This document shows, one piece after another, positions 1 to 51,710 of a stretch of 51,710 bases of DNA. Source of the stretch: Treponema sp. (GTDB lineage: Bacteria; Spirochaetota; Spirochaetia; Treponematales; Breznakiellaceae); the NCBI GenBank assembly GCA_009784935.1, contig WQXI01000014.1:1-51710 (forward strand), read 5' to 3'. Position numbers and translations under genes: made by a program. Each line of letters starts with the position of its first letter. The stretch's first letter is position 1. The notes under the pieces were generated by a model, which saw only the letters and a list, made by a program, of their open reading frames with translations, had not been told where the DNA came from and searched no databases.

Positions 1-2
1 AT

Positions 3-317
3 GACGAAGACATAGAGGGGAATATTGAATTATATGATAAAATTACCGCTTACCTAAATCCAGAATACATGATGTCTATTTGTTTTAATTATGAACCGCC
101 GGCAGAAATTGATATCAGAGAACACGAATTAATCAATATAAAAAAAGATTTAAGCTGGAATATCGAAGGTTTTGGTATTATTGAACTAAAAAATGAATAT
201 CTTTGTTATGCGCTGCATGAATTAAACTCTCATAATCACTGGGCGTATCAGGATATTCTAAACATCAAAAAAATCCTGACAGAAATAAGGATAACCAGCT
301 ATGGCGATGAGTTTTGA
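3..317 (+). CDS. Hypothetical protein, C-terminal part only
   Basis: The reading frame is already open at the first complete codon of the window and runs to a TGA stop, so this is the end of a gene that starts upstream. The visible 104 residues are polar and rich in Ile, Glu and Asn, with no signal peptide or membrane segment. There is a DIREHELINIKKDLSW stretch followed by a helical end. The internal Met codons near position 69 are probably not starts, because no ribosome-binding site precedes them. I recognise no family. It is separated by 73 bp from the GH3 gene, which has its own ribosome-binding site and a possible promoter, so the two need not be co-transcribed. Confidence 0.6.
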   Translation, partial: DEDIEGNIELYDKITAYLNPEYMMSICFNYEPPAEIDIREHELINIKKDLSWNIEGFGIIELKNEYLCYALHELNSHNHWAYQDILNIKKILTEIRITSYGDEF

Positions 318-334
318 TCCTTAAAAGTTCCCTA

Positions 335-363
335 TATCAATTTTTCTTAATTATCGCTATAAT
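335..363 (+). promoter_or_regulatory. Possible promoter of the GH3 gene
   Basis: A consensus -10 box TATAAT lies at 358-363, about 27 bp before the GH3 start codon. The -35 position (335-340, TATCAA) matches poorly, so this would be a weak or activator-dependent promoter. A Shine-Dalgarno AGGAG follows at 380-384. Confidence 0.4.
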
Positions 364-390
364 ACTCTAATTACTAATCAGGAGCGAACC

Positions 391-2475
391 ATGAACCGCG
401 AATCAAAAATAAAAGAAATGATTTCCCAAATGACGCTGGAGGAAAAAGTTTCCCAGCTGCTTTACAAAAGCCCGGCGATAGAACGTCTTGGCATTCCTGC
501 GTATAACTGGTGGAACGAATGTCTGCATGGCGTTGCGAGAGCTGGTGTTGCGACTGTTTTTCCGCAGGCGATCGCGATGGCAGCTACTTTTGACGAGGAG
601 CTTATTAAAGAAATCGCTGTTGCTATATCAGACGAAGCGCGCGCAAAACACAACGAAGCTGTAAAACAGGGAAACCGCGGCCAATACTGGGGGCTTACTT
701 TCTGGACACCAAACATCAATATATTTCGTGATCCTCGCTGGGGGCGCGGACAGGAAACATACGGCGAAGATCCGTATTTAACAAGCCGTATCGGGCTTGC
801 GCTGGTTCAGGGTTTGCAGGGCGATGATCCCGAAAATTTAAAAACAGCCGCATGCGCCAAGCACTATGCTGTTCACTCCGGTCCGGAAAAAGATCGCCAC
901 ACTTTTAACGCGATTGTCACGCAAAAGGATCTGTGGGAAACATATCTGCCCGCTTTTAAGGCGCTGGTAGAAGGCGGCGTAGAATCCGTAATGGGCGCTT
1001 ATAACCGCACATTAGACGAACCCTGCTGCGCAAGTAATCTTCTTATAAAAGATATCCTTCGCGGCAAATGGAATTTTAAAGGGCACTTTGTTTCTGACTG
1101 CTGGGCGATACGGGATTTTCATGAGTATCATAAAATTACCAAATCACCCGAAGAATCTGCGGCTATGGCTTTAAACGCAGGCTGTGATTTAAACTGCGGC
1201 TGTACTTATCCGTTTTTAACAGTTGCTCACAAACAGGGGCTCGTATCAGAAGAAACAATCAACACATCGCTCGAACGCCTGCTTCGTACGCGTTTTAAAC
1301 TTGGAATGTTCGATAAACCCGGCTCCGGAAAATACGGTAAACTAGATCGAAAAATAATTAACTGCGAAAAACACAAAAAACTCGCTCTTAAAGCGGCGCA
1401 CAAATCCATTGTTCTTCTTAAAAATGACAACAACCTTTTACCGCTGGATTCCAGCCCAAAAAATATGGTTGTTGTAGGTCCTGCCGCCGCCAATACGCAT
1501 GCTCTCCTCGGTAACTATTACGGCATAAGTTCACACTTTACTACTATAATAGAAGGACTTGCCGAAAAAGTGAGCGGAATGTTTGGTATTAATTTGGATT
1601 ACCGCCAAGGCTGTTTGATGTACAGCGAAAACAGCAAATCGCTTGTTCATTACGGTGAAGCCAATATAACAGATGTTGTCATTGCAGTAATGGGACTTGA
1701 CGGCGCGATGGAAGGCGAAGAAGGCGACGCGATTGCTTCGGACTCCAATGGCGACAGAGATACGATAGAGCTTCCGGCATGGCAGTTAAAGTATCTGCAG
1801 GCGGTCAAAAATGCCGGTAAAAAAATCATTCTGGTGCTTACAGGCGGCAGCGCGATTGCCTACCCCGAAGACCTTGTTGACGCTGTTATTTTTGCATGGT
1901 ATCCGGGCGAATCGGGCGGCAAAGCTGTGGCAGACATCATCTTTGGCGATGTTGTTCCTTCGGGAAAGCTCCCTGTTACCTTCTATGCTTCGACATCCCA
2001 GCTCCCCGCATACGATGATTATTCGATGAAAGGGCGCACCTACCGCTACATGACAGAAAAACCCCTGTATCCCTTCGGTTTTGGGCTTTCTTATACGAGC
2101 TTTCGGTTCGATTCGATAGAACTTTCTTCATCCGAAATTAATGCTGGGAGCGTATTAAATGTCGCTGTGAGTGTGACTAATACCGGAAAAAGAGACGCCG
2201 ATGAGGTAGTTCAGCTCTATATTTCGAAGGATAACAGGCAAAATGAGCCGTTTTCTTCATTAAAAGGGTTTAAACGGGTGTTTATTAAAGCAGGAAAGAC
2301 CGCTAAGGTTGAATTCAAACTTTCGGCAGAGTCTATGTATACCGTAAACGACGGGGGTGAATACAAACTTGTTCCCGGCTCTTATACGGTTATTGCGGGG
2401 GATGCCGCGCCTGTGCCAGCCGCTGTAGAAAAGGGGGCGCCTAGTCCAGTTAGCGCAAAATTCACCATAAAATAG
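391..2475 (+). CDS. GH3 family beta-xylosidase / beta-glucosidase
   Basis: A 694-residue glycoside hydrolase family 3 enzyme that removes terminal sugars from beta-linked oligosaccharides with retention. The N-terminal barrel contains the substrate motif KHYAVHSGPEKDRH (about 157-170) and VSDCWA, whose Asp236 is the expected nucleophile. The second alpha/beta domain and a C-terminal fibronectin III-like domain (about 590-690) complete the usual bacterial layout. The N-terminal SPAIERLGIPAYNWWNECLHG resembles xylan 1,4-beta-xylosidases more than cellobiases, which is an inference. There is no signal peptide, so it should act in the cytoplasm. AGGAG five bases before the ATG fixes the start. 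It precedes a sugar ABC importer and probably hydrolyses the imported xylo-oligosaccharides. Confidence 0.9.
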   Translation: MNRESKIKEMISQMTLEEKVSQLLYKSPAIERLGIPAYNWWNECLHGVARAGVATVFPQAIAMAATFDEELIKEIAVAISDEARAKHNEAVKQGNRGQYWGLTFWTPNINIFRDPRWGRGQETYGEDPYLTSRIGLALVQGLQGDDPENLKTAACAKHYAVHSGPEKDRHTFNAIVTQKDLWETYLPAFKALVEGGVESVMGAYNRTLDEPCCASNLLIKDILRGKWNFKGHFVSDCWAIRDFHEYHKITKSPEESAAMALNAGCDLNCGCTYPFLTVAHKQGLVSEETINTSLERLLRTRFKLGMFDKPGSGKYGKLDRKIINCEKHKKLALKAAHKSIVLLKNDNNLLPLDSSPKNMVVVGPAAANTHALLGNYYGISSHFTTIIEGLAEKVSGMFGINLDYRQGCLMYSENSKSLVHYGEANITDVVIAVMGLDGAMEGEEGDAIASDSNGDRDTIELPAWQLKYLQAVKNAGKKIILVLTGGSAIAYPEDLVDAVIFAWYPGESGGKAVADIIFGDVVPSGKLPVTFYASTSQLPAYDDYSMKGRTYRYMTEKPLYPFGFGLSYTSFRFDSIELSSSEINAGSVLNVAVSVTNTGKRDADEVVQLYISKDNRQNEPFSSLKGFKRVFIKAGKTAKVEFKLSAESMYTVNDGGEYKLVPGSYTVIAGDAAPVPAAVEKGAPSPVSAKFTIK

Positions 2476-2543
2476 GAAATTTCTTAAAAATTGCCAAATT
2501 TCCACTTTTTTCAAATTTTTAATAAAATTAGTAGAATAGGCTA

Positions 2544-2572
2544 TTGACCTTTTATTTTCGTCATGGTAATAT
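2544..2572 (+). promoter_or_regulatory. Sigma-70 promoter of the sugar-binding lipoprotein gene
   Basis: TTGACC at 2544-2549 and TAATAT at 2567-2572 are separated by 17 bp, with a TGG just before the -10 (extended -10 form). The leader to the ATG is about 55 nt and carries GGAGG. The binding protein can therefore be made strongly and independently of the GH3 gene. Confidence 0.75.
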
Positions 2573-2634
2573 GTTGCTAGTAAACTAAAAACCCAAAAAA
2601 GGTTGGGGAAAAAAAGTATCTTTGGAGGAAAAAG

Positions 2635-3951
2635 ATGAGAAAATCACTTTTGCTATTATTAGCACTAGTAATCGTAGGTGGAGTATTATTTATTGGTTGT
2701 GACGACGGCAATAAGAATACTATCAATGTATGGAGCTTTACAGATGAAGTACCGAATGCATTACTTAGATTTAAAGAAATGAATCCGGATTTCCCGTATG
2801 ACTTCAACATCACTATTATTGCAACTACAGAAGGTGCATATCAGCCTGCTCTCGACCAAGCCCTCGCTGGCAGAGGAAGAAGAGCTCCTGACATCTTCAC
2901 AGCTGAAGCAGCTTTCGTATTGAAATATACACAAGGCGAATCTGCTCACCATGCAATGCCATATAGAGATCTTGGTATCAATATTGACAGCCAGTTAAGA
3001 GCTGCTCAGATTGCTACTTATATCTACGAACTTGGCACAAGACCTACTGACAATCAGGTTGTTGGTCTTGCATTCCAGAACACAGGCAGCGGCTTTATTT
3101 ATCGCCGTTCAATTGCTAGAGAAGTTTTTGGAACAGACGATCCTAACAGAATCGCAAGTATCATTGGTCCAGGTTGGGACAGATACCTCGCAGCAGCGGC
3201 AACTCTTAGAGCAAGAGGTTATGCAATCGCAGCTGGTGAAGGCGATGTTTGGCAGGTTATGAGAAACACAGCTACACGTCCTTATGTTATTGACGGCAGA
3301 TTATATCTTGATCCTGCCCGCGAACAGTTCCTTGATGTTGCAAAAGCACTTTATGACAATAACTACACAAACAGAGTAGGCGCATGGTCAGACGGTTGGT
3401 TTGCTGGCATGAGAGGCGCTGGCGAAAGACAGGTATTCGGTTACCTCGGTCCTGCATGGCTTATTAACTACGTTATGGCTGGCAATGCTGGCGACACATT
3501 CGGCGACTGGGCAGTTGCAGTACCTCCTGTACCGTTCTCATGGGGCGGAACATGGGTTCTTGCTAACAACAGAGGAAACTCTGCTGTTAAAGACGGTGTA
3601 AAAACATTAATTGAATGGCTTACACTTGATACATCTGACACTGGCTTCCAGTATCTGTTTGCTAATGGCTTATTAGCTGAAGGCGCAGCAAAAGACGCAG
3701 TTGCTTCTGGTGTTGTTATGGACAGATCAGACGGAACACTTGCATTCCTCGGCGGACAAGATATGTTTGACGTATTTATTCCTGCTGGCGCAAATGCAAA
3801 AGGTGACTTCTTCTCACCATATGATGAAACAATCAGCGCACTCTTTAACGACCAAGTTGCATTGTACCTGAACGGCGACAAAACTCGTGATCAGGCTATT
3901 GCTGACTGGAGACGCAACGTAGCAGATATTTTGGACATTTTACCACAATAA
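2635..3951 (+). CDS. Sugar ABC transporter substrate-binding lipoprotein
   Basis: A 438-residue extracellular solute-binding protein of family 1, the receptor of a CUT1 carbohydrate importer. Residues 1-21 form a signal peptide with two basic residues and a Leu-rich core, ending in FIGC with the lipidated cysteine at 22, a spirochaete-style relaxed lipobox. The mature part starts with a short acidic linker and then INVWSFTDEVPNALLRF, the usual first strand of maltose-binding-like folds. GGAGG lies seven bases before the ATG. It has its own promoter upstream and a hairpin terminator downstream, before the permeases, which would yield more receptor than permease. The ligand is unknown, but the neighbouring GH3 enzyme points to xylo- or gluco-oligosaccharides. 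Confidence 0.9.
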   Translation: MRKSLLLLLALVIVGGVLFIGCDDGNKNTINVWSFTDEVPNALLRFKEMNPDFPYDFNITIIATTEGAYQPALDQALAGRGRRAPDIFTAEAAFVLKYTQGESAHHAMPYRDLGINIDSQLRAAQIATYIYELGTRPTDNQVVGLAFQNTGSGFIYRRSIAREVFGTDDPNRIASIIGPGWDRYLAAAATLRARGYAIAAGEGDVWQVMRNTATRPYVIDGRLYLDPAREQFLDVAKALYDNNYTNRVGAWSDGWFAGMRGAGERQVFGYLGPAWLINYVMAGNAGDTFGDWAVAVPPVPFSWGGTWVLANNRGNSAVKDGVKTLIEWLTLDTSDTGFQYLFANGLLAEGAAKDAVASGVVMDRSDGTLAFLGGQDMFDVFIPAGANAKGDFFSPYDETISALFNDQVALYLNGDKTRDQAIADWRRNVADILDILPQ

Positions 3952-3965
3952 TCTAACGAGCGATT

Positions 3966-4003
3966 AAGGGAGCGGTTTTTTAACCGCCCCCTTATTTTTT
4001 TTT
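3966..4003 (+). terminator. Hairpin terminator or attenuator between SBP and permease genes
   Basis: A 12-bp stem (3966-3977 with 3982-3993, one mismatch, TTTT loop) is followed by a run of T at 3995-4003. It lies 14 bp after the SBP stop and just before the permease ribosome-binding site. No other promoter is visible for the permeases, so partial read-through is likely. Confidence 0.85.
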
Positions 4004-4015
4004 GAGAGGGCGGAT

Positions 4016-4993
4016 ATGAAACAGACTAATGTTAGTTATGCGAAATATGGTTATATTTTTTCTATACCATTTGTAGTCACATTTCTTTTCTTTATGCTTT
4101 ATCCGCTTATTTATACCATAGTTATTGGTTTTACCGATTTACGCGGAATCGGCAATACTAACTGGAATTTTTTAGAAAAACCTTTTGATAACTTTGTTTC
4201 TGTATTCAATAATAATACTTTTAGAGTCTCTACAGTAAATACATTTAAGATATGGTTTTTGAATTTTATCCCGCAGTTATTCCTTGCATTGCTTCTTACC
4301 GAATGGTTTACAAATCATAGGCATAAAATCAGAGGACAGGGCGTTTTTAAGGTTCTGTTTTATATGCCTAATATTATAACTGCCGCTTCTATAGCAATTT
4401 TATTTAACGTATTATTTATGTTTCCTTACGGACCTATTCAGGATTTTTTAGTTAAGTTAGGTTATCTCGAAAGAGGCGATTATAACTTTTTAACTAAAGG
4501 GAATGCTTCTCAGATGATTGTCGCATTTATTCAGTTCTGGATGTGGTACGGTTATACTATGTTAATTTTAATATCCGGTGTCTTGGGTTTAAACCCTTCT
4601 ATGTATGAGGCATCTGAGATTGACGGAGCTTCGAGTACACAACAGTTCTTTTTAATTACGCTTCCTAACTTGCGTACAATTATGGTATTTATTCTTGTTA
4701 CAAGTATGGTCGGCGGTCTTAATATGTTTGACATTCCAAGGCTGTTTAATAACGGTATGCCCGACAATGCCACAAGTACATTAAGTCTTTTTATATTTAA
4801 TCAGGCGTATGCGGGCAGTTTTATGTTTAACCGCGCTGCGGCGGCAAGTATGATTGTATTTATTATAATTGCGGCGTTATCTTCTATTGTCTTCTTCCTC
4901 ATGCGCGACAAAGATGCGGCACGTAATAAAAAGCTGTTTAAGAAAGCCCAAAAAGAGCTTAAACTTGAAAAAGCAGGAGGCGCTGCATTATGA
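4016..4993 (+). CDS. Sugar ABC transporter permease, MalF type
   Basis: A 325-residue inner-membrane permease of the CUT1 family with about six transmembrane helices. The cytoplasmic EAA loop EASEIDGASSTQQFFLITLP, which docks the ATPase, is clear near residues 198-217. The first helix begins after a short charged N-terminus (about residues 12-38). A GAGAGGG ribosome-binding site precedes the ATG. The stop overlaps the start of the next permease by four bases (ATGA), so the two are translationally coupled. No ATP-binding subunit gene is nearby, so it probably shares an MsmK/UgpC-like ATPase encoded elsewhere. Confidence 0.9.
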   Translation: MKQTNVSYAKYGYIFSIPFVVTFLFFMLYPLIYTIVIGFTDLRGIGNTNWNFLEKPFDNFVSVFNNNTFRVSTVNTFKIWFLNFIPQLFLALLLTEWFTNHRHKIRGQGVFKVLFYMPNIITAASIAILFNVLFMFPYGPIQDFLVKLGYLERGDYNFLTKGNASQMIVAFIQFWMWYGYTMLILISGVLGLNPSMYEASEIDGASSTQQFFLITLPNLRTIMVFILVTSMVGGLNMFDIPRLFNNGMPDNATSTLSLFIFNQAYAGSFMFNRAAAASMIVFIIIAALSSIVFFLMRDKDAARNKKLFKKAQKELKLEKAGGAAL

Positions 4994-5832
4994 ACCAGAA
5001 CGATAAAAACAGCATTTTTAAGGTAGTCGTTTATGCATCTTGTGTAGTACTTGGTTTTTTGAGTATATTTCCGTTTTTTGTTATGTTTATAAATGCTACC
5101 CGCAATACTTATGAGATACAGCAGGCTAGTATTTCCTTTATTCCTTCGGTGCACTTTTTTGGCAATTTAAATGTTTTTGCCGGGAAATCATTTAATCCGT
5201 TAGTTGGCTTAATGAATTCCATGATTATATCTGTTTCTACAACAATATGTGCGACATACTTTTCTTCTCTTACTGCTTACGGGTTGGTTGCATATAGCTG
5301 GAAACTGCGTCAGGCGTTTTTTACATTTATTCTTATAGTTATTATGATTCCGGCTCAGGTTGTAAATATTGGTTTTTATCAGTTTATGTTCCAGTTGGGC
5401 ATTACCAATAACTTCTTGCCGCTGATATTGCCTGCTATTGCGTCTCCTGCAATAGTCTTCTTTATGCGTCAGTATCTAATGGCGACTTTATCGCTGGATA
5501 TTGTTGACTCTGCGCGTATTGACGGTGCAAGAGAGTTTTATACATTTAACAGGATTATCCTGCCGATGATGAAGCCGGCTATTGCGACTCAGGCTATTTT
5601 CGTATTTGTCGGAAGCTGGAATAACTTCTTCCTGCCTTTAATTTTCTTAACAGACAACAGTTTATATACAATGCCAATTATGGTCAGTCTTCTTAGAGGC
5701 GACATTTACAGAACCGAGCTTGGCGCTGTATATCTAGGATTGGCGCTTTCTGTATTACCGCTGTTTATAGTTTACTTCTCATTGTCTAAGTACATCATTG
5801 CCGGTGTTCAGCTGGGCGGTGTTAAAGAGTAA
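4990..5832 (+). CDS. Sugar ABC transporter permease, MalG type
   Basis: A 280-residue second permease of the same CUT1 importer, with six predicted transmembrane helices and the EAA loop DSARIDGAREFYTFNRIILP around residues 172-191. Its C-terminus (KYIIAGVQLGGVKE) is the usual end of MalG-like proteins. GGAGG lies about eight bases before the ATG and the start overlaps the upstream permease stop. Its last 11 bases overlap the end of the convergent recQ-like gene, so the two transcripts meet tail to tail with no terminator between them. Confidence 0.9.
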   Translation: MNQNDKNSIFKVVVYASCVVLGFLSIFPFFVMFINATRNTYEIQQASISFIPSVHFFGNLNVFAGKSFNPLVGLMNSMIISVSTTICATYFSSLTAYGLVAYSWKLRQAFFTFILIVIMIPAQVVNIGFYQFMFQLGITNNFLPLILPAIASPAIVFFMRQYLMATLSLDIVDSARIDGAREFYTFNRIILPMMKPAIATQAIFVFVGSWNNFFLPLIFLTDNSLYTMPIMVSLLRGDIYRTELGAVYLGLALSVLPLFIVYFSLSKYIIAGVQLGGVKE

Positions 5833-7246
5833 TTCTATCTTTCCATGGGAAAGCGAGCCTCCTAAGTTTTTTGGTTTTTAACAGATAACCAATAACCCGG
5901 GAGGCTTCTTCTTCTGACCATCTTATGTTTTTGCTTGCATTTAAAACAGAAGCCGCTTGTGTTTGCGTAAAGCGTCTTTTATTTCTGCGGAAAAAATCTA
6001 AAACAGAATGTTCTTCTCTTAACTCACCGCTTGCTTCATTATTGCATACATCACAGCAATTTGTTTCCGGTACTTCGTCGCTTGTGTAGTCCAGCATAGA
6101 AAGAAGAGAATGTCTGCGGCAATTAACTGTATCCCGTGCATATTTTAACAAGGGAGCATTTGTTTCATTATCATCCGGTCCCCAAAGAAGAACAGCCTTT
6201 GATTGTCCACTGTCGCGGCCGGCTCTGCCTGATTCCTGCAAATACGCTTCTATTGACGGCGGACAGTCTCTGTGTATAATTGTCCGTATGTCAGCTTTGT
6301 CTACACCCATGCCGAACGCACAAGTCGAACAAAGAACAGCTTCTGTATTATTAAGCAGCCATTTTTCTGTTATTGTTTTTTCTTCTCTATTTAATCCCGC
6401 ATGATAAAACCGAATTTCCTTGTACCAGCTGTGACCCATTTCTTCAAGTTCGTTTCGCAGATAGTGGGCGAGTTTTTCTGTCCCGGGTCTTGAAGAGCAA
6501 AAAACAATTGCCGGGCGTTTATTATTTATTAATAAATCTCTTACGGTTAGATTGCGGTTAATACATCCCATCGCAGAATAGCTGATATTCGGCCTGTCAG
6601 GGTTTCCCATAATAATGTTTACCTGCGAATCATCAAAAACATATTTTTTTATTTTTTCCAATACAGACGCGCTCGCAGTAGCTGTAAAAGCCGTAACAAT
6701 CTGCGGGTTTATATTTTTGATTATTGAGCCTATTTCCAGATAACTGGGACGAAAACTTTCACCCCATTCGCTGACACAATGCGCTTCGTCAATAACAATA
6801 TGTTTAACTTTTAAGTTTCTTATTTTATCTTTTACCTGCGGGGTTAGGAGAACTTCCGGATTTGCAATTATAAATTTTGCCTTGCCGCTTTCTAGTTTTT
6901 CCCATATATCATCGCGCTCTTCTTTAGTTTGAGCTCCCCTAATTGTAACAGGGGATAAACCATGAGAGTCCAGCCGTCTTTGCTGATCTGCCATCAGCGA
7001 AAGAATTGGGTATATTACAAGCGTTATTCCTTCTATGAGTATGGCAGGCAGCTGAAAACAAAGGGATTTCCCCGCTCCTGTAGGAAGAATTACAATTTGC
7101 CCTCCCAGCGTTTCTCTATCGATGCCGGGGTCTGAGTTTTCGTTTATTGACTCCAGTATGTTTGAAATTGCCAGCCGCTGGTATGGGAATAGATAAGAAA
7201 GACCAAAGTATTTTTTTAGAGCTTCTGTTAGATGGTCGTCAGCCAT
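5822..7246 (-). CDS. recQ: RecQ-like ATP-dependent DNA helicase
   Basis: A 474-residue superfamily 2 helicase. Visible motifs are Walker A (LPTGAGKS, Lys60), DEAH box (VIDEAHCVSEWG, 153-156), the helicase C motifs FGMGVDKADIR and QESGRAGRD (motif VI), and a four-cysteine zinc-binding patch (CRRHSLLSMLDY then CCDVC). A winged-helix-like end follows (about 415-470). It lacks an HRDC domain and is shorter than E. coli RecQ (about 610 residues), like many compact bacterial RecQs. It would unwind DNA in recombination and repair. It lies one base downstream of a small membrane protein gene on the same strand, so the two form an operon. No strong ribosome-binding site precedes the ATG, and translation may depend on the upstream gene. 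Confidence 0.9.
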   Translation of the reverse strand: MADDHLTEALKKYFGLSYLFPYQRLAISNILESINENSDPGIDRETLGGQIVILPTGAGKSLCFQLPAILIEGITLVIYPILSLMADQQRRLDSHGLSPVTIRGAQTKEERDDIWEKLESGKAKFIIANPEVLLTPQVKDKIRNLKVKHIVIDEAHCVSEWGESFRPSYLEIGSIIKNINPQIVTAFTATASASVLEKIKKYVFDDSQVNIIMGNPDRPNISYSAMGCINRNLTVRDLLINNKRPAIVFCSSRPGTEKLAHYLRNELEEMGHSWYKEIRFYHAGLNREEKTITEKWLLNNTEAVLCSTCAFGMGVDKADIRTIIHRDCPPSIEAYLQESGRAGRDSGQSKAVLLWGPDDNETNAPLLKYARDTVNCRRHSLLSMLDYTSDEVPETNCCDVCNNEASGELREEHSVLDFFRRNKRRFTQTQAASVLNASKNIRWSEEEASRVIGYLLKTKKLRRLAFPWKDRITL

Positions 7247-7247
7247 T

Positions 7248-7493
7248 TCAGGCTTCTTCCAGACCTAATTCGTCATTGGAGTCAGAACCCGGGAGTTCTT
7301 CCAAGGTTTCGTTTACTGTATTAGACTGGACTGCTTTTTTATTGAACAATTTGATTTTTTTCATTTTTACGCGCGGACGGCGGTATCTTTTGGAAACATG
7401 CGTAACTAGGTGTATATATAGAAGAATAATCAAAGTTACAACGATAACCTGCCAAGATGAGAACACTTGCTTTATAATTTCGAACATTGTCAT
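7248..7493 (-). CDS. Small single-span membrane protein
   Basis: An 81-residue protein with one transmembrane helix (about residues 12-31), followed by a strongly basic stretch (SKRYRRPRVKMKKIKLFNKK) and an acidic tail. The topology should be N-out, basic cytoplasmic side. I do not recognise the family. The ATG at 7493 has a second ATG two codons later. The only AAAGGAG is about 30 bases upstream, so the start is uncertain. It is followed after one base by the recQ-like gene. Tight spacing and a typical membrane-protein composition argue that it is real. Confidence 0.6.
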   Translation of the reverse strand: MTMFEIIKQVFSSWQVIVVTLIILLYIHLVTHVSKRYRRPRVKMKKIKLFNKKAVQSNTVNETLEELPGSDSNDELGLEEA

Positions 7494-7534
7494 CTGTATT
7501 TTTAATTATCGGAATAAGTGAAAGTCTCCTTTAG

Positions 7535-7563
7535 GTGACAAGCGTCCTTAAATTTTGTACAAT
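7535..7563 (+). promoter_or_regulatory. tyrS promoter, probably leaderless
   Basis: GTGACA (7535-7540), a 17-bp spacer and TACAAT (7558-7563). The tyrS ATG begins at 7569, six bases after the -10 box, where transcription would be expected to start. No Shine-Dalgarno is present. Confidence 0.6.
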
Positions 7564-7568
7564 ATGTT

Positions 7569-8822
7569 ATGAATTCAGCATTAGAAACATTAAAGGCAAG
7601 AGGATTTTTTCAGCAGTGTACAGATGCCGAAAGGTTATCCAAGCTGATGGACGAAGGTCCTGTCACATTTTATGAGGGTACAGACCCCACAGGCGGAAGC
7701 CTCCATATTGGGCATATGGTTCCGTACTTTGCATTCCGCCATCTCAGGGACGCTGGTCACAACGGTATTGCGCTGCTTGGCGGCGGTACTGCGCGTATCG
7801 GCGATCCTTCGGGGAAAAGCGAAATTCGAAAAATGCTCACTTATGAACAATTGGATAAAAACACAGAATCGATAAGGGGACAGCTGGATAAATTTGTCGG
7901 GTTCGACGGAAAGACCGCTTTTTCTGTAAATAATAAAGACTGGCTTGCAAATTTAAACTATATAGATTTTTTGCGTGATATCGGCAAACATTTTTCGGTT
8001 AATCGAATGCTTAGTTTTGAAGCCTACAAGATGAGAATGGAAACCGGGCTTTCTTTTATAGAATTTAATTATCAGCTATTGCAGAGTTTTGACTTTTTAG
8101 AATTATACCGCAGACATAACTGCCGTTTACAAATCGGCGGCGATGATCAATGGGGAAATATCGTAGCAGGCGTAGAACTCGTTCGTCGTGTCGAAGGAGC
8201 GGAAGTTTTCGGCATTACATTCCCTCTTGTTACAACCGCTGATGGCAAAAAAATGGGTAAAACCGAAAAAGGCGCGTTATTTCTCGATCCGCTTATCACT
8301 ACGCCTTATGAATTTTTTCAGTACTGGCGCAATGTTCAGGACAGGGACATTTTACGCTTTCTTTTAATGTTTACATTTTTAGAAACTGATGAATGTAACG
8401 CTTTGTGCGCAGACGGCAAAAATCCCAATGACGCAAAAGAACGGCTTGCTTGGGAGATAACTGCTCTTATTCATGGAAAAGACGAAGCTGATAAAGCGTT
8501 ATCAGGCGCTAAGGCGGCGTTTGGTCAGGGCGGTGATTCCGGCGGCGATAAAAATGCTATGCCAAGAGCAGAAATAGCAATTTCAAAGATAGAAGCAGGC
8601 ATAAATATTATTGACCTCTTTTTCGAAGCCGGCTTGATGTCTTCTAAGAGCGAAGCCCGCCGCCTTGTAGAGCAGGGGGGCGCATTTGTTTCCGGCAGTT
8701 CCGGCGAAATCTCTGCTATAAACAGTCCAACCGCGGTTATTAAAACTGACTGTTTAAATAAAGAAGGTGAGCTGGTCTTGAGAGCAGGAAAAAAACGGTA
8801 CATGCTGGTTAGATTTTCTTAG
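7569..8822 (+). CDS. tyrS: Tyrosyl-tRNA synthetase
   Basis: A 417-residue class I aminoacyl-tRNA synthetase that charges tRNA-Tyr in the cytoplasm. It shows the HIGH signature (GGSLHIGHM, about 43-51), the tyrosine-binding region YQLLQSFDF, the GGDDQWGN segment, and a KMSKS variant, KKMGKT. An S4 RNA-binding domain lies at the C-terminus (GLMSSKSEARRLVEQGG). Its length is normal. The N-terminus (ALETLKARGFFQQCTD) aligns with the standard start of TyrRS, so the ATG at 7569 is right even though no Shine-Dalgarno precedes it. The upstream promoter suggests a leaderless message. Confidence 0.96.
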   Translation: MNSALETLKARGFFQQCTDAERLSKLMDEGPVTFYEGTDPTGGSLHIGHMVPYFAFRHLRDAGHNGIALLGGGTARIGDPSGKSEIRKMLTYEQLDKNTESIRGQLDKFVGFDGKTAFSVNNKDWLANLNYIDFLRDIGKHFSVNRMLSFEAYKMRMETGLSFIEFNYQLLQSFDFLELYRRHNCRLQIGGDDQWGNIVAGVELVRRVEGAEVFGITFPLVTTADGKKMGKTEKGALFLDPLITTPYEFFQYWRNVQDRDILRFLLMFTFLETDECNALCADGKNPNDAKERLAWEITALIHGKDEADKALSGAKAAFGQGGDSGGDKNAMPRAEIAISKIEAGINIIDLFFEAGLMSSKSEARRLVEQGGAFVSGSSGEISAINSPTAVIKTDCLNKEGELVLRAGKKRYMLVRFS

Positions 8823-8888
8823 GGGTCTTTTGAGTTTGGTCGGTGACACATCCCGGCAAAAAAAGTTGCAAAAACACTCATTTTTATT

Positions 8889-8917
8889 TTGACAGACACC
8901 CCGTCTTTTTGTATAAT
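8889..8917 (+). promoter_or_regulatory. Perfect consensus sigma-70 promoter
   Basis: TTGACA (8889-8894), 17 bp, TATAAT (8912-8917). Transcription would start near 8924, giving a leader of about 30 nt with GAGGAG before the acyl-CoA synthetase ATG at 8955. Confidence 0.9.
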
Positions 8918-8954
8918 GAATTAATATTGATTCGTTATATTTTAGAGGAGAGTC

Positions 8955-10700
8955 ATGCTTAAATTTGAAGAATACATATCTAATATCCCTCAAATCCCCC
9001 ATAATAATTTTTTTCAGATGCTGGAAGGTCAGGCAAAAAAATACAGTAATAAAGATATGATTCGCTACCGCTGCGGAAAGCAAAAGGAATTTACACGCTG
9101 GAGCTATAGTAAATTCAATGATGAGTGTCAAAAGGTTGCCCGCGGTCTTCTTGCGGCAGGACTTGTTAAAGGAGATCGTGTTGTTCTTTGGGCAGAAAAT
9201 CGTCCGGAATGGATGGCAGTCTGGATGGGGACTGTCATTGCGGGAATCTATATAGTACCTGTAGATTTTCTTGCCACAGAACAGGAATGTCTTAATATAA
9301 TTAATATAACAAAAGCCAAAGCGTTTTTTTATTCCGGCAAAAAAAAAGATTTTGCTTCTTCGCTTTCCGGTAACGGCGTTAATATGACAGTTTCTGTTTG
9401 CATAAGCCCGGATAACGAGGAGCATGTCGAGCAGTCCGCAGAGTATGCGAATTTCGGCACACATGCAGATAATGTTGAACTTCCTCAGATTGACAGTATC
9501 GAACCTAGTCATCCTGCTTCTATAGTATTTACATCGGGGACTACAGGATTCGCAAAAGGTATTGTGCTTTCGCATAAAAATATTATCGCAAACGCGAGCG
9601 GAGCGATTCGTATTTTAAATGCAGAAGAAAACGATGTATTTATCGATGTTCTTCCTTTGCATCATACTTATGCTACAACTTGTTCATTTATTGCGCCTTT
9701 TTCGGCGGGTATCCCAATTGTAATTGTAGAAAAAATTGTCGGTAAAATTGTAATAGATAATATTAGGGACGGCGGCGTGACCTTTCTTATAGGTGTTCCG
9801 CTTCTTTTTGATAAAATTATGACTGCGATTGAAGCAGGGTATAATAAACTTTCACCTTTTGTGCGTTTTCCTTTAGATATTTTAAGAAGCATTACATTAT
9901 CACAGTCAAAAAAAGGTAACTTTAGATTTGGACAAAAAGTTTTTAGGTTTATCCGTAAAAAGGCGGGGCTAGAATCTATTAGAATAACGGTCGCGGGCGG
10001 CGGACCTTTAAGCGTTAAAACATCGGACTTTTTTGATTCGCTTGGTTTTAATATTGTTCAAGGATACGGCATGAGCGAAAACTCTCCGCTTATAACAGTA
10101 AATACGCCGCGCCATAAAAATAATGAATCGGTTGGATTACCTATAGATTATACCGAACTTAAAATAATTGATCCGGGACCTGACGGCAGCGGCGAAATAG
10201 CATGCAAGTCTCCTTCTATTATGCTTGGTTATTATGAGAACGAAGAAGCTACAAAAGAAGTTATAACAGAAGACGGATACCTGCTGACAGGTGATCTCGG
10301 TTATCGTGATAAAAAAGGTTTTTTATTTATAAAAGGCCGCAAAAAGAATTTGATTGTAGGTTCCGGCGGTAAAAATGTTTATCCGGAAGAAGTAGAAGCG
10401 CATTTTGCCGCTTCGCGGATTATTGCCGAAGTTCTTGTAGTAGGCAGAAGAATGTCCTGCGGCGAAATTATCTATGCGGTTATTGTTCCTAATTATGAAA
10501 ACCTGCAGGCGGATTATCCGGATAAAGCAAATGATGAACGCTTTATTAAAGAACTTGTCAAAAAGGAAATAGAAGAAGTTAACCGCTCGCTTCCGGTCTA
10601 TAAAAAGATTGGTGATTTCTGCGTACGTAAGGATCCGTTCGAAAAAAACGCCCAGCAAAAAATCCGGCGGTTCATTTACAAAAATTACGAAAACCCCTAA
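8955..10700 (+). CDS. AMP-dependent acyl-CoA synthetase (long-chain type)
   Basis: A 581-residue member of the adenylate-forming superfamily, which activates a carboxylic acid with ATP and transfers it to CoA. Diagnostic motifs are the P-loop IVFTSGTTGFAKGIVLSH (about 190-207), GYGMSENSPL (adenylate-binding), TGDLGYRDKKG with the conserved Asp, and GRKKNLIVGSGGKNVYPEE, the hinge region. The C-terminal catalytic lysine lies near KKIGDF or KNAQQK. Closest types are long-chain fatty acid:CoA ligases, but the acid cannot be told from sequence. It has a perfect promoter and GAGGAG before the ATG, and is monocistronic. It converges with clpP. Confidence 0.88.
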   Translation: MLKFEEYISNIPQIPHNNFFQMLEGQAKKYSNKDMIRYRCGKQKEFTRWSYSKFNDECQKVARGLLAAGLVKGDRVVLWAENRPEWMAVWMGTVIAGIYIVPVDFLATEQECLNIINITKAKAFFYSGKKKDFASSLSGNGVNMTVSVCISPDNEEHVEQSAEYANFGTHADNVELPQIDSIEPSHPASIVFTSGTTGFAKGIVLSHKNIIANASGAIRILNAEENDVFIDVLPLHHTYATTCSFIAPFSAGIPIVIVEKIVGKIVIDNIRDGGVTFLIGVPLLFDKIMTAIEAGYNKLSPFVRFPLDILRSITLSQSKKGNFRFGQKVFRFIRKKAGLESIRITVAGGGPLSVKTSDFFDSLGFNIVQGYGMSENSPLITVNTPRHKNNESVGLPIDYTELKIIDPGPDGSGEIACKSPSIMLGYYENEEATKEVITEDGYLLTGDLGYRDKKGFLFIKGRKKNLIVGSGGKNVYPEEVEAHFAASRIIAEVLVVGRRMSCGEIIYAVIVPNYENLQADYPDKANDERFIKELVKKEIEEVNRSLPVYKKIGDFCVRKDPFEKNAQQKIRRFIYKNYENP

Positions 10701-10733
10701 TCTCGATCGTTAGATTCAATCTAGGGCTTAATT

Positions 10734-11315
10734 CTAGGATTTAATCTCGTCTCTGCCGGTTATTACTCTATTGATTAGTCCGTATTTCGCGGCTTCTGCG
10801 GCTGTCATCCAATAGTCACGGTCTGTATCTTTTTCTACCTGTGTTACATTATTGCCTGTTTCTTCCGCAATTAATTGATTAATTTTTTCCCGCAGTTTTT
10901 CTAGTTCTTTTGCGTGGATTTCTATGTCAGTCGCAACGCCGCGGATCCCTGAAAGCGGCTGGTGAATAAGGTAATGGCTGTTCGGCAGTCCTACGCGAAG
11001 TTCTTTTGGGGAAGCAAGCTGAATTATTGCCGCTGCGCTTGCGACAAGCCCCATGCCGATTGTCCAAACCTTAGGTTTTACAAAACGGATCATGTCAAAA
11101 ATGGCATAACCTGCATCCGCGTCTCCGCCGGGAGAATCTATAAAAATATGGATAGGGTCTTCGTTAATGTCTTCCATAAGTAAAAGCTGACGGATTGTTT
11201 TTTCTGCCAATTTTTTATTTATTTGGCCCGAAATTAAAATTGTCCGTGTTTTTAACATTCTTGCCGAGAGTTGTTTTGTAAAAGGAGAATTATCTTTTTC
11301 TTTATTTTCTGACAT
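10734..11315 (-). CDS. clpP: ClpP-family serine protease
   Basis: A 193-residue ClpP-like protease subunit that degrades unfolded proteins when docked on a Clp ATPase. The catalytic triad is visible: Ser93 in GLVASAAAI, His118 in LIHQPL and Asp167 in DRDYWM. The oxyanion region IDSPGGDADAGYAIFD is conserved. The residues after the serine are Ala-Ala rather than the usual Met-Gly, suggesting a ClpP paralogue rather than the principal ClpP; treponemes often carry two. GGAGG lies eight bases before the ATG. It has its own promoter in the 65-bp gap after alr. Confidence 0.88.
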   Translation of the reverse strand: MSENKEKDNSPFTKQLSARMLKTRTILISGQINKKLAEKTIRQLLLMEDINEDPIHIFIDSPGGDADAGYAIFDMIRFVKPKVWTIGMGLVASAAAIIQLASPKELRVGLPNSHYLIHQPLSGIRGVATDIEIHAKELEKLREKINQLIAEETGNNVTQVEKDTDRDYWMTAAEAAKYGLINRVITGRDEIKS

Positions 11316-11335
11316 TGAACTGCCCTCCAGTTTAT

Positions 11336-11364
11336 ATAATATCTAAAATTGCATTTTTATTCAA
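11336..11364 (-). promoter_or_regulatory. clpP promoter
   Basis: On the minus strand TTGAAT (11364-11359), 17 bp and TATTAT (11341-11336), followed by GGAGG and the clpP ATG at 11315. It lies between alr and clpP, so clpP can be expressed without alr. Confidence 0.65.
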
Positions 11365-11380
11365 TTATGTTAGTAGTTCA

Positions 11381-12559
11381 TTAGCCTTTGTATACACGGG
11401 GCACTCTTCTGTTTATATTACAGGTAATTTCGTAAGGAATGGTTCTTACAGTATTTGCCAAAGCTGCCGCATCCTGCATGATTACCGGTAATTCCGGATC
11501 TTCCGGAACAATGTTGGCTCCAAAAACAGTCGCTTCTGCCCAGCGCTGAACATCCGGTTTAGAGCCGATGTTTACACAGCATTGATCCATGCAAATCCGC
11601 CCGACAATCGGGTAAACGGCGCCGTTTATTGTTACCTGCCACCTGTTACTTGCAAGGCGCGGAAGACCGTCGGCATATCCTACAGGCAGGATCGCGATAA
11701 AAGTGTCTTGATATGCAGTCCATGTTCTGCCGTAAGAAACAGTTTCGCCCTTTTTTACTTTTTTAATAAGCGTCACAACGCTTTTAAGTTCCATTACAGG
11801 ATCTACAATTAGTGATTTTAATTTTATCAGTTTATTTAAGTGACTCAGCGGCAGTTCAAACTCCTGCACAGCCTTGTAGCCGTAAAGAAGGATTCCCGGT
11901 CTTACCATATCAAGCCATGCGTCGGGGTGCAGAATAATTGCGCCGGAGTTTGCCGCATGAACAATGCCGGGATTAATGCCGGCAGCTTTTATCGCGTTAA
12001 CGGCTTTTTTAAAACGGGTAAGCTGCTGCTTTGTGTAGTCGATGTCTCGCATATCCGCCGAATCAGAAACAGCCAAATGAGTCGCTGTTCCTGTCATTTT
12101 AAGCGCAGAACATTTATTTATCTGGCGCGCAAGGGCAAGAGCTTCTGAAACATTGCAGCCTACTCTTGCCATGCCTGTATCAATTTTTAAATGAACATGA
12201 AGTTTTTTTCTTGCGGCTGCCGCCTGTTTATTGAGAGCCGCGATAAACTCAGCGTCAGAAACAACAGGGATTAAGTTTAAGCTTATTATTTTGGATATTT
12301 CGTCAGGATGAGGCTGAGATAGTAAAATAATGGGCGCTTTTATATCCGCTTTTCTGAGCTCTTCTCCTTCTGATACAGCCGCTATACCAAAGCAATTTGC
12401 CCCTGCTTCCAGGCTTTTCTTTGCTATCTGCACCGCGCCGTGACCGTAGGCATTCGCTTTGATCGATACGCAAATATGCCTGTCTTTCCCGACCCGAGCT
12501 CTGATAGAATCTAGGTTGTTCTTAAACCGGTCTAAATAAATAACTGCTTTTGTACGCAT
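11381..12559 (-). CDS. alr: Alanine racemase
   Basis: A 392-residue PLP enzyme that interconverts L- and D-alanine for peptidoglycan. The PLP-binding lysine is Lys34 in SIKANAYGHG, the family signature. The second-half motifs VSYGRTW (catalytic Tyr), LPVGYADGLPR and VGRICMDQ are also present. The length is typical. No Shine-Dalgarno is visible before the ATG at 12559; the sequence upstream is AT-rich with TAAGAT five bases before the ATG, which could be a -10 box of a leaderless message, although the -35 is poor. It is divergent from the lipoprotein gene at 12.6 kb and followed by clpP. Confidence 0.93.
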   Translation of the reverse strand: MRTKAVIYLDRFKNNLDSIRARVGKDRHICVSIKANAYGHGAVQIAKKSLEAGANCFGIAAVSEGEELRKADIKAPIILLSQPHPDEISKIISLNLIPVVSDAEFIAALNKQAAAARKKLHVHLKIDTGMARVGCNVSEALALARQINKCSALKMTGTATHLAVSDSADMRDIDYTKQQLTRFKKAVNAIKAAGINPGIVHAANSGAIILHPDAWLDMVRPGILLYGYKAVQEFELPLSHLNKLIKLKSLIVDPVMELKSVVTLIKKVKKGETVSYGRTWTAYQDTFIAILPVGYADGLPRLASNRWQVTINGAVYPIVGRICMDQCCVNIGSKPDVQRWAEATVFGANIVPEDPELPVIMQDAAALANTVRTIPYEITCNINRRVPRVYKG

Positions 12560-12594
12560 ATATTATCTTATCAAAAAATAGATAAATAAGAAAG

Positions 12595-12623
12595 TTGAAA
12601 ATTAGTCCATTTTATGATATATT
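12595..12623 (+). promoter_or_regulatory. Promoter of the 12.6-kb lipoprotein gene
   Basis: TTGAAA (12595-12600), 17 bp, TATATT (12618-12623). The TTG that could be read as a start codon at 12595 is the -35 box, so the protein must start later, at an ATG at 12625-12634. Confidence 0.6.
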
Positions 12624-12627
12624 GATG

Positions 12628-14163
12628 ATGGGTATGTGTTTTAAAAGGAGTAGAATTTTACTGTTTTCTCTTGTTTTTTGCGCTGTTACAGGTATGTTTT
12701 TCTGCGGCTGCGAAGCGATGGACTCTCTTCTTCCTTCTGCCGGCAGCTATCGGGTTAATGTCCTTGCAAACGATGTATCGCTGGATGACTGTTCATTTAT
12801 AAGCTCCGGAGACGTTATACGACCCCTTTTTGAAGAACCTGTTTCTAATGATCCTGATGTCACAGCCCTTATGGTTTTTCTCAGGGATTCCAAAGGAGAT
12901 ATTACCGGAAAAAGGGTGATTTACAGTTTTGCGCATGACGATTCATTTGAGGATGATCACGTCATTATAGTAAGAAGCCTTGACGGCAATTTACCGGCGT
13001 TCCCTCTGCCCGAAAATCTGCATGAAGGAAGATTCACTCTTGTTTCCAATGTAATGGGCGGCAAGAACATTCTGCAAAGAATAGAAAAACAACTTTTTTT
13101 CCTGAACAAAAATAAATTTTCTTATGAAGGAATTAATGTATATCTTCCCGGCGTTGCAGAGAGTTCTCATCTTATACCAAAAGAGACTCTGATACTGCTG
13201 GAGGCAAAACTTGAATTTGACAGCAGTCTTGATCCGTATATCGTATGGTATGACGGCAGGAGAAAAATAAGCGAAGGAAGATTTTCCGAGGGAGCAGGAC
13301 AGCATTTTTGGAGAGCGCCTGAGCAGAGCGGATTTTTTGCCCTGCGGGCAGAAGTTTTTCCTGCAGATAACTTTAACGGTCTTGCGGGCTATCAAAAAGG
13401 GGTGTCGCTTCTTGTTTCTTCTATGGCGATAGACATTCATCTTGTTTCTAGAAATGTTCCGCAGCTTACATACTGGTATGTTTTAGAAGGAAACTTAGAT
13501 GATTCCAGCGCTGCTTCTATAGCAATAGAAAGCTCAGATAGATTAGATAGATCGATAGAAAGAGCTCTAAGAACCGGTACTGCAAACGCTCCTGTGTGGA
13601 AGGGCGCAGACGGAACCTACGGGCTTGTCACAGATAACAGTAACAGCGTGAGCCTTCCGAGGATTCCTTTATCAAATAGTTTTTTAGAAAACTGGCAAAC
13701 CTTATTTAGATTTATGCCAATTAATGACGGCAGTTTTTTGACAGTGCAATTTGGTTCTTTAGAAAATACAAATATTCAATTGTCAATAGACGATAGAAAT
13801 TTAGTTTTAACATTAACATCTCCTTTAGAAACAGCTTCGCAGACTTATACGCTGCCGCAGAGGAGAGCAGGCGCAGAAAGAAATTCTTTTTATACTGCGG
13901 GAATTAGTATTACAGTACAGTCTGGTTCTATTTCGGCGAATGTTAATATTATTGGCAATACGCTAGATTCCAGATCGGCTGCAAGAAGTGTTACTGTAAG
14001 GGCAAACACTTCCGCATTTAATGATTTTTTAATTTTACTTGGTAATACGCAGGATGATTCTGCGGTTCTTTGGGATGAGTTTGCTTTGTATTATATGCCT
14101 CCAATAGAAGTTTTAGCGGCAGAATTAAATCCGGTTGTAAGAAATGAAAATTCTCAAAATTAG
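12628..14163 (+). CDS. Putative lipoprotein with a possible concanavalin-like domain
   Basis: About 511 residues. The N-terminus has a basic segment (FKRSR), a hydrophobic core and FFCGC with the likely lipidated cysteine at 28. The middle part contains predicted beta strands, and the C-terminal third (from VWKGADGTYGLVTDNSNSV) looks like a LamG/concanavalin-type beta sandwich; this is a weak inference. ATG codons at 12625, 12628 and 12634 are all possible; the second was chosen because it lies five bases after the -10 box. No Shine-Dalgarno. Its end overlaps the next lipoprotein gene by 20 bases, so the two are co-expressed surface or periplasmic proteins of unknown role. Confidence 0.75.
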   Translation: MGMCFKRSRILLFSLVFCAVTGMFFCGCEAMDSLLPSAGSYRVNVLANDVSLDDCSFISSGDVIRPLFEEPVSNDPDVTALMVFLRDSKGDITGKRVIYSFAHDDSFEDDHVIIVRSLDGNLPAFPLPENLHEGRFTLVSNVMGGKNILQRIEKQLFFLNKNKFSYEGINVYLPGVAESSHLIPKETLILLEAKLEFDSSLDPYIVWYDGRRKISEGRFSEGAGQHFWRAPEQSGFFALRAEVFPADNFNGLAGYQKGVSLLVSSMAIDIHLVSRNVPQLTYWYVLEGNLDDSSAASIAIESSDRLDRSIERALRTGTANAPVWKGADGTYGLVTDNSNSVSLPRIPLSNSFLENWQTLFRFMPINDGSFLTVQFGSLENTNIQLSIDDRNLVLTLTSPLETASQTYTLPQRRAGAERNSFYTAGISITVQSGSISANVNIIGNTLDSRSAARSVTVRANTSAFNDFLILLGNTQDDSAVLWDEFALYYMPPIEVLAAELNPVVRNENSQN

Positions 14164-14788
14164 CTGCTTTTTTTTGATCATTATTTTTTTGGTTTCGTGC
14201 GCCGGAAGACAGGGAGCTTTTAGGGCAGATCCAGATTTTAGCATATACGAATCCAGCTTTTTTATTAATGTTAATGACATAACAGAAAACAGAAATCTTC
14301 CGCCGTGGCTTTCTGCTTATATTGCTGGGGGTATAATAGAGATCGAAAAGATGGAAGTATATAGCAGTAAGTATACCTTTGTTGCAATTAATGAAGGACT
14401 TAATTTTTCTGTTTTAACAAGATGGTCAGAAAACCTTTCTCCTATATATGATTTTCCGATTTTAGCAGCTGCAAGAATAGAAGAAAGAATGGTGTCTGCG
14501 GCTTCGTTTTTTCCTGATGATGAATACGGCAGTTTTTTTGAAGCTATGATGAAAAGCGCATACAGCGGCAGGTATCCCGGCGCAGAAAAAGCAGGCGCTC
14601 ATTGGATTAGAATAAGAAAAGACAACGAAGAAAAATATATGTTTTTTGCATTGCTTACTATTGATAAAACCGCTATGCAGGGTATTATTAACAGTATGAC
14701 AGCAAGAACAGTTTCTTCTGCTTCTATGACCAGCGCACAGCGCAGTTCTGTTAACCGTCTGCGGCAAAACTTTTTTGAGGGCTTTTAA
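14144..14788 (+). CDS. Putative lipoprotein of unknown function
   Basis: A 214-residue protein with a clear lipoprotein signal: MKILKISCFFLIIIFLVSC, lipobox LVSC with the cysteine at 19. The mature part contains a region reading FSIYESSFFINVNDITENRNLPPWLSAYI. No family is recognised. It starts inside the last codons of the preceding lipoprotein gene and is followed by one base and then a membrane protein gene. This whole run leads into mnmE, so it sits in an operon with tRNA-modification genes without an obvious functional link. Confidence 0.75.
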   Translation: MKILKISCFFLIIIFLVSCAGRQGAFRADPDFSIYESSFFINVNDITENRNLPPWLSAYIAGGIIEIEKMEVYSSKYTFVAINEGLNFSVLTRWSENLSPIYDFPILAAARIEERMVSAASFFPDDEYGSFFEAMMKSAYSGRYPGAEKAGAHWIRIRKDNEEKYMFFALLTIDKTAMQGIINSMTARTVSSASMTSAQRSSVNRLRQNFFEGF

Positions 14789-14789
14789 T

Positions 14790-15422
14790 ATGTATATTCT
14801 GTCTTTAATATTTATTATACCTTTGTTCATTTACTGGTGTGCAAACGAAAAAATCGGTTTGCAGCTTAGTATTGTATATATTGTTTCTGCGTGGGTAATT
14901 AATGTATTACAGCATTCGGATATTTGGCTGAGTTTTCATATAGGCTACGGATATATAATAGCGGCTGTAATCTTTTGTTTTTATATATTCTTTCGTAAAA
15001 GACTCGAAGCGCTTTTTGCCAAAGGCGGGTTTAGAGTATATTTAATTTCTACAGCTGTTGCCTCGTTTCTTATGATACTTTATCGTCCCGAACCTGAGTT
15101 TGTTTTACCTGGCGGACTTCTTTTGGGATTAGGAGCGGGTTACTGTTTATGTAAACGTTATGTTGGTTTTAAAAGCGCAGATTACCTTGAAAGAAAATTG
15201 ATTTTAGTTATTCTTACAGTAGTTTTACGCATTCTTATTGGGCTTGGTGTTCTTGCGTTAATTGCATACAGAGTAAATTCATTTATGCCTCATCTTTCCG
15301 AAAACCAAAATATTTTTCTTTATACATTCCTTTGCTGCGCTGTGTGCGGTTTTTGGATTACTATCGTTGCGCCGTTTGTTTTTATCAAATTGCGCCTTGC
15401 AGGAATTGATATAAAGCAATGA
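14790..15422 (+). CDS. Integral membrane protein, about six helices
   Basis: A 210-residue very hydrophobic protein with five or six predicted helices, for example residues 1-20, 22-44, 50-68, 86-104 and 140-165. A TTG five codons upstream is less likely than the ATG at 14790, because GAGG lies at 14777-14780 at good spacing. The helix LPGGLLLGLGAGYCLCKRYVG resembles phosphatidylglycerophosphatase or PAP2-like membrane enzymes (a PAP2-like superfamily link is only a guess). Its stop overlaps the mnmE start by four bases. Confidence 0.7.
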   Translation: MYILSLIFIIPLFIYWCANEKIGLQLSIVYIVSAWVINVLQHSDIWLSFHIGYGYIIAAVIFCFYIFFRKRLEALFAKGGFRVYLISTAVASFLMILYRPEPEFVLPGGLLLGLGAGYCLCKRYVGFKSADYLERKLILVILTVVLRILIGLGVLALIAYRVNSFMPHLSENQNIFLYTFLCCAVCGFWITIVAPFVFIKLRLAGIDIKQ

Positions 15423-16882
15423 CAAGTACTAAAATTAATTACGGCGATGAATCGCCTATTGCCGCTTTTGCAACAACTCCGGGGAACAGCGCTCTTACTT
15501 TAATCCGGTGTTCCGGAAGCGGCGCGATAGACATGGTCTCATCTGTTTTTACATCAGGTCAAAAAAGCGCAAGTTTAAAAGACGAACGTCAAAAAGACGA
15601 ACGTCAAAAAGACAAACGTCTTAAAAGCGCTCCCGGCAATACAATAATTCATGGATGGATTACCGCGCAAGATACAAAAATTGATGAAGTTTTAATTTCT
15701 GTATTCCGCGCGCCAAAGAGTTATACAGGCGAGGATAGTATTGACATTTGTTGTCACGGAGGGATTTCGGCAGGTAAGGCTGTGATGGCTGTTTTAAAAA
15801 CTGCCGGTTTTAGAGATGCGCTTAATGGAGAGTTTACATTCCGCGCTTTTTTAAACGGTAAGATGGATCTTACAAGAAGCGAATCTGTCATGGAACTTGT
15901 CAGCGCAAGGTCAGACAAGGGGCGCAGTAATGCAGTCTTTCGCCTTTGCGGCGCTCTGGAAAAAGAAATTAACTCAATAAAGACGCAGCTTGTTCAGGTT
16001 CTTGCAGGCGCGGAGATTTACCTTGATTATTCCGAAGACGAAATCAGCGCAGAGCCTGACGATGATTTAATAAATGAGATAGAAGGAAAGCTTCCAAACA
16101 AAGACATCGTTCTTAAAGTTATTAAGCAGCTAAAAGATTTGTCTGTTACATGGCAGGCTGAGCGCATTTATCAGGAAGGAGTTCTGATTGTAATTGCGGG
16201 ATGTCCAAACGCAGGCAAGTCAAGTCTTTTTAATTTACTGCTCAAAGAAGACCGTTCGATTATAACAGATACTCCGGGCACTACCCGTGACTGGATAGAA
16301 GCGTTTGTTTCTATAAAAGGAATACCTGTTCGTTTAATAGATACTGCCGGACTGAGGGAAACATCTGACGCTGTAGAAAAAATCGGCGTAGAGCGCAGCA
16401 AAGCTCTTTTACAGGAAGCCGATATTGTTCTATATTTAATAGACGGCGAACTTGGTCTTACAAAAGCGGATGAAGACTTTTTAAAAGAGCATTCAAATGC
16501 AATTGCTGTTTGGAATAAAAGCGACATCGCGCCGCCTTCGCCTTCTAAGCTGACGCAATGTCCGCAGCCGGTTATTCAAGTGAGCGCCAAAACAGGAGGC
16601 GGTTTATTGGAGCTGATAGCGGCAATTGTTTCTGATGTTCAAAAGAATGTACCAGAAACTTCCGGCTCGGCGGCGCTTGGTACATTAAGGCAAAAGAATC
16701 TTGTGGATGCCTCATTGTTTGCGCTGGAAGAAGCAATTGCGCTTTCGCAGGATTCACAGCCGCTGGATTTAATCGCTCCCCTTTTAAGGGACGCTGTAAA
16801 TTCATTGGGCTGTATAACCGGCGAAGTTTCTACAGCGGATATTTTAGAAGAAATGTTCAGCAGATTTTGTGTGGGAAAGTAA
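15419..16882 (+). CDS. mnmE: tRNA modification GTPase MnmE
   Basis: A 487-residue GTPase that, together with MnmG, installs the 5-carboxymethylaminomethyl group on wobble uridine-34 of certain tRNAs. The N-terminal domain starts at about residue 10. The inserted G domain has G1 GCPNAGKSS, G2 TPGTTRD, G3 DTAG and G4 NKSD. The C-terminal FCVGK (canonical FCIGK) carries the essential cysteine. The start overlaps the preceding gene by four bases. The N-terminal domain holds a small in-frame tandem repeat (KDERQKDERQKDKRLK), a charged insertion. DUF4230-like gene and mnmG follow, so both partners of the MnmEG complex are together. Confidence 0.96.
   Translation: MTSTKINYGDESPIAAFATTPGNSALTLIRCSGSGAIDMVSSVFTSGQKSASLKDERQKDERQKDKRLKSAPGNTIIHGWITAQDTKIDEVLISVFRAPKSYTGEDSIDICCHGGISAGKAVMAVLKTAGFRDALNGEFTFRAFLNGKMDLTRSESVMELVSARSDKGRSNAVFRLCGALEKEINSIKTQLVQVLAGAEIYLDYSEDEISAEPDDDLINEIEGKLPNKDIVLKVIKQLKDLSVTWQAERIYQEGVLIVIAGCPNAGKSSLFNLLLKEDRSIITDTPGTTRDWIEAFVSIKGIPVRLIDTAGLRETSDAVEKIGVERSKALLQEADIVLYLIDGELGLTKADEDFLKEHSNAIAVWNKSDIAPPSPSKLTQCPQPVIQVSAKTGGGLLELIAAIVSDVQKNVPETSGSAALGTLRQKNLVDASLFALEEAIALSQDSQPLDLIAPLLRDAVNSLGCITGEVSTADILEEMFSRFCVGK
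15581..15625 (+). repeat. Three 15-bp tandem repeats inside mnmE
   Basis: Units 15581-15595 and 15596-15610 are identical (GACGAACGTCAAAAA) and 15611-15625 is a diverged copy. They encode KDERQ-type pentapeptides in frame, in a loop of the N-terminal tRNA/folate domain of MnmE. Slippage could change the unit number without frameshift. Confidence 0.85.
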
Positions 16883-16897
16883 ATTATGGAGGATTAT

Positions 16898-17584
16898 ATG
16901 GACAATATAGACAATTCAGGAAATATCGAGAATATTACTGAAGAAACCGGAAAAAAGAAAACAAAAACAAGAACTAGAACAAAAGTAAAATTTTCATTGC
17001 TGCCAGCTTTGATAATATCAATAGTGTTGTTTTTATCTCTTATTATTGTGCTTGTGTGGATGGCTGCAAGAAAACCTTTGGTAGTTAAACAACTGATAGA
17101 AACAAATGTAAGCGTTGTAGTTAAGGAGATTCTGCCTGTTTCGGAATATGTGTGCCTTGTTTATAATTATCAATCAATTTCTCAAAGAGCGTATAATCCC
17201 GGCAACTGGCTTAATGCCCGTAATCTGCTTATTGTTCTTGACGGAACTATAAAGCTTGGCTTTGACTGCGCAGAAATAGAAGTAAAAGAAACCAGAAGAG
17301 AATTGATACTTAACATGCCCCCAATAAAAATTCTGGCGCATGAACAATACCCCGAAAAAGCGAGATCATACGAACTAGCTGGAGGCGGATTGTTTCCTCG
17401 TTCTATAAGACCGCAGGAAATACTTGATCTGATCGGCGATTCAAAACTTGAACAAGAAAAACAAGTAGAAGAAAACGAAGCGTTAATTAAACAAGCTCAG
17501 GAATCTGTCGAGACATTTTTTAAACCTATGTTAGAAATGAATCCGTCGATACGCGGGAATTATACGATTGTTTTTGTGTGGTAA
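16898..17584 (+). CDS. DUF4230-like membrane-anchored protein
   Basis: About 228 residues. A charged Lys/Thr-rich N-terminus is followed by one transmembrane helix (about residues 32-54, [17 protein letters not shown]) and an extracytoplasmic domain of alternating strands with the segment [27 protein letters not shown], then a coiled helix. This layout and the GTIKLGFD pattern resemble DUF4230 proteins, whose function is unknown. The ATG at 16886 is less likely than that at 16898, because GGAGG (16888-16892) is placed correctly only for the latter. It lies between mnmE and mnmG and overlaps the mnmG start. Confidence 0.65.
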
Positions 17585-19371
17585 GAGTGGACTATAAATG
17601 CATCGTAATAGGCGGCGGACATGCCGGAATCGAAGCGTCTCTTGCAGCAGCCCGCCTTGGTTTTTCTACGCTTCTTATTACACAAAACCCTGACAAGATT
17701 GGCGTACTGTCTTGTAACCCGGCTATAGGCGGGCTTTCTAAAGGAAATATTGTCCGCGAAATTGACGCGCTCGGCGGAGAAATGGCAAAGCTGATAGACG
17801 CAACAATGATTCAATACCGTGTTTTAAACCGTTCCCGCGGACCTGCTGTACAGGCGCCGCGCGCTCAGGCTGACAAGCATGTTTACAATGAAGCGGCGCG
17901 TCGTGTCTTAGAAAAACAAAAAAATCTTTCTATCTTTATGGATACCGTTACAGATTTAATTATCGATAATTGCGGCAGTGCTGACGGAACAGGCACTGAC
18001 AACGGCGGCATTATATCCGGCGCAAGAATCGGCGGCGTGATCACGCAGCGCGGACATCGTATAACTGCGCAGACGGTAATTCTTGCCGCAGGAACTTTTA
18101 TGGAAGGTAAAATTTTTATCGGTGAATATGACGCGCCGCAAGGAAGGCTTGGCGAAGAAGCGGCTGTCGGGTTGGGCGCTTCTTTACGTCGTCTTGGGTT
18201 CCCTGCCGGAAGATTAAAAACAGGTACTCCCGCAAGAATTTCCGCAAACACTATCGATTTTTCTGTTTTAGAAAAACAAGACGGCGAAGAAATGCGCCCG
18301 TTTTCTTTTCATGGACAAACGGCTCGCCTGCAAAGTGAACCTTGCTGGGTGACATACACGACAGAAGAAACACACGAAATAATAAGAGCAAATATCGCCG
18401 GCTCGCCGTTATACGGCGGAAAGATTTTTGGAACCGGCGCGCGTTACTGTCCTTCTATCGAAGATAAAGTTGTGCGCTTTCCGGAACGAAGCCGTCATCA
18501 TATCTTTATAGAACCGGAAGGTCTTACAACTAACGAGATGTATTTAAACGGCGCTTCGACTTCTTTGCCAGAAGATGTTCAGCGCGATTTTATTCACAGC
18601 ATTCCCGGACTGGAAAAAGCCGGCATTGTACGCCCAGGTTATGCGGTAGAGTACGATTACCTCGATCCGCTGGATTTGTTTCCTTCGCTTGAATCAAAAC
18701 GATTATCAGGTTTTTTTATTGCCGGGCAGACAAACGGCAGTTCCGGTTACGAAGAAGCCGCGGCTCAAGGACTCATGGCAGGAATAAATGCAGTTATGAA
18801 AATGGAAAACCGCCCGCCTTTAGTGCTTGGACGCGCAGAAGCGTATATCGGCGTGCTTATCGATGATCTTACAACCCTTGGAACAAAAGAGCCGTACCGT
18901 ATGTTTACGAGCCGCGCCGAACACCGTCTTATTCTGCGCCATGACACCGCGGATACGCGTCTCACTCCAAAAGGCCGGGAAGCTGGTCTTGTTAACGATA
19001 ATCACTGGGAACTTTTTAGCAAGAAGAAAGAAGTGCTGGATGTAATAAGCGAACTGCTTTCAAAAAGAAATGCAGAGCAAAACGCCGGTCAGCTTGATAG
19101 TTTTCCGCCTGAATATATCGAACGTGTGCTGCTTGATAAAAAATACGCAGGTTATATAGAAAAAGAAATTCGTTTTGCCGCAAAAGCTGCTAAAATGGAC
19201 TCTATCAAACTGGACACTGATTTGGATTATAAGTCTATTCCGGGACTTTCTGCAGAAGCGAGAGAAAAGCTAAACTCTGTTAAACCGTTAAACGTAGGGC
19301 AGGCGGCGAGGATACCGGGTGTGCGGCAGGGAGATATTGCAGTTTTGATTATCAGAGCAAATAAAAAATAG
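17578..19371 (+). CDS. mnmG: tRNA uridine 5-carboxymethylaminomethyl modification enzyme MnmG
   Basis: A 597-residue FAD-dependent partner of MnmE. It has the dinucleotide-binding motif [12 protein letters not shown] near the N-terminus, the [11 protein letters not shown] motif with the catalytic cysteine, [11 protein letters not shown], the [11 protein letters not shown] motif with the second conserved cysteine, and [16 protein letters not shown]. The C-terminal helical part binds MnmE and tRNA. The start is a GTG at 17578 or 17587; neither has a Shine-Dalgarno, and the first overlaps the preceding gene by seven bases, consistent with translational coupling. Confidence 0.95.
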
Positions 19372-19388
19372 ATTTATTCAAGAGATTT

Positions 19389-19799
19389 TTATTCAAAAAA
19401 ATCCAAAAGCCCGTATATTGTCTTTCTTATTTCTTCTTTTTTTTCGTTTATTGTCTTTTCTGAGTTTTCGATTTTTTGCTTGTTTTTTTCGCGCTGTCTG
19501 GTTAGCTTTCTTATATTCCAGTCATTTATTAACTTAAAAATAAATTTATAGGATCTTGTATTTAAAATATCAATCTGCCCGGTTTGTTCTTCCAGTTCTT
19601 CGTATACCTCAGAGGTCTTTTTCCCCGCTTCTTCGAATTCCTTAAAAACAGCATACAGGTCATTTATTTTACTTTTTATTTCTTTTGTAAAGGTTTCGTT
19701 TGTTTTTAGCTTTTCCCTTAACTTTTCGTATTCTTCCCTTCTTTTCTGCTCCATTTCGAGTTTTTTCTGCTGTCTTTTCTTAAAAAAATTGCCAAACAT
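19389..19799 (-). CDS. Coiled-coil protein of unknown function
   Basis: About 136 residues, almost entirely charged and helical with heptad-like Leu/Ile spacing, from KKRQQKKLEMEQKRREE to the C-terminal KKEEIRKTIYGLLDFFE. It has no signal peptide or membrane segment and would be a cytoplasmic coiled coil. The ATG at 19799, five bases after GAGG, is preferred over the GTG two codons upstream. A good promoter lies upstream, and the gene appears monocistronic, converging with mnmG. Confidence 0.7.
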   Translation of the reverse strand: MFGNFFKKRQQKKLEMEQKRREEYEKLREKLKTNETFTKEIKSKINDLYAVFKEFEEAGKKTSEVYEELEEQTGQIDILNTRSYKFIFKLINDWNIRKLTRQREKNKQKIENSEKTINEKKEEIRKTIYGLLDFFE

Positions 19800-19835
19800 A
19801 TTCACCTCGCATAATAATTAATATCACTATTTTTA

Positions 19836-19864
19836 AATATAATTCAATCTCCGCTTCTAGTCAA
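19836..19864 (-). promoter_or_regulatory. Promoter of the coiled-coil protein gene
   Basis: On the minus strand TTGACT (19864-19859), 17 bp and TATATT (19841-19836). The transcript would start about 30 bases before the ATG at 19799. Confidence 0.65.
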
Positions 19865-19887
19865 TAAAAAAATTTGTTTTTACATTT

Positions 19888-20664
19888 TTATCTTTTGGCT
19901 TCGTTCCAGAGTTTTTCCATTAGCTCCAAGTTTTCCTTTTTCATGTCCTGCCCTGCCTCTTTCATCTTTTTTTCTACATATTTAAATCTTTTGATAAATT
20001 TGCTGTTTGTTCTCTGTAAAGCAGAAGACGGCTCTACTTTGAGAAAGCGGCAAAGATTAATAACAGAAAAAAGCAGATCACCGAGTTCTTCTTCTGTTTT
20101 TACGCTGTTTGCGTCATTAATTGCGTCTTTTACTTCTTTGATTTCTTCAAAGATTTTTTCTATAACACCGTCAACCTCGTTCCAGTCAAACCCGGCCTTT
20201 GCCGCTTTTTTCTGGAGGGCAAATGCCCGCTCTGCAGGCGGAAGAGCAGAACATATTTCATCGAGAACAGAATCTTTTGGTTTTCTGCCTTCCTGTTCTA
20301 TTTTTATCGCTGCCCAATTATTAAGAATTTCTGCCGTATCTTTTACTTTTACATTGCCAAACACATGAGGATGACGGCGGATTAACTTTTCATTCACTTT
20401 TTTTAAAGCGTCAGCTGCCGAAAACTTGCCTTCTTCTTCATACATGTAACTTATCATTGTCGCAAGTAAAAATAAATCGCCTAGTTCTTCTGCAATATGC
20501 TCAGTGTAATTTTCGTTGATTGCTTCGAGACATTCGTACGTTTCTTCTATAAGCGCGCTTCTTAATGTTAAAGGAGTTTGTTCCCTGTCCCATTCACAGC
20601 CGTCAGGGGCACGTAATCTTGCGACAGTATTGTATAATTCATTAAATGCATCGCCTGCTTTCAT
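19888..20664 (-). CDS. mazG: Nucleoside triphosphate pyrophosphohydrolase MazG
   Basis: A 258-residue all-alpha NTP pyrophosphohydrolase that hydrolyses NTPs and dNTPs to the monophosphate, a house-cleaning role. It contains two MazG repeats, each with the metal-binding EExxE-type helix: IEETYECLEAI and EELGDLFLLATM in the first, and EELGDLLFSVINL in the second. The conserved GCEWDREQT sits just before. The start overlaps the pth stop by four bases, so the pair is co-translated. Confidence 0.92.
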   Translation of the reverse strand: MKAGDAFNELYNTVARLRAPDGCEWDREQTPLTLRSALIEETYECLEAINENYTEHIAEELGDLFLLATMISYMYEEEGKFSAADALKKVNEKLIRRHPHVFGNVKVKDTAEILNNWAAIKIEQEGRKPKDSVLDEICSALPPAERAFALQKKAAKAGFDWNEVDGVIEKIFEEIKEVKDAINDANSVKTEEELGDLLFSVINLCRFLKVEPSSALQRTNSKFIKRFKYVEKKMKEAGQDMKKENLELMEKLWNEAKR

Positions 20665-21248
20665 TGCTGATCTGTCTCCTGTTCTCTATGAATTTCAATT
20701 TTTTTCTTTGCCCATTCCGAAAGAAAATCGTCAGGTTCTTTTTCTGTAATCTGCATTAAAAGATTTGCTCCTGCGTCAAAAACAGGAATAAGCTTTTCTC
20801 TTTCTGCCAGGGAAAAATCCGATAATACCCAATCGTGAACCTCTCCAACTGCCGGACGGCTTATTCCAACCCGCAAGCGCCAAAAGTCTGCGCTGCCAAA
20901 ACTTTCTTTCATAGAACGAAGCCCGTTATGTCCGCCGAGTCCGCCGGAAAATTTGAGCGAAATCGTTCCAAGAGGCAGTTCTAATTCGTCGTGTACAGTA
21001 ATGATCTCTTCTGCTTTGATTTTAAAAAAAGATGCCGCAGCCAAAACAGAAACACCGGATAGATTCATAAAAGTCTCCGGCATTAAAAAATGACTGCCGT
21101 TATAAGATGCGTATAAACCATTAAACTTTTTCTGCCAAGAAAGAGACGAATAAAAAGGCAACGACTGCGCAAGCAAACGTCCTGCGTTGTGCCTGTTCTG
21201 CGTATATCCCCGTCCCGGGTTGCCCAGAAAAGCAGTAAGTTTTATCAT
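20661..21248 (-). CDS. pth: Peptidyl-tRNA hydrolase
   Basis: A 195-residue enzyme that releases tRNA from peptidyl-tRNAs dropped by ribosomes. The N-terminal FLGNPGRGYTQNRHNAG includes the catalytic His of HNAG, and PETFMNLSG, HDELELPLG and GGHNGLRSM are the other family motifs. The length is normal. No Shine-Dalgarno precedes the ATG at 21248, and a TATAAA lies eight bases upstream, with a poor -35, so it might be another leaderless start. mazG follows with a four-base overlap. Confidence 0.95.
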   Translation of the reverse strand: MIKLTAFLGNPGRGYTQNRHNAGRLLAQSLPFYSSLSWQKKFNGLYASYNGSHFLMPETFMNLSGVSVLAAASFFKIKAEEIITVHDELELPLGTISLKFSGGLGGHNGLRSMKESFGSADFWRLRVGISRPAVGEVHDWVLSDFSLAEREKLIPVFDAGANLLMQITEKEPDDFLSEWAKKKIEIHREQETDQQ

Positions 21249-21320
21249 ACTGACAGTTTATAAGAAAAAAAAACAAAATTTAAGGGGGGTGCTAGTTCTT
21301 TATTAGCGCAGTGTTTTACA

Positions 21321-21349
21321 TTGACATTTGCTTTGACATAAGATATAAT
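21321..21349 (+). promoter_or_regulatory. Perfect consensus promoter of the restriction-modification operon
   Basis: TTGACA (21321-21326), 17 bp, TATAAT (21344-21349). The methylase starts about 20 bases after the expected transcription start, with GGGAGGGG before its ATG. The upstream GTG at 21311, in the same frame, lies ahead of the promoter and cannot be the start. Confidence 0.88.
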
Positions 21350-21376
21350 TCATTAACCAAGTGGGAGGGGATTAAA

Positions 21377-23344
21377 ATGCTCGTGTTAAAAAAGGTGGGT
21401 TCACACGAGTCTGTGTCTTTTAAAACAACATACATCAATAATCGCCGTTATCTTGGAAACAAATATAAACTTCTGCCATTCATCTCAACAGTGGTTGCCG
21501 AAAACTGTAGGGATGTGAATTCTATTGCGGACATTTTTGCTGGTACAGGAGCGGTTGCCTCTGCATTTACGGATAAACAGCTTATAACCAATGACAATCT
21601 TTATAGTAATTATATTTGTCATGTAGCTTGGTTTAGTCCACAATTATACTTACAAGATAAAATAGAGCGACTCGTATTTTACTATAACAACGTTTCTGTG
21701 ACGAGTGATAATTATGTAAGTAAAAATTTTGCAAATACTTTTTTTTGCCGGGCTGATTGTCGTAAAATAGGTTTCATTCGTGAAGATATTGAAAACCGAT
21801 TTTATTCAAATGAAATAAATGAACGAGAGCGGGCTTTGCTTATCACTTCATTGCTATATGCCGCCGATAAAATAGCCAATACCTGCGGTCATTACGATGC
21901 ATTCCGGCAAGGAGTGGAATTTGAAAAACATCTTGTGCTTTCGGTTCCATTGCCAAAAGATAGTTTGCATCCACAAAATATTTGTTATAACGAAGATACG
22001 AATGAATTAGTAAAGCATATTTCTGCAGATCTTGTATACATAGATCCTCCGTATAATTCACGGCAATACTGTGATGCTTATCATTTTTTGGAAAACATTG
22101 CTCGTTGGGAAAAACCAAAAGTATTTGGTGTGGCACGAAAAATGGATAGAGCAAGCTTAAAAAGTGATTACTGTACAAATAAGGCAACAGAAGCGTTTGA
22201 AAAGTTAATTGAAAATACCAGAGCTCGTTATATATTATTATCATATAATAATATGGCAAAAAAAGGAAACGATCGATCTAATGCCAAGATTGATGATTTT
22301 GATATTATACGTATCTTGTCGGCAAAAGGTGAGGTTAAAGTGTTTAAACAAGAATATAAACCCTTCTCGGCAGGAAAATCAGACATTGACGAACACGAGG
22401 AGCGGCTTTATCTTTGTATTTGTAAACCCAAAGTACAAAAATTTATCCAATCTCCGCTTAACTACACAGGTGGAAAATTCAAGCTGCTTAATCAGATTTT
22501 ACCACATTTTCCGGAAAAAATAGATACATTCATAGATCTATTTTGCGGAGGCTGCAATGTTGGTGTGAACGTTAAAGCAAATCGTATTATTCTAAATGAT
22601 AAAAACTCACACCTGCTTTACTTATACAATTCATTTAAAAATCTTGATAAATATACTATTTTGGATATAATTGATAAATTAATTAAAAAATATAAATTTT
22701 CTCGTTCGGCAGAAAAAGGATACAATTTTTACGGCTGTGAAAGTTCTGCCGGACTTGGCGAATTCAATCGAGAGCCTTTTCTAAAATTACGCGAAGACTT
22801 TAATAAAAAAAATGAGGACTATGCTTATTATATTATGCTTTATGTTCTTATTGTGTTTGCATTTAATAATCAAATTCGGTTCAATTCCAAAGGGGAATTC
22901 AATCTGCCTGTTGGTAAACGTGATTTTAATGATAAAATGAAGTCAAAATTATGTGATTTTATTGATCGCTTGCATGATGGTAATTTTGCATTTTCTTGTG
23001 TAGATTTTCGTGAGCTTGATACTAGTACATTATCAGAAGACAGTCTTGTTTATTGTGATCCACCATATTTAATTACCTGTGCTACATATAACGAGCAAGA
23101 TGGCTGGAATGAAAAGTGTGAACATGAATTATATGCAATGCTTGATATTTTAAATGGAAGAAAAATTAAGTTTGCTTTATCTAATGTTTTATGCAGTAAG
23201 GGAAAAATAAATACAATACTGGCAGAATGGTTAAAACTAAGAAATTACAAAACGATTCATTTGAATCACAGTTATTCAAACTCTAATTATCAAACAAAAA
23301 ACAGGAAAAGTTCAACAGATGAAGTTCTGATTTTGAATTATTAA
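21377..23344 (+). CDS. Double-domain DNA adenine N6-methyltransferase (type IIS, FokI-like)
   Basis: A 655-residue fusion of two alpha-type adenine methyltransferases. The N-terminal unit has motif X YLGNKYKLLPFI, motif I IADIFAGTG (about 52) and motif IV IDPPYNSRQY (about 222). The C-terminal unit has NYTGGKFKLL (about 361), motif I FIDLFCGG (about 387) and IV CDPPYLITC (about 560). Each unit would methylate one strand of an asymmetric site, as in M.FokI. It protects host DNA against the endonuclease immediately downstream, 12 bp away. The start ATG at 21377 follows GGGAGGGG. Codons are AT-richer than in the neighbours, suggesting acquired DNA. The recognition sequence is not deducible here. 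Confidence 0.88.
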   Translation: MLVLKKVGSHESVSFKTTYINNRRYLGNKYKLLPFISTVVAENCRDVNSIADIFAGTGAVASAFTDKQLITNDNLYSNYICHVAWFSPQLYLQDKIERLVFYYNNVSVTSDNYVSKNFANTFFCRADCRKIGFIREDIENRFYSNEINERERALLITSLLYAADKIANTCGHYDAFRQGVEFEKHLVLSVPLPKDSLHPQNICYNEDTNELVKHISADLVYIDPPYNSRQYCDAYHFLENIARWEKPKVFGVARKMDRASLKSDYCTNKATEAFEKLIENTRARYILLSYNNMAKKGNDRSNAKIDDFDIIRILSAKGEVKVFKQEYKPFSAGKSDIDEHEERLYLCICKPKVQKFIQSPLNYTGGKFKLLNQILPHFPEKIDTFIDLFCGGCNVGVNVKANRIILNDKNSHLLYLYNSFKNLDKYTILDIIDKLIKKYKFSRSAEKGYNFYGCESSAGLGEFNREPFLKLREDFNKKNEDYAYYIMLYVLIVFAFNNQIRFNSKGEFNLPVGKRDFNDKMKSKLCDFIDRLHDGNFAFSCVDFRELDTSTLSEDSLVYCDPPYLITCATYNEQDGWNEKCEHELYAMLDILNGRKIKFALSNVLCSKGKINTILAEWLKLRNYKTIHLNHSYSNSNYQTKNRKSSTDEVLILNY

Positions 23345-23356
23345 GGAGTGGGTGAT

Positions 23357-25345
23357 ATGCCGCATTTTCCTTTCAAAAGCTATTGCTGGTCTGTTGGGAC
23401 AACAAGTTTTAGAACTGTAGATTTTAATTTGCGAATTGAACGACAACTCGATCTACTTAATAAGTTCTGGAATTTACCTAATAATATTGATAAATCGTGG
23501 CGATGCTTGCAGCATGATTATTACCGATATATGCAGGAAAATAATTTTGTTAAAGGCAATGCACCTAACCCCATGAAAGATGCTCGAGAAAAAACATCAG
23601 GTCTAAAAAATATTGGATTGATAGATGGTAATAGAAAATTGACTTCAGTTGGAAAAGCGCTATTGGATATTTCAATTAATGGAAATTATAAAAGTGATAA
23701 TATACTTAAAATACCTAAAGACAGCTTTCTGTATTTAAAACAATTACTTAAAACGAGTAATGATATAGACGGAGATATCGTGCGCCCATTTGTTGTCACA
23801 ATATATGTACTTTTACAGCTTGATTGTTTAAATAACGATGAGTTTACTTATCTTCTTCCATTGTGTACGAATAAAGAAAATACAGAAATAATTATTAATA
23901 AAATAAAAAATTTACGTAAAGGAATTGGAACTATTGAAGAAATAATTACTTCGCGGCTTATGTTAATGGAAAACTATAAAAATGCCATTGAGTATTTTTT
24001 ATCTGAAAATGTGTCGGAAGATATTATTACTACTATAGGAATGAATCGCAAAAGCAGTGGAGCAGGAAAAAAAGCGTACGATAAGCCATATCATCAGTTA
24101 TACAAATTATTGTTTTCTTATGCAAAAAATAGAGATGAAAAATTAATATTACCATTGTTTGAGCAAAGCAAAAAATTAAAAGGCAATACAGCTGCTTTTT
24201 GGCGTAAATATTTGTTTAATACAACGGTTCGGAGGAAAATTGAACGTGAAGGTTCTGGAGCATTGAATGATGTTCCGATACTTAATGCATCTAATGAAGA
24301 TGATTTTAAAAAGCTTTTCTTTGAACTTATGCACTTTTTCAAAGCAAAAGCCAATTTGAGTGATTATGCGGATCTTAATAGACGGTATTTTAAGACAACT
24401 AATACTATGATTTTTTTTGATGGAGAAATTAGGCTGGATGTCCTCCCGCATTGTTGGCTGCATTCAATAATAAACGAATTATCAGAAATTGCCTTTTCCA
24501 GCAGTAAAGATCTTTTTATGAATGTTGAATTACCAGAAATAGCTCAATTCCTTGTTCTGGATGAAAATAAACTTTATACAAATTTGTATACGTTATATGG
24601 TATAAAAGCAAATAACGCTATTGATGTAGATAGTGAAATAAAGAAAAAACAATATGAACGTTTAAATATACTAATTGATAAAAAATTTAATAGAGCGAGA
24701 ATAATTGACTTGTTTAGAAAATTCGAAACTCGTGACGATGATGCTATACGTGAAGCTGTTACAAATAATGCTGATATCCCTACTATTTTTGAATATATTA
24801 TAGGTATTGCATGGTATCTAATCAGCGATCGTCAAGGTGATATTTTAAGTTATATGAATCTATCACTAGAAGCAGATTTATTGCCAAGAACACACGCAGG
24901 TGGTGGTATTGCGGATATAGAATACAAATATCTTCAAACAGATACTTATCCTGCGCATACATTATTAATAGAGGCTACGTTAACAACAGATGTAAACCAA
25001 CGAAGAGCAGAAATTGAGCCTGTGAGTCGTCATCTTGGTGACTATATTTTATCAACAGGAGATAAAAATGCGTATTGCATATTTGTTTCTAGTTTGTTGC
25101 ATCGTAATACTATAAGCGATTACCGTAATCGCAAAACATATGAGCACTTTAGTGTTGATTTTAAAGATATTGTAAAAGGATTAAAAATTATACCGCTGGC
25201 TACGCCTGAACTTCGAAAAATATTAGAATGTGGAATTAATTATAAACAACTATTTGATCTATTTGAGTCTGCGTATCGTTCAGATTCTGCTATCCCAGTA
25301 TGGTATTGTAATGAAATTGTGAAAGGTATTAATAATATTTTGTAA
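23357..25345 (+). CDS. AlwI-family type IIS restriction endonuclease
   Basis: A 662-residue protein. The C-terminal half holds a PD-(D/E)xK-like core: GGGIADIEYK (Asp near residue 520) followed about 19 residues later by LLIEATL (Glu), then TDVNQRRAEIEPVSRHL. This ordering is my recollection of the AlwI family. The N-terminal part (KSYCWSVGTTSFRTVDFN) would recognise DNA. Together with the double methylase it makes a complete type IIS system cutting at a distance from an asymmetric site. AAGGAG eight bases before the ATG at 23357 decides the start over the GTG three codons earlier. The gene is very AT-rich. Confidence 0.8.
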   Translation: MPHFPFKSYCWSVGTTSFRTVDFNLRIERQLDLLNKFWNLPNNIDKSWRCLQHDYYRYMQENNFVKGNAPNPMKDAREKTSGLKNIGLIDGNRKLTSVGKALLDISINGNYKSDNILKIPKDSFLYLKQLLKTSNDIDGDIVRPFVVTIYVLLQLDCLNNDEFTYLLPLCTNKENTEIIINKIKNLRKGIGTIEEIITSRLMLMENYKNAIEYFLSENVSEDIITTIGMNRKSSGAGKKAYDKPYHQLYKLLFSYAKNRDEKLILPLFEQSKKLKGNTAAFWRKYLFNTTVRRKIEREGSGALNDVPILNASNEDDFKKLFFELMHFFKAKANLSDYADLNRRYFKTTNTMIFFDGEIRLDVLPHCWLHSIINELSEIAFSSSKDLFMNVELPEIAQFLVLDENKLYTNLYTLYGIKANNAIDVDSEIKKKQYERLNILIDKKFNRARIIDLFRKFETRDDDAIREAVTNNADIPTIFEYIIGIAWYLISDRQGDILSYMNLSLEADLLPRTHAGGGIADIEYKYLQTDTYPAHTLLIEATLTTDVNQRRAEIEPVSRHLGDYILSTGDKNAYCIFVSSLLHRNTISDYRNRKTYEHFSVDFKDIVKGLKIIPLATPELRKILECGINYKQLFDLFESAYRSDSAIPVWYCNEIVKGINNIL

Positions 25346-25362
25346 TTATTATATTAAGCCTA

Positions 25363-25391
25363 TTGAATTTTTTCTTTTTTTCCTGTATAAA
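25363..25391 (+). promoter_or_regulatory. pfk promoter, probably leaderless
   Basis: TTGAAT (25363-25368), 17 bp, TATAAA (25386-25391). The pfk ATG starts at 25398, seven bases after the -10 box, with no Shine-Dalgarno between. Confidence 0.65.
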
Positions 25392-25397
25392 TCAAAT

Positions 25398-26495
25398 ATG
25401 GCTAATCACAGTGTTACCAAACGCTTCGGCGTTTTAACAGCGGGCGGCGATTGCCCCGGTTTGAATGCTGCAATACGCGGAGTCTGCCGTGCGGCTCATG
25501 ACAGATACGGCATGGAAATTGTAGGTATTGCCAATGGTTTTAGAGGTTTAATAGAAGAAGATACAAGAATTCTAAAACCCAATGATTTTTCGGGCATTTT
25601 GACACGCGGGGGGACTATTCTTGGTTCTAGCAGGGAAAAACCTTTCGGCGGAACAACATCAGATAAAGATGAAGTTGCCAGCGATAAAGTTTCTGCCATA
25701 GTAGATACATATTCAAAGTTAAAGCTTGACTGTCTTGTTGTGATTGGCGGAAACGGAACAAATACAACAGGTTATAAACTTTCGCGGGAAGGCTTAAATG
25801 TTATTGGGCTTCCAAAAACAATTGATAATGACATTGTAGGCACTGACAGAACATTTGGCTTTCATTCAGCCTTGGCTATCGGGACAGAAGCTATCGACCG
25901 TCTTCATTCTACTGCGCAGAGTCATAATCGTGCTATTGTTATCGAACTTATGGGACACAAAGCGGGCTGGCTTGCTTTGTATGCTGGCGTTGCGGGTGGC
26001 GGAGATATAATTCTTTTACCGGAAATACCTTACAACATCCGTGAAATTGGCCGTCATATAGAAAAAAGAGGCAAATCCGGCAAACCTTTTTCTATTGTAG
26101 TAGCGGCAGAAGGCGCGATTTCGGTTAAAGAAGCGGAAATGGATAAAAAAGACAGAAAAAAATACCGTCTTGAAAATGGTCCTTCTGCAGGTTATCGTAT
26201 TGCGCGTGAGATTCAGGAAGAGACAGGAATGGATACACGCGCTACTGTTTTAGGTTATGTTCAGCGCGGCGGTATTCCAAGCGCCTCCGATCGCGTTCTT
26301 GCTACAAGTCTCGGCACCGCCGCTGTAGAACTTCTTGCCAAGGGTAAATACGGCCGTATGGTTGCCCTTATCGGCAATGACATCGGTTCTATCGATCTTA
26401 GTATTCCAGAAGGCAAAGTAAAGCATGTGCCGCAAGACTACTATATGATAGATACCGCTAGAGCTGTAGGAACATGCTTTGGAGACAATAATTAA
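25398..26495 (+). CDS. pfkA: 6-phosphofructokinase, group III type
   Basis: A 365-residue phosphofructokinase for glycolysis. The N-terminal [12 protein letters not shown] is the phosphoryl-donor loop, GGNGT the second and [12 protein letters not shown] the catalytic segment with Asp general base. The GGNGT glycine at the position equivalent to E. coli Gly104 favours ATP. The Lys in PKTIDND is found in both PPi-linked and group III ATP enzymes, so the donor is not certain. The usual Asp of GGDGS is replaced by Asn. The ATG at 25398 has a promoter right in front and no Shine-Dalgarno. It overlaps a small downstream gene. Confidence 0.9.
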
Positions 26496-26679
26496 TAAGC
26501 CGCCTTCTAGGCTTCCTAATTGCCTAAAATGCGCATATTTTAGAGTGACTTGGGATCCGGTTTTTCCTAGAGCATGTGACATCTTTTCTATAAAAAGCGT
26601 AAATTTGCCGTCTTCAGAAATCTACCGCGCTCAAGGTGAACATTGTCCTTCCTTCCGCTTAAAAGAAGGCTTAAAATAG
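26479..26679 (+). CDS. Small conserved cysteine-rich protein
   Basis: A 66-residue protein overlapping the end of pfk by 17 bases and starting at TTG, with AGGAA about six bases upstream. It has four cysteines in a zinc-ribbon-like arrangement: NCLKCAYF, then [11 protein letters not shown] and HCPSF. The spacing CxxC-x(14)-C-x(22)-C and the phrases TWDP and KSxxLPS recall an uncharacterised conserved bacterial family. This recollection is not a search result. Codon use and the overlap argue for a real gene. Role unknown. Confidence 0.65.
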
Positions 26680-26705
26680 CCGATATTTAAGCAGAGGTAT
26701 ATACT

Positions 26706-28958
26706 TTGCAGGTTTTAACTGATTTTAAGCATAGGTTTTCTACAGATAGATACTTTAAATTCCGCACAATAACAGTTTTGCTGTCGTTATTATTCGGCTT
26801 TTTCGCTTTTTGGCTGGGATTGTCGTTTATTTCGGCATTATCTGGAACAGGGTTTTTTCTTGTCGGCATTGGAAGGTTTTTTACCCGTTCTTTTGGATTC
26901 CTTGCTATGTTTATTCCTCTGTATTTTTGCTACGCAGCTTATATTCTGGCAGACCCGAAATGGCGGCCGGACAGGATTTTTTATCTTAACAGTTTTATTT
27001 TTCCGTTTTTAACTTTAGCAATAGGATTTGCATTTACCCGCGATTTTGAAATCCGCGCAGCTCAATTTGCGCTTTTGGACTTTACCGGAAAAACAGGTTT
27101 TAATTTATTGATAATTTTTATTACTGTAATAGAAGTAATTTTGCTGTTTTATCTCAAAAATGTTTTGTTTCCGGAAGGAAGCAGAATGCGCCGTTACAAA
27201 AATTATCTTCCTCCGCCGGAAGTCTGCGAGGAAGAAACTCAGCTGCAGTCAGAGCCGGATTCTCAGGCTGAGTTGCAGCCGCAGCCGGAAACCACAGCTG
27301 TAGTTGTGTACGAAAAACCTGTTGTCGCCTTTACTGACGAAAGTGATATTGTTTTACAAACCTCATCCGTTATGGGCGGAGGTGACAGTGAAGTTGAAGA
27401 ATTGATGGAACTTGATGATGAAGATACGTCAAAACCCGAAGATAAATTTTCCCGCGCGCTGGAAGAAGCGGAAGCTGCGGCTGCGGCGCACGGCGAACAG
27501 ATTAGGAAGAAAAACACGCATGCAGGAAGTTCGCGTTATAAAAAATATAAAGTACCTATTGATATTTTAAACGAATATCCTGACGGTGAATATTGGATTA
27601 TAGATCAAGTTACACGCGACGCGGCGGTTGCATTAAAAGAAACGCTGGAAGAATTTAAAATACAGGCAGAAGTTACCGGTATCAGAAAAGGACCTGTTAT
27701 TACAATGTTCGAAATCCTTCCGGCTCCCGGCGTAAAGCTCTCGCGAATTGTAGGTTTACAGGATAATATTGCCCTGCGTCTTGCCGCGTCTTCTGTTCGT
27801 ATTGTCGCTCCTATCCCCGGTAAACACGCTGTAGGTATCGAAGTTCCCAATGCAAAGCGAAATATTGTTTCTTTTAAGGAAATTATCGAAGGCGAACTGC
27901 AAAAACCCGGCGATAAAATGGGAATCCCTGTTGTAATGGGAAAAGATATTACAGGAGAAGCGCAGACTGTCGATCTTGTTCAAATGCCGCATTTATTGAT
28001 TGCAGGTGCAACAGGTTCGGGGAAATCAGTTTGTGTTAACGCGATTATACTTTCGATACTTTATCAGCTTCATCCAAATGAATGCAGGCTTATGCTTATT
28101 GATCCAAAAATTGTCGAACTAAAACTTTATAACGATATTCCGCATTTGCTGACGCCGGTTATTACCGAATCAAAAAAAGCGTTTCAGGCTTTGCAGTACT
28201 GCATATACGAAATGGAACGCCGTTATGCCTGCCTTGATTCTATGGGAGTGCGTGATATCCGCAGTTATAATAAGCGCATAAAAGAAAAAAATATTGCTCA
28301 GGAACATATGCCGTACATCGTTGTGATTATCGATGAGTTTGCGGATTTAATGTCTACAACAGGCAAAGAACTTGAATCTACTGTTGCGCGTCTTGCGGCA
28401 ATGAGCCGTGCAGTCGGTATTCATCTTGTGCTTGCTACCCAGCGGCCTTCTATCGATGTAATAACAGGGCTTATCAAGGCAAACATTCCAAGCCGTATCG
28501 CGTTTATGGTAGCCAGTAAAACCGACAGCCGTATTATTATCGATATGGTAGGAGCCGAAAAACTTTTGGGCAAAGGCGATATGCTGTATTCCGGCGTTGT
28601 TGATCCTTTCCCAATTCGCATGCAGGGAGCGTTTATTTCTGAAGAAGAAGTAGAAGCTGTAGTTGAGCATGTTAAAACATTCGGAGAGCCTGAATATATC
28701 GACGATGAGATTTTCTTTGAAGACGAAGAAGACGATAACGGCGCTTCGCTGTTTTCGGAAGGCGGCGATCCTTTATATGAAAAAGCGCTGGAAATCGTTA
28801 TGCAGCAGGGTAAAGCAAGCGCAAGTTATATTCAGCGAAGATTAAAAATCGGTTTTAACAGAGCGGCAAGGATAATTGATGAGATGGAATATTTAGGAGT
28901 TGTCGGTCCGGCTCATGGCAGCAAACCAAGGGAATTACTGCGCGGAATCAGCGCATAA
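26706..28958 (+). CDS. ftsK: FtsK/SpoIIIE DNA translocase
   Basis: A 750-residue membrane-anchored DNA pump that clears chromosome DNA from the division septum. The N-terminus has four or five transmembrane helices (about 20-160), followed by an acidic Glu/Gln-rich linker. The motor has Walker A GATGSGKS (about 433-441), Walker B VVIIDEFADL (about 537) and the motif RPSIDVITGLIKANIPSRIAF. A gamma winged-helix domain that reads KOPS-type sequence ends the protein (GFNRAARIIDEMEYLGVVGP). The start is TTG, with GAGG nine bases upstream. It is followed by a MoxR operon with its own start. Confidence 0.93.
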   Translation: MQVLTDFKHRFSTDRYFKFRTITVLLSLLFGFFAFWLGLSFISALSGTGFFLVGIGRFFTRSFGFLAMFIPLYFCYAAYILADPKWRPDRIFYLNSFIFPFLTLAIGFAFTRDFEIRAAQFALLDFTGKTGFNLLIIFITVIEVILLFYLKNVLFPEGSRMRRYKNYLPPPEVCEEETQLQSEPDSQAELQPQPETTAVVVYEKPVVAFTDESDIVLQTSSVMGGGDSEVEELMELDDEDTSKPEDKFSRALEEAEAAAAAHGEQIRKKNTHAGSSRYKKYKVPIDILNEYPDGEYWIIDQVTRDAAVALKETLEEFKIQAEVTGIRKGPVITMFEILPAPGVKLSRIVGLQDNIALRLAASSVRIVAPIPGKHAVGIEVPNAKRNIVSFKEIIEGELQKPGDKMGIPVVMGKDITGEAQTVDLVQMPHLLIAGATGSGKSVCVNAIILSILYQLHPNECRLMLIDPKIVELKLYNDIPHLLTPVITESKKAFQALQYCIYEMERRYACLDSMGVRDIRSYNKRIKEKNIAQEHMPYIVVIIDEFADLMSTTGKELESTVARLAAMSRAVGIHLVLATQRPSIDVITGLIKANIPSRIAFMVASKTDSRIIIDMVGAEKLLGKGDMLYSGVVDPFPIRMQGAFISEEEVEAVVEHVKTFGEPEYIDDEIFFEDEEDDNGASLFSEGGDPLYEKALEIVMQQGKASASYIQRRLKIGFNRAARIIDEMEYLGVVGPAHGSKPRELLRGISA

Positions 28959-28976
28959 TACATTAAAATAATACGG

Positions 28977-29005
28977 TTGCCCATTTTTTCTTTTTAAGCT
29001 ACCAT
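28977..29005 (+). promoter_or_regulatory. Promoter of the MoxR operon, probably leaderless
   Basis: TTGCCC (28977-28982), 17 bp, TACCAT (29000-29005). The MoxR ATG starts at 29011, six bases after the -10 box. No Shine-Dalgarno. The -10 is only a TAnnnT match. Confidence 0.5.
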
Positions 29006-29010
29006 AAATA

Positions 29011-30000
29011 ATGGATTCTAACATAAAAAGTTCGATAGACTTGCTGATAGCTAATATCAGAAACTTAATTTCTGTAGACGAAAAAAAACTGGAATATATT
29101 ATTGCCGCCCAGATTGCGGGAGGGCATGTAATTCTGGCGGATTCTCATGGGGTGGGAAAAACCTCTCTTGCACGCGCTTTGGCGCAGTCTATTAAATGGC
29201 GGCCGGAAGATTTGGCAGTTATAGGCGGCGATAAAGGCAGCAATGTCAAAATGGAAGGATTCAGCCGTATTCAATGTACTGTAGATCTTCTTCCTCAGGA
29301 CATTCTTGGGTTTAACCGTTTTATCGGACATTCCGGAGAGATGATTTTTAACAAGGGACCAGTATTTGCGCACTTTGTTTTATGCGACGAGATAAACCTG
29401 CTTACTCCAAAAACTCAAGGGAGCTTTTTTCAAGTAATGGAAGAGCAGAGCATTACCATAGAAGGCAAATTATACCGTTTAAATGATCCGTTTTTTATTA
29501 TTGCTACAATGAACTTGAAGGGAGTTCATCTGTTTCCGCTCCCTGCGCCTCAGCTTGACAGGTTTATGATTCGTCTTTCGCTTGGTTACCCGTCTGCGGA
29601 ACAGGAAACAGAAATTATCAATAAGCACGGCAAGATCGACGCGTGGGATAATTTTAAGAGCGTTATTGACAGCGCGGATTTAATCCGCTGGAAAAAAATG
29701 GTAGACGAAGTGCAAATGCATCCTGATGTTACGTCATACCTTGTTAATTGCGTAAGGTTTACCAGAATGCATCCGGATATCGAAACTCCTGCCAGTCCAA
29801 GAGCGGGTGTGCGAATATCACGTCTTGCTAAATCGCTTGCTCTCTGCCGTGGATTGGATTATGTTTCTATCGATATTATTAAAGAAATATTTATACATGC
29901 GATGGCTCATAGAATAATTACGCGTGACCCTTCTGTACCGCCCGAAACTCCGCTGACGAACATACTTAATTCGGTGCCTGTAGAGTCAAAAAGAGAATAA
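29011..30000 (+). CDS. MoxR-family AAA+ ATPase
   Basis: A 329-residue AAA+ ATPase of the MoxR group, which acts as a chaperone for folding or assembly of VWA or membrane complexes. Walker A ADSHGVGKTSL (about 43-53), Walker B CDEIN (about 126) and a sensor region ATMNLKGVHLFPLP followed by LDRF are visible. It begins an operon with a DUF58 protein, a transglutaminase-like membrane protein and a PQQ-repeat lipoprotein, a common arrangement in which the ATPase and DUF58 work together on the cell envelope. The ATG has no Shine-Dalgarno. Confidence 0.9.
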   Translation: MDSNIKSSIDLLIANIRNLISVDEKKLEYIIAAQIAGGHVILADSHGVGKTSLARALAQSIKWRPEDLAVIGGDKGSNVKMEGFSRIQCTVDLLPQDILGFNRFIGHSGEMIFNKGPVFAHFVLCDEINLLTPKTQGSFFQVMEEQSITIEGKLYRLNDPFFIIATMNLKGVHLFPLPAPQLDRFMIRLSLGYPSAEQETEIINKHGKIDAWDNFKSVIDSADLIRWKKMVDEVQMHPDVTSYLVNCVRFTRMHPDIETPASPRAGVRISRLAKSLALCRGLDYVSIDIIKEIFIHAMAHRIITRDPSVPPETPLTNILNSVPVESKRE

Positions 30001-30002
30001 TA

Positions 30003-31310
30003 ATGCCCCGGTTTCGGCTTTTCTTTACGCCTCTTGGCGGCGCTGTTTTAGTAATTTCGGCTGCCGGATTAATACGCGCGCTTAGTAATCGTAATTCGTA
30101 CGAAATTGTTTTGGCTTCTGCTGCGCTTCTCCTTCTCCTTCTTCTTGGAATTATCGGCATGTGGAAATCCAAAAAATTAATTTCGATGACGCCTGCATGG
30201 AAAACGCCGTCTCCGATGACAGCTGTGTCATGGTCTTCTCAAACAGGAAAAGAAACAGTTGTCTCAGGTTTGGATGGAAATATACCGTTATTTTTTAGGC
30301 TGCATTTTTTTATCAAGGGAAAGTTTTTAACCGGAGGTTTGCCTTCTAGCAAGAAAAGTGATTACCCGGTGCTGACAGAAACTTCTGTTAAGAACGGAGA
30401 AACTACTGCGCAGATACCTCTCGAATTTTTTATGTCCGGTGTTTTTAACGGCAGCGGGTACTGCAAGTTATGCGATATATTCGGGTTTTTTGCATTCTGG
30501 TGCAGTCCGCCGCAGAGCAGAATAATTAATGTAAGAAGCGCGCCCTGTTACGGGGACATAATTAAAATTAACGCGCAGACAGGAGCAGAAGACCAGCGCA
30601 ATAAACCTGCCGCGGATATTGAACGTTATTATATGAGAGAATACGCGCCCGGAGACAGGTTTCGTGACATTAACTGGAAAAGCTCAGAAAAAATTGACAC
30701 GCTTATAACCCGTATTTCTACAGACAATCAGGAAAAGGTCAGCCGTCTGGAAGTATATTTTAGAAATTACGGCAGCGCTGACGCTTCTATGGAAGCTCTC
30801 TGGCTTTTAGACCGCGCCAAGGCAAGGCTTTCATTTTTTTTACGCACTCTAATGGAGCAGAATGCTTCTTTTATTTTTGATATCCGTACTGCAAGCAGCA
30901 ATGCTGCAGGCAGTGCCGCCGCAGGCAGCTGGGAAATTCAAAATCTTGATGAGCTTGATTTATTTTTTGATGAGCTCGCAGGGCTTTCTTTTGTTTTACC
31001 GCAGCAGGAGAGCGCTGTCTCTGATAGAGCGGCTTCCGGCGCAGCCGCAGGAGATGTTTATGTGTTTTCTACCGCCTGCGATTCGGGACTGCAGGGTTTT
31101 CTTCTTGCCAATACTCACAAAACAGTAAACCTTTTTATCGTGCAGCCTGCAGAAAATAAAAAAGATGCAGAAGCCGAATATCTTTCTCTTTCTGAATTTG
31201 CTTTTAGGGGGAATGACACCGCTGTTCGTTTTATTAATCCCGGAAAAGTAAAACCGCTGGCAGTACGCACAAACAAAATGGAAGTTTTTAATGCGGGGAT
31301 AAAGATATGA
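30003..31310 (+). CDS. DUF58 domain protein, membrane-anchored
   Basis: A 435-residue protein with two transmembrane helices at the N-terminus (about 10-52), then a beta-rich domain and the DUF58 signature REYAPGDRFRDINWKSS (about residue 214). DUF58 proteins carry a VWA-like fold and partner MoxR ATPases. The start lies three bases after the MoxR stop, and the end overlaps the next gene by four bases. Its function is unknown; the operon context suggests envelope assembly. Confidence 0.88.
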   Translation: MPRFRLFFTPLGGAVLVISAAGLIRALSNRNSYEIVLASAALLLLLLLGIIGMWKSKKLISMTPAWKTPSPMTAVSWSSQTGKETVVSGLDGNIPLFFRLHFFIKGKFLTGGLPSSKKSDYPVLTETSVKNGETTAQIPLEFFMSGVFNGSGYCKLCDIFGFFAFWCSPPQSRIINVRSAPCYGDIIKINAQTGAEDQRNKPAADIERYYMREYAPGDRFRDINWKSSEKIDTLITRISTDNQEKVSRLEVYFRNYGSADASMEALWLLDRAKARLSFFLRTLMEQNASFIFDIRTASSNAAGSAAAGSWEIQNLDELDLFFDELAGLSFVLPQQESAVSDRAASGAAAGDVYVFSTACDSGLQGFLLANTHKTVNLFIVQPAENKKDAEAEYLSLSEFAFRGNDTAVRFINPGKVKPLAVRTNKMEVFNAGIKI

Positions 31311-33595
31311 AAAATTCTCATATAAAAAATACTTCTGTAAAAAAATCTTCTATAGCGTTATTCTGCCTGCGGCTGTTTCTGTATTTTAGCGTAATTGTAA
31401 TTATTTTTATTCATCCGGGTGTTTCTGTCGCCTTTGACCGCATTGGTATTATCCAATGGTTCTTTATTATTCCTTTAATGGCAGTTGCAGCTTTTATTCC
31501 TGAGCATGTTTTAAAGCCAAAACGCAAACTTATAACGATTGGATTATTATTCATAGTGCTTTCGTCATTTGCAGGCAGAATAGGTATTGGTTTAATATTA
31601 CAGTTTGCTATTGCAGCTCTGGTAAGTTATGCTCTTACAAGTATTTTATTCCGTTACCCGCAATGGGGAAAGTTTGCTTCGATAGAGCCTTTCTTTTTGG
31701 CATGGGTGTCTCTGCGCCTTCTTTCGCTCTCTCGCTCCGGCGAAGAAATTGCAGGGCAGAGCGCTGTGCTCACACAATTTATTTTGGTATGGACAGCTGT
31801 TATCTTTCTGCTTCATTGCGCAGTAATTTACTTTTGCCTCTATCCGCAAAGCCGCGCCGGAGTTTATAAAGAGGGTGCAGCCTTTTTCGCCGGAGCGGCA
31901 GGCGCATTGGTTCTTTTGCTTCTTATTCTTCCTGTAGATTTTATTCGCAATACAATCGTAGAAAATCTTGTTTCGGAAAGAGTACCAGAAATTATCAGGC
32001 CGTCAGAAACGGATCGTGATCTTACTATGAGAAGAACAGGGCGCAATACTATTCCCGGAAGCAGAAACAGAAGTTCTGAGCTGCGCGGAGTTTCGGAACA
32101 CAATTGGCAGGGCAGTTCTGACGGTTCTGATGAAAGCCGTCAGTATATGATTAAGGTAGTCGCCTCAGAAATTGAACCTGTCTACATGGGCGAATCATTT
32201 CGCGGTCATCTCGATCCTGTTTTGGGTTTTCAGTTAAGCGCGGATGAGCCGTTAAATGAATTAATACGCCAAAGGCTGTTTATAACATGGTCAAATAATG
32301 AACGTGAGCGCGATCTTGATAGAAAAAGAACCGAAGTTTTTTCGCTCTCTACTTTACAGCAAAAATATCTGCCGTACCGTCCTGTTGTTGTTGATCCGAC
32401 AATATTAAACGAAGACGCAGGTCCGCTCAGATATATTCATCAGGTTGTATCAAGTATGCACATTGGCGATCCTCTTTATCTTGTTAATGAGCCGACCCGT
32501 TTATTAACAAATCATGAAAAATCTATGCTTGCATCGTATCTGGAAGTGCCGCTGGAAGAAAACGACAGAGAAATATTTAGGGTTTATTTAAATAATGCAT
32601 TAAAAGAATGGCAGACTAACCGGAACTCGATTATTAGAAACGATTTTTATTTAAGAATGTTTGTTCCGGAGACATCCGGCAATGAATATCTGGAGATAAT
32701 CCTTGCGCTGCTCACAGGTTTTTCTCAATTCCAGTATAATTTAAACCCTGATGATTTTTCTGTCGCTGCCTTAAAGGAATTCCTTTTTGAGACAAAAGAA
32801 GGTGATTGTGTTGAGTTTTCCAATTCTCTCGCGTTATTGGGGCGGCTGGCAGGTATTCCTTCGCGTGTTGTAACAGGGTACATGGCTTCTGAACAGCTTC
32901 AGACTCAAGCGCACCAGCGTGGGCTTGCCGTTTTACGCAATGGTATCCCTGCATTGCAAAAATTTCCGTTTGAGAACTTGTACCTGATAACAAATCTTCA
33001 TTCTCATTCGTGGACACAGTTTTATATACCTAATTACGGCTGGCTGGATTTTGAAGCGACTTCCTTTTCTATACCTCCCGAAGGCATGGGGGATTTTAAC
33101 AATTGGGATGTCGTTATTCCAATACTCGATAAGAACAGAACATTATCGCAGGTTAGAAAATTCCCATGGAGAGCAGTAGGAAGAGCATTGTTAACACTAG
33201 CTTTGCTTGCCGTTATCTGCGCGTACATGCTTCGTTATATCCGAGAATTGATTCTTTACATGGGGACACAAAGAGGCAGCGTTAGGGTGCGTGCGCGCTC
33301 GCTTTACCTATTGCTTCTTGCGCGTTTAGCTGCAGAAGGAAAACCAATAAAACCGGCATCAAAGACCGCGCATGAATATTCAGAACTATTTGCAGAGGGA
33401 GAGCCGCTTTTTGTGCCATTCGCGGATTTATACTCTGAGTTAAGATGGCGGCAGTTTACAGACAAAACAGAAGCAGATAAACGCTTTGAACAGTTAACGA
33501 TTGAGTATCAAAACATACTTAATGCCGTTCGCCGCCGCGGATTACATAATACCGTAAAACGCATATTTAGCTTAAGAGGACTAGCATATTTATGA
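31307..33595 (+). CDS. Transglutaminase-like membrane protein
   Basis: A 762-residue protein. About six transmembrane helices fill residues 12-215, followed by a periplasmic part with a transglutaminase fold. The catalytic triad is Cys in EGDCVEF (about residue 502), His in LHSHSWTQF (about 566) and Asp in GWLDFEAT (about 579). A C-terminal helix and DUF4129-like segment end the protein. It resembles the TgpA/DUF3488 group associated with MoxR-DUF58 operons. Starts with an ATGA overlap and ends with one, so three proteins of this operon are translationally coupled. Confidence 0.88.
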   Translation: MKNSHIKNTSVKKSSIALFCLRLFLYFSVIVIIFIHPGVSVAFDRIGIIQWFFIIPLMAVAAFIPEHVLKPKRKLITIGLLFIVLSSFAGRIGIGLILQFAIAALVSYALTSILFRYPQWGKFASIEPFFLAWVSLRLLSLSRSGEEIAGQSAVLTQFILVWTAVIFLLHCAVIYFCLYPQSRAGVYKEGAAFFAGAAGALVLLLLILPVDFIRNTIVENLVSERVPEIIRPSETDRDLTMRRTGRNTIPGSRNRSSELRGVSEHNWQGSSDGSDESRQYMIKVVASEIEPVYMGESFRGHLDPVLGFQLSADEPLNELIRQRLFITWSNNERERDLDRKRTEVFSLSTLQQKYLPYRPVVVDPTILNEDAGPLRYIHQVVSSMHIGDPLYLVNEPTRLLTNHEKSMLASYLEVPLEENDREIFRVYLNNALKEWQTNRNSIIRNDFYLRMFVPETSGNEYLEIILALLTGFSQFQYNLNPDDFSVAALKEFLFETKEGDCVEFSNSLALLGRLAGIPSRVVTGYMASEQLQTQAHQRGLAVLRNGIPALQKFPFENLYLITNLHSHSWTQFYIPNYGWLDFEATSFSIPPEGMGDFNNWDVVIPILDKNRTLSQVRKFPWRAVGRALLTLALLAVICAYMLRYIRELILYMGTQRGSVRVRARSLYLLLLARLAAEGKPIKPASKTAHEYSELFAEGEPLFVPFADLYSELRWRQFTDKTEADKRFEQLTIEYQNILNAVRRRGLHNTVKRIFSLRGLAYL

Positions 33596-34929
33596 TGAAT
33601 AATCGGAATTACCTCACACAGGGGCACAGAGGCACAGAGTCCACAAAGAAAGATAAGAGGGTTAAAGGTGGTTTTCATTGTTCAATATTAATATTTCCCT
33701 CCGTGCTCTCAGTGTCTTTGTGTCTCCGTGTGATATTCTTCAGCTTAATTCTTCTGTTATGTACCTGTTCGCGGAACAATGACTGGGTACAGTTCCGCGG
33801 CGAAGGCGGACGCGGCGTCAGCTCTTCGCGTATCTCGCCGCCTCTAGGTCTGCGCTGGAAAATAAATCTGCAGTCAGGCGATGAAAAAATCAGCGCGCTT
33901 AACCCGCCTGTTGTTATCGGGGATACGATTTATTTTGGTTCCGATGACGGCAATTTTTACGCATTGGATGTACAAAGCGGGTTTATGAGATGGGTATTTA
34001 AAAGCGGCGCAGAGATCAATTCGATCCCGTTTGCAGATAAGGATCAAGTGTACTTTGGCAGCAAAGACGGAAAACTTTACGCATTGTCATTAAAAACAGG
34101 GCAGGAAAACTGGAGTTTCAGTACAAGGAGCGAAATTAATACGCAGGTTCAGCGGTACGGAGATTATATTATTTTTGTCGGAGACGCAGACGCAATTTAT
34201 TTTCTTTCGCCTAATGGAGAGGAAAAATTCAGAATTCACAATCCCGGCTGGTATCATTTTACTTTTCTTATAGCTGACGGCATAATGTACTTTGCAACAG
34301 GTCCCAGAACAGAACTTATAGGTCCATATGATATAGAAAAAAGAGAATTTCTCTGGTGGCTGGATTACCACAATATGAACGCCTCGTGGTATTCTTTTTC
34401 TGCGATACGCCAAGATTTATTATACATGGGAACAGCCGGTCTTTATTGGGAAGGAATAGTTCTGGGTTACCACGCCTTTAACCGTCATACGGGTGAGATG
34501 GTCTGGAGCCAATATAACGAAGCAAAATTAAATTTTAGTGACTTTTATGATCTTTATGAATTCTTTGAACGTAACATGCATATTCTGGACTTTATGGCGC
34601 CGACTATATGGAAGGATTTTGTTATTTTTACAGGCGGCGATCGCGCAGCCCGCGCGTTTGACGCAAATACGGGAGAACTGCGCTGGGAACAATTATTTGA
34701 TACGCCTATAAGTTCCGCTCCTACCATTGCAGACGGCTATGTATATTTTGGCATTCTTGGGGATGACTTTAATCCGCCCAAACTGGTGTGTATTTCTGCA
34801 AGAGACGGAAAACTCCTCTGGGAGATGGAGACAGACGGCGCTATTTTATCTGCTCCTGTAATAACAGGAAAAAGAGTCATTTTTGGCACTGATAAAAGCG
34901 TTTTCTATATTTTAGAGCAAATCTTTTAG
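33592..34929 (+). CDS. PQQ-repeat beta-propeller lipoprotein with repeat-derived N-terminus
   Basis: A 445-residue protein in this start model. The mature domain is a beta propeller with repeated blades of the type GDTIYFGSDDGNFYALD, VYFGSKDGKLYALS and VIFGTDKSVFYIL, resembling BamB or PQQ-like proteins. A hydrophobic stretch and LCTC with the likely lipid cysteine at 59 make it a lipoprotein. The first 47 residues (HRGTESTKKDKR and LSVSLCLRV) are the translation of a dispersed palindromic DNA repeat. In-frame GTG codons at 33703, 33712 and 33730 could be the true starts, giving an ordinary-length signal peptide. The start overlaps the transglutaminase stop by four bases. Confidence 0.8.
   Translation: MMNNRNYLTQGHRGTESTKKDKRVKGGFHCSILIFPSVLSVSLCLRVIFFSLILLLCTCSRNNDWVQFRGEGGRGVSSSRISPPLGLRWKINLQSGDEKISALNPPVVIGDTIYFGSDDGNFYALDVQSGFMRWVFKSGAEINSIPFADKDQVYFGSKDGKLYALSLKTGQENWSFSTRSEINTQVQRYGDYIIFVGDADAIYFLSPNGEEKFRIHNPGWYHFTFLIADGIMYFATGPRTELIGPYDIEKREFLWWLDYHNMNASWYSFSAIRQDLLYMGTAGLYWEGIVLGYHAFNRHTGEMVWSQYNEAKLNFSDFYDLYEFFERNMHILDFMAPTIWKDFVIFTGGDRAARAFDANTGELRWEQLFDTPISSAPTIADGYVYFGILGDDFNPPKLVCISARDGKLLWEMETDGAILSAPVITGKRVIFGTDKSVFYILEQIF
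33615..33732 (+). repeat. Dispersed palindromic repeat (HRGTE-type) inside the lipoprotein gene
   Basis: Left arm 33615-33648 (CACACAGGGGCACAGAGGCA start) and right arm 33699-33732 are roughly inverted copies of each other, mostly GGCACAGAG and CTCTxxGTGTCTxTGTG motifs. When translated such repeats read HRGTE or LCVSV-like phrases, as is seen in many bacterial genomes. It lies at the 5' end of the propeller lipoprotein gene and contributes to its signal peptide. Confidence 0.75.
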
Positions 34930-34959
34930 TTGACATTATCTAAATTACAGGGTTAAAAT
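34930..34959 (+). promoter_or_regulatory. Promoter of the 35-kb lipoprotein gene
   Basis: TTGACA (34930-34935), 18 bp, TAAAAT (34954-34959), overlapping the stop codon of the propeller gene. AAGGAG precedes the next ATG. Confidence 0.7.
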
Positions 34960-35007
34960 ACCGTTAACAGAATGTTTTTCTGTAATAATCACATAAGGAG
35001 AATTTTT

Positions 35008-35601
35008 ATGAAAAAATTCAAAGGTCTTTTGGCAATTCTTGTTGTGTTTGTCCTTGTAGGCGGATGCGCAAGCGTTCCATTAATAAAAATGGATGAATTT
35101 ATTGTTGACTTATCATTACTAGCAGCAGTCAGAAATGCGCAGCCCTGTGCTACAGCAGTATATGCTGATGTTATAATGATCGATCTTACTCCCGCATTAC
35201 CGGATAATATTGACTACGGGCATTTTAACCGCATGCTCATTAAACTCGATTTCTTTGATATAAACGGCAGACCTGTAAGACATGACAATGATACAGCCAT
35301 GATTTCTCTGTATTACGATTTATCCCTGTGGGGACAAAATGATGCCGCCGGTAAAGAACTTTTTGACAGAGGCGGAGACCCTGGACCAAATGTCGGCAAT
35401 CAGGCGCAAAAACAGTTTAACGTAATGGGTACTTGGGGTAATGTTCATACAATGGGTTGTATGATTATGCTTACAAAAAGACCGCAAGGGCTTCTTATTC
35501 AGACAGCAGGACAGCCAAGAGGTGTAAGATTTATTGAATTAAAGCAGTTGATTTTCTATAACGACGAAGTTGTTGAATATGATGACGGAGAACGCATGTA
35601 A
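35008..35601 (+). CDS. Putative lipoprotein, unknown function
   Basis: A 197-residue protein with signal peptide MKKFKGLLAILVVFVLVGGC, lipobox VGGC and cysteine 20. The mature part reads as a mixed beta protein (YGHFNRMLIKLDFFDINGRPV, GTWGNVHTMGCMIMLTKRPQG). No family recognised. AAGGAG seven bases before the ATG at 35008 fixes the start; the in-frame start 36 bases upstream lacks one. It has its own promoter and terminator, so it is monocistronic, and converges with the binding-protein gene of the second ABC importer. Confidence 0.8.
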   Translation: MKKFKGLLAILVVFVLVGGCASVPLIKMDEFIVDLSLLAAVRNAQPCATAVYADVIMIDLTPALPDNIDYGHFNRMLIKLDFFDINGRPVRHDNDTAMISLYYDLSLWGQNDAAGKELFDRGGDPGPNVGNQAQKQFNVMGTWGNVHTMGCMIMLTKRPQGLLIQTAGQPRGVRFIELKQLIFYNDEVVEYDDGERM

Positions 35602-35619
35602 TGGTAATTCATTTTACCT

Positions 35620-35652
35620 AAAAAAAAGACCGGCAGTGCCGGTCTTTTTTTT
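35620..35652. terminator. Bidirectional intrinsic terminator
   Basis: An 8-bp GC-rich stem (35627-35634 with 35638-35645, AGT loop) flanked by A-run and T-run. It can end both the lipoprotein mRNA (plus) and the sugar-binding lipoprotein mRNA (minus). Confidence 0.93.
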
Positions 35653-35709
35653 GCCTTAATCAAAAGTTTTTATTCAACCTTTCGATTTAGCTTTCTCGAT
35701 TTGTTCTCG

Positions 35710-37269
35710 TTATCTTGGGAACAAAGCGTTTCTTTCGTTAAGAACTTCTTGTCCGCCTGACTGCAGCCAGTCTGCGATACCTGCATCCCAAACGCGATCA
35801 AAATCTTCCGGTCTTGCTCTGATAGACTGAGCAAGAAGCTGGTCAGCTTTTTCACGTAATACTTGATCATACTGGTTTACAGTGGTTGTAGCCTGATGTA
35901 CAACAGCGGCGCGTGCATTGCGTAATGACATTGTAAATGCATTAACAATTACGTCTGCCGGGATGTTGCCGTAACCAAGAGCTAATACTCTGGCGTTAAG
36001 TTCTGTTGAGCCAAGTTCGATTCCGTTTACAGGCATTGTAATGTCGATGTTCATGGAAGAGTTCTGAATCCAGTCATGACCTGCCGGAGCAGCGATAAGG
36101 CGGGGAACGCCGTTTTCGATTACGTGGTTGGTTCCTTCATGGCCAATCTGAATAAACTGATAGTTTTCAGGTTTTGCAAGCCAGTTAAGGTATCTAAGAG
36201 CCGCAACGTAGTTCTTTGCGTAAGAAGGAATAAAGATCTGGAGTCCGACTTTGTCGTACATATCTTTAATTGTTACGCCGTTTGCATCCTGAATAGGATC
36301 GATCGGAACAATGTCAGCATTAGGTACGTTCATGCGGAGTTCTTCAAGAACTTTGTAGTCTTGTCTGTAAGGGAGATCCCAGTTCTGTGCGAATGCGCCT
36401 ACAACGCCGCTCTTAATCTGGTTATAGAAATCGTCTGCATTTGTCCAAAGCGGGAAATCACGGAAGATAAGACCTTCGTTATACCACTTGTTCATCATGC
36501 GTACGCCTTCTTTGTAACCAGGCATTGTGATGTTGCGGTCTGCAATTGCATTTACCCAGCGATCTCTGTCGCTGATGTTAGTATCGATAGACGGATGTAT
36601 CAAGTTTGCTAAACCCCAGCGGGCATCGCTGTTCTGACCAAAAGGAACAACTCTGTTTCTGCCGACTCTTCCGGGATCCTGATCGCGGAATGCTACAAGC
36701 GCATTGTAGAGTTCTTCTGTTGTTCTGGGAACAGGAAGTCCGAGTGTATCAAGCCAGTCTTTGCGGATAAAGATATTGCGCATAGCTGTGTTGATACGGT
36801 AGCTTGGAATTGAATAAATGTGACCAGTGTTGATGTCTGCGTTGCGGTAGATAAAATCTTTACCGGGGAATGCAGGATCTTCACCGAGCATCTTTTTGAG
36901 ATCCGGCAGGTATCTGTCAATAAAGGGAGCCAGATTCATAACGCCGCCCTGATCTCTGAATGTATTGATCATGCCGCCGTTGTAGGTGTAACAAAGATCC
37001 GGAGCGCTCATTGATGCCATCAAGTTTACGATGTCATCTACTTCTGTCCATCGGCCTACAGGAACAAAGGTTACGTCGATATTAAGATCGGCTTTTACCT
37101 TTTCTTTAATCCATGTCATCCATGCATTGTCATGGGCGAGGGATCTTCCGCCGTCTGTGCCGCGGTCAAAAATCTGAACTGTAAGCTGTGTTGGATCGCT
37201 CTTACAGCCTGTCGTCACAAATGCAAGGGCTATCGCCAGTATAACCAATGCAAGTAACATTTTTTTCAT
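35710..37269 (-). CDS. Sugar ABC transporter substrate-binding lipoprotein, LplA type
   Basis: A 519-residue extracellular solute-binding protein, larger than family 1 average and of the LplA/YtcQ type. Signal peptide of 21 residues ends in TTGC, Cys22 lipidated. The mature N-terminus reads DPTQLTVQIFDRGTDGGRS. AGGAGG seven bases before the ATG at 37269 decides the start; an ATG ten codons upstream has none. It is the last gene of the operon, after two permeases. The ligand is unknown; LplA-type receptors usually bind oligosaccharides or aldouronates. A bidirectional terminator ends it. Confidence 0.9.
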   Translation of the reverse strand: MKKMLLALVILAIALAFVTTGCKSDPTQLTVQIFDRGTDGGRSLAHDNAWMTWIKEKVKADLNIDVTFVPVGRWTEVDDIVNLMASMSAPDLCYTYNGGMINTFRDQGGVMNLAPFIDRYLPDLKKMLGEDPAFPGKDFIYRNADINTGHIYSIPSYRINTAMRNIFIRKDWLDTLGLPVPRTTEELYNALVAFRDQDPGRVGRNRVVPFGQNSDARWGLANLIHPSIDTNISDRDRWVNAIADRNITMPGYKEGVRMMNKWYNEGLIFRDFPLWTNADDFYNQIKSGVVGAFAQNWDLPYRQDYKVLEELRMNVPNADIVPIDPIQDANGVTIKDMYDKVGLQIFIPSYAKNYVAALRYLNWLAKPENYQFIQIGHEGTNHVIENGVPRLIAAPAGHDWIQNSSMNIDITMPVNGIELGSTELNARVLALGYGNIPADVIVNAFTMSLRNARAAVVHQATTTVNQYDQVLREKADQLLAQSIRARPEDFDRVWDAGIADWLQSGGQEVLNERNALFPR

Positions 37270-37334
37270 AGAAATCCTCCTAAATTTATATAGAAACAAT
37301 TAAAACAATTTTTAATTGTATTCTCCAATTTAAA

Positions 37335-38249
37335 CTAGCCTTTTACTGCGCCGATAGTAACGCCGGCTATAAAGTAACGCTGAAGCCATGGGTATACTAC
37401 AAGGATTGGTACAGTGGCAAACATAATAGCAGCCGCTTTTATCGCGTCAGATGCTCTCGGTACTGTGCCTGCAATATTTTCTACAGTGCTTACGTCAATC
37501 GATGTCATATTATTTATAAGCTGCCACAATTTAAGCTGAATCGGAACCCAATTTGGCGCGGCAGTTAAATAAAGAAGAGCGTCGCCGAATCCATTCCAGC
37601 GGCCTACAGCATAGAAGAGCGCAAGAGTCGCTAAAACCGGAGCAGATAACGGAAGATAAATTCTTGTCAAAACAACAAAAGGATTTGCTCCGTCTATTTC
37701 TGCGGATTCGCGCAAGCTGTCCGGTATTCCAAAGAAAAAGCTTCGCAGGATAATCATATTAAATACCGAAAGACAATTTGGAATAATTAATACAAGCGGA
37801 TTGTTTATAAGCCCGAGATTCTGCATTAGTACAAAGTTTGGTATTGTTCCCGCGCTAAAATACATAGTAAAAATAATCAATGTATTTATTATTGTTTTTC
37901 CTTTTAGCCATCCGTATGTAAGCGGGTATGCGCACAATATAGTCATTGATAACGAAATTATGGTACACATTACTGTAAGAATCGCTGTCCACCACATTGA
38001 CCTTGTGAATGCCGGATCCAAAAAGACATATCTGTAAGATTCCATCGTTATGCCGGTGCTGAATGTGTTTGTGTTGTGGTCATGAACAACGGGTGTAAAT
38101 GTTACTCTGTTGTTTATAACAGCCTGCGAACTGCTCAAAGACTGCGCAAGCAGGTTGATCATAGGCATAATGCAAATCAGTATTACAAATAAGCAGATTG
38201 CAACAACAACCCAATCGCCCATTTTTGCTTCTCTTGATCTTATATTCAT
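37335..38249 (-). CDS. Sugar ABC transporter permease, LplC type
   Basis: A 304-residue CUT1 permease with six predicted transmembrane helices and the EAA loop DSLRESAEIDGANPFVVLTR. The C-terminus KRYFIAGVTIGAVKG is typical of LplC/YtcP permeases. It follows the LplB-type permease gene by nine bases and precedes the receptor gene, separated by a 65-bp gap. An AT-rich weak hairpin in that gap (37305-37319) may tune expression but is not a good terminator. Confidence 0.92.
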   Translation of the reverse strand: MNIRSREAKMGDWVVVAICLFVILICIMPMINLLAQSLSSSQAVINNRVTFTPVVHDHNTNTFSTGITMESYRYVFLDPAFTRSMWWTAILTVMCTIISLSMTILCAYPLTYGWLKGKTIINTLIIFTMYFSAGTIPNFVLMQNLGLINNPLVLIIPNCLSVFNMIILRSFFFGIPDSLRESAEIDGANPFVVLTRIYLPLSAPVLATLALFYAVGRWNGFGDALLYLTAAPNWVPIQLKLWQLINNMTSIDVSTVENIAGTVPRASDAIKAAAIMFATVPILVVYPWLQRYFIAGVTIGAVKG

Positions 38250-38258
38250 ACCAACCTC

Positions 38259-39245
38259 CTACCAAATTCCCCGTTCGCCGAATTTCTTAGCCATTGTGTT
38301 GGCGGCGACAAGGAATACAACGCAGATCAACGATTGGAATAAACCAATTGCCGCAGTCAGCGAGAACTGGAATGATCTGATACCTGCGCGGTAAACAAGG
38401 GTAGAAATAACATCAGCTACCTCAATTACGATAGCATTCATCATTGTCCAAGGACGATCAAGTTCGATTCCCAAAATACGTCCGATATTCATTATCAATA
38501 GAACGACAATAGTCGGCCTGATTCCCGGAAGGGTTATGTTCCAGAGTTTTCTCCAGCGTCCTGCGCCGTCAACTTCTGCCGCTTCGTATAACTCGGGGTT
38601 AATTCCTGTAATTGCCGCAAGGTAAATAATTGTACCCCATCCCATATCCTTCCAAACGCCGAAGGTTATGTAGGTTGCAACCCAATTCGCCTTATCCATA
38701 AGAAAGTCTATAGGTCCTATTCCCATAGTCTCTGTGAGGAATATATTAACAATACCCGAAGATGTTGCTAAAAGCCTCGTTGCAATACTTGATACAATAA
38801 TCCATGACAAGAAGTGAGGCAGATAGATAATTGTCTGAGTTACCCTTTTAAATTTTTTAAACATTAATTCGTTCAAAATAAGTGCGAGAATAATCGGAGC
38901 GGGAAAGCCGAATAATAAATCCAAAAAGTTAAGCCAAAGAGTGTTTCTTATGGCATTCCAAAAATCCCGTGAAGCAAATGCTGTTCTAAACCAGTCAAAA
39001 CCTACCCAGTGACTGCAGCCTGTTATGTGTCCTGATTCCGGACAGGGATTGACGTTTGTCGCCCAAACGCCTTGGAACATATTATAGTTTTTAAAAGCAA
39101 TGACTATATTCGTCATTGGGATATAGCGGAAAATAAAAAAGAACGCCATTGGAAGCAGCAGCATAAGATAAAGCATCCAAGAACGCTTTATATAAATATA
39201 CTGATTAACTTTTGAGAGTTTTGCGGTTTCGGGTTTTTCTTTCAT
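38259..39245 (-). CDS. Sugar ABC transporter permease, LplB type
   Basis: A 328-residue CUT1 permease, the first gene of the operon, with six helices and the EAA loop ELYEAAEVDGAGRWRKLWN. The charged N-terminus is followed by a helix (RSWMLYLMLLLPMAFFFIF). A good promoter lies upstream. AGGA lies about eight bases before the ATG. No ATPase gene is adjacent, so the system must use a shared ATPase. Clearly separate from the importer at 2.6 kb. Confidence 0.92.
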   Translation of the reverse strand: MKEKPETAKLSKVNQYIYIKRSWMLYLMLLLPMAFFFIFRYIPMTNIVIAFKNYNMFQGVWATNVNPCPESGHITGCSHWVGFDWFRTAFASRDFWNAIRNTLWLNFLDLLFGFPAPIILALILNELMFKKFKRVTQTIIYLPHFLSWIIVSSIATRLLATSSGIVNIFLTETMGIGPIDFLMDKANWVATYITFGVWKDMGWGTIIYLAAITGINPELYEAAEVDGAGRWRKLWNITLPGIRPTIVVLLIMNIGRILGIELDRPWTMMNAIVIEVADVISTLVYRAGIRSFQFSLTAAIGLFQSLICVVFLVAANTMAKKFGERGIW

Positions 39246-39266
39246 TAAAATAATCCTAACTTTTCT

Positions 39267-39295
39267 ATCATATATCTATTGATGTATCTTGTCAA
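39267..39295 (-). promoter_or_regulatory. Promoter of the second sugar importer operon
   Basis: On the minus strand TTGACA (39295-39290), 17 bp and TATGAT (39272-39267). Transcription would start near 39260, about 15 bases before the LplB-type ATG. It is divergent to the GH1 gene, so both could be controlled together. Confidence 0.75.
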
Positions 39296-39338
39296 GGTTA
39301 ATAATATATGATGATGTGATAAGTATAGGGGGCTATTT

Positions 39339-40688
39339 ATGGCAAAAATGGATTTTTCTGCTGATTTTTTATGGGGAACTGCAACAGCCAGTTATCAGGT
39401 TGAAGGCGCGGCATACGAAGGCGGCAGAGGTCCCTGTATCTGGGATACATTTTCCCGCAGACCGGGAGCTGTTTATGCCGGAGAAAACGGAAATGTCGCC
39501 TGCGACCAGTATCACCGTTATCCGGAAGATATAGCGTTAATGGCAGAATTAGGCTTTAAAAGCTACCGTTTTTCGATTGCCTGGCCGCGAATAATCCCCG
39601 AAGGAAGAGGGAAAGTAAACCCCGAAGGAATCGCATATTACCGCAGACTCTGTGAAGAACTGCGTAAAAACGGTATTCATACATGCGCTACTATTTATCA
39701 TTGGGATTTGCCTCAGCCTTTACAAGATGAAGGCGGATGGACAAACAGGAATATTACCGGCGCTTTTAAAGAATATGCAAATGTCTGCTATAAAGAGTTA
39801 GGTGATCTTGTTGATATGTGGATTACAATAAACGAACCTTTTTGCGTTGCGTATCTTGGTTATCTTTGGGGCGTTCATGCGCCGGGAGAGCGCGATCAGA
39901 AAAAAGCTATGGCTGCGGTGCACAATGTAAATATGGCGCATGGTATCGCTGTAAGCGAATACCGCAAAACAGGATTAAAAGCGCCGATAGGCATTACATG
40001 GAATCCAAATACACCGAGAGCTGCGACATCAAGAGAAGAAGATAAAAAAGCCGCATTAATCTCAAGAGCCTTTAACACAGAAATTTTTATTTTTCCATGT
40101 TTGGGCAAAGGTTATCCGGAGCATATTACCAAAAATTTTCCGGATGTTATTCCGTTAAAAGAAGGCGATCTAGAAATTATCGCCCAGCCTATAGATTTTA
40201 TCGGCGTTAATTTTTATACCGAATCTCCCGAAGCCGCCGACGAAAAGGCACCTTACAAATATACATCCAAACCGTCATGGCAGGATACTACCGCAATGGG
40301 ATGGCCGATTACGCCTGCCGGTCTTGAGAGACAGCTTTTATGGTTAACTGAAATTTCCAAAGGCGCGTTCGGCAAAGCAGAGATCCCGTTATATATAACC
40401 GAAAACGGCTGTGCCTGTGATGACATAGTAACGCCTGCAGGCAGGATTCATGATAAGGAAAGAATTAAATACCTGCAAAAACATTTAGCCGTCTGTGCAG
40501 ATGTTATAAAAAAGGGAGTGCCTTTAAAAGGCTATTATGTTTGGTCATTATTGGATAATTTTGAATGGGCATACGGTTATGCAAAACGCTTTGGTATAAT
40601 TCATGTGGATTTTAAAACATTAAAACGCACTCCAAAAGACAGCGCATACTTTCTTCGTGATACAATCGCCGGATTTGCGGATATTTAA
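39339..40688 (+). CDS. bglA: GH1 family beta-glucosidase
   Basis: A 449-residue family 1 glycoside hydrolase that splits cellobiose and other beta-glucosides. Glu166 in TINEPF is the acid/base catalyst and Glu355 in ITENGC the nucleophile. The N-terminal FLWGTATASYQVEGAAYEGG is the family signature. No signal peptide, so cytoplasmic. An AGGGGG-like ribosome-binding site precedes the ATG. It could act on unphosphorylated or, less likely, phosphorylated sugars; no phosphotransferase genes are nearby, so the former is preferred. An MFS carrier follows 14 bases later. Confidence 0.95.
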   Translation: MAKMDFSADFLWGTATASYQVEGAAYEGGRGPCIWDTFSRRPGAVYAGENGNVACDQYHRYPEDIALMAELGFKSYRFSIAWPRIIPEGRGKVNPEGIAYYRRLCEELRKNGIHTCATIYHWDLPQPLQDEGGWTNRNITGAFKEYANVCYKELGDLVDMWITINEPFCVAYLGYLWGVHAPGERDQKKAMAAVHNVNMAHGIAVSEYRKTGLKAPIGITWNPNTPRAATSREEDKKAALISRAFNTEIFIFPCLGKGYPEHITKNFPDVIPLKEGDLEIIAQPIDFIGVNFYTESPEAADEKAPYKYTSKPSWQDTTAMGWPITPAGLERQLLWLTEISKGAFGKAEIPLYITENGCACDDIVTPAGRIHDKERIKYLQKHLAVCADVIKKGVPLKGYYVWSLLDNFEWAYGYAKRFGIIHVDFKTLKRTPKDSAYFLRDTIAGFADI

Positions 40689-40702
40689 TGCAAATATAGT
40701 GT

Positions 40703-41962
40703 ATGTCAAATTCATTGTTTTCTACCATAAAAGATATTAAAGGTAATCCACGCGCCTGCGTTTATACAGAGCCTCTCTGGGGGCTTTCTATGAACCTCTG
40801 CATGCCGTACCTGCCTGTGTACATGCTGGCTTTGGGTCTAAGCGACACACGCATCGGTTTTTTAGTAACGGTAAATACATTAATGCAGATGGTGTTTTCT
40901 TTTTTTTCTGGTCCCGTTACCGACAAGATGGGCAGAAGAAAAGCAACCGCAATTTTTGACATTGTCGCATGGTGCATTCCAGCTCTTATCTGGTGGCGCG
41001 CGGAAGGTTTTTGGTTTTTTCTTGTCGCGGCAGTATTAAACGGCTCTAACGGAATAACCACTAATTCGTGGCATTGCCTTGTTGTAGAAGACGCAGAAAA
41101 AAAACAGATAACAAGAATTTATTCGCTTATAATGGTATGCGGGCAGTTATCCGCGATATTTGCGCCGATTTCTTCTGTGTTAATTTCGCATTATACGCTT
41201 GTTCCTGCAATCCGTATACTTTTTATTAACGCGTTTGTTTTAATGTCTATTAAAGTATTAATCCTTTATCTTGCTTCTAAAGAAACAGGTACCGGTAAAA
41301 AACGAATCATAGAAACCAAAGACAAAAATATTTTTCAACTGGCTGGCGGTTACGGCGAGGTCATTAAAATTATTTTAAAATCCCGTGGAACAGTTTTTGC
41401 TATTGTGATTGCAGCTCTGGGATGGATCGTAGGAACGTTAAATAACACATTCTGGCAGATACTTGTTAACAAAAAACTTCTTGTTCCGGAAGCAATACTT
41501 CCCCTTTTTAATGTGTTTAGATCTGTCGTTGCGATTGTTTTTTTATTTTTTGTTATCCCAAGATTTCTCAAAGGCATATTAAAAGTCCCTTTTATTTTGA
41601 CATTTGTTTCGTATTTTATCGGACAGCTTTTATTGATACTGATCCCGGTAGAAGGCGCATTAAAGTATCCGTTAATTTTAACATCGCTTGTATTTGACGG
41701 TTTTGGCCTTGGAGCGCTTATTATGCTTTGCGAATCAATTATCGCAATACATGTAAACCCTGATGAACGCGCAAGAATAATGGCGATACGTTACATGTTT
41801 ATAATGATTGTAACATCTCCCTTTGGATGGATAGGCGGCGTACTCTCGGATATTTCCAGAAATCTGCCGTTTGTTCTTAACATGGTAGTTTTAGTAATAG
41901 GCATAATTATTACGCTAATTTACTACCGCAAAGAGAACGACCACTCGGCAGAAGATGGGTAG
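40703..41962 (+). CDS. Major facilitator superfamily transporter
   Basis: A 419-residue membrane transporter with about twelve helices. The loop DKMGRRKATA, at the second-third helix junction, is the MFS signature. It lies 14 bases after the GH1 gene and is probably in one operon, so a sugar or product efflux is plausible, but the substrate is not clear. The start ATG has no Shine-Dalgarno, and a TATAGT lies two bases upstream by chance. Confidence 0.85.
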   Translation: MSNSLFSTIKDIKGNPRACVYTEPLWGLSMNLCMPYLPVYMLALGLSDTRIGFLVTVNTLMQMVFSFFSGPVTDKMGRRKATAIFDIVAWCIPALIWWRAEGFWFFLVAAVLNGSNGITTNSWHCLVVEDAEKKQITRIYSLIMVCGQLSAIFAPISSVLISHYTLVPAIRILFINAFVLMSIKVLILYLASKETGTGKKRIIETKDKNIFQLAGGYGEVIKIILKSRGTVFAIVIAALGWIVGTLNNTFWQILVNKKLLVPEAILPLFNVFRSVVAIVFLFFVIPRFLKGILKVPFILTFVSYFIGQLLLILIPVEGALKYPLILTSLVFDGFGLGALIMLCESIIAIHVNPDERARIMAIRYMFIMIVTSPFGWIGGVLSDISRNLPFVLNMVVLVIGIIITLIYYRKENDHSAEDG

Positions 41963-41984
41963 AGGTAATTATTTGTTTTAACAC

Positions 41985-42746
41985 CTACCTTATTGTTAAT
42001 ATGTGCTGTGTTATTTCTGCGGTGCCGCTGCTGTTAAAGCCTTCGACAGTCAGCGCTACTTCGAACATTCGTCCCATGTTCATGCCAAGACTTTCCCATT
42101 TTTTAAAATGTTCCGAAACAGAAATTGTTCCTTCTGTGCGTTTTGTTCTGCGGACACTCCAGTATTGATCAAAGGATCTTGTTCCTTCTATAGAAGGTTT
42201 GTTTGTTCTTCTGGAAACATATATGTCATAAACGCCGCCGTCAATTTCTATAGTGCCTTTGTGTGCTGCGTCTGACCAGCTTCCCGGGGGTCTGTTTGAA
42301 TGTCCCCAGTCGTCAACAATGTAGTATTCGATTAACGGACCTTGCGTCCAGCCGTAAATACATAAATACGAAACACCGGTATTAGAAGGTGACCACGAAG
42401 CTTTATAATTAACGGTAATATTGCCGATTTGTTCATGCCGTTGTCTGGAAGCAAACTTTCGGCCTGTTCTAAAAAGTACATTATTATTGCCGTTGCTGTT
42501 CCAACTGCATGTGAATGTTCCGCTGTTTCCGAGAATCATTCTGGCTGTAACAGGATTGTCTTTCCAGAGTTCGTATCCAAAACCGTCATATATTCCTGTT
42601 TGATTTCTTGTGATTGTTCTGCCGCCTGTATTTCCCGAATCGCCTTCTAAAAGAGTGCGGCTGGAAGAACAAGCAGAAAATATTGAGATTGCTGTCAAGA
42701 TAAAAATAAACAGGAGAATTTGTTTTTGTTCCATAATAGTTTCCAT
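41985..42746 (-). CDS. xynA: GH11 endo-1,4-beta-xylanase, lipid-anchored
   Basis: A 253-residue family 11 xylanase that cuts internal bonds of xylan. The nucleophile is Glu140 in GPLIEYYIVDDWG and the acid/base Glu235 in ALTVEGFNSSG. Other signatures are FRTGRKF, SYLCIYGWTQ and SVRRTKRTEGTISVSEHFKKW. The signal peptide ends in FSAC with Cys26, so it should be anchored to the cell surface or in the periplasm, unlike the mostly secreted family. ATGs at 42755, 42746 and 42734 are possible; the first lies inside the -10 box and the second is at the expected transcription start. It converges on the MFS gene. Confidence 0.92.
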   Translation of the reverse strand: METIMEQKQILLFIFILTAISIFSACSSSRTLLEGDSGNTGGRTITRNQTGIYDGFGYELWKDNPVTARMILGNSGTFTCSWNSNGNNNVLFRTGRKFASRQRHEQIGNITVNYKASWSPSNTGVSYLCIYGWTQGPLIEYYIVDDWGHSNRPPGSWSDAAHKGTIEIDGGVYDIYVSRRTNKPSIEGTRSFDQYWSVRRTKRTEGTISVSEHFKKWESLGMNMGRMFEVALTVEGFNSSGTAEITQHILTIR

Positions 42747-42753
42747 AAGTATC

Positions 42754-42783
42754 ATGCTACAAGCAGTTTTTTGGAATTGTCAA
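42754..42783 (-). promoter_or_regulatory. xynA promoter, possibly leaderless
   Basis: On the minus strand TTGACA (42783-42778), 18 bp and TAGCAT (42759-42754). The ATG at 42746 falls where transcription should start, and the ATG at 42755 is partly inside the -10 box. Confidence 0.5.
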
Positions 42784-42800
42784 GTTGATATAATGTGCAA

Positions 42801-42852
42801 ATAAAACCGCAGAAAACACTGAGTTTGTAAAAAATCTCCGTATCTTCTGCGG
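42801..42852 (-). terminator. Terminator of hsp20
   Basis: On the minus strand, a CCGCAGAA stem (with 42843-42852 pairing 42807-42816, 8-10 bp and a 26-base loop) is followed by TTTTATTT. It lies 10 bp after the hsp20 stop and just before the xynA promoter. Confidence 0.75.
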
Positions 42853-42861
42853 CTAGGTTAT

Positions 42862-43290
42862 TTATGCCGCGTTATTTGCAGCATTAATCTGAATAAGTCT
42901 TTTTTGCGCTTCCGGGCGTTTCATTATTTCGAGACGGAGTACGCCGTTTATAAAAGACGCATTTACAGCTTCTTTGTCGGCATTCTCGGGAAGTTTAAAA
43001 GACCGGGTAAAGGCGTTAGTTCTTCGTTCTTTTAGAATGAAATCACCTTCTTCGTTTTTTTCTTCGTTCTGCTTAAAGGCAATAGTCAGATATGAACCGT
43101 CAACGTGAACATTGATGTTCTTTTCGTCATAACCCGGCAGATCCATAGAAAGAATGTAAGCTTGTTCGTTCTCTCTGATATCTGCCGCAGGCGTTAAAAC
43201 AGATCCTCCAAAGAAAGAATCAAAGTAACGTTCAAAATCGCCTAAAACGTTTTGAATTGAATTGGGGCGGTATAAGTTTAAAGTTGTCAT
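42862..43290 (-). CDS. Small heat-shock protein, Hsp20/IbpA family
   Basis: A 142-residue alpha-crystallin chaperone that holds unfolded proteins. The N-terminal LGDFERYFDSFFGG is followed by the crystallin core (ADIRENEQAYILSMDLPGY to ASFINGVLRLEI) with the conserved NGVLRLEI near the end. AGGAA lies seven bases before the ATG. A sigma-54-type promoter with a 115-nt leader precedes it. The leader contains a stable hairpin. Its terminator is visible. Confidence 0.93.
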   Translation of the reverse strand: MTTLNLYRPNSIQNVLGDFERYFDSFFGGSVLTPAADIRENEQAYILSMDLPGYDEKNINVHVDGSYLTIAFKQNEEKNEEGDFILKERRTNAFTRSFKLPENADKEAVNASFINGVLRLEIMKRPEAQKRLIQINAANNAA

Positions 43291-43318
43291 TGTGTTTCCT
43301 TGCTCAGCAATATGTTTT

Positions 43319-43344
43319 GAAACAACGATCTAGAACATTGTTTC
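43319..43344 (-). promoter_or_regulatory. Hairpin in the hsp20 leader
   Basis: Nine-base-pair stem (43319-43327 with 43336-43344, one G-U pair, eight-base loop) in the 5' untranslated leader, 29 bases before the ATG. It could affect mRNA stability or act as a thermosensor, but it does not cover the Shine-Dalgarno. Confidence 0.5.
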
Positions 43345-43418
43345 TGCAGAAATACGACTCAACGAGCCATCTTCCTTTCGGTTGGCATTCTGCTTCTTTT
43401 TGCTGACACTTATATATG

Positions 43419-43435
43419 AGCAAGAACCGTGCCAA
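43419..43435 (-). promoter_or_regulatory. Sigma-54 (-24/-12) promoter of hsp20
   Basis: On the minus strand, TTGGCACGGTTCTTGCT matches the consensus YTGGCACGnnnnTTGCW exactly, with GG and GC separated by ten bases. It should start transcription near 43407. No sigma-70 promoter is evident for the gene. Confidence 0.8.
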
Positions 43436-43724
43436 GCACCCAAAATATTCTCTATTTATTCAAAAATGTATACATAAAAACCGATTTTTGCAAATCACCA
43501 CCGGCTCCGGATGGCTGTGGCATTATTAACGCACGCTTTGGCGTGACATTTTTCCGATCCACACCATAAGTCGCCAGCAGGAGTTTGTAAAAATCGTCTA
43601 CAGAATACATTTTTTGTATAGAATGAGTTATTATGACACACTAAAAGAAAAATAGCTAAATTTTGTATCAATTTGACACAGAAATTGAGATTAAAAGAAC
43701 AATTGACAGTTAAATGTATTGAAT
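43436..43724. other. Intergenic stretch, no gene seen
   Basis: Between the hsp20 promoter and brnA. It is AT-rich, with no likely coding frame; the one 102-residue frame running into it is antisense-like shift from brnA. If the sigma-54 activator binds upstream of the hsp20 promoter, its site would lie here, but no obvious palindrome was found. Confidence 0.6.
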
Positions 43725-44009
43725 TTATACCGATTGCAGCATAGCTTGCCGAAGAATAGAATTGGCTCTTGTTTGGTATCCAGAACCAGCTTCCTTTAGC
43801 CACTCAAGAACGTCGGCATCAACGCGAATTTGAACTGTCTTCTTTATGGGTTTGTAGAGACGGGCATCCGGATATTTTGGTTTAAACTCTTTTAGCTGTT
43901 CAGGTGTTTGGACAGGACAATCTGTAAAATTTTTAGTTTTAAAGTTTTTTAACTCGGCTATACGTTCATCACTCATAGGGGGTAATTTGTTTTTGTTTGT
44001 TTTCGTCAT
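43725..44009 (-). CDS. brnA: BrnA antitoxin
   Basis: A 94-residue protein with a C-terminal ribbon-helix-helix-like domain: KKTVQIRVDADVLEWLKEAGSGYQTRANSILRQAM is the BrnA/CopG-like signature. It neutralises BrnT and represses the operon. Its start overlaps the brnT end by 41 bases, typical of BrnT-BrnA loci. AAGGAAG precedes the ATG. Confidence 0.88.
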   Translation of the reverse strand: MTKTNKNKLPPMSDERIAELKNFKTKNFTDCPVQTPEQLKEFKPKYPDARLYKPIKKTVQIRVDADVLEWLKEAGSGYQTRANSILRQAMLQSV

Positions 44010-44295
44010 AATACTTCCTTTCCGGAGCTTCCGCTAATCGGGCAGATATTATCCTTGTTCGATCAGCTCGCTCAGTATACGAAATAAAAAAGTAAATACG
44101 CTGATTAAAAGATGCTATGCCCTTCCAACGTATTTCGTCCAATGTAGAATTCTCACGATCATAAGCTTCAATGAAGAAAGGATCATCAAATGCAGCCAAG
44201 ATTTCTTCAAAGTAAAACCCGTGGTCTTCTTTGTTCAAGGTGTTTTTGCTATCATCCCATTCAAATCGACCATCAAGACTTATAATAGTGCTCAT
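43969..44295 (-). CDS. brnT: BrnT toxin, ribonuclease type
   Basis: A 108-residue protein of the BrnT family, RelE-like fold toxins that cleave RNA. The signatures FEWDDSKNTLNKEDHGFYFEE, FFISYTERADRTRIISARLAE and KYYDEN are visible. It precedes the antitoxin, as in other BrnT-BrnA operons. The ATG at 44295 is seven bases after the -10 box and is itself part of a 32-bp palindrome, so translation probably begins at or next to the transcript end. No Shine-Dalgarno. Confidence 0.85.
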   Translation of the reverse strand: MSTIISLDGRFEWDDSKNTLNKEDHGFYFEEILAAFDDPFFIEAYDRENSTLDEIRWKGIASFNQRIYFFISYTERADRTRIISARLAEAPERKYYDENKQKQITPYE

Positions 44296-44330
44296 TACAT
44301 AAATGTATATACTTTTATGTAATGTGTCAA
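44293..44330 (-). promoter_or_regulatory. brnTA promoter with 32-bp palindromic operator
   Basis: On the minus strand TTGACA (44330-44325), 17 bp, TACATT (44307-44302). A 32-bp inverted repeat with one mismatched pair runs 44293-44324, covering the spacer, the -10 and the brnT ATG. It is likely the BrnA autorepression site. Confidence 0.7.
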
Positions 44331-44363
44331 GTGCTTTTTTTTATTAAATAGAATTTTGGTAGA

Positions 44364-44714
44364 TTAGGAGTTGGATTGCAAATCTTCGTGCTTTTTTATT
44401 GATTCTACAAGTGATAGCGCAATTTTTTGGTAATCGGGGTTTAGTTTTTCTATTACTCTAGCCATGTGACGAATTTCCGGCGAAAAATGGGCTGCAGTTT
44501 TAGTTTCTGATGAGTCTTGACCGGTTATAAGGTATTCGACAGATACACCTAAAACCTTGGCAATACGCACAGCAACATCTGCCGCAGGCATTCTTCCTCG
44601 AACACTCAGATAGTTGTCAATAGTGTGTTTCTTTAAACCAGTTTTTGCAGCCAGTTCCTTAACAAGTATTCCAGAATAAGACAATTCTGCCTTTAAATTC
44701 TCCCTAAACCCCAT
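44364..44714 (-). CDS. XRE-family transcriptional regulator
   Basis: A 116-residue repressor-like protein. The N-terminal helix-turn-helix (VKELAAKTGLKKHTIDNYLS, about 18-37) belongs to the XRE/Cro-CI group, followed by GVSVEYLITGQ and a helical C-terminal part. It sits head-to-head with the TPR cassette and should control it and itself. ATG 44714 lies seven bases after TAATAT (44727-44722) without a Shine-Dalgarno. The proposed operator overlaps its promoter spacer. The -35 is weak, as expected for a regulated gene. A short gap separates it from brnT. Confidence 0.85.
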   Translation of the reverse strand: MGFRENLKAELSYSGILVKELAAKTGLKKHTIDNYLSVRGRMPAADVAVRIAKVLGVSVEYLITGQDSSETKTAAHFSPEIRHMARVIEKLNPDYQKIALSLVESIKKHEDLQSNS

Positions 44715-44727
44715 ACTTTACATATTA

Positions 44728-44822
44728 GGCTAAAAAGCATATTTGTATGTTGACATTTTGCTTATTGTAGAATATTATTATCACATTATGCTTTTAAGCC
44801 AAATTGGGAAAAAATAAGCATA
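44728..44822. promoter_or_regulatory. Four related operator half-sites between XRE gene and cassette
   Basis: GGCTAAAAAGCATA (44728-44741) and TATGCTTTTAAGCC (44787-44800) are inverted copies (13 of 14 match). TTTGCTTATTG (44757-44767) and TAAGCATA (44815-44822) hold the same AAGCA core. One site overlaps the XRE promoter, one the spacer and one the start of the cassette promoter. Confidence 0.6.
44750..44778 (+). promoter_or_regulatory. Promoter of the TPR cassette
   Basis: TTGACA (44750-44755), 17 bp, TATTAT (44773-44778). The transcript should start near 44785, inside the operator 44787-44800. AAGGAAGG precedes the ATG at 44854. Confidence 0.8.
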
Positions 44823-44853
44823 AAAATTGTTTTATATAAAGGAAGGTCTTTTT

Positions 44854-45633
44854 ATGGGTTATTTTATTGCTGCTGTCGGCTTGGTGGTTTTTATAGTTAT
44901 AGCAGTTAAAGTTGTTAATGCAATTAAAGATAAAAAATTGGAAAAAAATGAAGAGATAGCCAACTACCTTTTAATTAAAGCTAGGCAAGGAGACACGCAG
45001 GCTGCATTTGATTTAGGATTACACTATAAAAATACTGAAAAACTTGGTGACGCAACTTTCTGGTTACAAAAAGCCGTTCACCATGAGATAAACGAAGCAA
45101 AGGTTGAATTAGATTATTGTAAATGCAAACTGGAAGAGCAATTGAAAAAACTGGAGGATTTTGTAAAAAACAATAAATTCAATAATTATGAAGCAATCAA
45201 AGAATGTTGCACCGAATTGGAAAAAAGTGGCTATGTGTTAAGTTATTCTTTTTATAATGGTAAAGACAAAGATTGTTGTTATGCTTTTGTCGGGTTACGC
45301 GATGCCCTAAACAATGGGAGTATAAGATTTGATACACATACACATGATACAATAGGTGTTAATTGGGAGTTTTCCTGTGATAATGAGATTTTTCCCAAAT
45401 GGCATTTAGAAAAAGCTGGTTGTTTATATGGTAAGCATGCTATTCAATTAGATAAAGCTGCCATAATGCTCAATTCAGATATCCCCTCATCAGAACCACC
45501 GCCAGAATGGATGATGATATGCGCAAAAATTCTTGCAAAAGGTTTTACAATTCGTTATCCCCAATGGGTTGAAGAGAACCCTGACGCAAAAGAATATGTG
45601 AATGTAGCTTTCAAAAATCTTGGTTTATTATAA
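44854..45633 (+). CDS. Membrane-anchored Sel1-like repeat protein, cassette gene 1
   Basis: A 259-residue protein with one N-terminal helix (about 3-23, IAAVGLVVFIVIAVKVVN) and a Sel1/TPR-like repeat (ARQGDTQAAFDLGLHYKNTEKLGDATFWLQKAV). The following 150 residues (KSGYVLSYSFYNGKDKDCCY, DTIGVNWEFSCD) are an unrecognised domain. The ATG at 44854 is preferred over the TTG at 44827 because AAGGAAGG is correctly spaced only for it. First gene after the XRE-controlled promoter. Confidence 0.7.
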   Translation: MGYFIAAVGLVVFIVIAVKVVNAIKDKKLEKNEEIANYLLIKARQGDTQAAFDLGLHYKNTEKLGDATFWLQKAVHHEINEAKVELDYCKCKLEEQLKKLEDFVKNNKFNNYEAIKECCTELEKSGYVLSYSFYNGKDKDCCYAFVGLRDALNNGSIRFDTHTHDTIGVNWEFSCDNEIFPKWHLEKAGCLYGKHAIQLDKAAIMLNSDIPSSEPPPEWMMICAKILAKGFTIRYPQWVEENPDAKEYVNVAFKNLGLL

Positions 45634-45643
45634 GGAGGCAATT

Positions 45644-45880
45644 ATGTCAAGTACAAATTTTACCGTAGGTAGCTGCGGAATGATTATGAAAAGCGGCTGT
45701 AATACTGGTTACTCTGTAAGCGGCAGCAATATCTTAAAAAGCGGATGTTTCACTAAGTTTTCTGTAAATAATGGCGGAAAAATTATGGATGGCAGTTCTG
45801 AAACTGGTTATGTCATTAGCGGAGGTTCTATTACGCAAGAAAGTAACAAAGGATACTCCATAGGATATATGTTTAGCTAA
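45644..45880 (+). CDS. Short solenoid-like repeat protein, cassette gene 2
   Basis: A 78-residue Gly/Ser-rich protein made of about four 16-17-residue repeats: MIMKSGCNTGYSVSGSN, ILKSGCFTKFSVNNGGK, IMDGSSETGYVISGGS and a last ITQESNKGYSIGYMFS; a partial unit starts it. The pattern I-x-x-S-x-x-T-x-Y-x-V-S-x-G suggests a short beta solenoid. No signal peptide. The ATG at 45644 follows AAGGAGG closely. It lies 10 bp after gene 1. No function known. Confidence 0.65.
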   Translation: MSSTNFTVGSCGMIMKSGCNTGYSVSGSNILKSGCFTKFSVNNGGKIMDGSSETGYVISGGSITQESNKGYSIGYMFS

Positions 45881-45894
45881 AAAGGGAGATGTAT

Positions 45895-45975
45895 ATGAAA
45901 ACTATTGAAGAACTTGATCGAGAAATTCAACAAGATCCAAATAATGCAGAGCTGTATAGACTACGTGGTTGTGAA
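45895..45975 (+). repeat. Direct repeat copy 1, first 81 bp of TPR gene 3
   Basis: Matches 46825-46905 with five differences in 81 bp (about 94 %), both coding MKTIEELDREIQ then DxNNAELYRLRGCE. The identity is higher than the rest of the TPR genes. Confidence 0.85.
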
Positions 45976-46302
45976 TATATGTATAAAGATGAAAATGATC
46001 GTGCTATTGAAGATTTTAATCTATCTATTCAACTTGATCCTAATAATGCACATACATTTTTACAACGTGCAACGGCATATTCTAAAAAAGAAGATGATGA
46101 TAGTTCTATCAAGGATTACGATCAGGTAATAAAATTAAATCCAAACGAAGCAAGAGCATATTGTTTCCGTGGTTGTGCTTATGGATATAAAGGAGATGTT
46201 GACAAATGTATTTCTGACTTAGAAACTGCATTACAGATAGCTCCAGATTTTTCTTTAGCTAAAGAGAAGCTACTTGAAGCTCGAAAGATTCGAGGTTATT
46301 AA
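45895..46302 (+). CDS. TPR protein, cassette gene 3
   Basis: About 135 residues, with three TPR units (NNAELYRLRGCEYMYKDEND, NNAHTFLQRATAYSKKEDDD, NEARAYCFRGCAYGYKGDVD). ATG 45895 follows GGGAG by six bases. Its N-terminus is almost identical to that of gene 5, including the DNA, which points to a recent duplication. Confidence 0.8.
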   Translation: MKTIEELDREIQQDPNNAELYRLRGCEYMYKDENDRAIEDFNLSIQLDPNNAHTFLQRATAYSKKEDDDSSIKDYDQVIKLNPNEARAYCFRGCAYGYKGDVDKCISDLETALQIAPDFSLAKEKLLEARKIRGY

Positions 46303-46330
46303 GGATTTAAATTTAAGATGGAGATTTTTA

Positions 46331-46828
46331 ATGGCAAGTAGTGAAGAATATTTTAAAAGTGGTGAAGCATTTTATTATGATAAAAAATATGATATGGCAA
46401 TCGAAGAGTTCACAAAAGCAATTAATATAGATCCAAATGCTTCTAATGTTGCACTAATATATGGTTTTCGTGGTCTTTCTTACCAGGATAAAGGTGATTA
46501 CGATTTGGCAATTGCTGATTTTACAGTTATGATACGGTTATTTCCTAATGCATTATCGTATCGAAACCGTGGTATAGCATATACAAGAAAACAAGAATAT
46601 AACAATGCATTTCTAGATTTCGAAGCTGCGCTTCAGCTTGATCCGAATGATGCTAAAACATATTTAAACCGAGGTATACTATATGGTGCAAAAAATGATT
46701 TTAACCAGGCGATTAGTGACTTTGAATCAGTCTTAATTATTGAGCCAGATAATAAAATAGCTAAAGGTTTTCTAGAAGAAATTAGAGGAGTATATAGAAA
46801 TAATAAACGCTTAGGAGGAAAATTATGA
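46331..46828 (+). CDS. TPR protein, cassette gene 4
   Basis: A 165-residue protein with four TPR units (SSEEYFKSGEAFYYDKKYDM, ALIYGFRGLSYQDKGDYDLA, SYRNRGIAYTRKQEYNNAFL, TYLNRGILYGAKNDFNQAIS). GGAG seven bases before the ATG at 46331 decides the start. Its stop overlaps gene 5 by four bases. Presumably cytoplasmic; role as scaffold is inferred from the TPR fold only. Confidence 0.8.
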   Translation: MASSEEYFKSGEAFYYDKKYDMAIEEFTKAINIDPNASNVALIYGFRGLSYQDKGDYDLAIADFTVMIRLFPNALSYRNRGIAYTRKQEYNNAFLDFEAALQLDPNDAKTYLNRGILYGAKNDFNQAISDFESVLIIEPDNKIAKGFLEEIRGVYRNNKRLGGKL

Positions 46829-46905
46829 AAACTATTGAAGAACTTGATCGAGAAATTCAACTTGATTCAAATAATGCAGAGCTGTATAGGTTACGTGGTT
46901 GTGAA
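46825..46905 (+). repeat. Direct repeat copy 2, first 81 bp of TPR gene 5
   Basis: Partner of 45895-45975. Recombination between the copies would delete genes 3 and 4 and leave one in-frame fused TPR gene. Confidence 0.85.
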
Positions 46906-47583
46906 CATTATAAAAAAAAGGATTATGACAGTGCAATGAAGGACTTTGAGCAGGCTATACAGATTAATCCAAGTTTTGCACGAGCATATGTAAACCGGGG
47001 GCTTATGTTTGAGGTAACAAATGCACCTGATCGTGCGGTGGCAGATTATAGTAAAGCGATCCAGATTGATCCAAAATTTACGGAAGCATATATCAATCGT
47101 GGGTGTATGTGCTCTGATAGCGGTGCTGCGTATACTTTTGCAGAAAATGATGTTGAAAAAGGTTTTTCTTTTTTTAATCTAGCTATTGCAGATTTTAACC
47201 AAGCGATAAATATTGATTCTAGTAATGCAATGATTTTTGTATATCGCGCAATGGCTTATAGGGGTATAAAGGATTATGACAAAGCAATAATGGACTTTGA
47301 TCAAGCAATAAATATAAATCCAAATTTTTCGGAAGCATACCGGTTACGTGGAGATATATATAGAAGCAAAAAAGATTTTGATCGGGCACTTGCAGATTTT
47401 AGCCAGGCGTTACAGTTTGATCCAAAAAATGAAAATGCATTTAGTTCTCGAGCCCTTTTATTTTATACTAATGGCGATTATGCTAAAGCAATCACAGACT
47501 GGGAGGCTATATTGCAAATTAATCCTAATAATTCTAGTGTCGAAATGGATATAAAAATGGCAAAGATGAAAATGGGCAACTAA
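46825..47583 (+). CDS. TPR protein, cassette gene 5
   Basis: A 252-residue protein with about six TPR units, for example ARAYVNRGLMFEVTNAPDRA, AMIFVYRAMAYRGIKDYDKA and SEAYRLRGDIYRSKKDFDRA. The first units repeat gene 3. GGAGG precedes the ATG at good spacing. The gap to gene 6 is 49 bp. Confidence 0.82.
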   Translation: MKTIEELDREIQLDSNNAELYRLRGCEHYKKKDYDSAMKDFEQAIQINPSFARAYVNRGLMFEVTNAPDRAVADYSKAIQIDPKFTEAYINRGCMCSDSGAAYTFAENDVEKGFSFFNLAIADFNQAINIDSSNAMIFVYRAMAYRGIKDYDKAIMDFDQAININPNFSEAYRLRGDIYRSKKDFDRALADFSQALQFDPKNENAFSSRALLFYTNGDYAKAITDWEAILQINPNNSSVEMDIKMAKMKMGN

Positions 47584-47632
47584 AAATAAGATTTTTTACA
47601 TCAATTTAGTTTTATAAAAAAGGAGAAAGAAT

Positions 47633-49558
47633 TTGTCCAACCTGCCTATACCGTTTTATTATAGTCAATACACCGCAAAAGAACGCTCGTATGTTGAATA
47701 TATGGGAGAAATAAATAAGTCCATTGGTTCTGCTATAACAAGTAATACATACAAACAGATCGCTGTAATAGAAAGTAATACAAATAAACAGATTGCCGCA
47801 AATGCAATGTTTACTGAAGATATAAAATCGACACTTATTAATAATCAAATCGCTAGCGAAAAAGCTATGTACAATCATACACAGCAGCTAAATAATACAT
47901 TCGCAACAGGGTTTTCTGGTATTTCAAGACAATTAGGTGATATGGGCTTTGCTATGAGTACAGGACTAGCTCTTTTAAATGACGCAGTGCAGAAATCATC
48001 AAAAGACATATGTAATAGACTTGATGAAATTAATGATACTCTTAAAAATCCATTGTTTACTCAAGCTCGAGAGTTGTACAGAATGGCATTCCAAAATTAT
48101 ATTAGAGCGCTATATAAAGAAACATTAGAAGATTTGAATGAAGCGGTAAAAAAATATAAAACAGATCCTTTTTCTTTTTTTCTTTTAGGTCAAACATATT
48201 TATTTGGAATAAACAAAGATGACAATGTAATAGACTTGAATGCCTCTATTGAATCATTTAAATATGCCGCAAAATATATAGACTATGACGCAAAGAAAAA
48301 TAAAGAAGCAAGTTTATTGGCTGCAGAGATTTCGTTTTATTTAGGATTGGCTTATCAAACCAAGGCAAATGATGATTTACATAATGCAAATGAAGCAGAT
48401 TATGAAAAAAATCTTGAAAACGCAAAATCTGCCTATAGCAAATCGTGGGAATATTCGAATAATATGCTGGAATCCTTATATAATCGAGCTCGATGTAAGG
48501 TTTTGCTTAATCAAAAAGAATCTGCTCTTGATGATTTAGAAAAATTGATCTTATTAGATAGAAATTATTGCTTAAAAATATTTAATGATGACGATTTTAA
48601 GAATGTATTGGATGATTTTACATTACTAATTAGTAAATTGAAACATAATATTTTTATCATAATTGAAAAAAAATATATTAAAATTAAAAATTTAATTAAC
48701 GAATTGAAAACATTGAGCAATCGTGATTTAAGTTATAGGATTCCCCATGATTTTACTGAAGAAATACCTTATTTTGATATACTAGATTATAATGTTGATT
48801 TTTCTAAAACGATTATGGATATAGAAGATGCAATAAGTATAGAAAATAAAAAAATAAGAGATTTTGATGAGCAAAAACTAAAATATGAATTGGAGCAAAA
48901 AGAAAAACAACGTCAAATTGAATATGAGCGTGTAGAAAAAGAGCGTCAAGCAGAATATGAAGCAGAAAGAGATCGTCAATACAAAAAAGAGCAAATAAAA
49001 GAATTTAGAAAAAAAGGAATTAACATTTTCCTACATATAGTATCGTATATATCATTGCTTAGCGGAATCGCTTTATTTATTTTTTCGTTTTTATTGCAGA
49101 GAAATGAAGTAGTCTTTGGTTATTTAATGCTTAGTTTAATCCCTCCTGTTTTAGGTTTTGTTATCGGGGGAATTATTAATATTGTAAGAAAAAAAATATT
49201 TTTAAATAATTATGATATATTAAATGAAAATATTTTTTTAATAGCCCTGCTCTTTTTTGCATTAATTACTATTATTATGGCATTTTTAGGAATAAATGTT
49301 TCTTCTAATATTTTTGTTGGATTATTTTCAACAATTGTTATTTCAATACCTTTAGGATTATCAATAATATTTATCAACGTATCAAAAAACTGGTTTGTTA
49401 AAATGATCTTTTTAATAGTGGGAGTGGTTTTAAATATTTTAATTTATAATTGGGTTAATGATATAATATATCATACAAAAGAAATATTATATTTTAATAC
49501 ATCACGTGCAAGTCATTTAATAGCATGTTTAGTGGCAATGATTAGAAGAAAGGATTAA
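47633..49558 (+). CDS. Large TPR, coiled-coil and membrane protein, cassette gene 6
   Basis: A 641-residue protein. Residues 1-30 have an unusual IPFYYSQYTAKERSYVEYMGEI start. A helical region (about 31-130) is followed by FTQARELYRMAFQNYIRALY and TPR-like helices (about 140-310), with SFFLLGQTYLFGINKDDNVIDL. A long charged coiled coil (about 405-460) leads to five or six transmembrane helices (462-625). The start is TTG with AGGAG seven bases before. It resembles other large TPR membrane proteins of unknown function; I recall similar sequences in other bacteria but no assigned role. Confidence 0.75.
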   Translation: MSNLPIPFYYSQYTAKERSYVEYMGEINKSIGSAITSNTYKQIAVIESNTNKQIAANAMFTEDIKSTLINNQIASEKAMYNHTQQLNNTFATGFSGISRQLGDMGFAMSTGLALLNDAVQKSSKDICNRLDEINDTLKNPLFTQARELYRMAFQNYIRALYKETLEDLNEAVKKYKTDPFSFFLLGQTYLFGINKDDNVIDLNASIESFKYAAKYIDYDAKKNKEASLLAAEISFYLGLAYQTKANDDLHNANEADYEKNLENAKSAYSKSWEYSNNMLESLYNRARCKVLLNQKESALDDLEKLILLDRNYCLKIFNDDDFKNVLDDFTLLISKLKHNIFIIIEKKYIKIKNLINELKTLSNRDLSYRIPHDFTEEIPYFDILDYNVDFSKTIMDIEDAISIENKKIRDFDEQKLKYELEQKEKQRQIEYERVEKERQAEYEAERDRQYKKEQIKEFRKKGINIFLHIVSYISLLSGIALFIFSFLLQRNEVVFGYLMLSLIPPVLGFVIGGIINIVRKKIFLNNYDILNENIFLIALLFFALITIIMAFLGINVSSNIFVGLFSTIVISIPLGLSIIFINVSKNWFVKMIFLIVGVVLNILIYNWVNDIIYHTKEILYFNTSRASHLIACLVAMIRRKD

Positions 49559-49664
49559 AATAAGCCATAAAACCAGATTTAAAAACTACACTAAAGTCAA
49601 ATAGAATAATTCATTAAGCAGGGGCGCATAGCCCTGACGGCGTCTATGGCAGTTGTGTAAAGCA

Positions 49665-49735
49665 ATCCATCACTCTTAATATTTCTTAGTAATTATATTA
49701 TGTAATATATGTTAAATCACGATTAAGTGATGGAT
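49665..49735. repeat. Inverted repeat with 41-base loop
   Basis: Left arm ATCCATCACTcTTAAT (49665-49680) and right arm ATTAAGTGATGGAT (49722-49735) pair with one bulge. No T-run, so not a plain terminator. May be remains of a mobile element. Confidence 0.6.
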
Positions 49736-49848
49736 GAGTTATAGTGTATTTTTTTCAATTCTGCCATTTAGCCGGAATGGGGTATGCGACTCTGTCTTTT
49801 TGTACATTTAAATGTGAAACATTGTTGTTTATAAAATGAGATAAAACT

Positions 49849-49875
49849 TTTGCGGTCAAAAATTTTGACCGCAAA
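49849..49875. promoter_or_regulatory. 27-bp near-perfect palindrome upstream of the ORF6N promoter
   Basis: A 13-bp arm TTTGCGGTCAAAA pairs with its complement around one central base. It lies 39 bases ahead of the -35 box and matches the coding palindrome at 50164-50190 in 25 of 27 bases, with the two differences forming a compensatory pair. Confidence 0.8.
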
Positions 49876-49914
49876 CCCCTTCAACTTAGCTTGATATTTT
49901 AGTTTTAAAACTAC

Positions 49915-49944
49915 TTGACATATATATAGGTACTATACTATAAT
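49915..49944 (+). promoter_or_regulatory. Promoter of the ORF6N gene
   Basis: TTGACA (49915-49920), 18 bp, TATAAT (49939-49944). The leader is about 30 bases; AAGGA is 14 bases before the ATG, farther than usual. Confidence 0.8.
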
Positions 49945-49981
49945 TACCATATCTTAAAGCAAAAGGATTGGTAGCCTAAAT

Positions 49982-50512
49982 ATGCGTACTATTAATGTTG
50001 ATTCCAAAATAGTTGAAGTCCGTAAAATGAAAGTTTTATTGGACAGCGACGTCGCTGCTCTCTATGGAGTAGAGACAAAACGAATAAACGAAGCTGTAAA
50101 AAATAACATAGACAAGTTTCCAAAGGGATATATTATCTCCCTGAATAGTAAAGAGATAAAAGATTTGCGGTCGAAAATTTCGACCGCAAATAATAATAGT
50201 AAAACCCGTGTCTTGCCTAAAGCCTTTACCGAAAAAGGCTTATATATGCTTGCTACGATACTCAAAAGCCCTAAGGCAACGCAGACAACTTTGGCAATAA
50301 TCGAAACTTTTGCTAAGATTCGTGAACTGACAAGAACCGTGGGAGAGCTGTCTAAAACGACAACAAAAGAAGAGAAGCAGCCGCTAATGCAAAAAAGCGG
50401 TGAGATTATGGCAGACATATTAGGCGATTCATTAAATATTTCCGAAACAGAAACCTCTTTTGAGATTAATTTAGCGGTAATGAATATAAAGCACACAGTT
50501 AAAAGAAAATAA
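49982..50512 (+). CDS. ORF6N-domain (KilA-N-like) DNA-binding protein
   Basis: A 176-residue protein with an ORF6N domain: VRKMKVLLDSDVAALYGVET, INEAVKNNIDKFPKGYI, and RVLPKAFTEKGLYMLATILKS. The domain is common in phage antirepressors and mobile DNA; the protein may bind DNA. The C-terminal part is helical with a MADILGDSLN stretch. The DNA that codes LRSKISTAN forms a 27-bp palindrome like one upstream of the gene. An inexact version lies after the stop. Confidence 0.85.
   Translation: MRTINVDSKIVEVRKMKVLLDSDVAALYGVETKRINEAVKNNIDKFPKGYIISLNSKEIKDLRSKISTANNNSKTRVLPKAFTEKGLYMLATILKSPKATQTTLAIIETFAKIRELTRTVGELSKTTTKEEKQPLMQKSGEIMADILGDSLNISETETSFEINLAVMNIKHTVKRK
50164..50190. promoter_or_regulatory. 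Coding-sequence copy of the 27-bp palindrome
   Basis: Arms TTTGCGGTCG and CGACCGCAAA around AAAATTT, inside the ORF6N coding region. Its centre is 315 bp from the centre of the upstream copy, close to 30 helical turns. Confidence 0.75.
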
Positions 50513-50524
50513 CTTGTTAAAACT

Positions 50525-50551
50525 GAACCGGTCAAAAATATTGACCAGTTC
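50525..50551. promoter_or_regulatory. Imperfect palindrome upstream of the GH94 promoter
   Basis: GAACCGGTCAA and TTGACCAGTTC around AAATA share the GGTCAA/TTGACC core with the two ORF6N palindromes. It lies 13 bases ahead of the -35 box and, like the ORF6N site, is followed by CCTTCAA and a promoter. Confidence 0.65.
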
Positions 50552-50564
50552 AAATTCCTTCAAT

Positions 50565-50593
50565 TTGACATGAACACTGCCTTACTGTATAAT
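50565..50593 (+). promoter_or_regulatory. Consensus promoter of the GH94 gene
   Basis: TTGACA (50565-50570), 17 bp, TATAAT (50588-50593), then AAGGAG and the ATG at 50628. Confidence 0.9.
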
Positions 50594-50627
50594 TGCCATT
50601 AAATGCTATGTAGTAAAGGAGTCAGTT

Positions 50628-51710
50628 ATGCAATACGGTTTTTTTGACGATCAAAACAGGGAATACGTTATTACCCGCCCCGACACGCCCTATCCATGGA
50701 TCAACTATTTGGGCTGTGATGATTTTTTTGGGCTTTTTTCCAATACATCGGGCGGTTATTGTTTTTATCGTGACGCAAAAATGCTGCGCCTTACCCGTTA
50801 CCGCTACAACAACGTGCCGACAGACGCAGGCGGCCGCTATTTTTACCTGAAAGACGGCGGCGACACATGGACTCCTTCCTGGATGCCGATGAAGTCAAAG
50901 CTCGATCGCTACGAATGCCGTCATGGCATGGGGTATTCAAAGATTTCTTCCGCGCGTAACGGCTTGGCTTTTACACAAACTTCTTTTGTGCCGCTGCGCG
51001 ATAAATGCGAGATACACAAGATTACGCTTACAAATGACTCAAATATCGATAAAAACATCGACATTTTTTCTTTTGTTGAATTTTGTCTATGGAACGCGCA
51101 GGATGATATGGCTAACTTTCAGCGCAACTTTAGTATCGGCGAAGTTGAGATCGAAGGTTCTCGCATTTATCACAAAACTGAATACCGCGAACGGCGCAAC
51201 CATTATGCGGTGTGGGCAGTTAATACTCCCATTAACGGTTTTGATACCGACAGGCAAACCTTCCTTGGTTTGTACAATGGTTTTGACGCACCGCAAACTC
51301 CGATTAAAGGCGAAGCAAATAATTCAGTCGCTTCGGGCTGGGCGCCGGTCGGCTCTCATCACATTAAAGTAAAACTTTCTGCAGGCGAATCTAAATCGTT
51401 TGTGTTTGTGCTTGGTTATTGCGAAAATGACGAAGACAAAAAATGGGAAAAGCCGGGTATAATAAATAAAAAACCCGCAAACGCACTTTTAGAAAAATAC
51501 AACACGCCAGAAGCTGCGGATAAGGCATTGGCTGAACTAAACGATTACTGGAAAAATATGTTGGGCAAGTTCACAGTAGATGTGTCTGCTTCTTCAAGAG
51601 AAGAAGACAAAAAAATGGAACGCATGGCTGGCGTTTGGAATCAGTACCAGTGTATGGTAACTTTTAATATGTCCCGCAGCGCATCTTATTTTGAATCAGG
51701 GATCGGGCGC
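50628..51710 (+). CDS. GH94 cellobiose/cellodextrin phosphorylase, N-terminal part
   Basis: The frame is open from the ATG to the window end (361 codons), so it continues beyond. It matches the start of GH94 phosphorylases: MQYGFFDDQNREYVITRPDT, YPWINYLGCDDFFGLFSNTS, YRDAKMLRLTRYRYNNVPTD and WNQYQCMVTFNMSRSASYFE. The catalytic Asp lies beyond the window. It splits cellobiose with phosphate to glucose-1-phosphate and glucose in the cytoplasm, saving ATP. AAGGAG lies seven bases before the ATG. Cellobiose is likely, but cellodextrin or other beta-glucan phosphorylases cannot be excluded. Confidence 0.93.
   Translation, partial: MQYGFFDDQNREYVITRPDTPYPWINYLGCDDFFGLFSNTSGGYCFYRDAKMLRLTRYRYNNVPTDAGGRYFYLKDGGDTWTPSWMPMKSKLDRYECRHGMGYSKISSARNGLAFTQTSFVPLRDKCEIHKITLTNDSNIDKNIDIFSFVEFCLWNAQDDMANFQRNFSIGEVEIEGSRIYHKTEYRERRNHYAVWAVNTPINGFDTDRQTFLGLYNGFDAPQTPIKGEANNSVASGWAPVGSHHIKVKLSAGESKSFVFVLGYCENDEDKKWEKPGIINKKPANALLEKYNTPEAADKALAELNDYWKNMLGKFTVDVSASSREEDKKMERMAGVWNQYQCMVTFNMSRSASYFESGIGR

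Follow-up and report, generated by a model that had tools for sequence, protein, structure and literature searches.

A 51,710-nucleotide stretch of Treponema sp. DNA (GenBank assembly GCA_009784935.1, contig WQXI01000014.1, positions 1 to 51,710), referred to below as the window, carries at 44364-49558 six co-directional genes (g1 to g6) facing a small XRE repressor gene. What may such a set of repeat and membrane proteins do for the bacterium, and does it recur elsewhere? A first-pass annotation, made from the sequence alone, had proposed a regulated membrane-linked scaffold, possibly a stress or anti-phage system. The reading put forward here, tentatively, is that of an XRE-repressed, horizontally moving accessory operon whose membrane scaffold would protect the population against an invader.

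Layout of the locus

The predicted genes at 44364-49558 all lie where the first-pass annotation had placed them, with the XRE gene opposite the six others (Table 1). With the best start codon taken for each, g1 to g6 are separated by 10, 14, 28, -4, and 49 nt, and a purine-rich ribosome-binding site precedes each of the six genes, as had been noted. Because the gaps are short or overlapping and every gene has its ribosome-binding site, g1 to g6 likely form a single operon. All six reading frames are intact, and no second copies of g6, g1, or g2 were found in the same genome. The region is indeed AT-rich, with a GC content of 0.27-0.35 at 44001-50000 vs ~0.41 over most of the window; positions 22001-25000 of the window are low in GC too.

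Table 1. Features of the insert, its flanks, and the putative regulatory region.
Feature	Position	Strand	Description and basis
Left flank, Hsp20	42862-43290	-	
Stretch left of the insert	43609-43683		
Insert	~43684..50560		BrnTA, xre operon, and ORF6N, between Hsp20 and GH94; flank comparison among relatives
brnT-brnA	43725..44295	-	Toxin-antitoxin pair (Pfam); same insert, outside the operon
xre	44364..44714	-	116-aa HTH repressor of the CI-like type, facing away from the operon
Operator-like 11-mers WAWAAGCAWAW (n=4)	44732-44742; 44756-44766; 44786-44796; 44813-44823	+; -; -; +	Motif search
Sigma70-like operon promoter candidate, TTGACA-17-TATTAT	44750..44778	+	Promoter scan, 11/12 positions match
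Weaker xre promoter candidate	44802-44774	-	9/12 match; overlaps the operon promoter candidate
g1	44854..45633	+	Single TM helix; stretch resembling Sel1/TPR by eye; C-terminal domain without family assignment
g2	45644..45880	+	78-aa repeat protein, ~16-residue repeats
g3	45895..46302	+	TPR protein (Pfam)
g4	46331..46828	+	TPR protein (Pfam)
g5	46825..47583	+	TPR protein (Pfam)
g6	47633..49558	+	Coil-TPR core (~76-350), then charged stretch and ~5 TM helices
Promoter-like site of the ORF6N gene	49915-49944		Promoter scan
ORF6N gene	49982..50512	+	Anti-repressor-like (Pfam and PHROG); same insert
Right flank, GH94	from 50628	+	Assigned by eye

The g1 to g5 proteins

The g1 protein had been described as a membrane Sel1-like protein. 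Its single TM segment is recovered by hydropathy; Pfam gives no Sel1 match, the best one being Clathrin (0.0032), so that "Sel1-like" holds by eye only. Relatives yield just two weak partial matches, and g1 is nearly an orphan. Its residues 204-264 match a protein of genome G098 (E 1.9e-5), which likewise begins with a hydrophobic helix.

The lag-16 self-identity of g2 is 16 vs 6.2 in shuffles (z 4.4), in agreement with the 78-residue repeat protein reported earlier, and its fold is perhaps a small β-solenoid. It was found in 3 of 195 genomes, and a TPR gene follows g2 in all three loci. The copy in the same-genus genome G155 shares 84% identity over 77 residues; since dN is 0.09 and dS 1.42 against this copy (dN/dS ~0.06), g2 is under purifying selection. 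The three TPR proteins g3, g4, and g5 are confirmed as such by Pfam (8.7e-21 to 3.2e-47) and share 34-39% mutual identity. Neither Pfam nor NCBIfam detects an enzyme, in line with the first reading of the sequence, or a known toxin family in the operon, which counts against a defence role.

The insertion site

The site was surveyed in 38 other genomes of the same genus, 15 of which have both flanks, Hsp20 and GH94, on one contig. The Hsp20-GH94 junction measures 284-528 bp in ten of these, 1.34-1.44 kb in four, and 4.63 kb in one, vs 7337 bp in the window. The stretch at 43609-43683, which displays TGTGTCA/TGACACA motifs by eye, still resembles the short junctions, and the insert therefore lies between this stretch and GH94. 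Its right edge is not sharp, and a single event or several are both compatible with it. No direct repeats or target duplication were found at its ends. Other cargo occupies the same site in relatives: according to Pfam, an AbiEii-type protein (G175), a PDDEXK_2 protein (G163), a Peptidase_C92 protein (G165), and an HTH-PIN-ankyrin protein with radical SAM and UPRTase-like genes (G172); in G157, it is a 250-aa protein. The mobility of the operon is well supported.

Both neighbours named by the first-pass annotation belong to the insert. BrnA (Pfam 2.5e-16) and BrnT (3.4e-19) are encoded by adjacent, overlapping frames, as a BrnTA type II toxin-antitoxin pair. The ORF6N protein matches its Pfam family at 9.4e-32 and the anti-repressors of phrog_4792 at 6.6e-20. 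ORF6N or KilA-N genes lie near three XRE cassettes, those of the window, G655, and G627; the presence of ORF6N beside the operon may nevertheless be a chance placement, which counts against the preferred reading. Of the mobile or defence-island setting proposed earlier, the insertion site with its variable cargo supports a mobile, partly defence-type version. This cargo and the neighbours of g6 or g2 loci in G147, G627, and G655 (chosen neighbours scanned) may fit a defence-island pattern.

Such a setting also accommodates selfish or decaying cargo, an insert stabilised by BrnTA addiction with an XRE operon of no current benefit. The flanking BrnTA and ORF6N, the low GC content, and the nearly orphan g1 suit this idea, which is quite improbable in view of the intact frames, the purifying selection on g2 (dN/dS ~0.06), and the recurrence of XRE with g6 across several lineages (see below). 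A prophage remnant was rejected: PHROGs yield nothing for g1, g2, and g6, and only regulators or toxin-antitoxin families for xre, ORF6N, BrnA, and BrnT (search covering these seven proteins, g3-g5 being outside it).

The repressor and its putative operators

The XRE protein matches the Pfam families Phage_CI_repr (2e-8) and HTH_3 (2.8e-6), and in PHROGs it falls among the transcriptional repressors. Its best PADLOC match is capH (1.9e-9), and its match to NCBIfam RstR (3.5e-8) is far under the cut-off of that model. XRE-controlled cassettes are known, such as those of CBASS CapH and of RstR-like repressors, in which a small CI-like repressor is divergent from its presumed target operon, as here. 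A CBASS with CapH/CapP is not recovered, as no CD-NTase, CapP peptidase, or effector nuclease was found among the operon proteins.

The 11-mer WAWAAGCAWAW occurs seven times in the 51.7-kb window, four of them within 92 bp (44732..44823), vs 3.49 on average in shuffles of the entire window; it was defined after the region had been seen, and the cluster hence carries no formal p-value. The shorter AWAAGCAWA is not enriched (10 in the window vs 8.2 in shuffles). One 11-mer sits inside the spacer of the operon promoter candidate and another just downstream of it. The promoter scan returns 38 sites vs 36.6 in shuffles, a match by itself being no proof. From this anatomy, we infer that XRE would bind the four operator-like 11-mers, and control of the operon by XRE is likely. 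The overlapping promoter-like site on the minus strand fits an autoregulation of xre.

The g6 family

The g6 gene starts at a TTG codon, a choice backed by the aligned N-termini of relatives. The protein has no Pfam match at 1e-3. NCBIfam assigns 47 of its 641 residues to TPR_END_plus (NF047558; 1.5e-9, 37.7 vs a cut-off of 32 bits), a module of 56 positions lying in the core that says nothing of function. Hydropathy reveals ~5 hydrophobic segments within residues 469-605; a TPR, coiled-coil, and multi-span membrane make-up had been ascribed to g6 from the start. A search of solved structures gave two matches only, both to designed TPR proteins (E 0.0019 and 0.0084). The stretch preceding the TPRs is an amphipathic helix whose sequence can be divided into units of 11 residues. 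Its mean hydrophobicity spectrum peaks at 99.5 degrees (20 of 22 rows, those with the anchor motif), a value too close to both 98.2 (11-residue units) and 100 (plain α-helix) to tell the two apart by itself.

At the family level, 13 of 195 genomes match g6, 11 of them over the core; the weak matches of G079 and G152 fall outside the core alone. A core profile at 1e-10 matches 19 of 390 genomes in the order, a patchy distribution; patchiness alone would also fit other accessory functions. A search of the phylum, with an earlier profile polluted by repeat C-termini, gave 101 matching genomes, with good-scoring core hits in the genome itself and eight others among the matches listed. A scan of contigs with exact patterns retrieved six loci, all from spirochaetes; as it missed other known members, which may or may not be part of the collection scanned, a restriction of the family to spirochaetes does not follow from it. 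No match to g6 was found in plasmids, phages, or viral contigs, nor to g2 in viral contigs, and literature searches returned no published description of the g6 family among the matches listed.

Twenty-two loci were compared, leaving out G065 (core in two short frames), G079, and G152; some of the frames are cut by contig ends. Residues ~126-350 are found in essentially all of them and residues 76-125 in most, while little is common beyond ~400. The C-termini harbor TM segments in nine loci (hydropathy) and, by Pfam, BspA-LRR in three, RCC1 in two, FGE in one (G005), and ankyrin in one; that of G057 resembles TPR by eye. The g6 protein is thus composed of a conserved coil-TPR core (~76-350) and an exchangeable C-terminus.

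Such eukaryote-like repeats (TPR, Sel1, ankyrin, LRR, RCC1) could instead belong to exported proteins acting on other gut cells in a host or symbiont interaction. Three proteins of related loci end in a CFI-box, and four of the six relatives from the exact-pattern scan are Treponema MAGs whose isolate codes we take to designate termite-gut samples. The TM segments of g6 and g1, and the occurrence of the family in f2 genomes with an AAA partner (see below), make this explanation quite improbable.

In the g6 tree, the sister of the window's gene is that of G486, with full support and 59% identity in the trimmed core, yet G486 is kin to the window genome at the class level only. The AU test rejects both a clade of the four g6 genes from the same genus (p-AU 1.0e-4) and a pairing of the window with G155, these groups having been picked after a tree had been seen. 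The g6 tree contradicts kinship and requires either transfer or ancient duplications followed by extensive loss.

Related gene sets and linkage to XRE

Recurrence of the same gene order in other chromosomal places had been named in advance as support for the first-pass reading. No relative was seen to carry the exact set of six genes, and a partial set was seen once, on contig C20 of G155, in the order xre, ankyrin-CFI, g2, TPR, LpoB/CsgG-like, InlB-repeat, and g6. The G155 site equivalent to that of the window is a 284-bp junction on another contig (C8). G147 possesses g2 and a TPR gene whose product begins with a hydrophobic stretch; neither g6 nor XRE lies close by, and this pair adjoins AIPR/AbiU, nucleotidyltransferase/HepT, and DUF3990 genes.

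In f2, a family of the same order, the g6 genes of G533, G458, G655, G621, and G661 form one supported clade. Downstream of g6, all five loci encode a zinc-ribbon protein in which an AAA-type ATP motif can be made out by eye; that of G533, the one scanned of the five, matches SpoVK/CbbX/EccA models. A further zinc-ribbon gene is present in four of the five (two scanned), the G661 contig ending first. A divergent XRE is found in three of the five, and an Lgt-like membrane protein occurs in f2 g6 loci (one of them scanned).

These partners bring in a serious rival, though a rather unlikely one: an inducible envelope or stress scaffold, in which stress would lift XRE, and the TPR, coil, and TM proteins would stabilise or organise membrane complexes with no invader involved. 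All operon parts are scaffold-type, the site adjoins Hsp20, the G155 version includes LpoB/CsgG-like and InlB-repeat proteins, and f2 versions include the Lgt-like protein and the SpoVK/CbbX-type AAA (each scanned in one). A patchy g6 whose tree is at odds with kinship, and same-site cargo that is partly toxin-antitoxin or nuclease-like, speak against it.

The linkage between XRE and g6 was followed by walking upstream from g6 through co-directional genes to the next gene in the 22 loci. In eight, that of the window and seven others (G000, G155, G408, G232, G627, G661, G655, and G621), the walk led to a divergent XRE at the head of the g6 run, with 93-157 bp of intergenic DNA between them. The walk in G108 ended at a probably spurious ORF, and inspection by eye places an XRE before a long run opening with a NusG-like gene; in G486, a convergent XRE lies downstream of g6. 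The stretch read contains no XRE in the other 12 (G178, G005, G057, G041, G176, G104, G186, PG1894_85, G521, G533, G458, and G633), the upstream sequence being <0.3 kb in G178 and G486 and the walk reaching the contig end in PG1894_85. Of the neighbourhood of g6 with g2 and XRE that the first-pass annotation proposed to look for, the linkage between XRE and g6 recurs. Several of the XRE-less loci adjoin genes that are ordinary by eye. The XRE HMM is biased, its training sequences being XREs that had been chosen by eye from the same loci. An independent HTH_3 scan gave 603 matches over ~56 Mb in 21 genomes (sizes rounded), and fewer than one chance XRE-g6 pairing is therefore expected. The XREs of g6 loci differ considerably among themselves.

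Comparison with known systems

The closest published idea to the operon is that of scaffolds in the effector position. According to Kaur et al. (2020, PMC7159879), superstructure-forming or scaffold domains take this position in ~70% of the vWA proteins of their set, and the NTP-dependent conflict systems described there use TPR, HEAT, coiled-coil, pentapeptide, and β-propeller scaffolds, comparable to those predicted here. The systems described centre on vWA-MoxR-VMAP or GTPase cores, whereas the operon has neither: no AAA or vWA match was found in g1-g6 and xre (for g5, among the best 25 of 36 families). An AAA ATPase of the SpoVK/CbbX type is found in f2 relatives only, not in the window operon. 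The putative antigen-sensor STAND/DGR systems outlined in PMC10907252 carry exchangeable C-terminal sensors, including TPR and FGE-fold domains, like g6, one relative of which (G005) ends in FGE; their STAND NTPase and reverse transcriptase have no counterpart in the operon. A SpoVK-type AAA next to a putative membrane protein, comparable to the f2 g6 loci, appears in PMC11090510; the operon has no McrBC or vWA component, and the window operon lacks an ATPase. PADLOC-DB 2.0 holds no specific defence model for the operon: g1, g2, g4, and g6 have no match, and xre, g3, and g5 have just HTH- or TPR-type matches.

Possible function

Defence is preferred on the grounds of the cargo that relatives carry at this site, AIPR next to g2, and the patchy inheritance; an anti-phage role is put at slightly under even chances. 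Counting against it are the lack of a specific PADLOC match, the negative searches of plasmids, phages, and viral contigs, the 12 loci with no XRE in the stretch read, the choice by eye behind the XRE HMM, and the single, partial recurrence of the gene set. In the repressed state, XRE on its four sites over the divergent promoters would keep both the operon and xre low. Binding might be lost upon a trigger, perhaps an anti-repressor, either the ORF6N neighbour or one from a phage. The TPR proteins and g2 would then assemble with the g6 coil-TPR core, the C-terminal helices of g6 anchoring the assembly in the membrane beside g1, and membrane assembly or damage would protect the population from the invader. 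Because the same core elsewhere bears another C-terminal module, g6 may be an adaptor in which the sensor or effector end can be exchanged.

A broader proposal, unlikely as it stands, is that these cassettes make up an undescribed spirochaete family of conflict systems. It would combine an XRE switch with the g6 adaptor and its exchangeable sensor or membrane-effector ends, recruit partners that differ by lineage (TPR and small repeat proteins in the window genus, a zinc-ribbon SpoVK/CbbX-type AAA ATPase in the f2 clade), and be triggered by ORF6N/KilA-N-type anti-repressors encoded nearby. If true, one adaptor family would explain otherwise unnamed repeat-protein operons of spirochaetes, and the g6 core with a divergent XRE would serve as a marker for finding further cassettes. 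The switch would moreover be testable, its operator-like sites and candidate anti-repressor being mapped to the base.

The Hsp20/GH94 insertion site

The intergenic site between the Hsp20 and GH94 genes (window 42862-50628) is an insertion hotspot in the genus. Different cargo occupies it in five of the 15 same-genus genomes having both flanks on one contig and, in four of these, comprises AbiEii, PDDEXK_2, a C92 peptidase, and HTH-PIN-ankyrin/radical SAM, respectively. In the window, the insert includes the BrnTA pair beside the XRE-headed operon. BrnT relatives occur in 709 plasmid records in all; among them are small Treponema putidum and T. denticola plasmids, whose BrnT relatives show ~44% identity. 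At the other end of the insert, the ORF6N frame is associated with three copies of a palindrome, GCGGTC(A/G)AAAATTT(T/C)GACCGC. Copies 1 and 2 are the sole matches in their own genome at ≤2 mismatches, and a similar palindrome is also present in the Hsp20/GH94 junction of genome G157. This palindrome is possibly an ORF6N operator. Another AT-rich stretch of the window, at 22001-25000, has a GC content of 0.30-0.32.

Features of the window and of related loci
Feature	Location	Remark
BrnTA	window 43725-44295	
Palindrome, copy 1	window 49852-49872	5' of ORF6N frame
Palindrome, copy 2	window 50167-50187	within ORF6N frame
Palindrome, copy 3	window 50518-50546	imperfect; 3' of ORF6N frame
G147 cluster	L034:5923-11144	DUF3990, nucleotidyltransferase/HepT, g2, TPR, AIPR/AbiU
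CFI-box-CTERM domain	L017:14692-15648	ends ankyrin protein
CFI-box-CTERM domain	L024:9563-10288	ends Sel1 protein
CFI-box-CTERM domain	L023:4580-7165	ends g6-LRR protein
NusG-like (KOW) gene	L024:14218-14751	

Related loci in other genomes

The cluster of genome G147 that harbors g2, in the window a 78-residue repeat protein, looks like a small defence island. CFI-box-CTERM domains terminate three proteins of different repeat types at related loci. Specialised NusG paralogues aid the transcription of long operons, and a NusG-like gene comes first in the long TPR/g6 run of genome G108. In f2, another family of the same order, five loci of a single clade (L077, L078, L100, L101, and L102) display g6, the last gene of the window's operon, followed by a zinc-ribbon AAA protein, which is of the SpoVK/CbbX type in the single one scanned. 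A second zinc-ribbon protein is found at four of these five loci, and in two there is, besides a Cys-rich protein, a membrane protein resembling Lgt.
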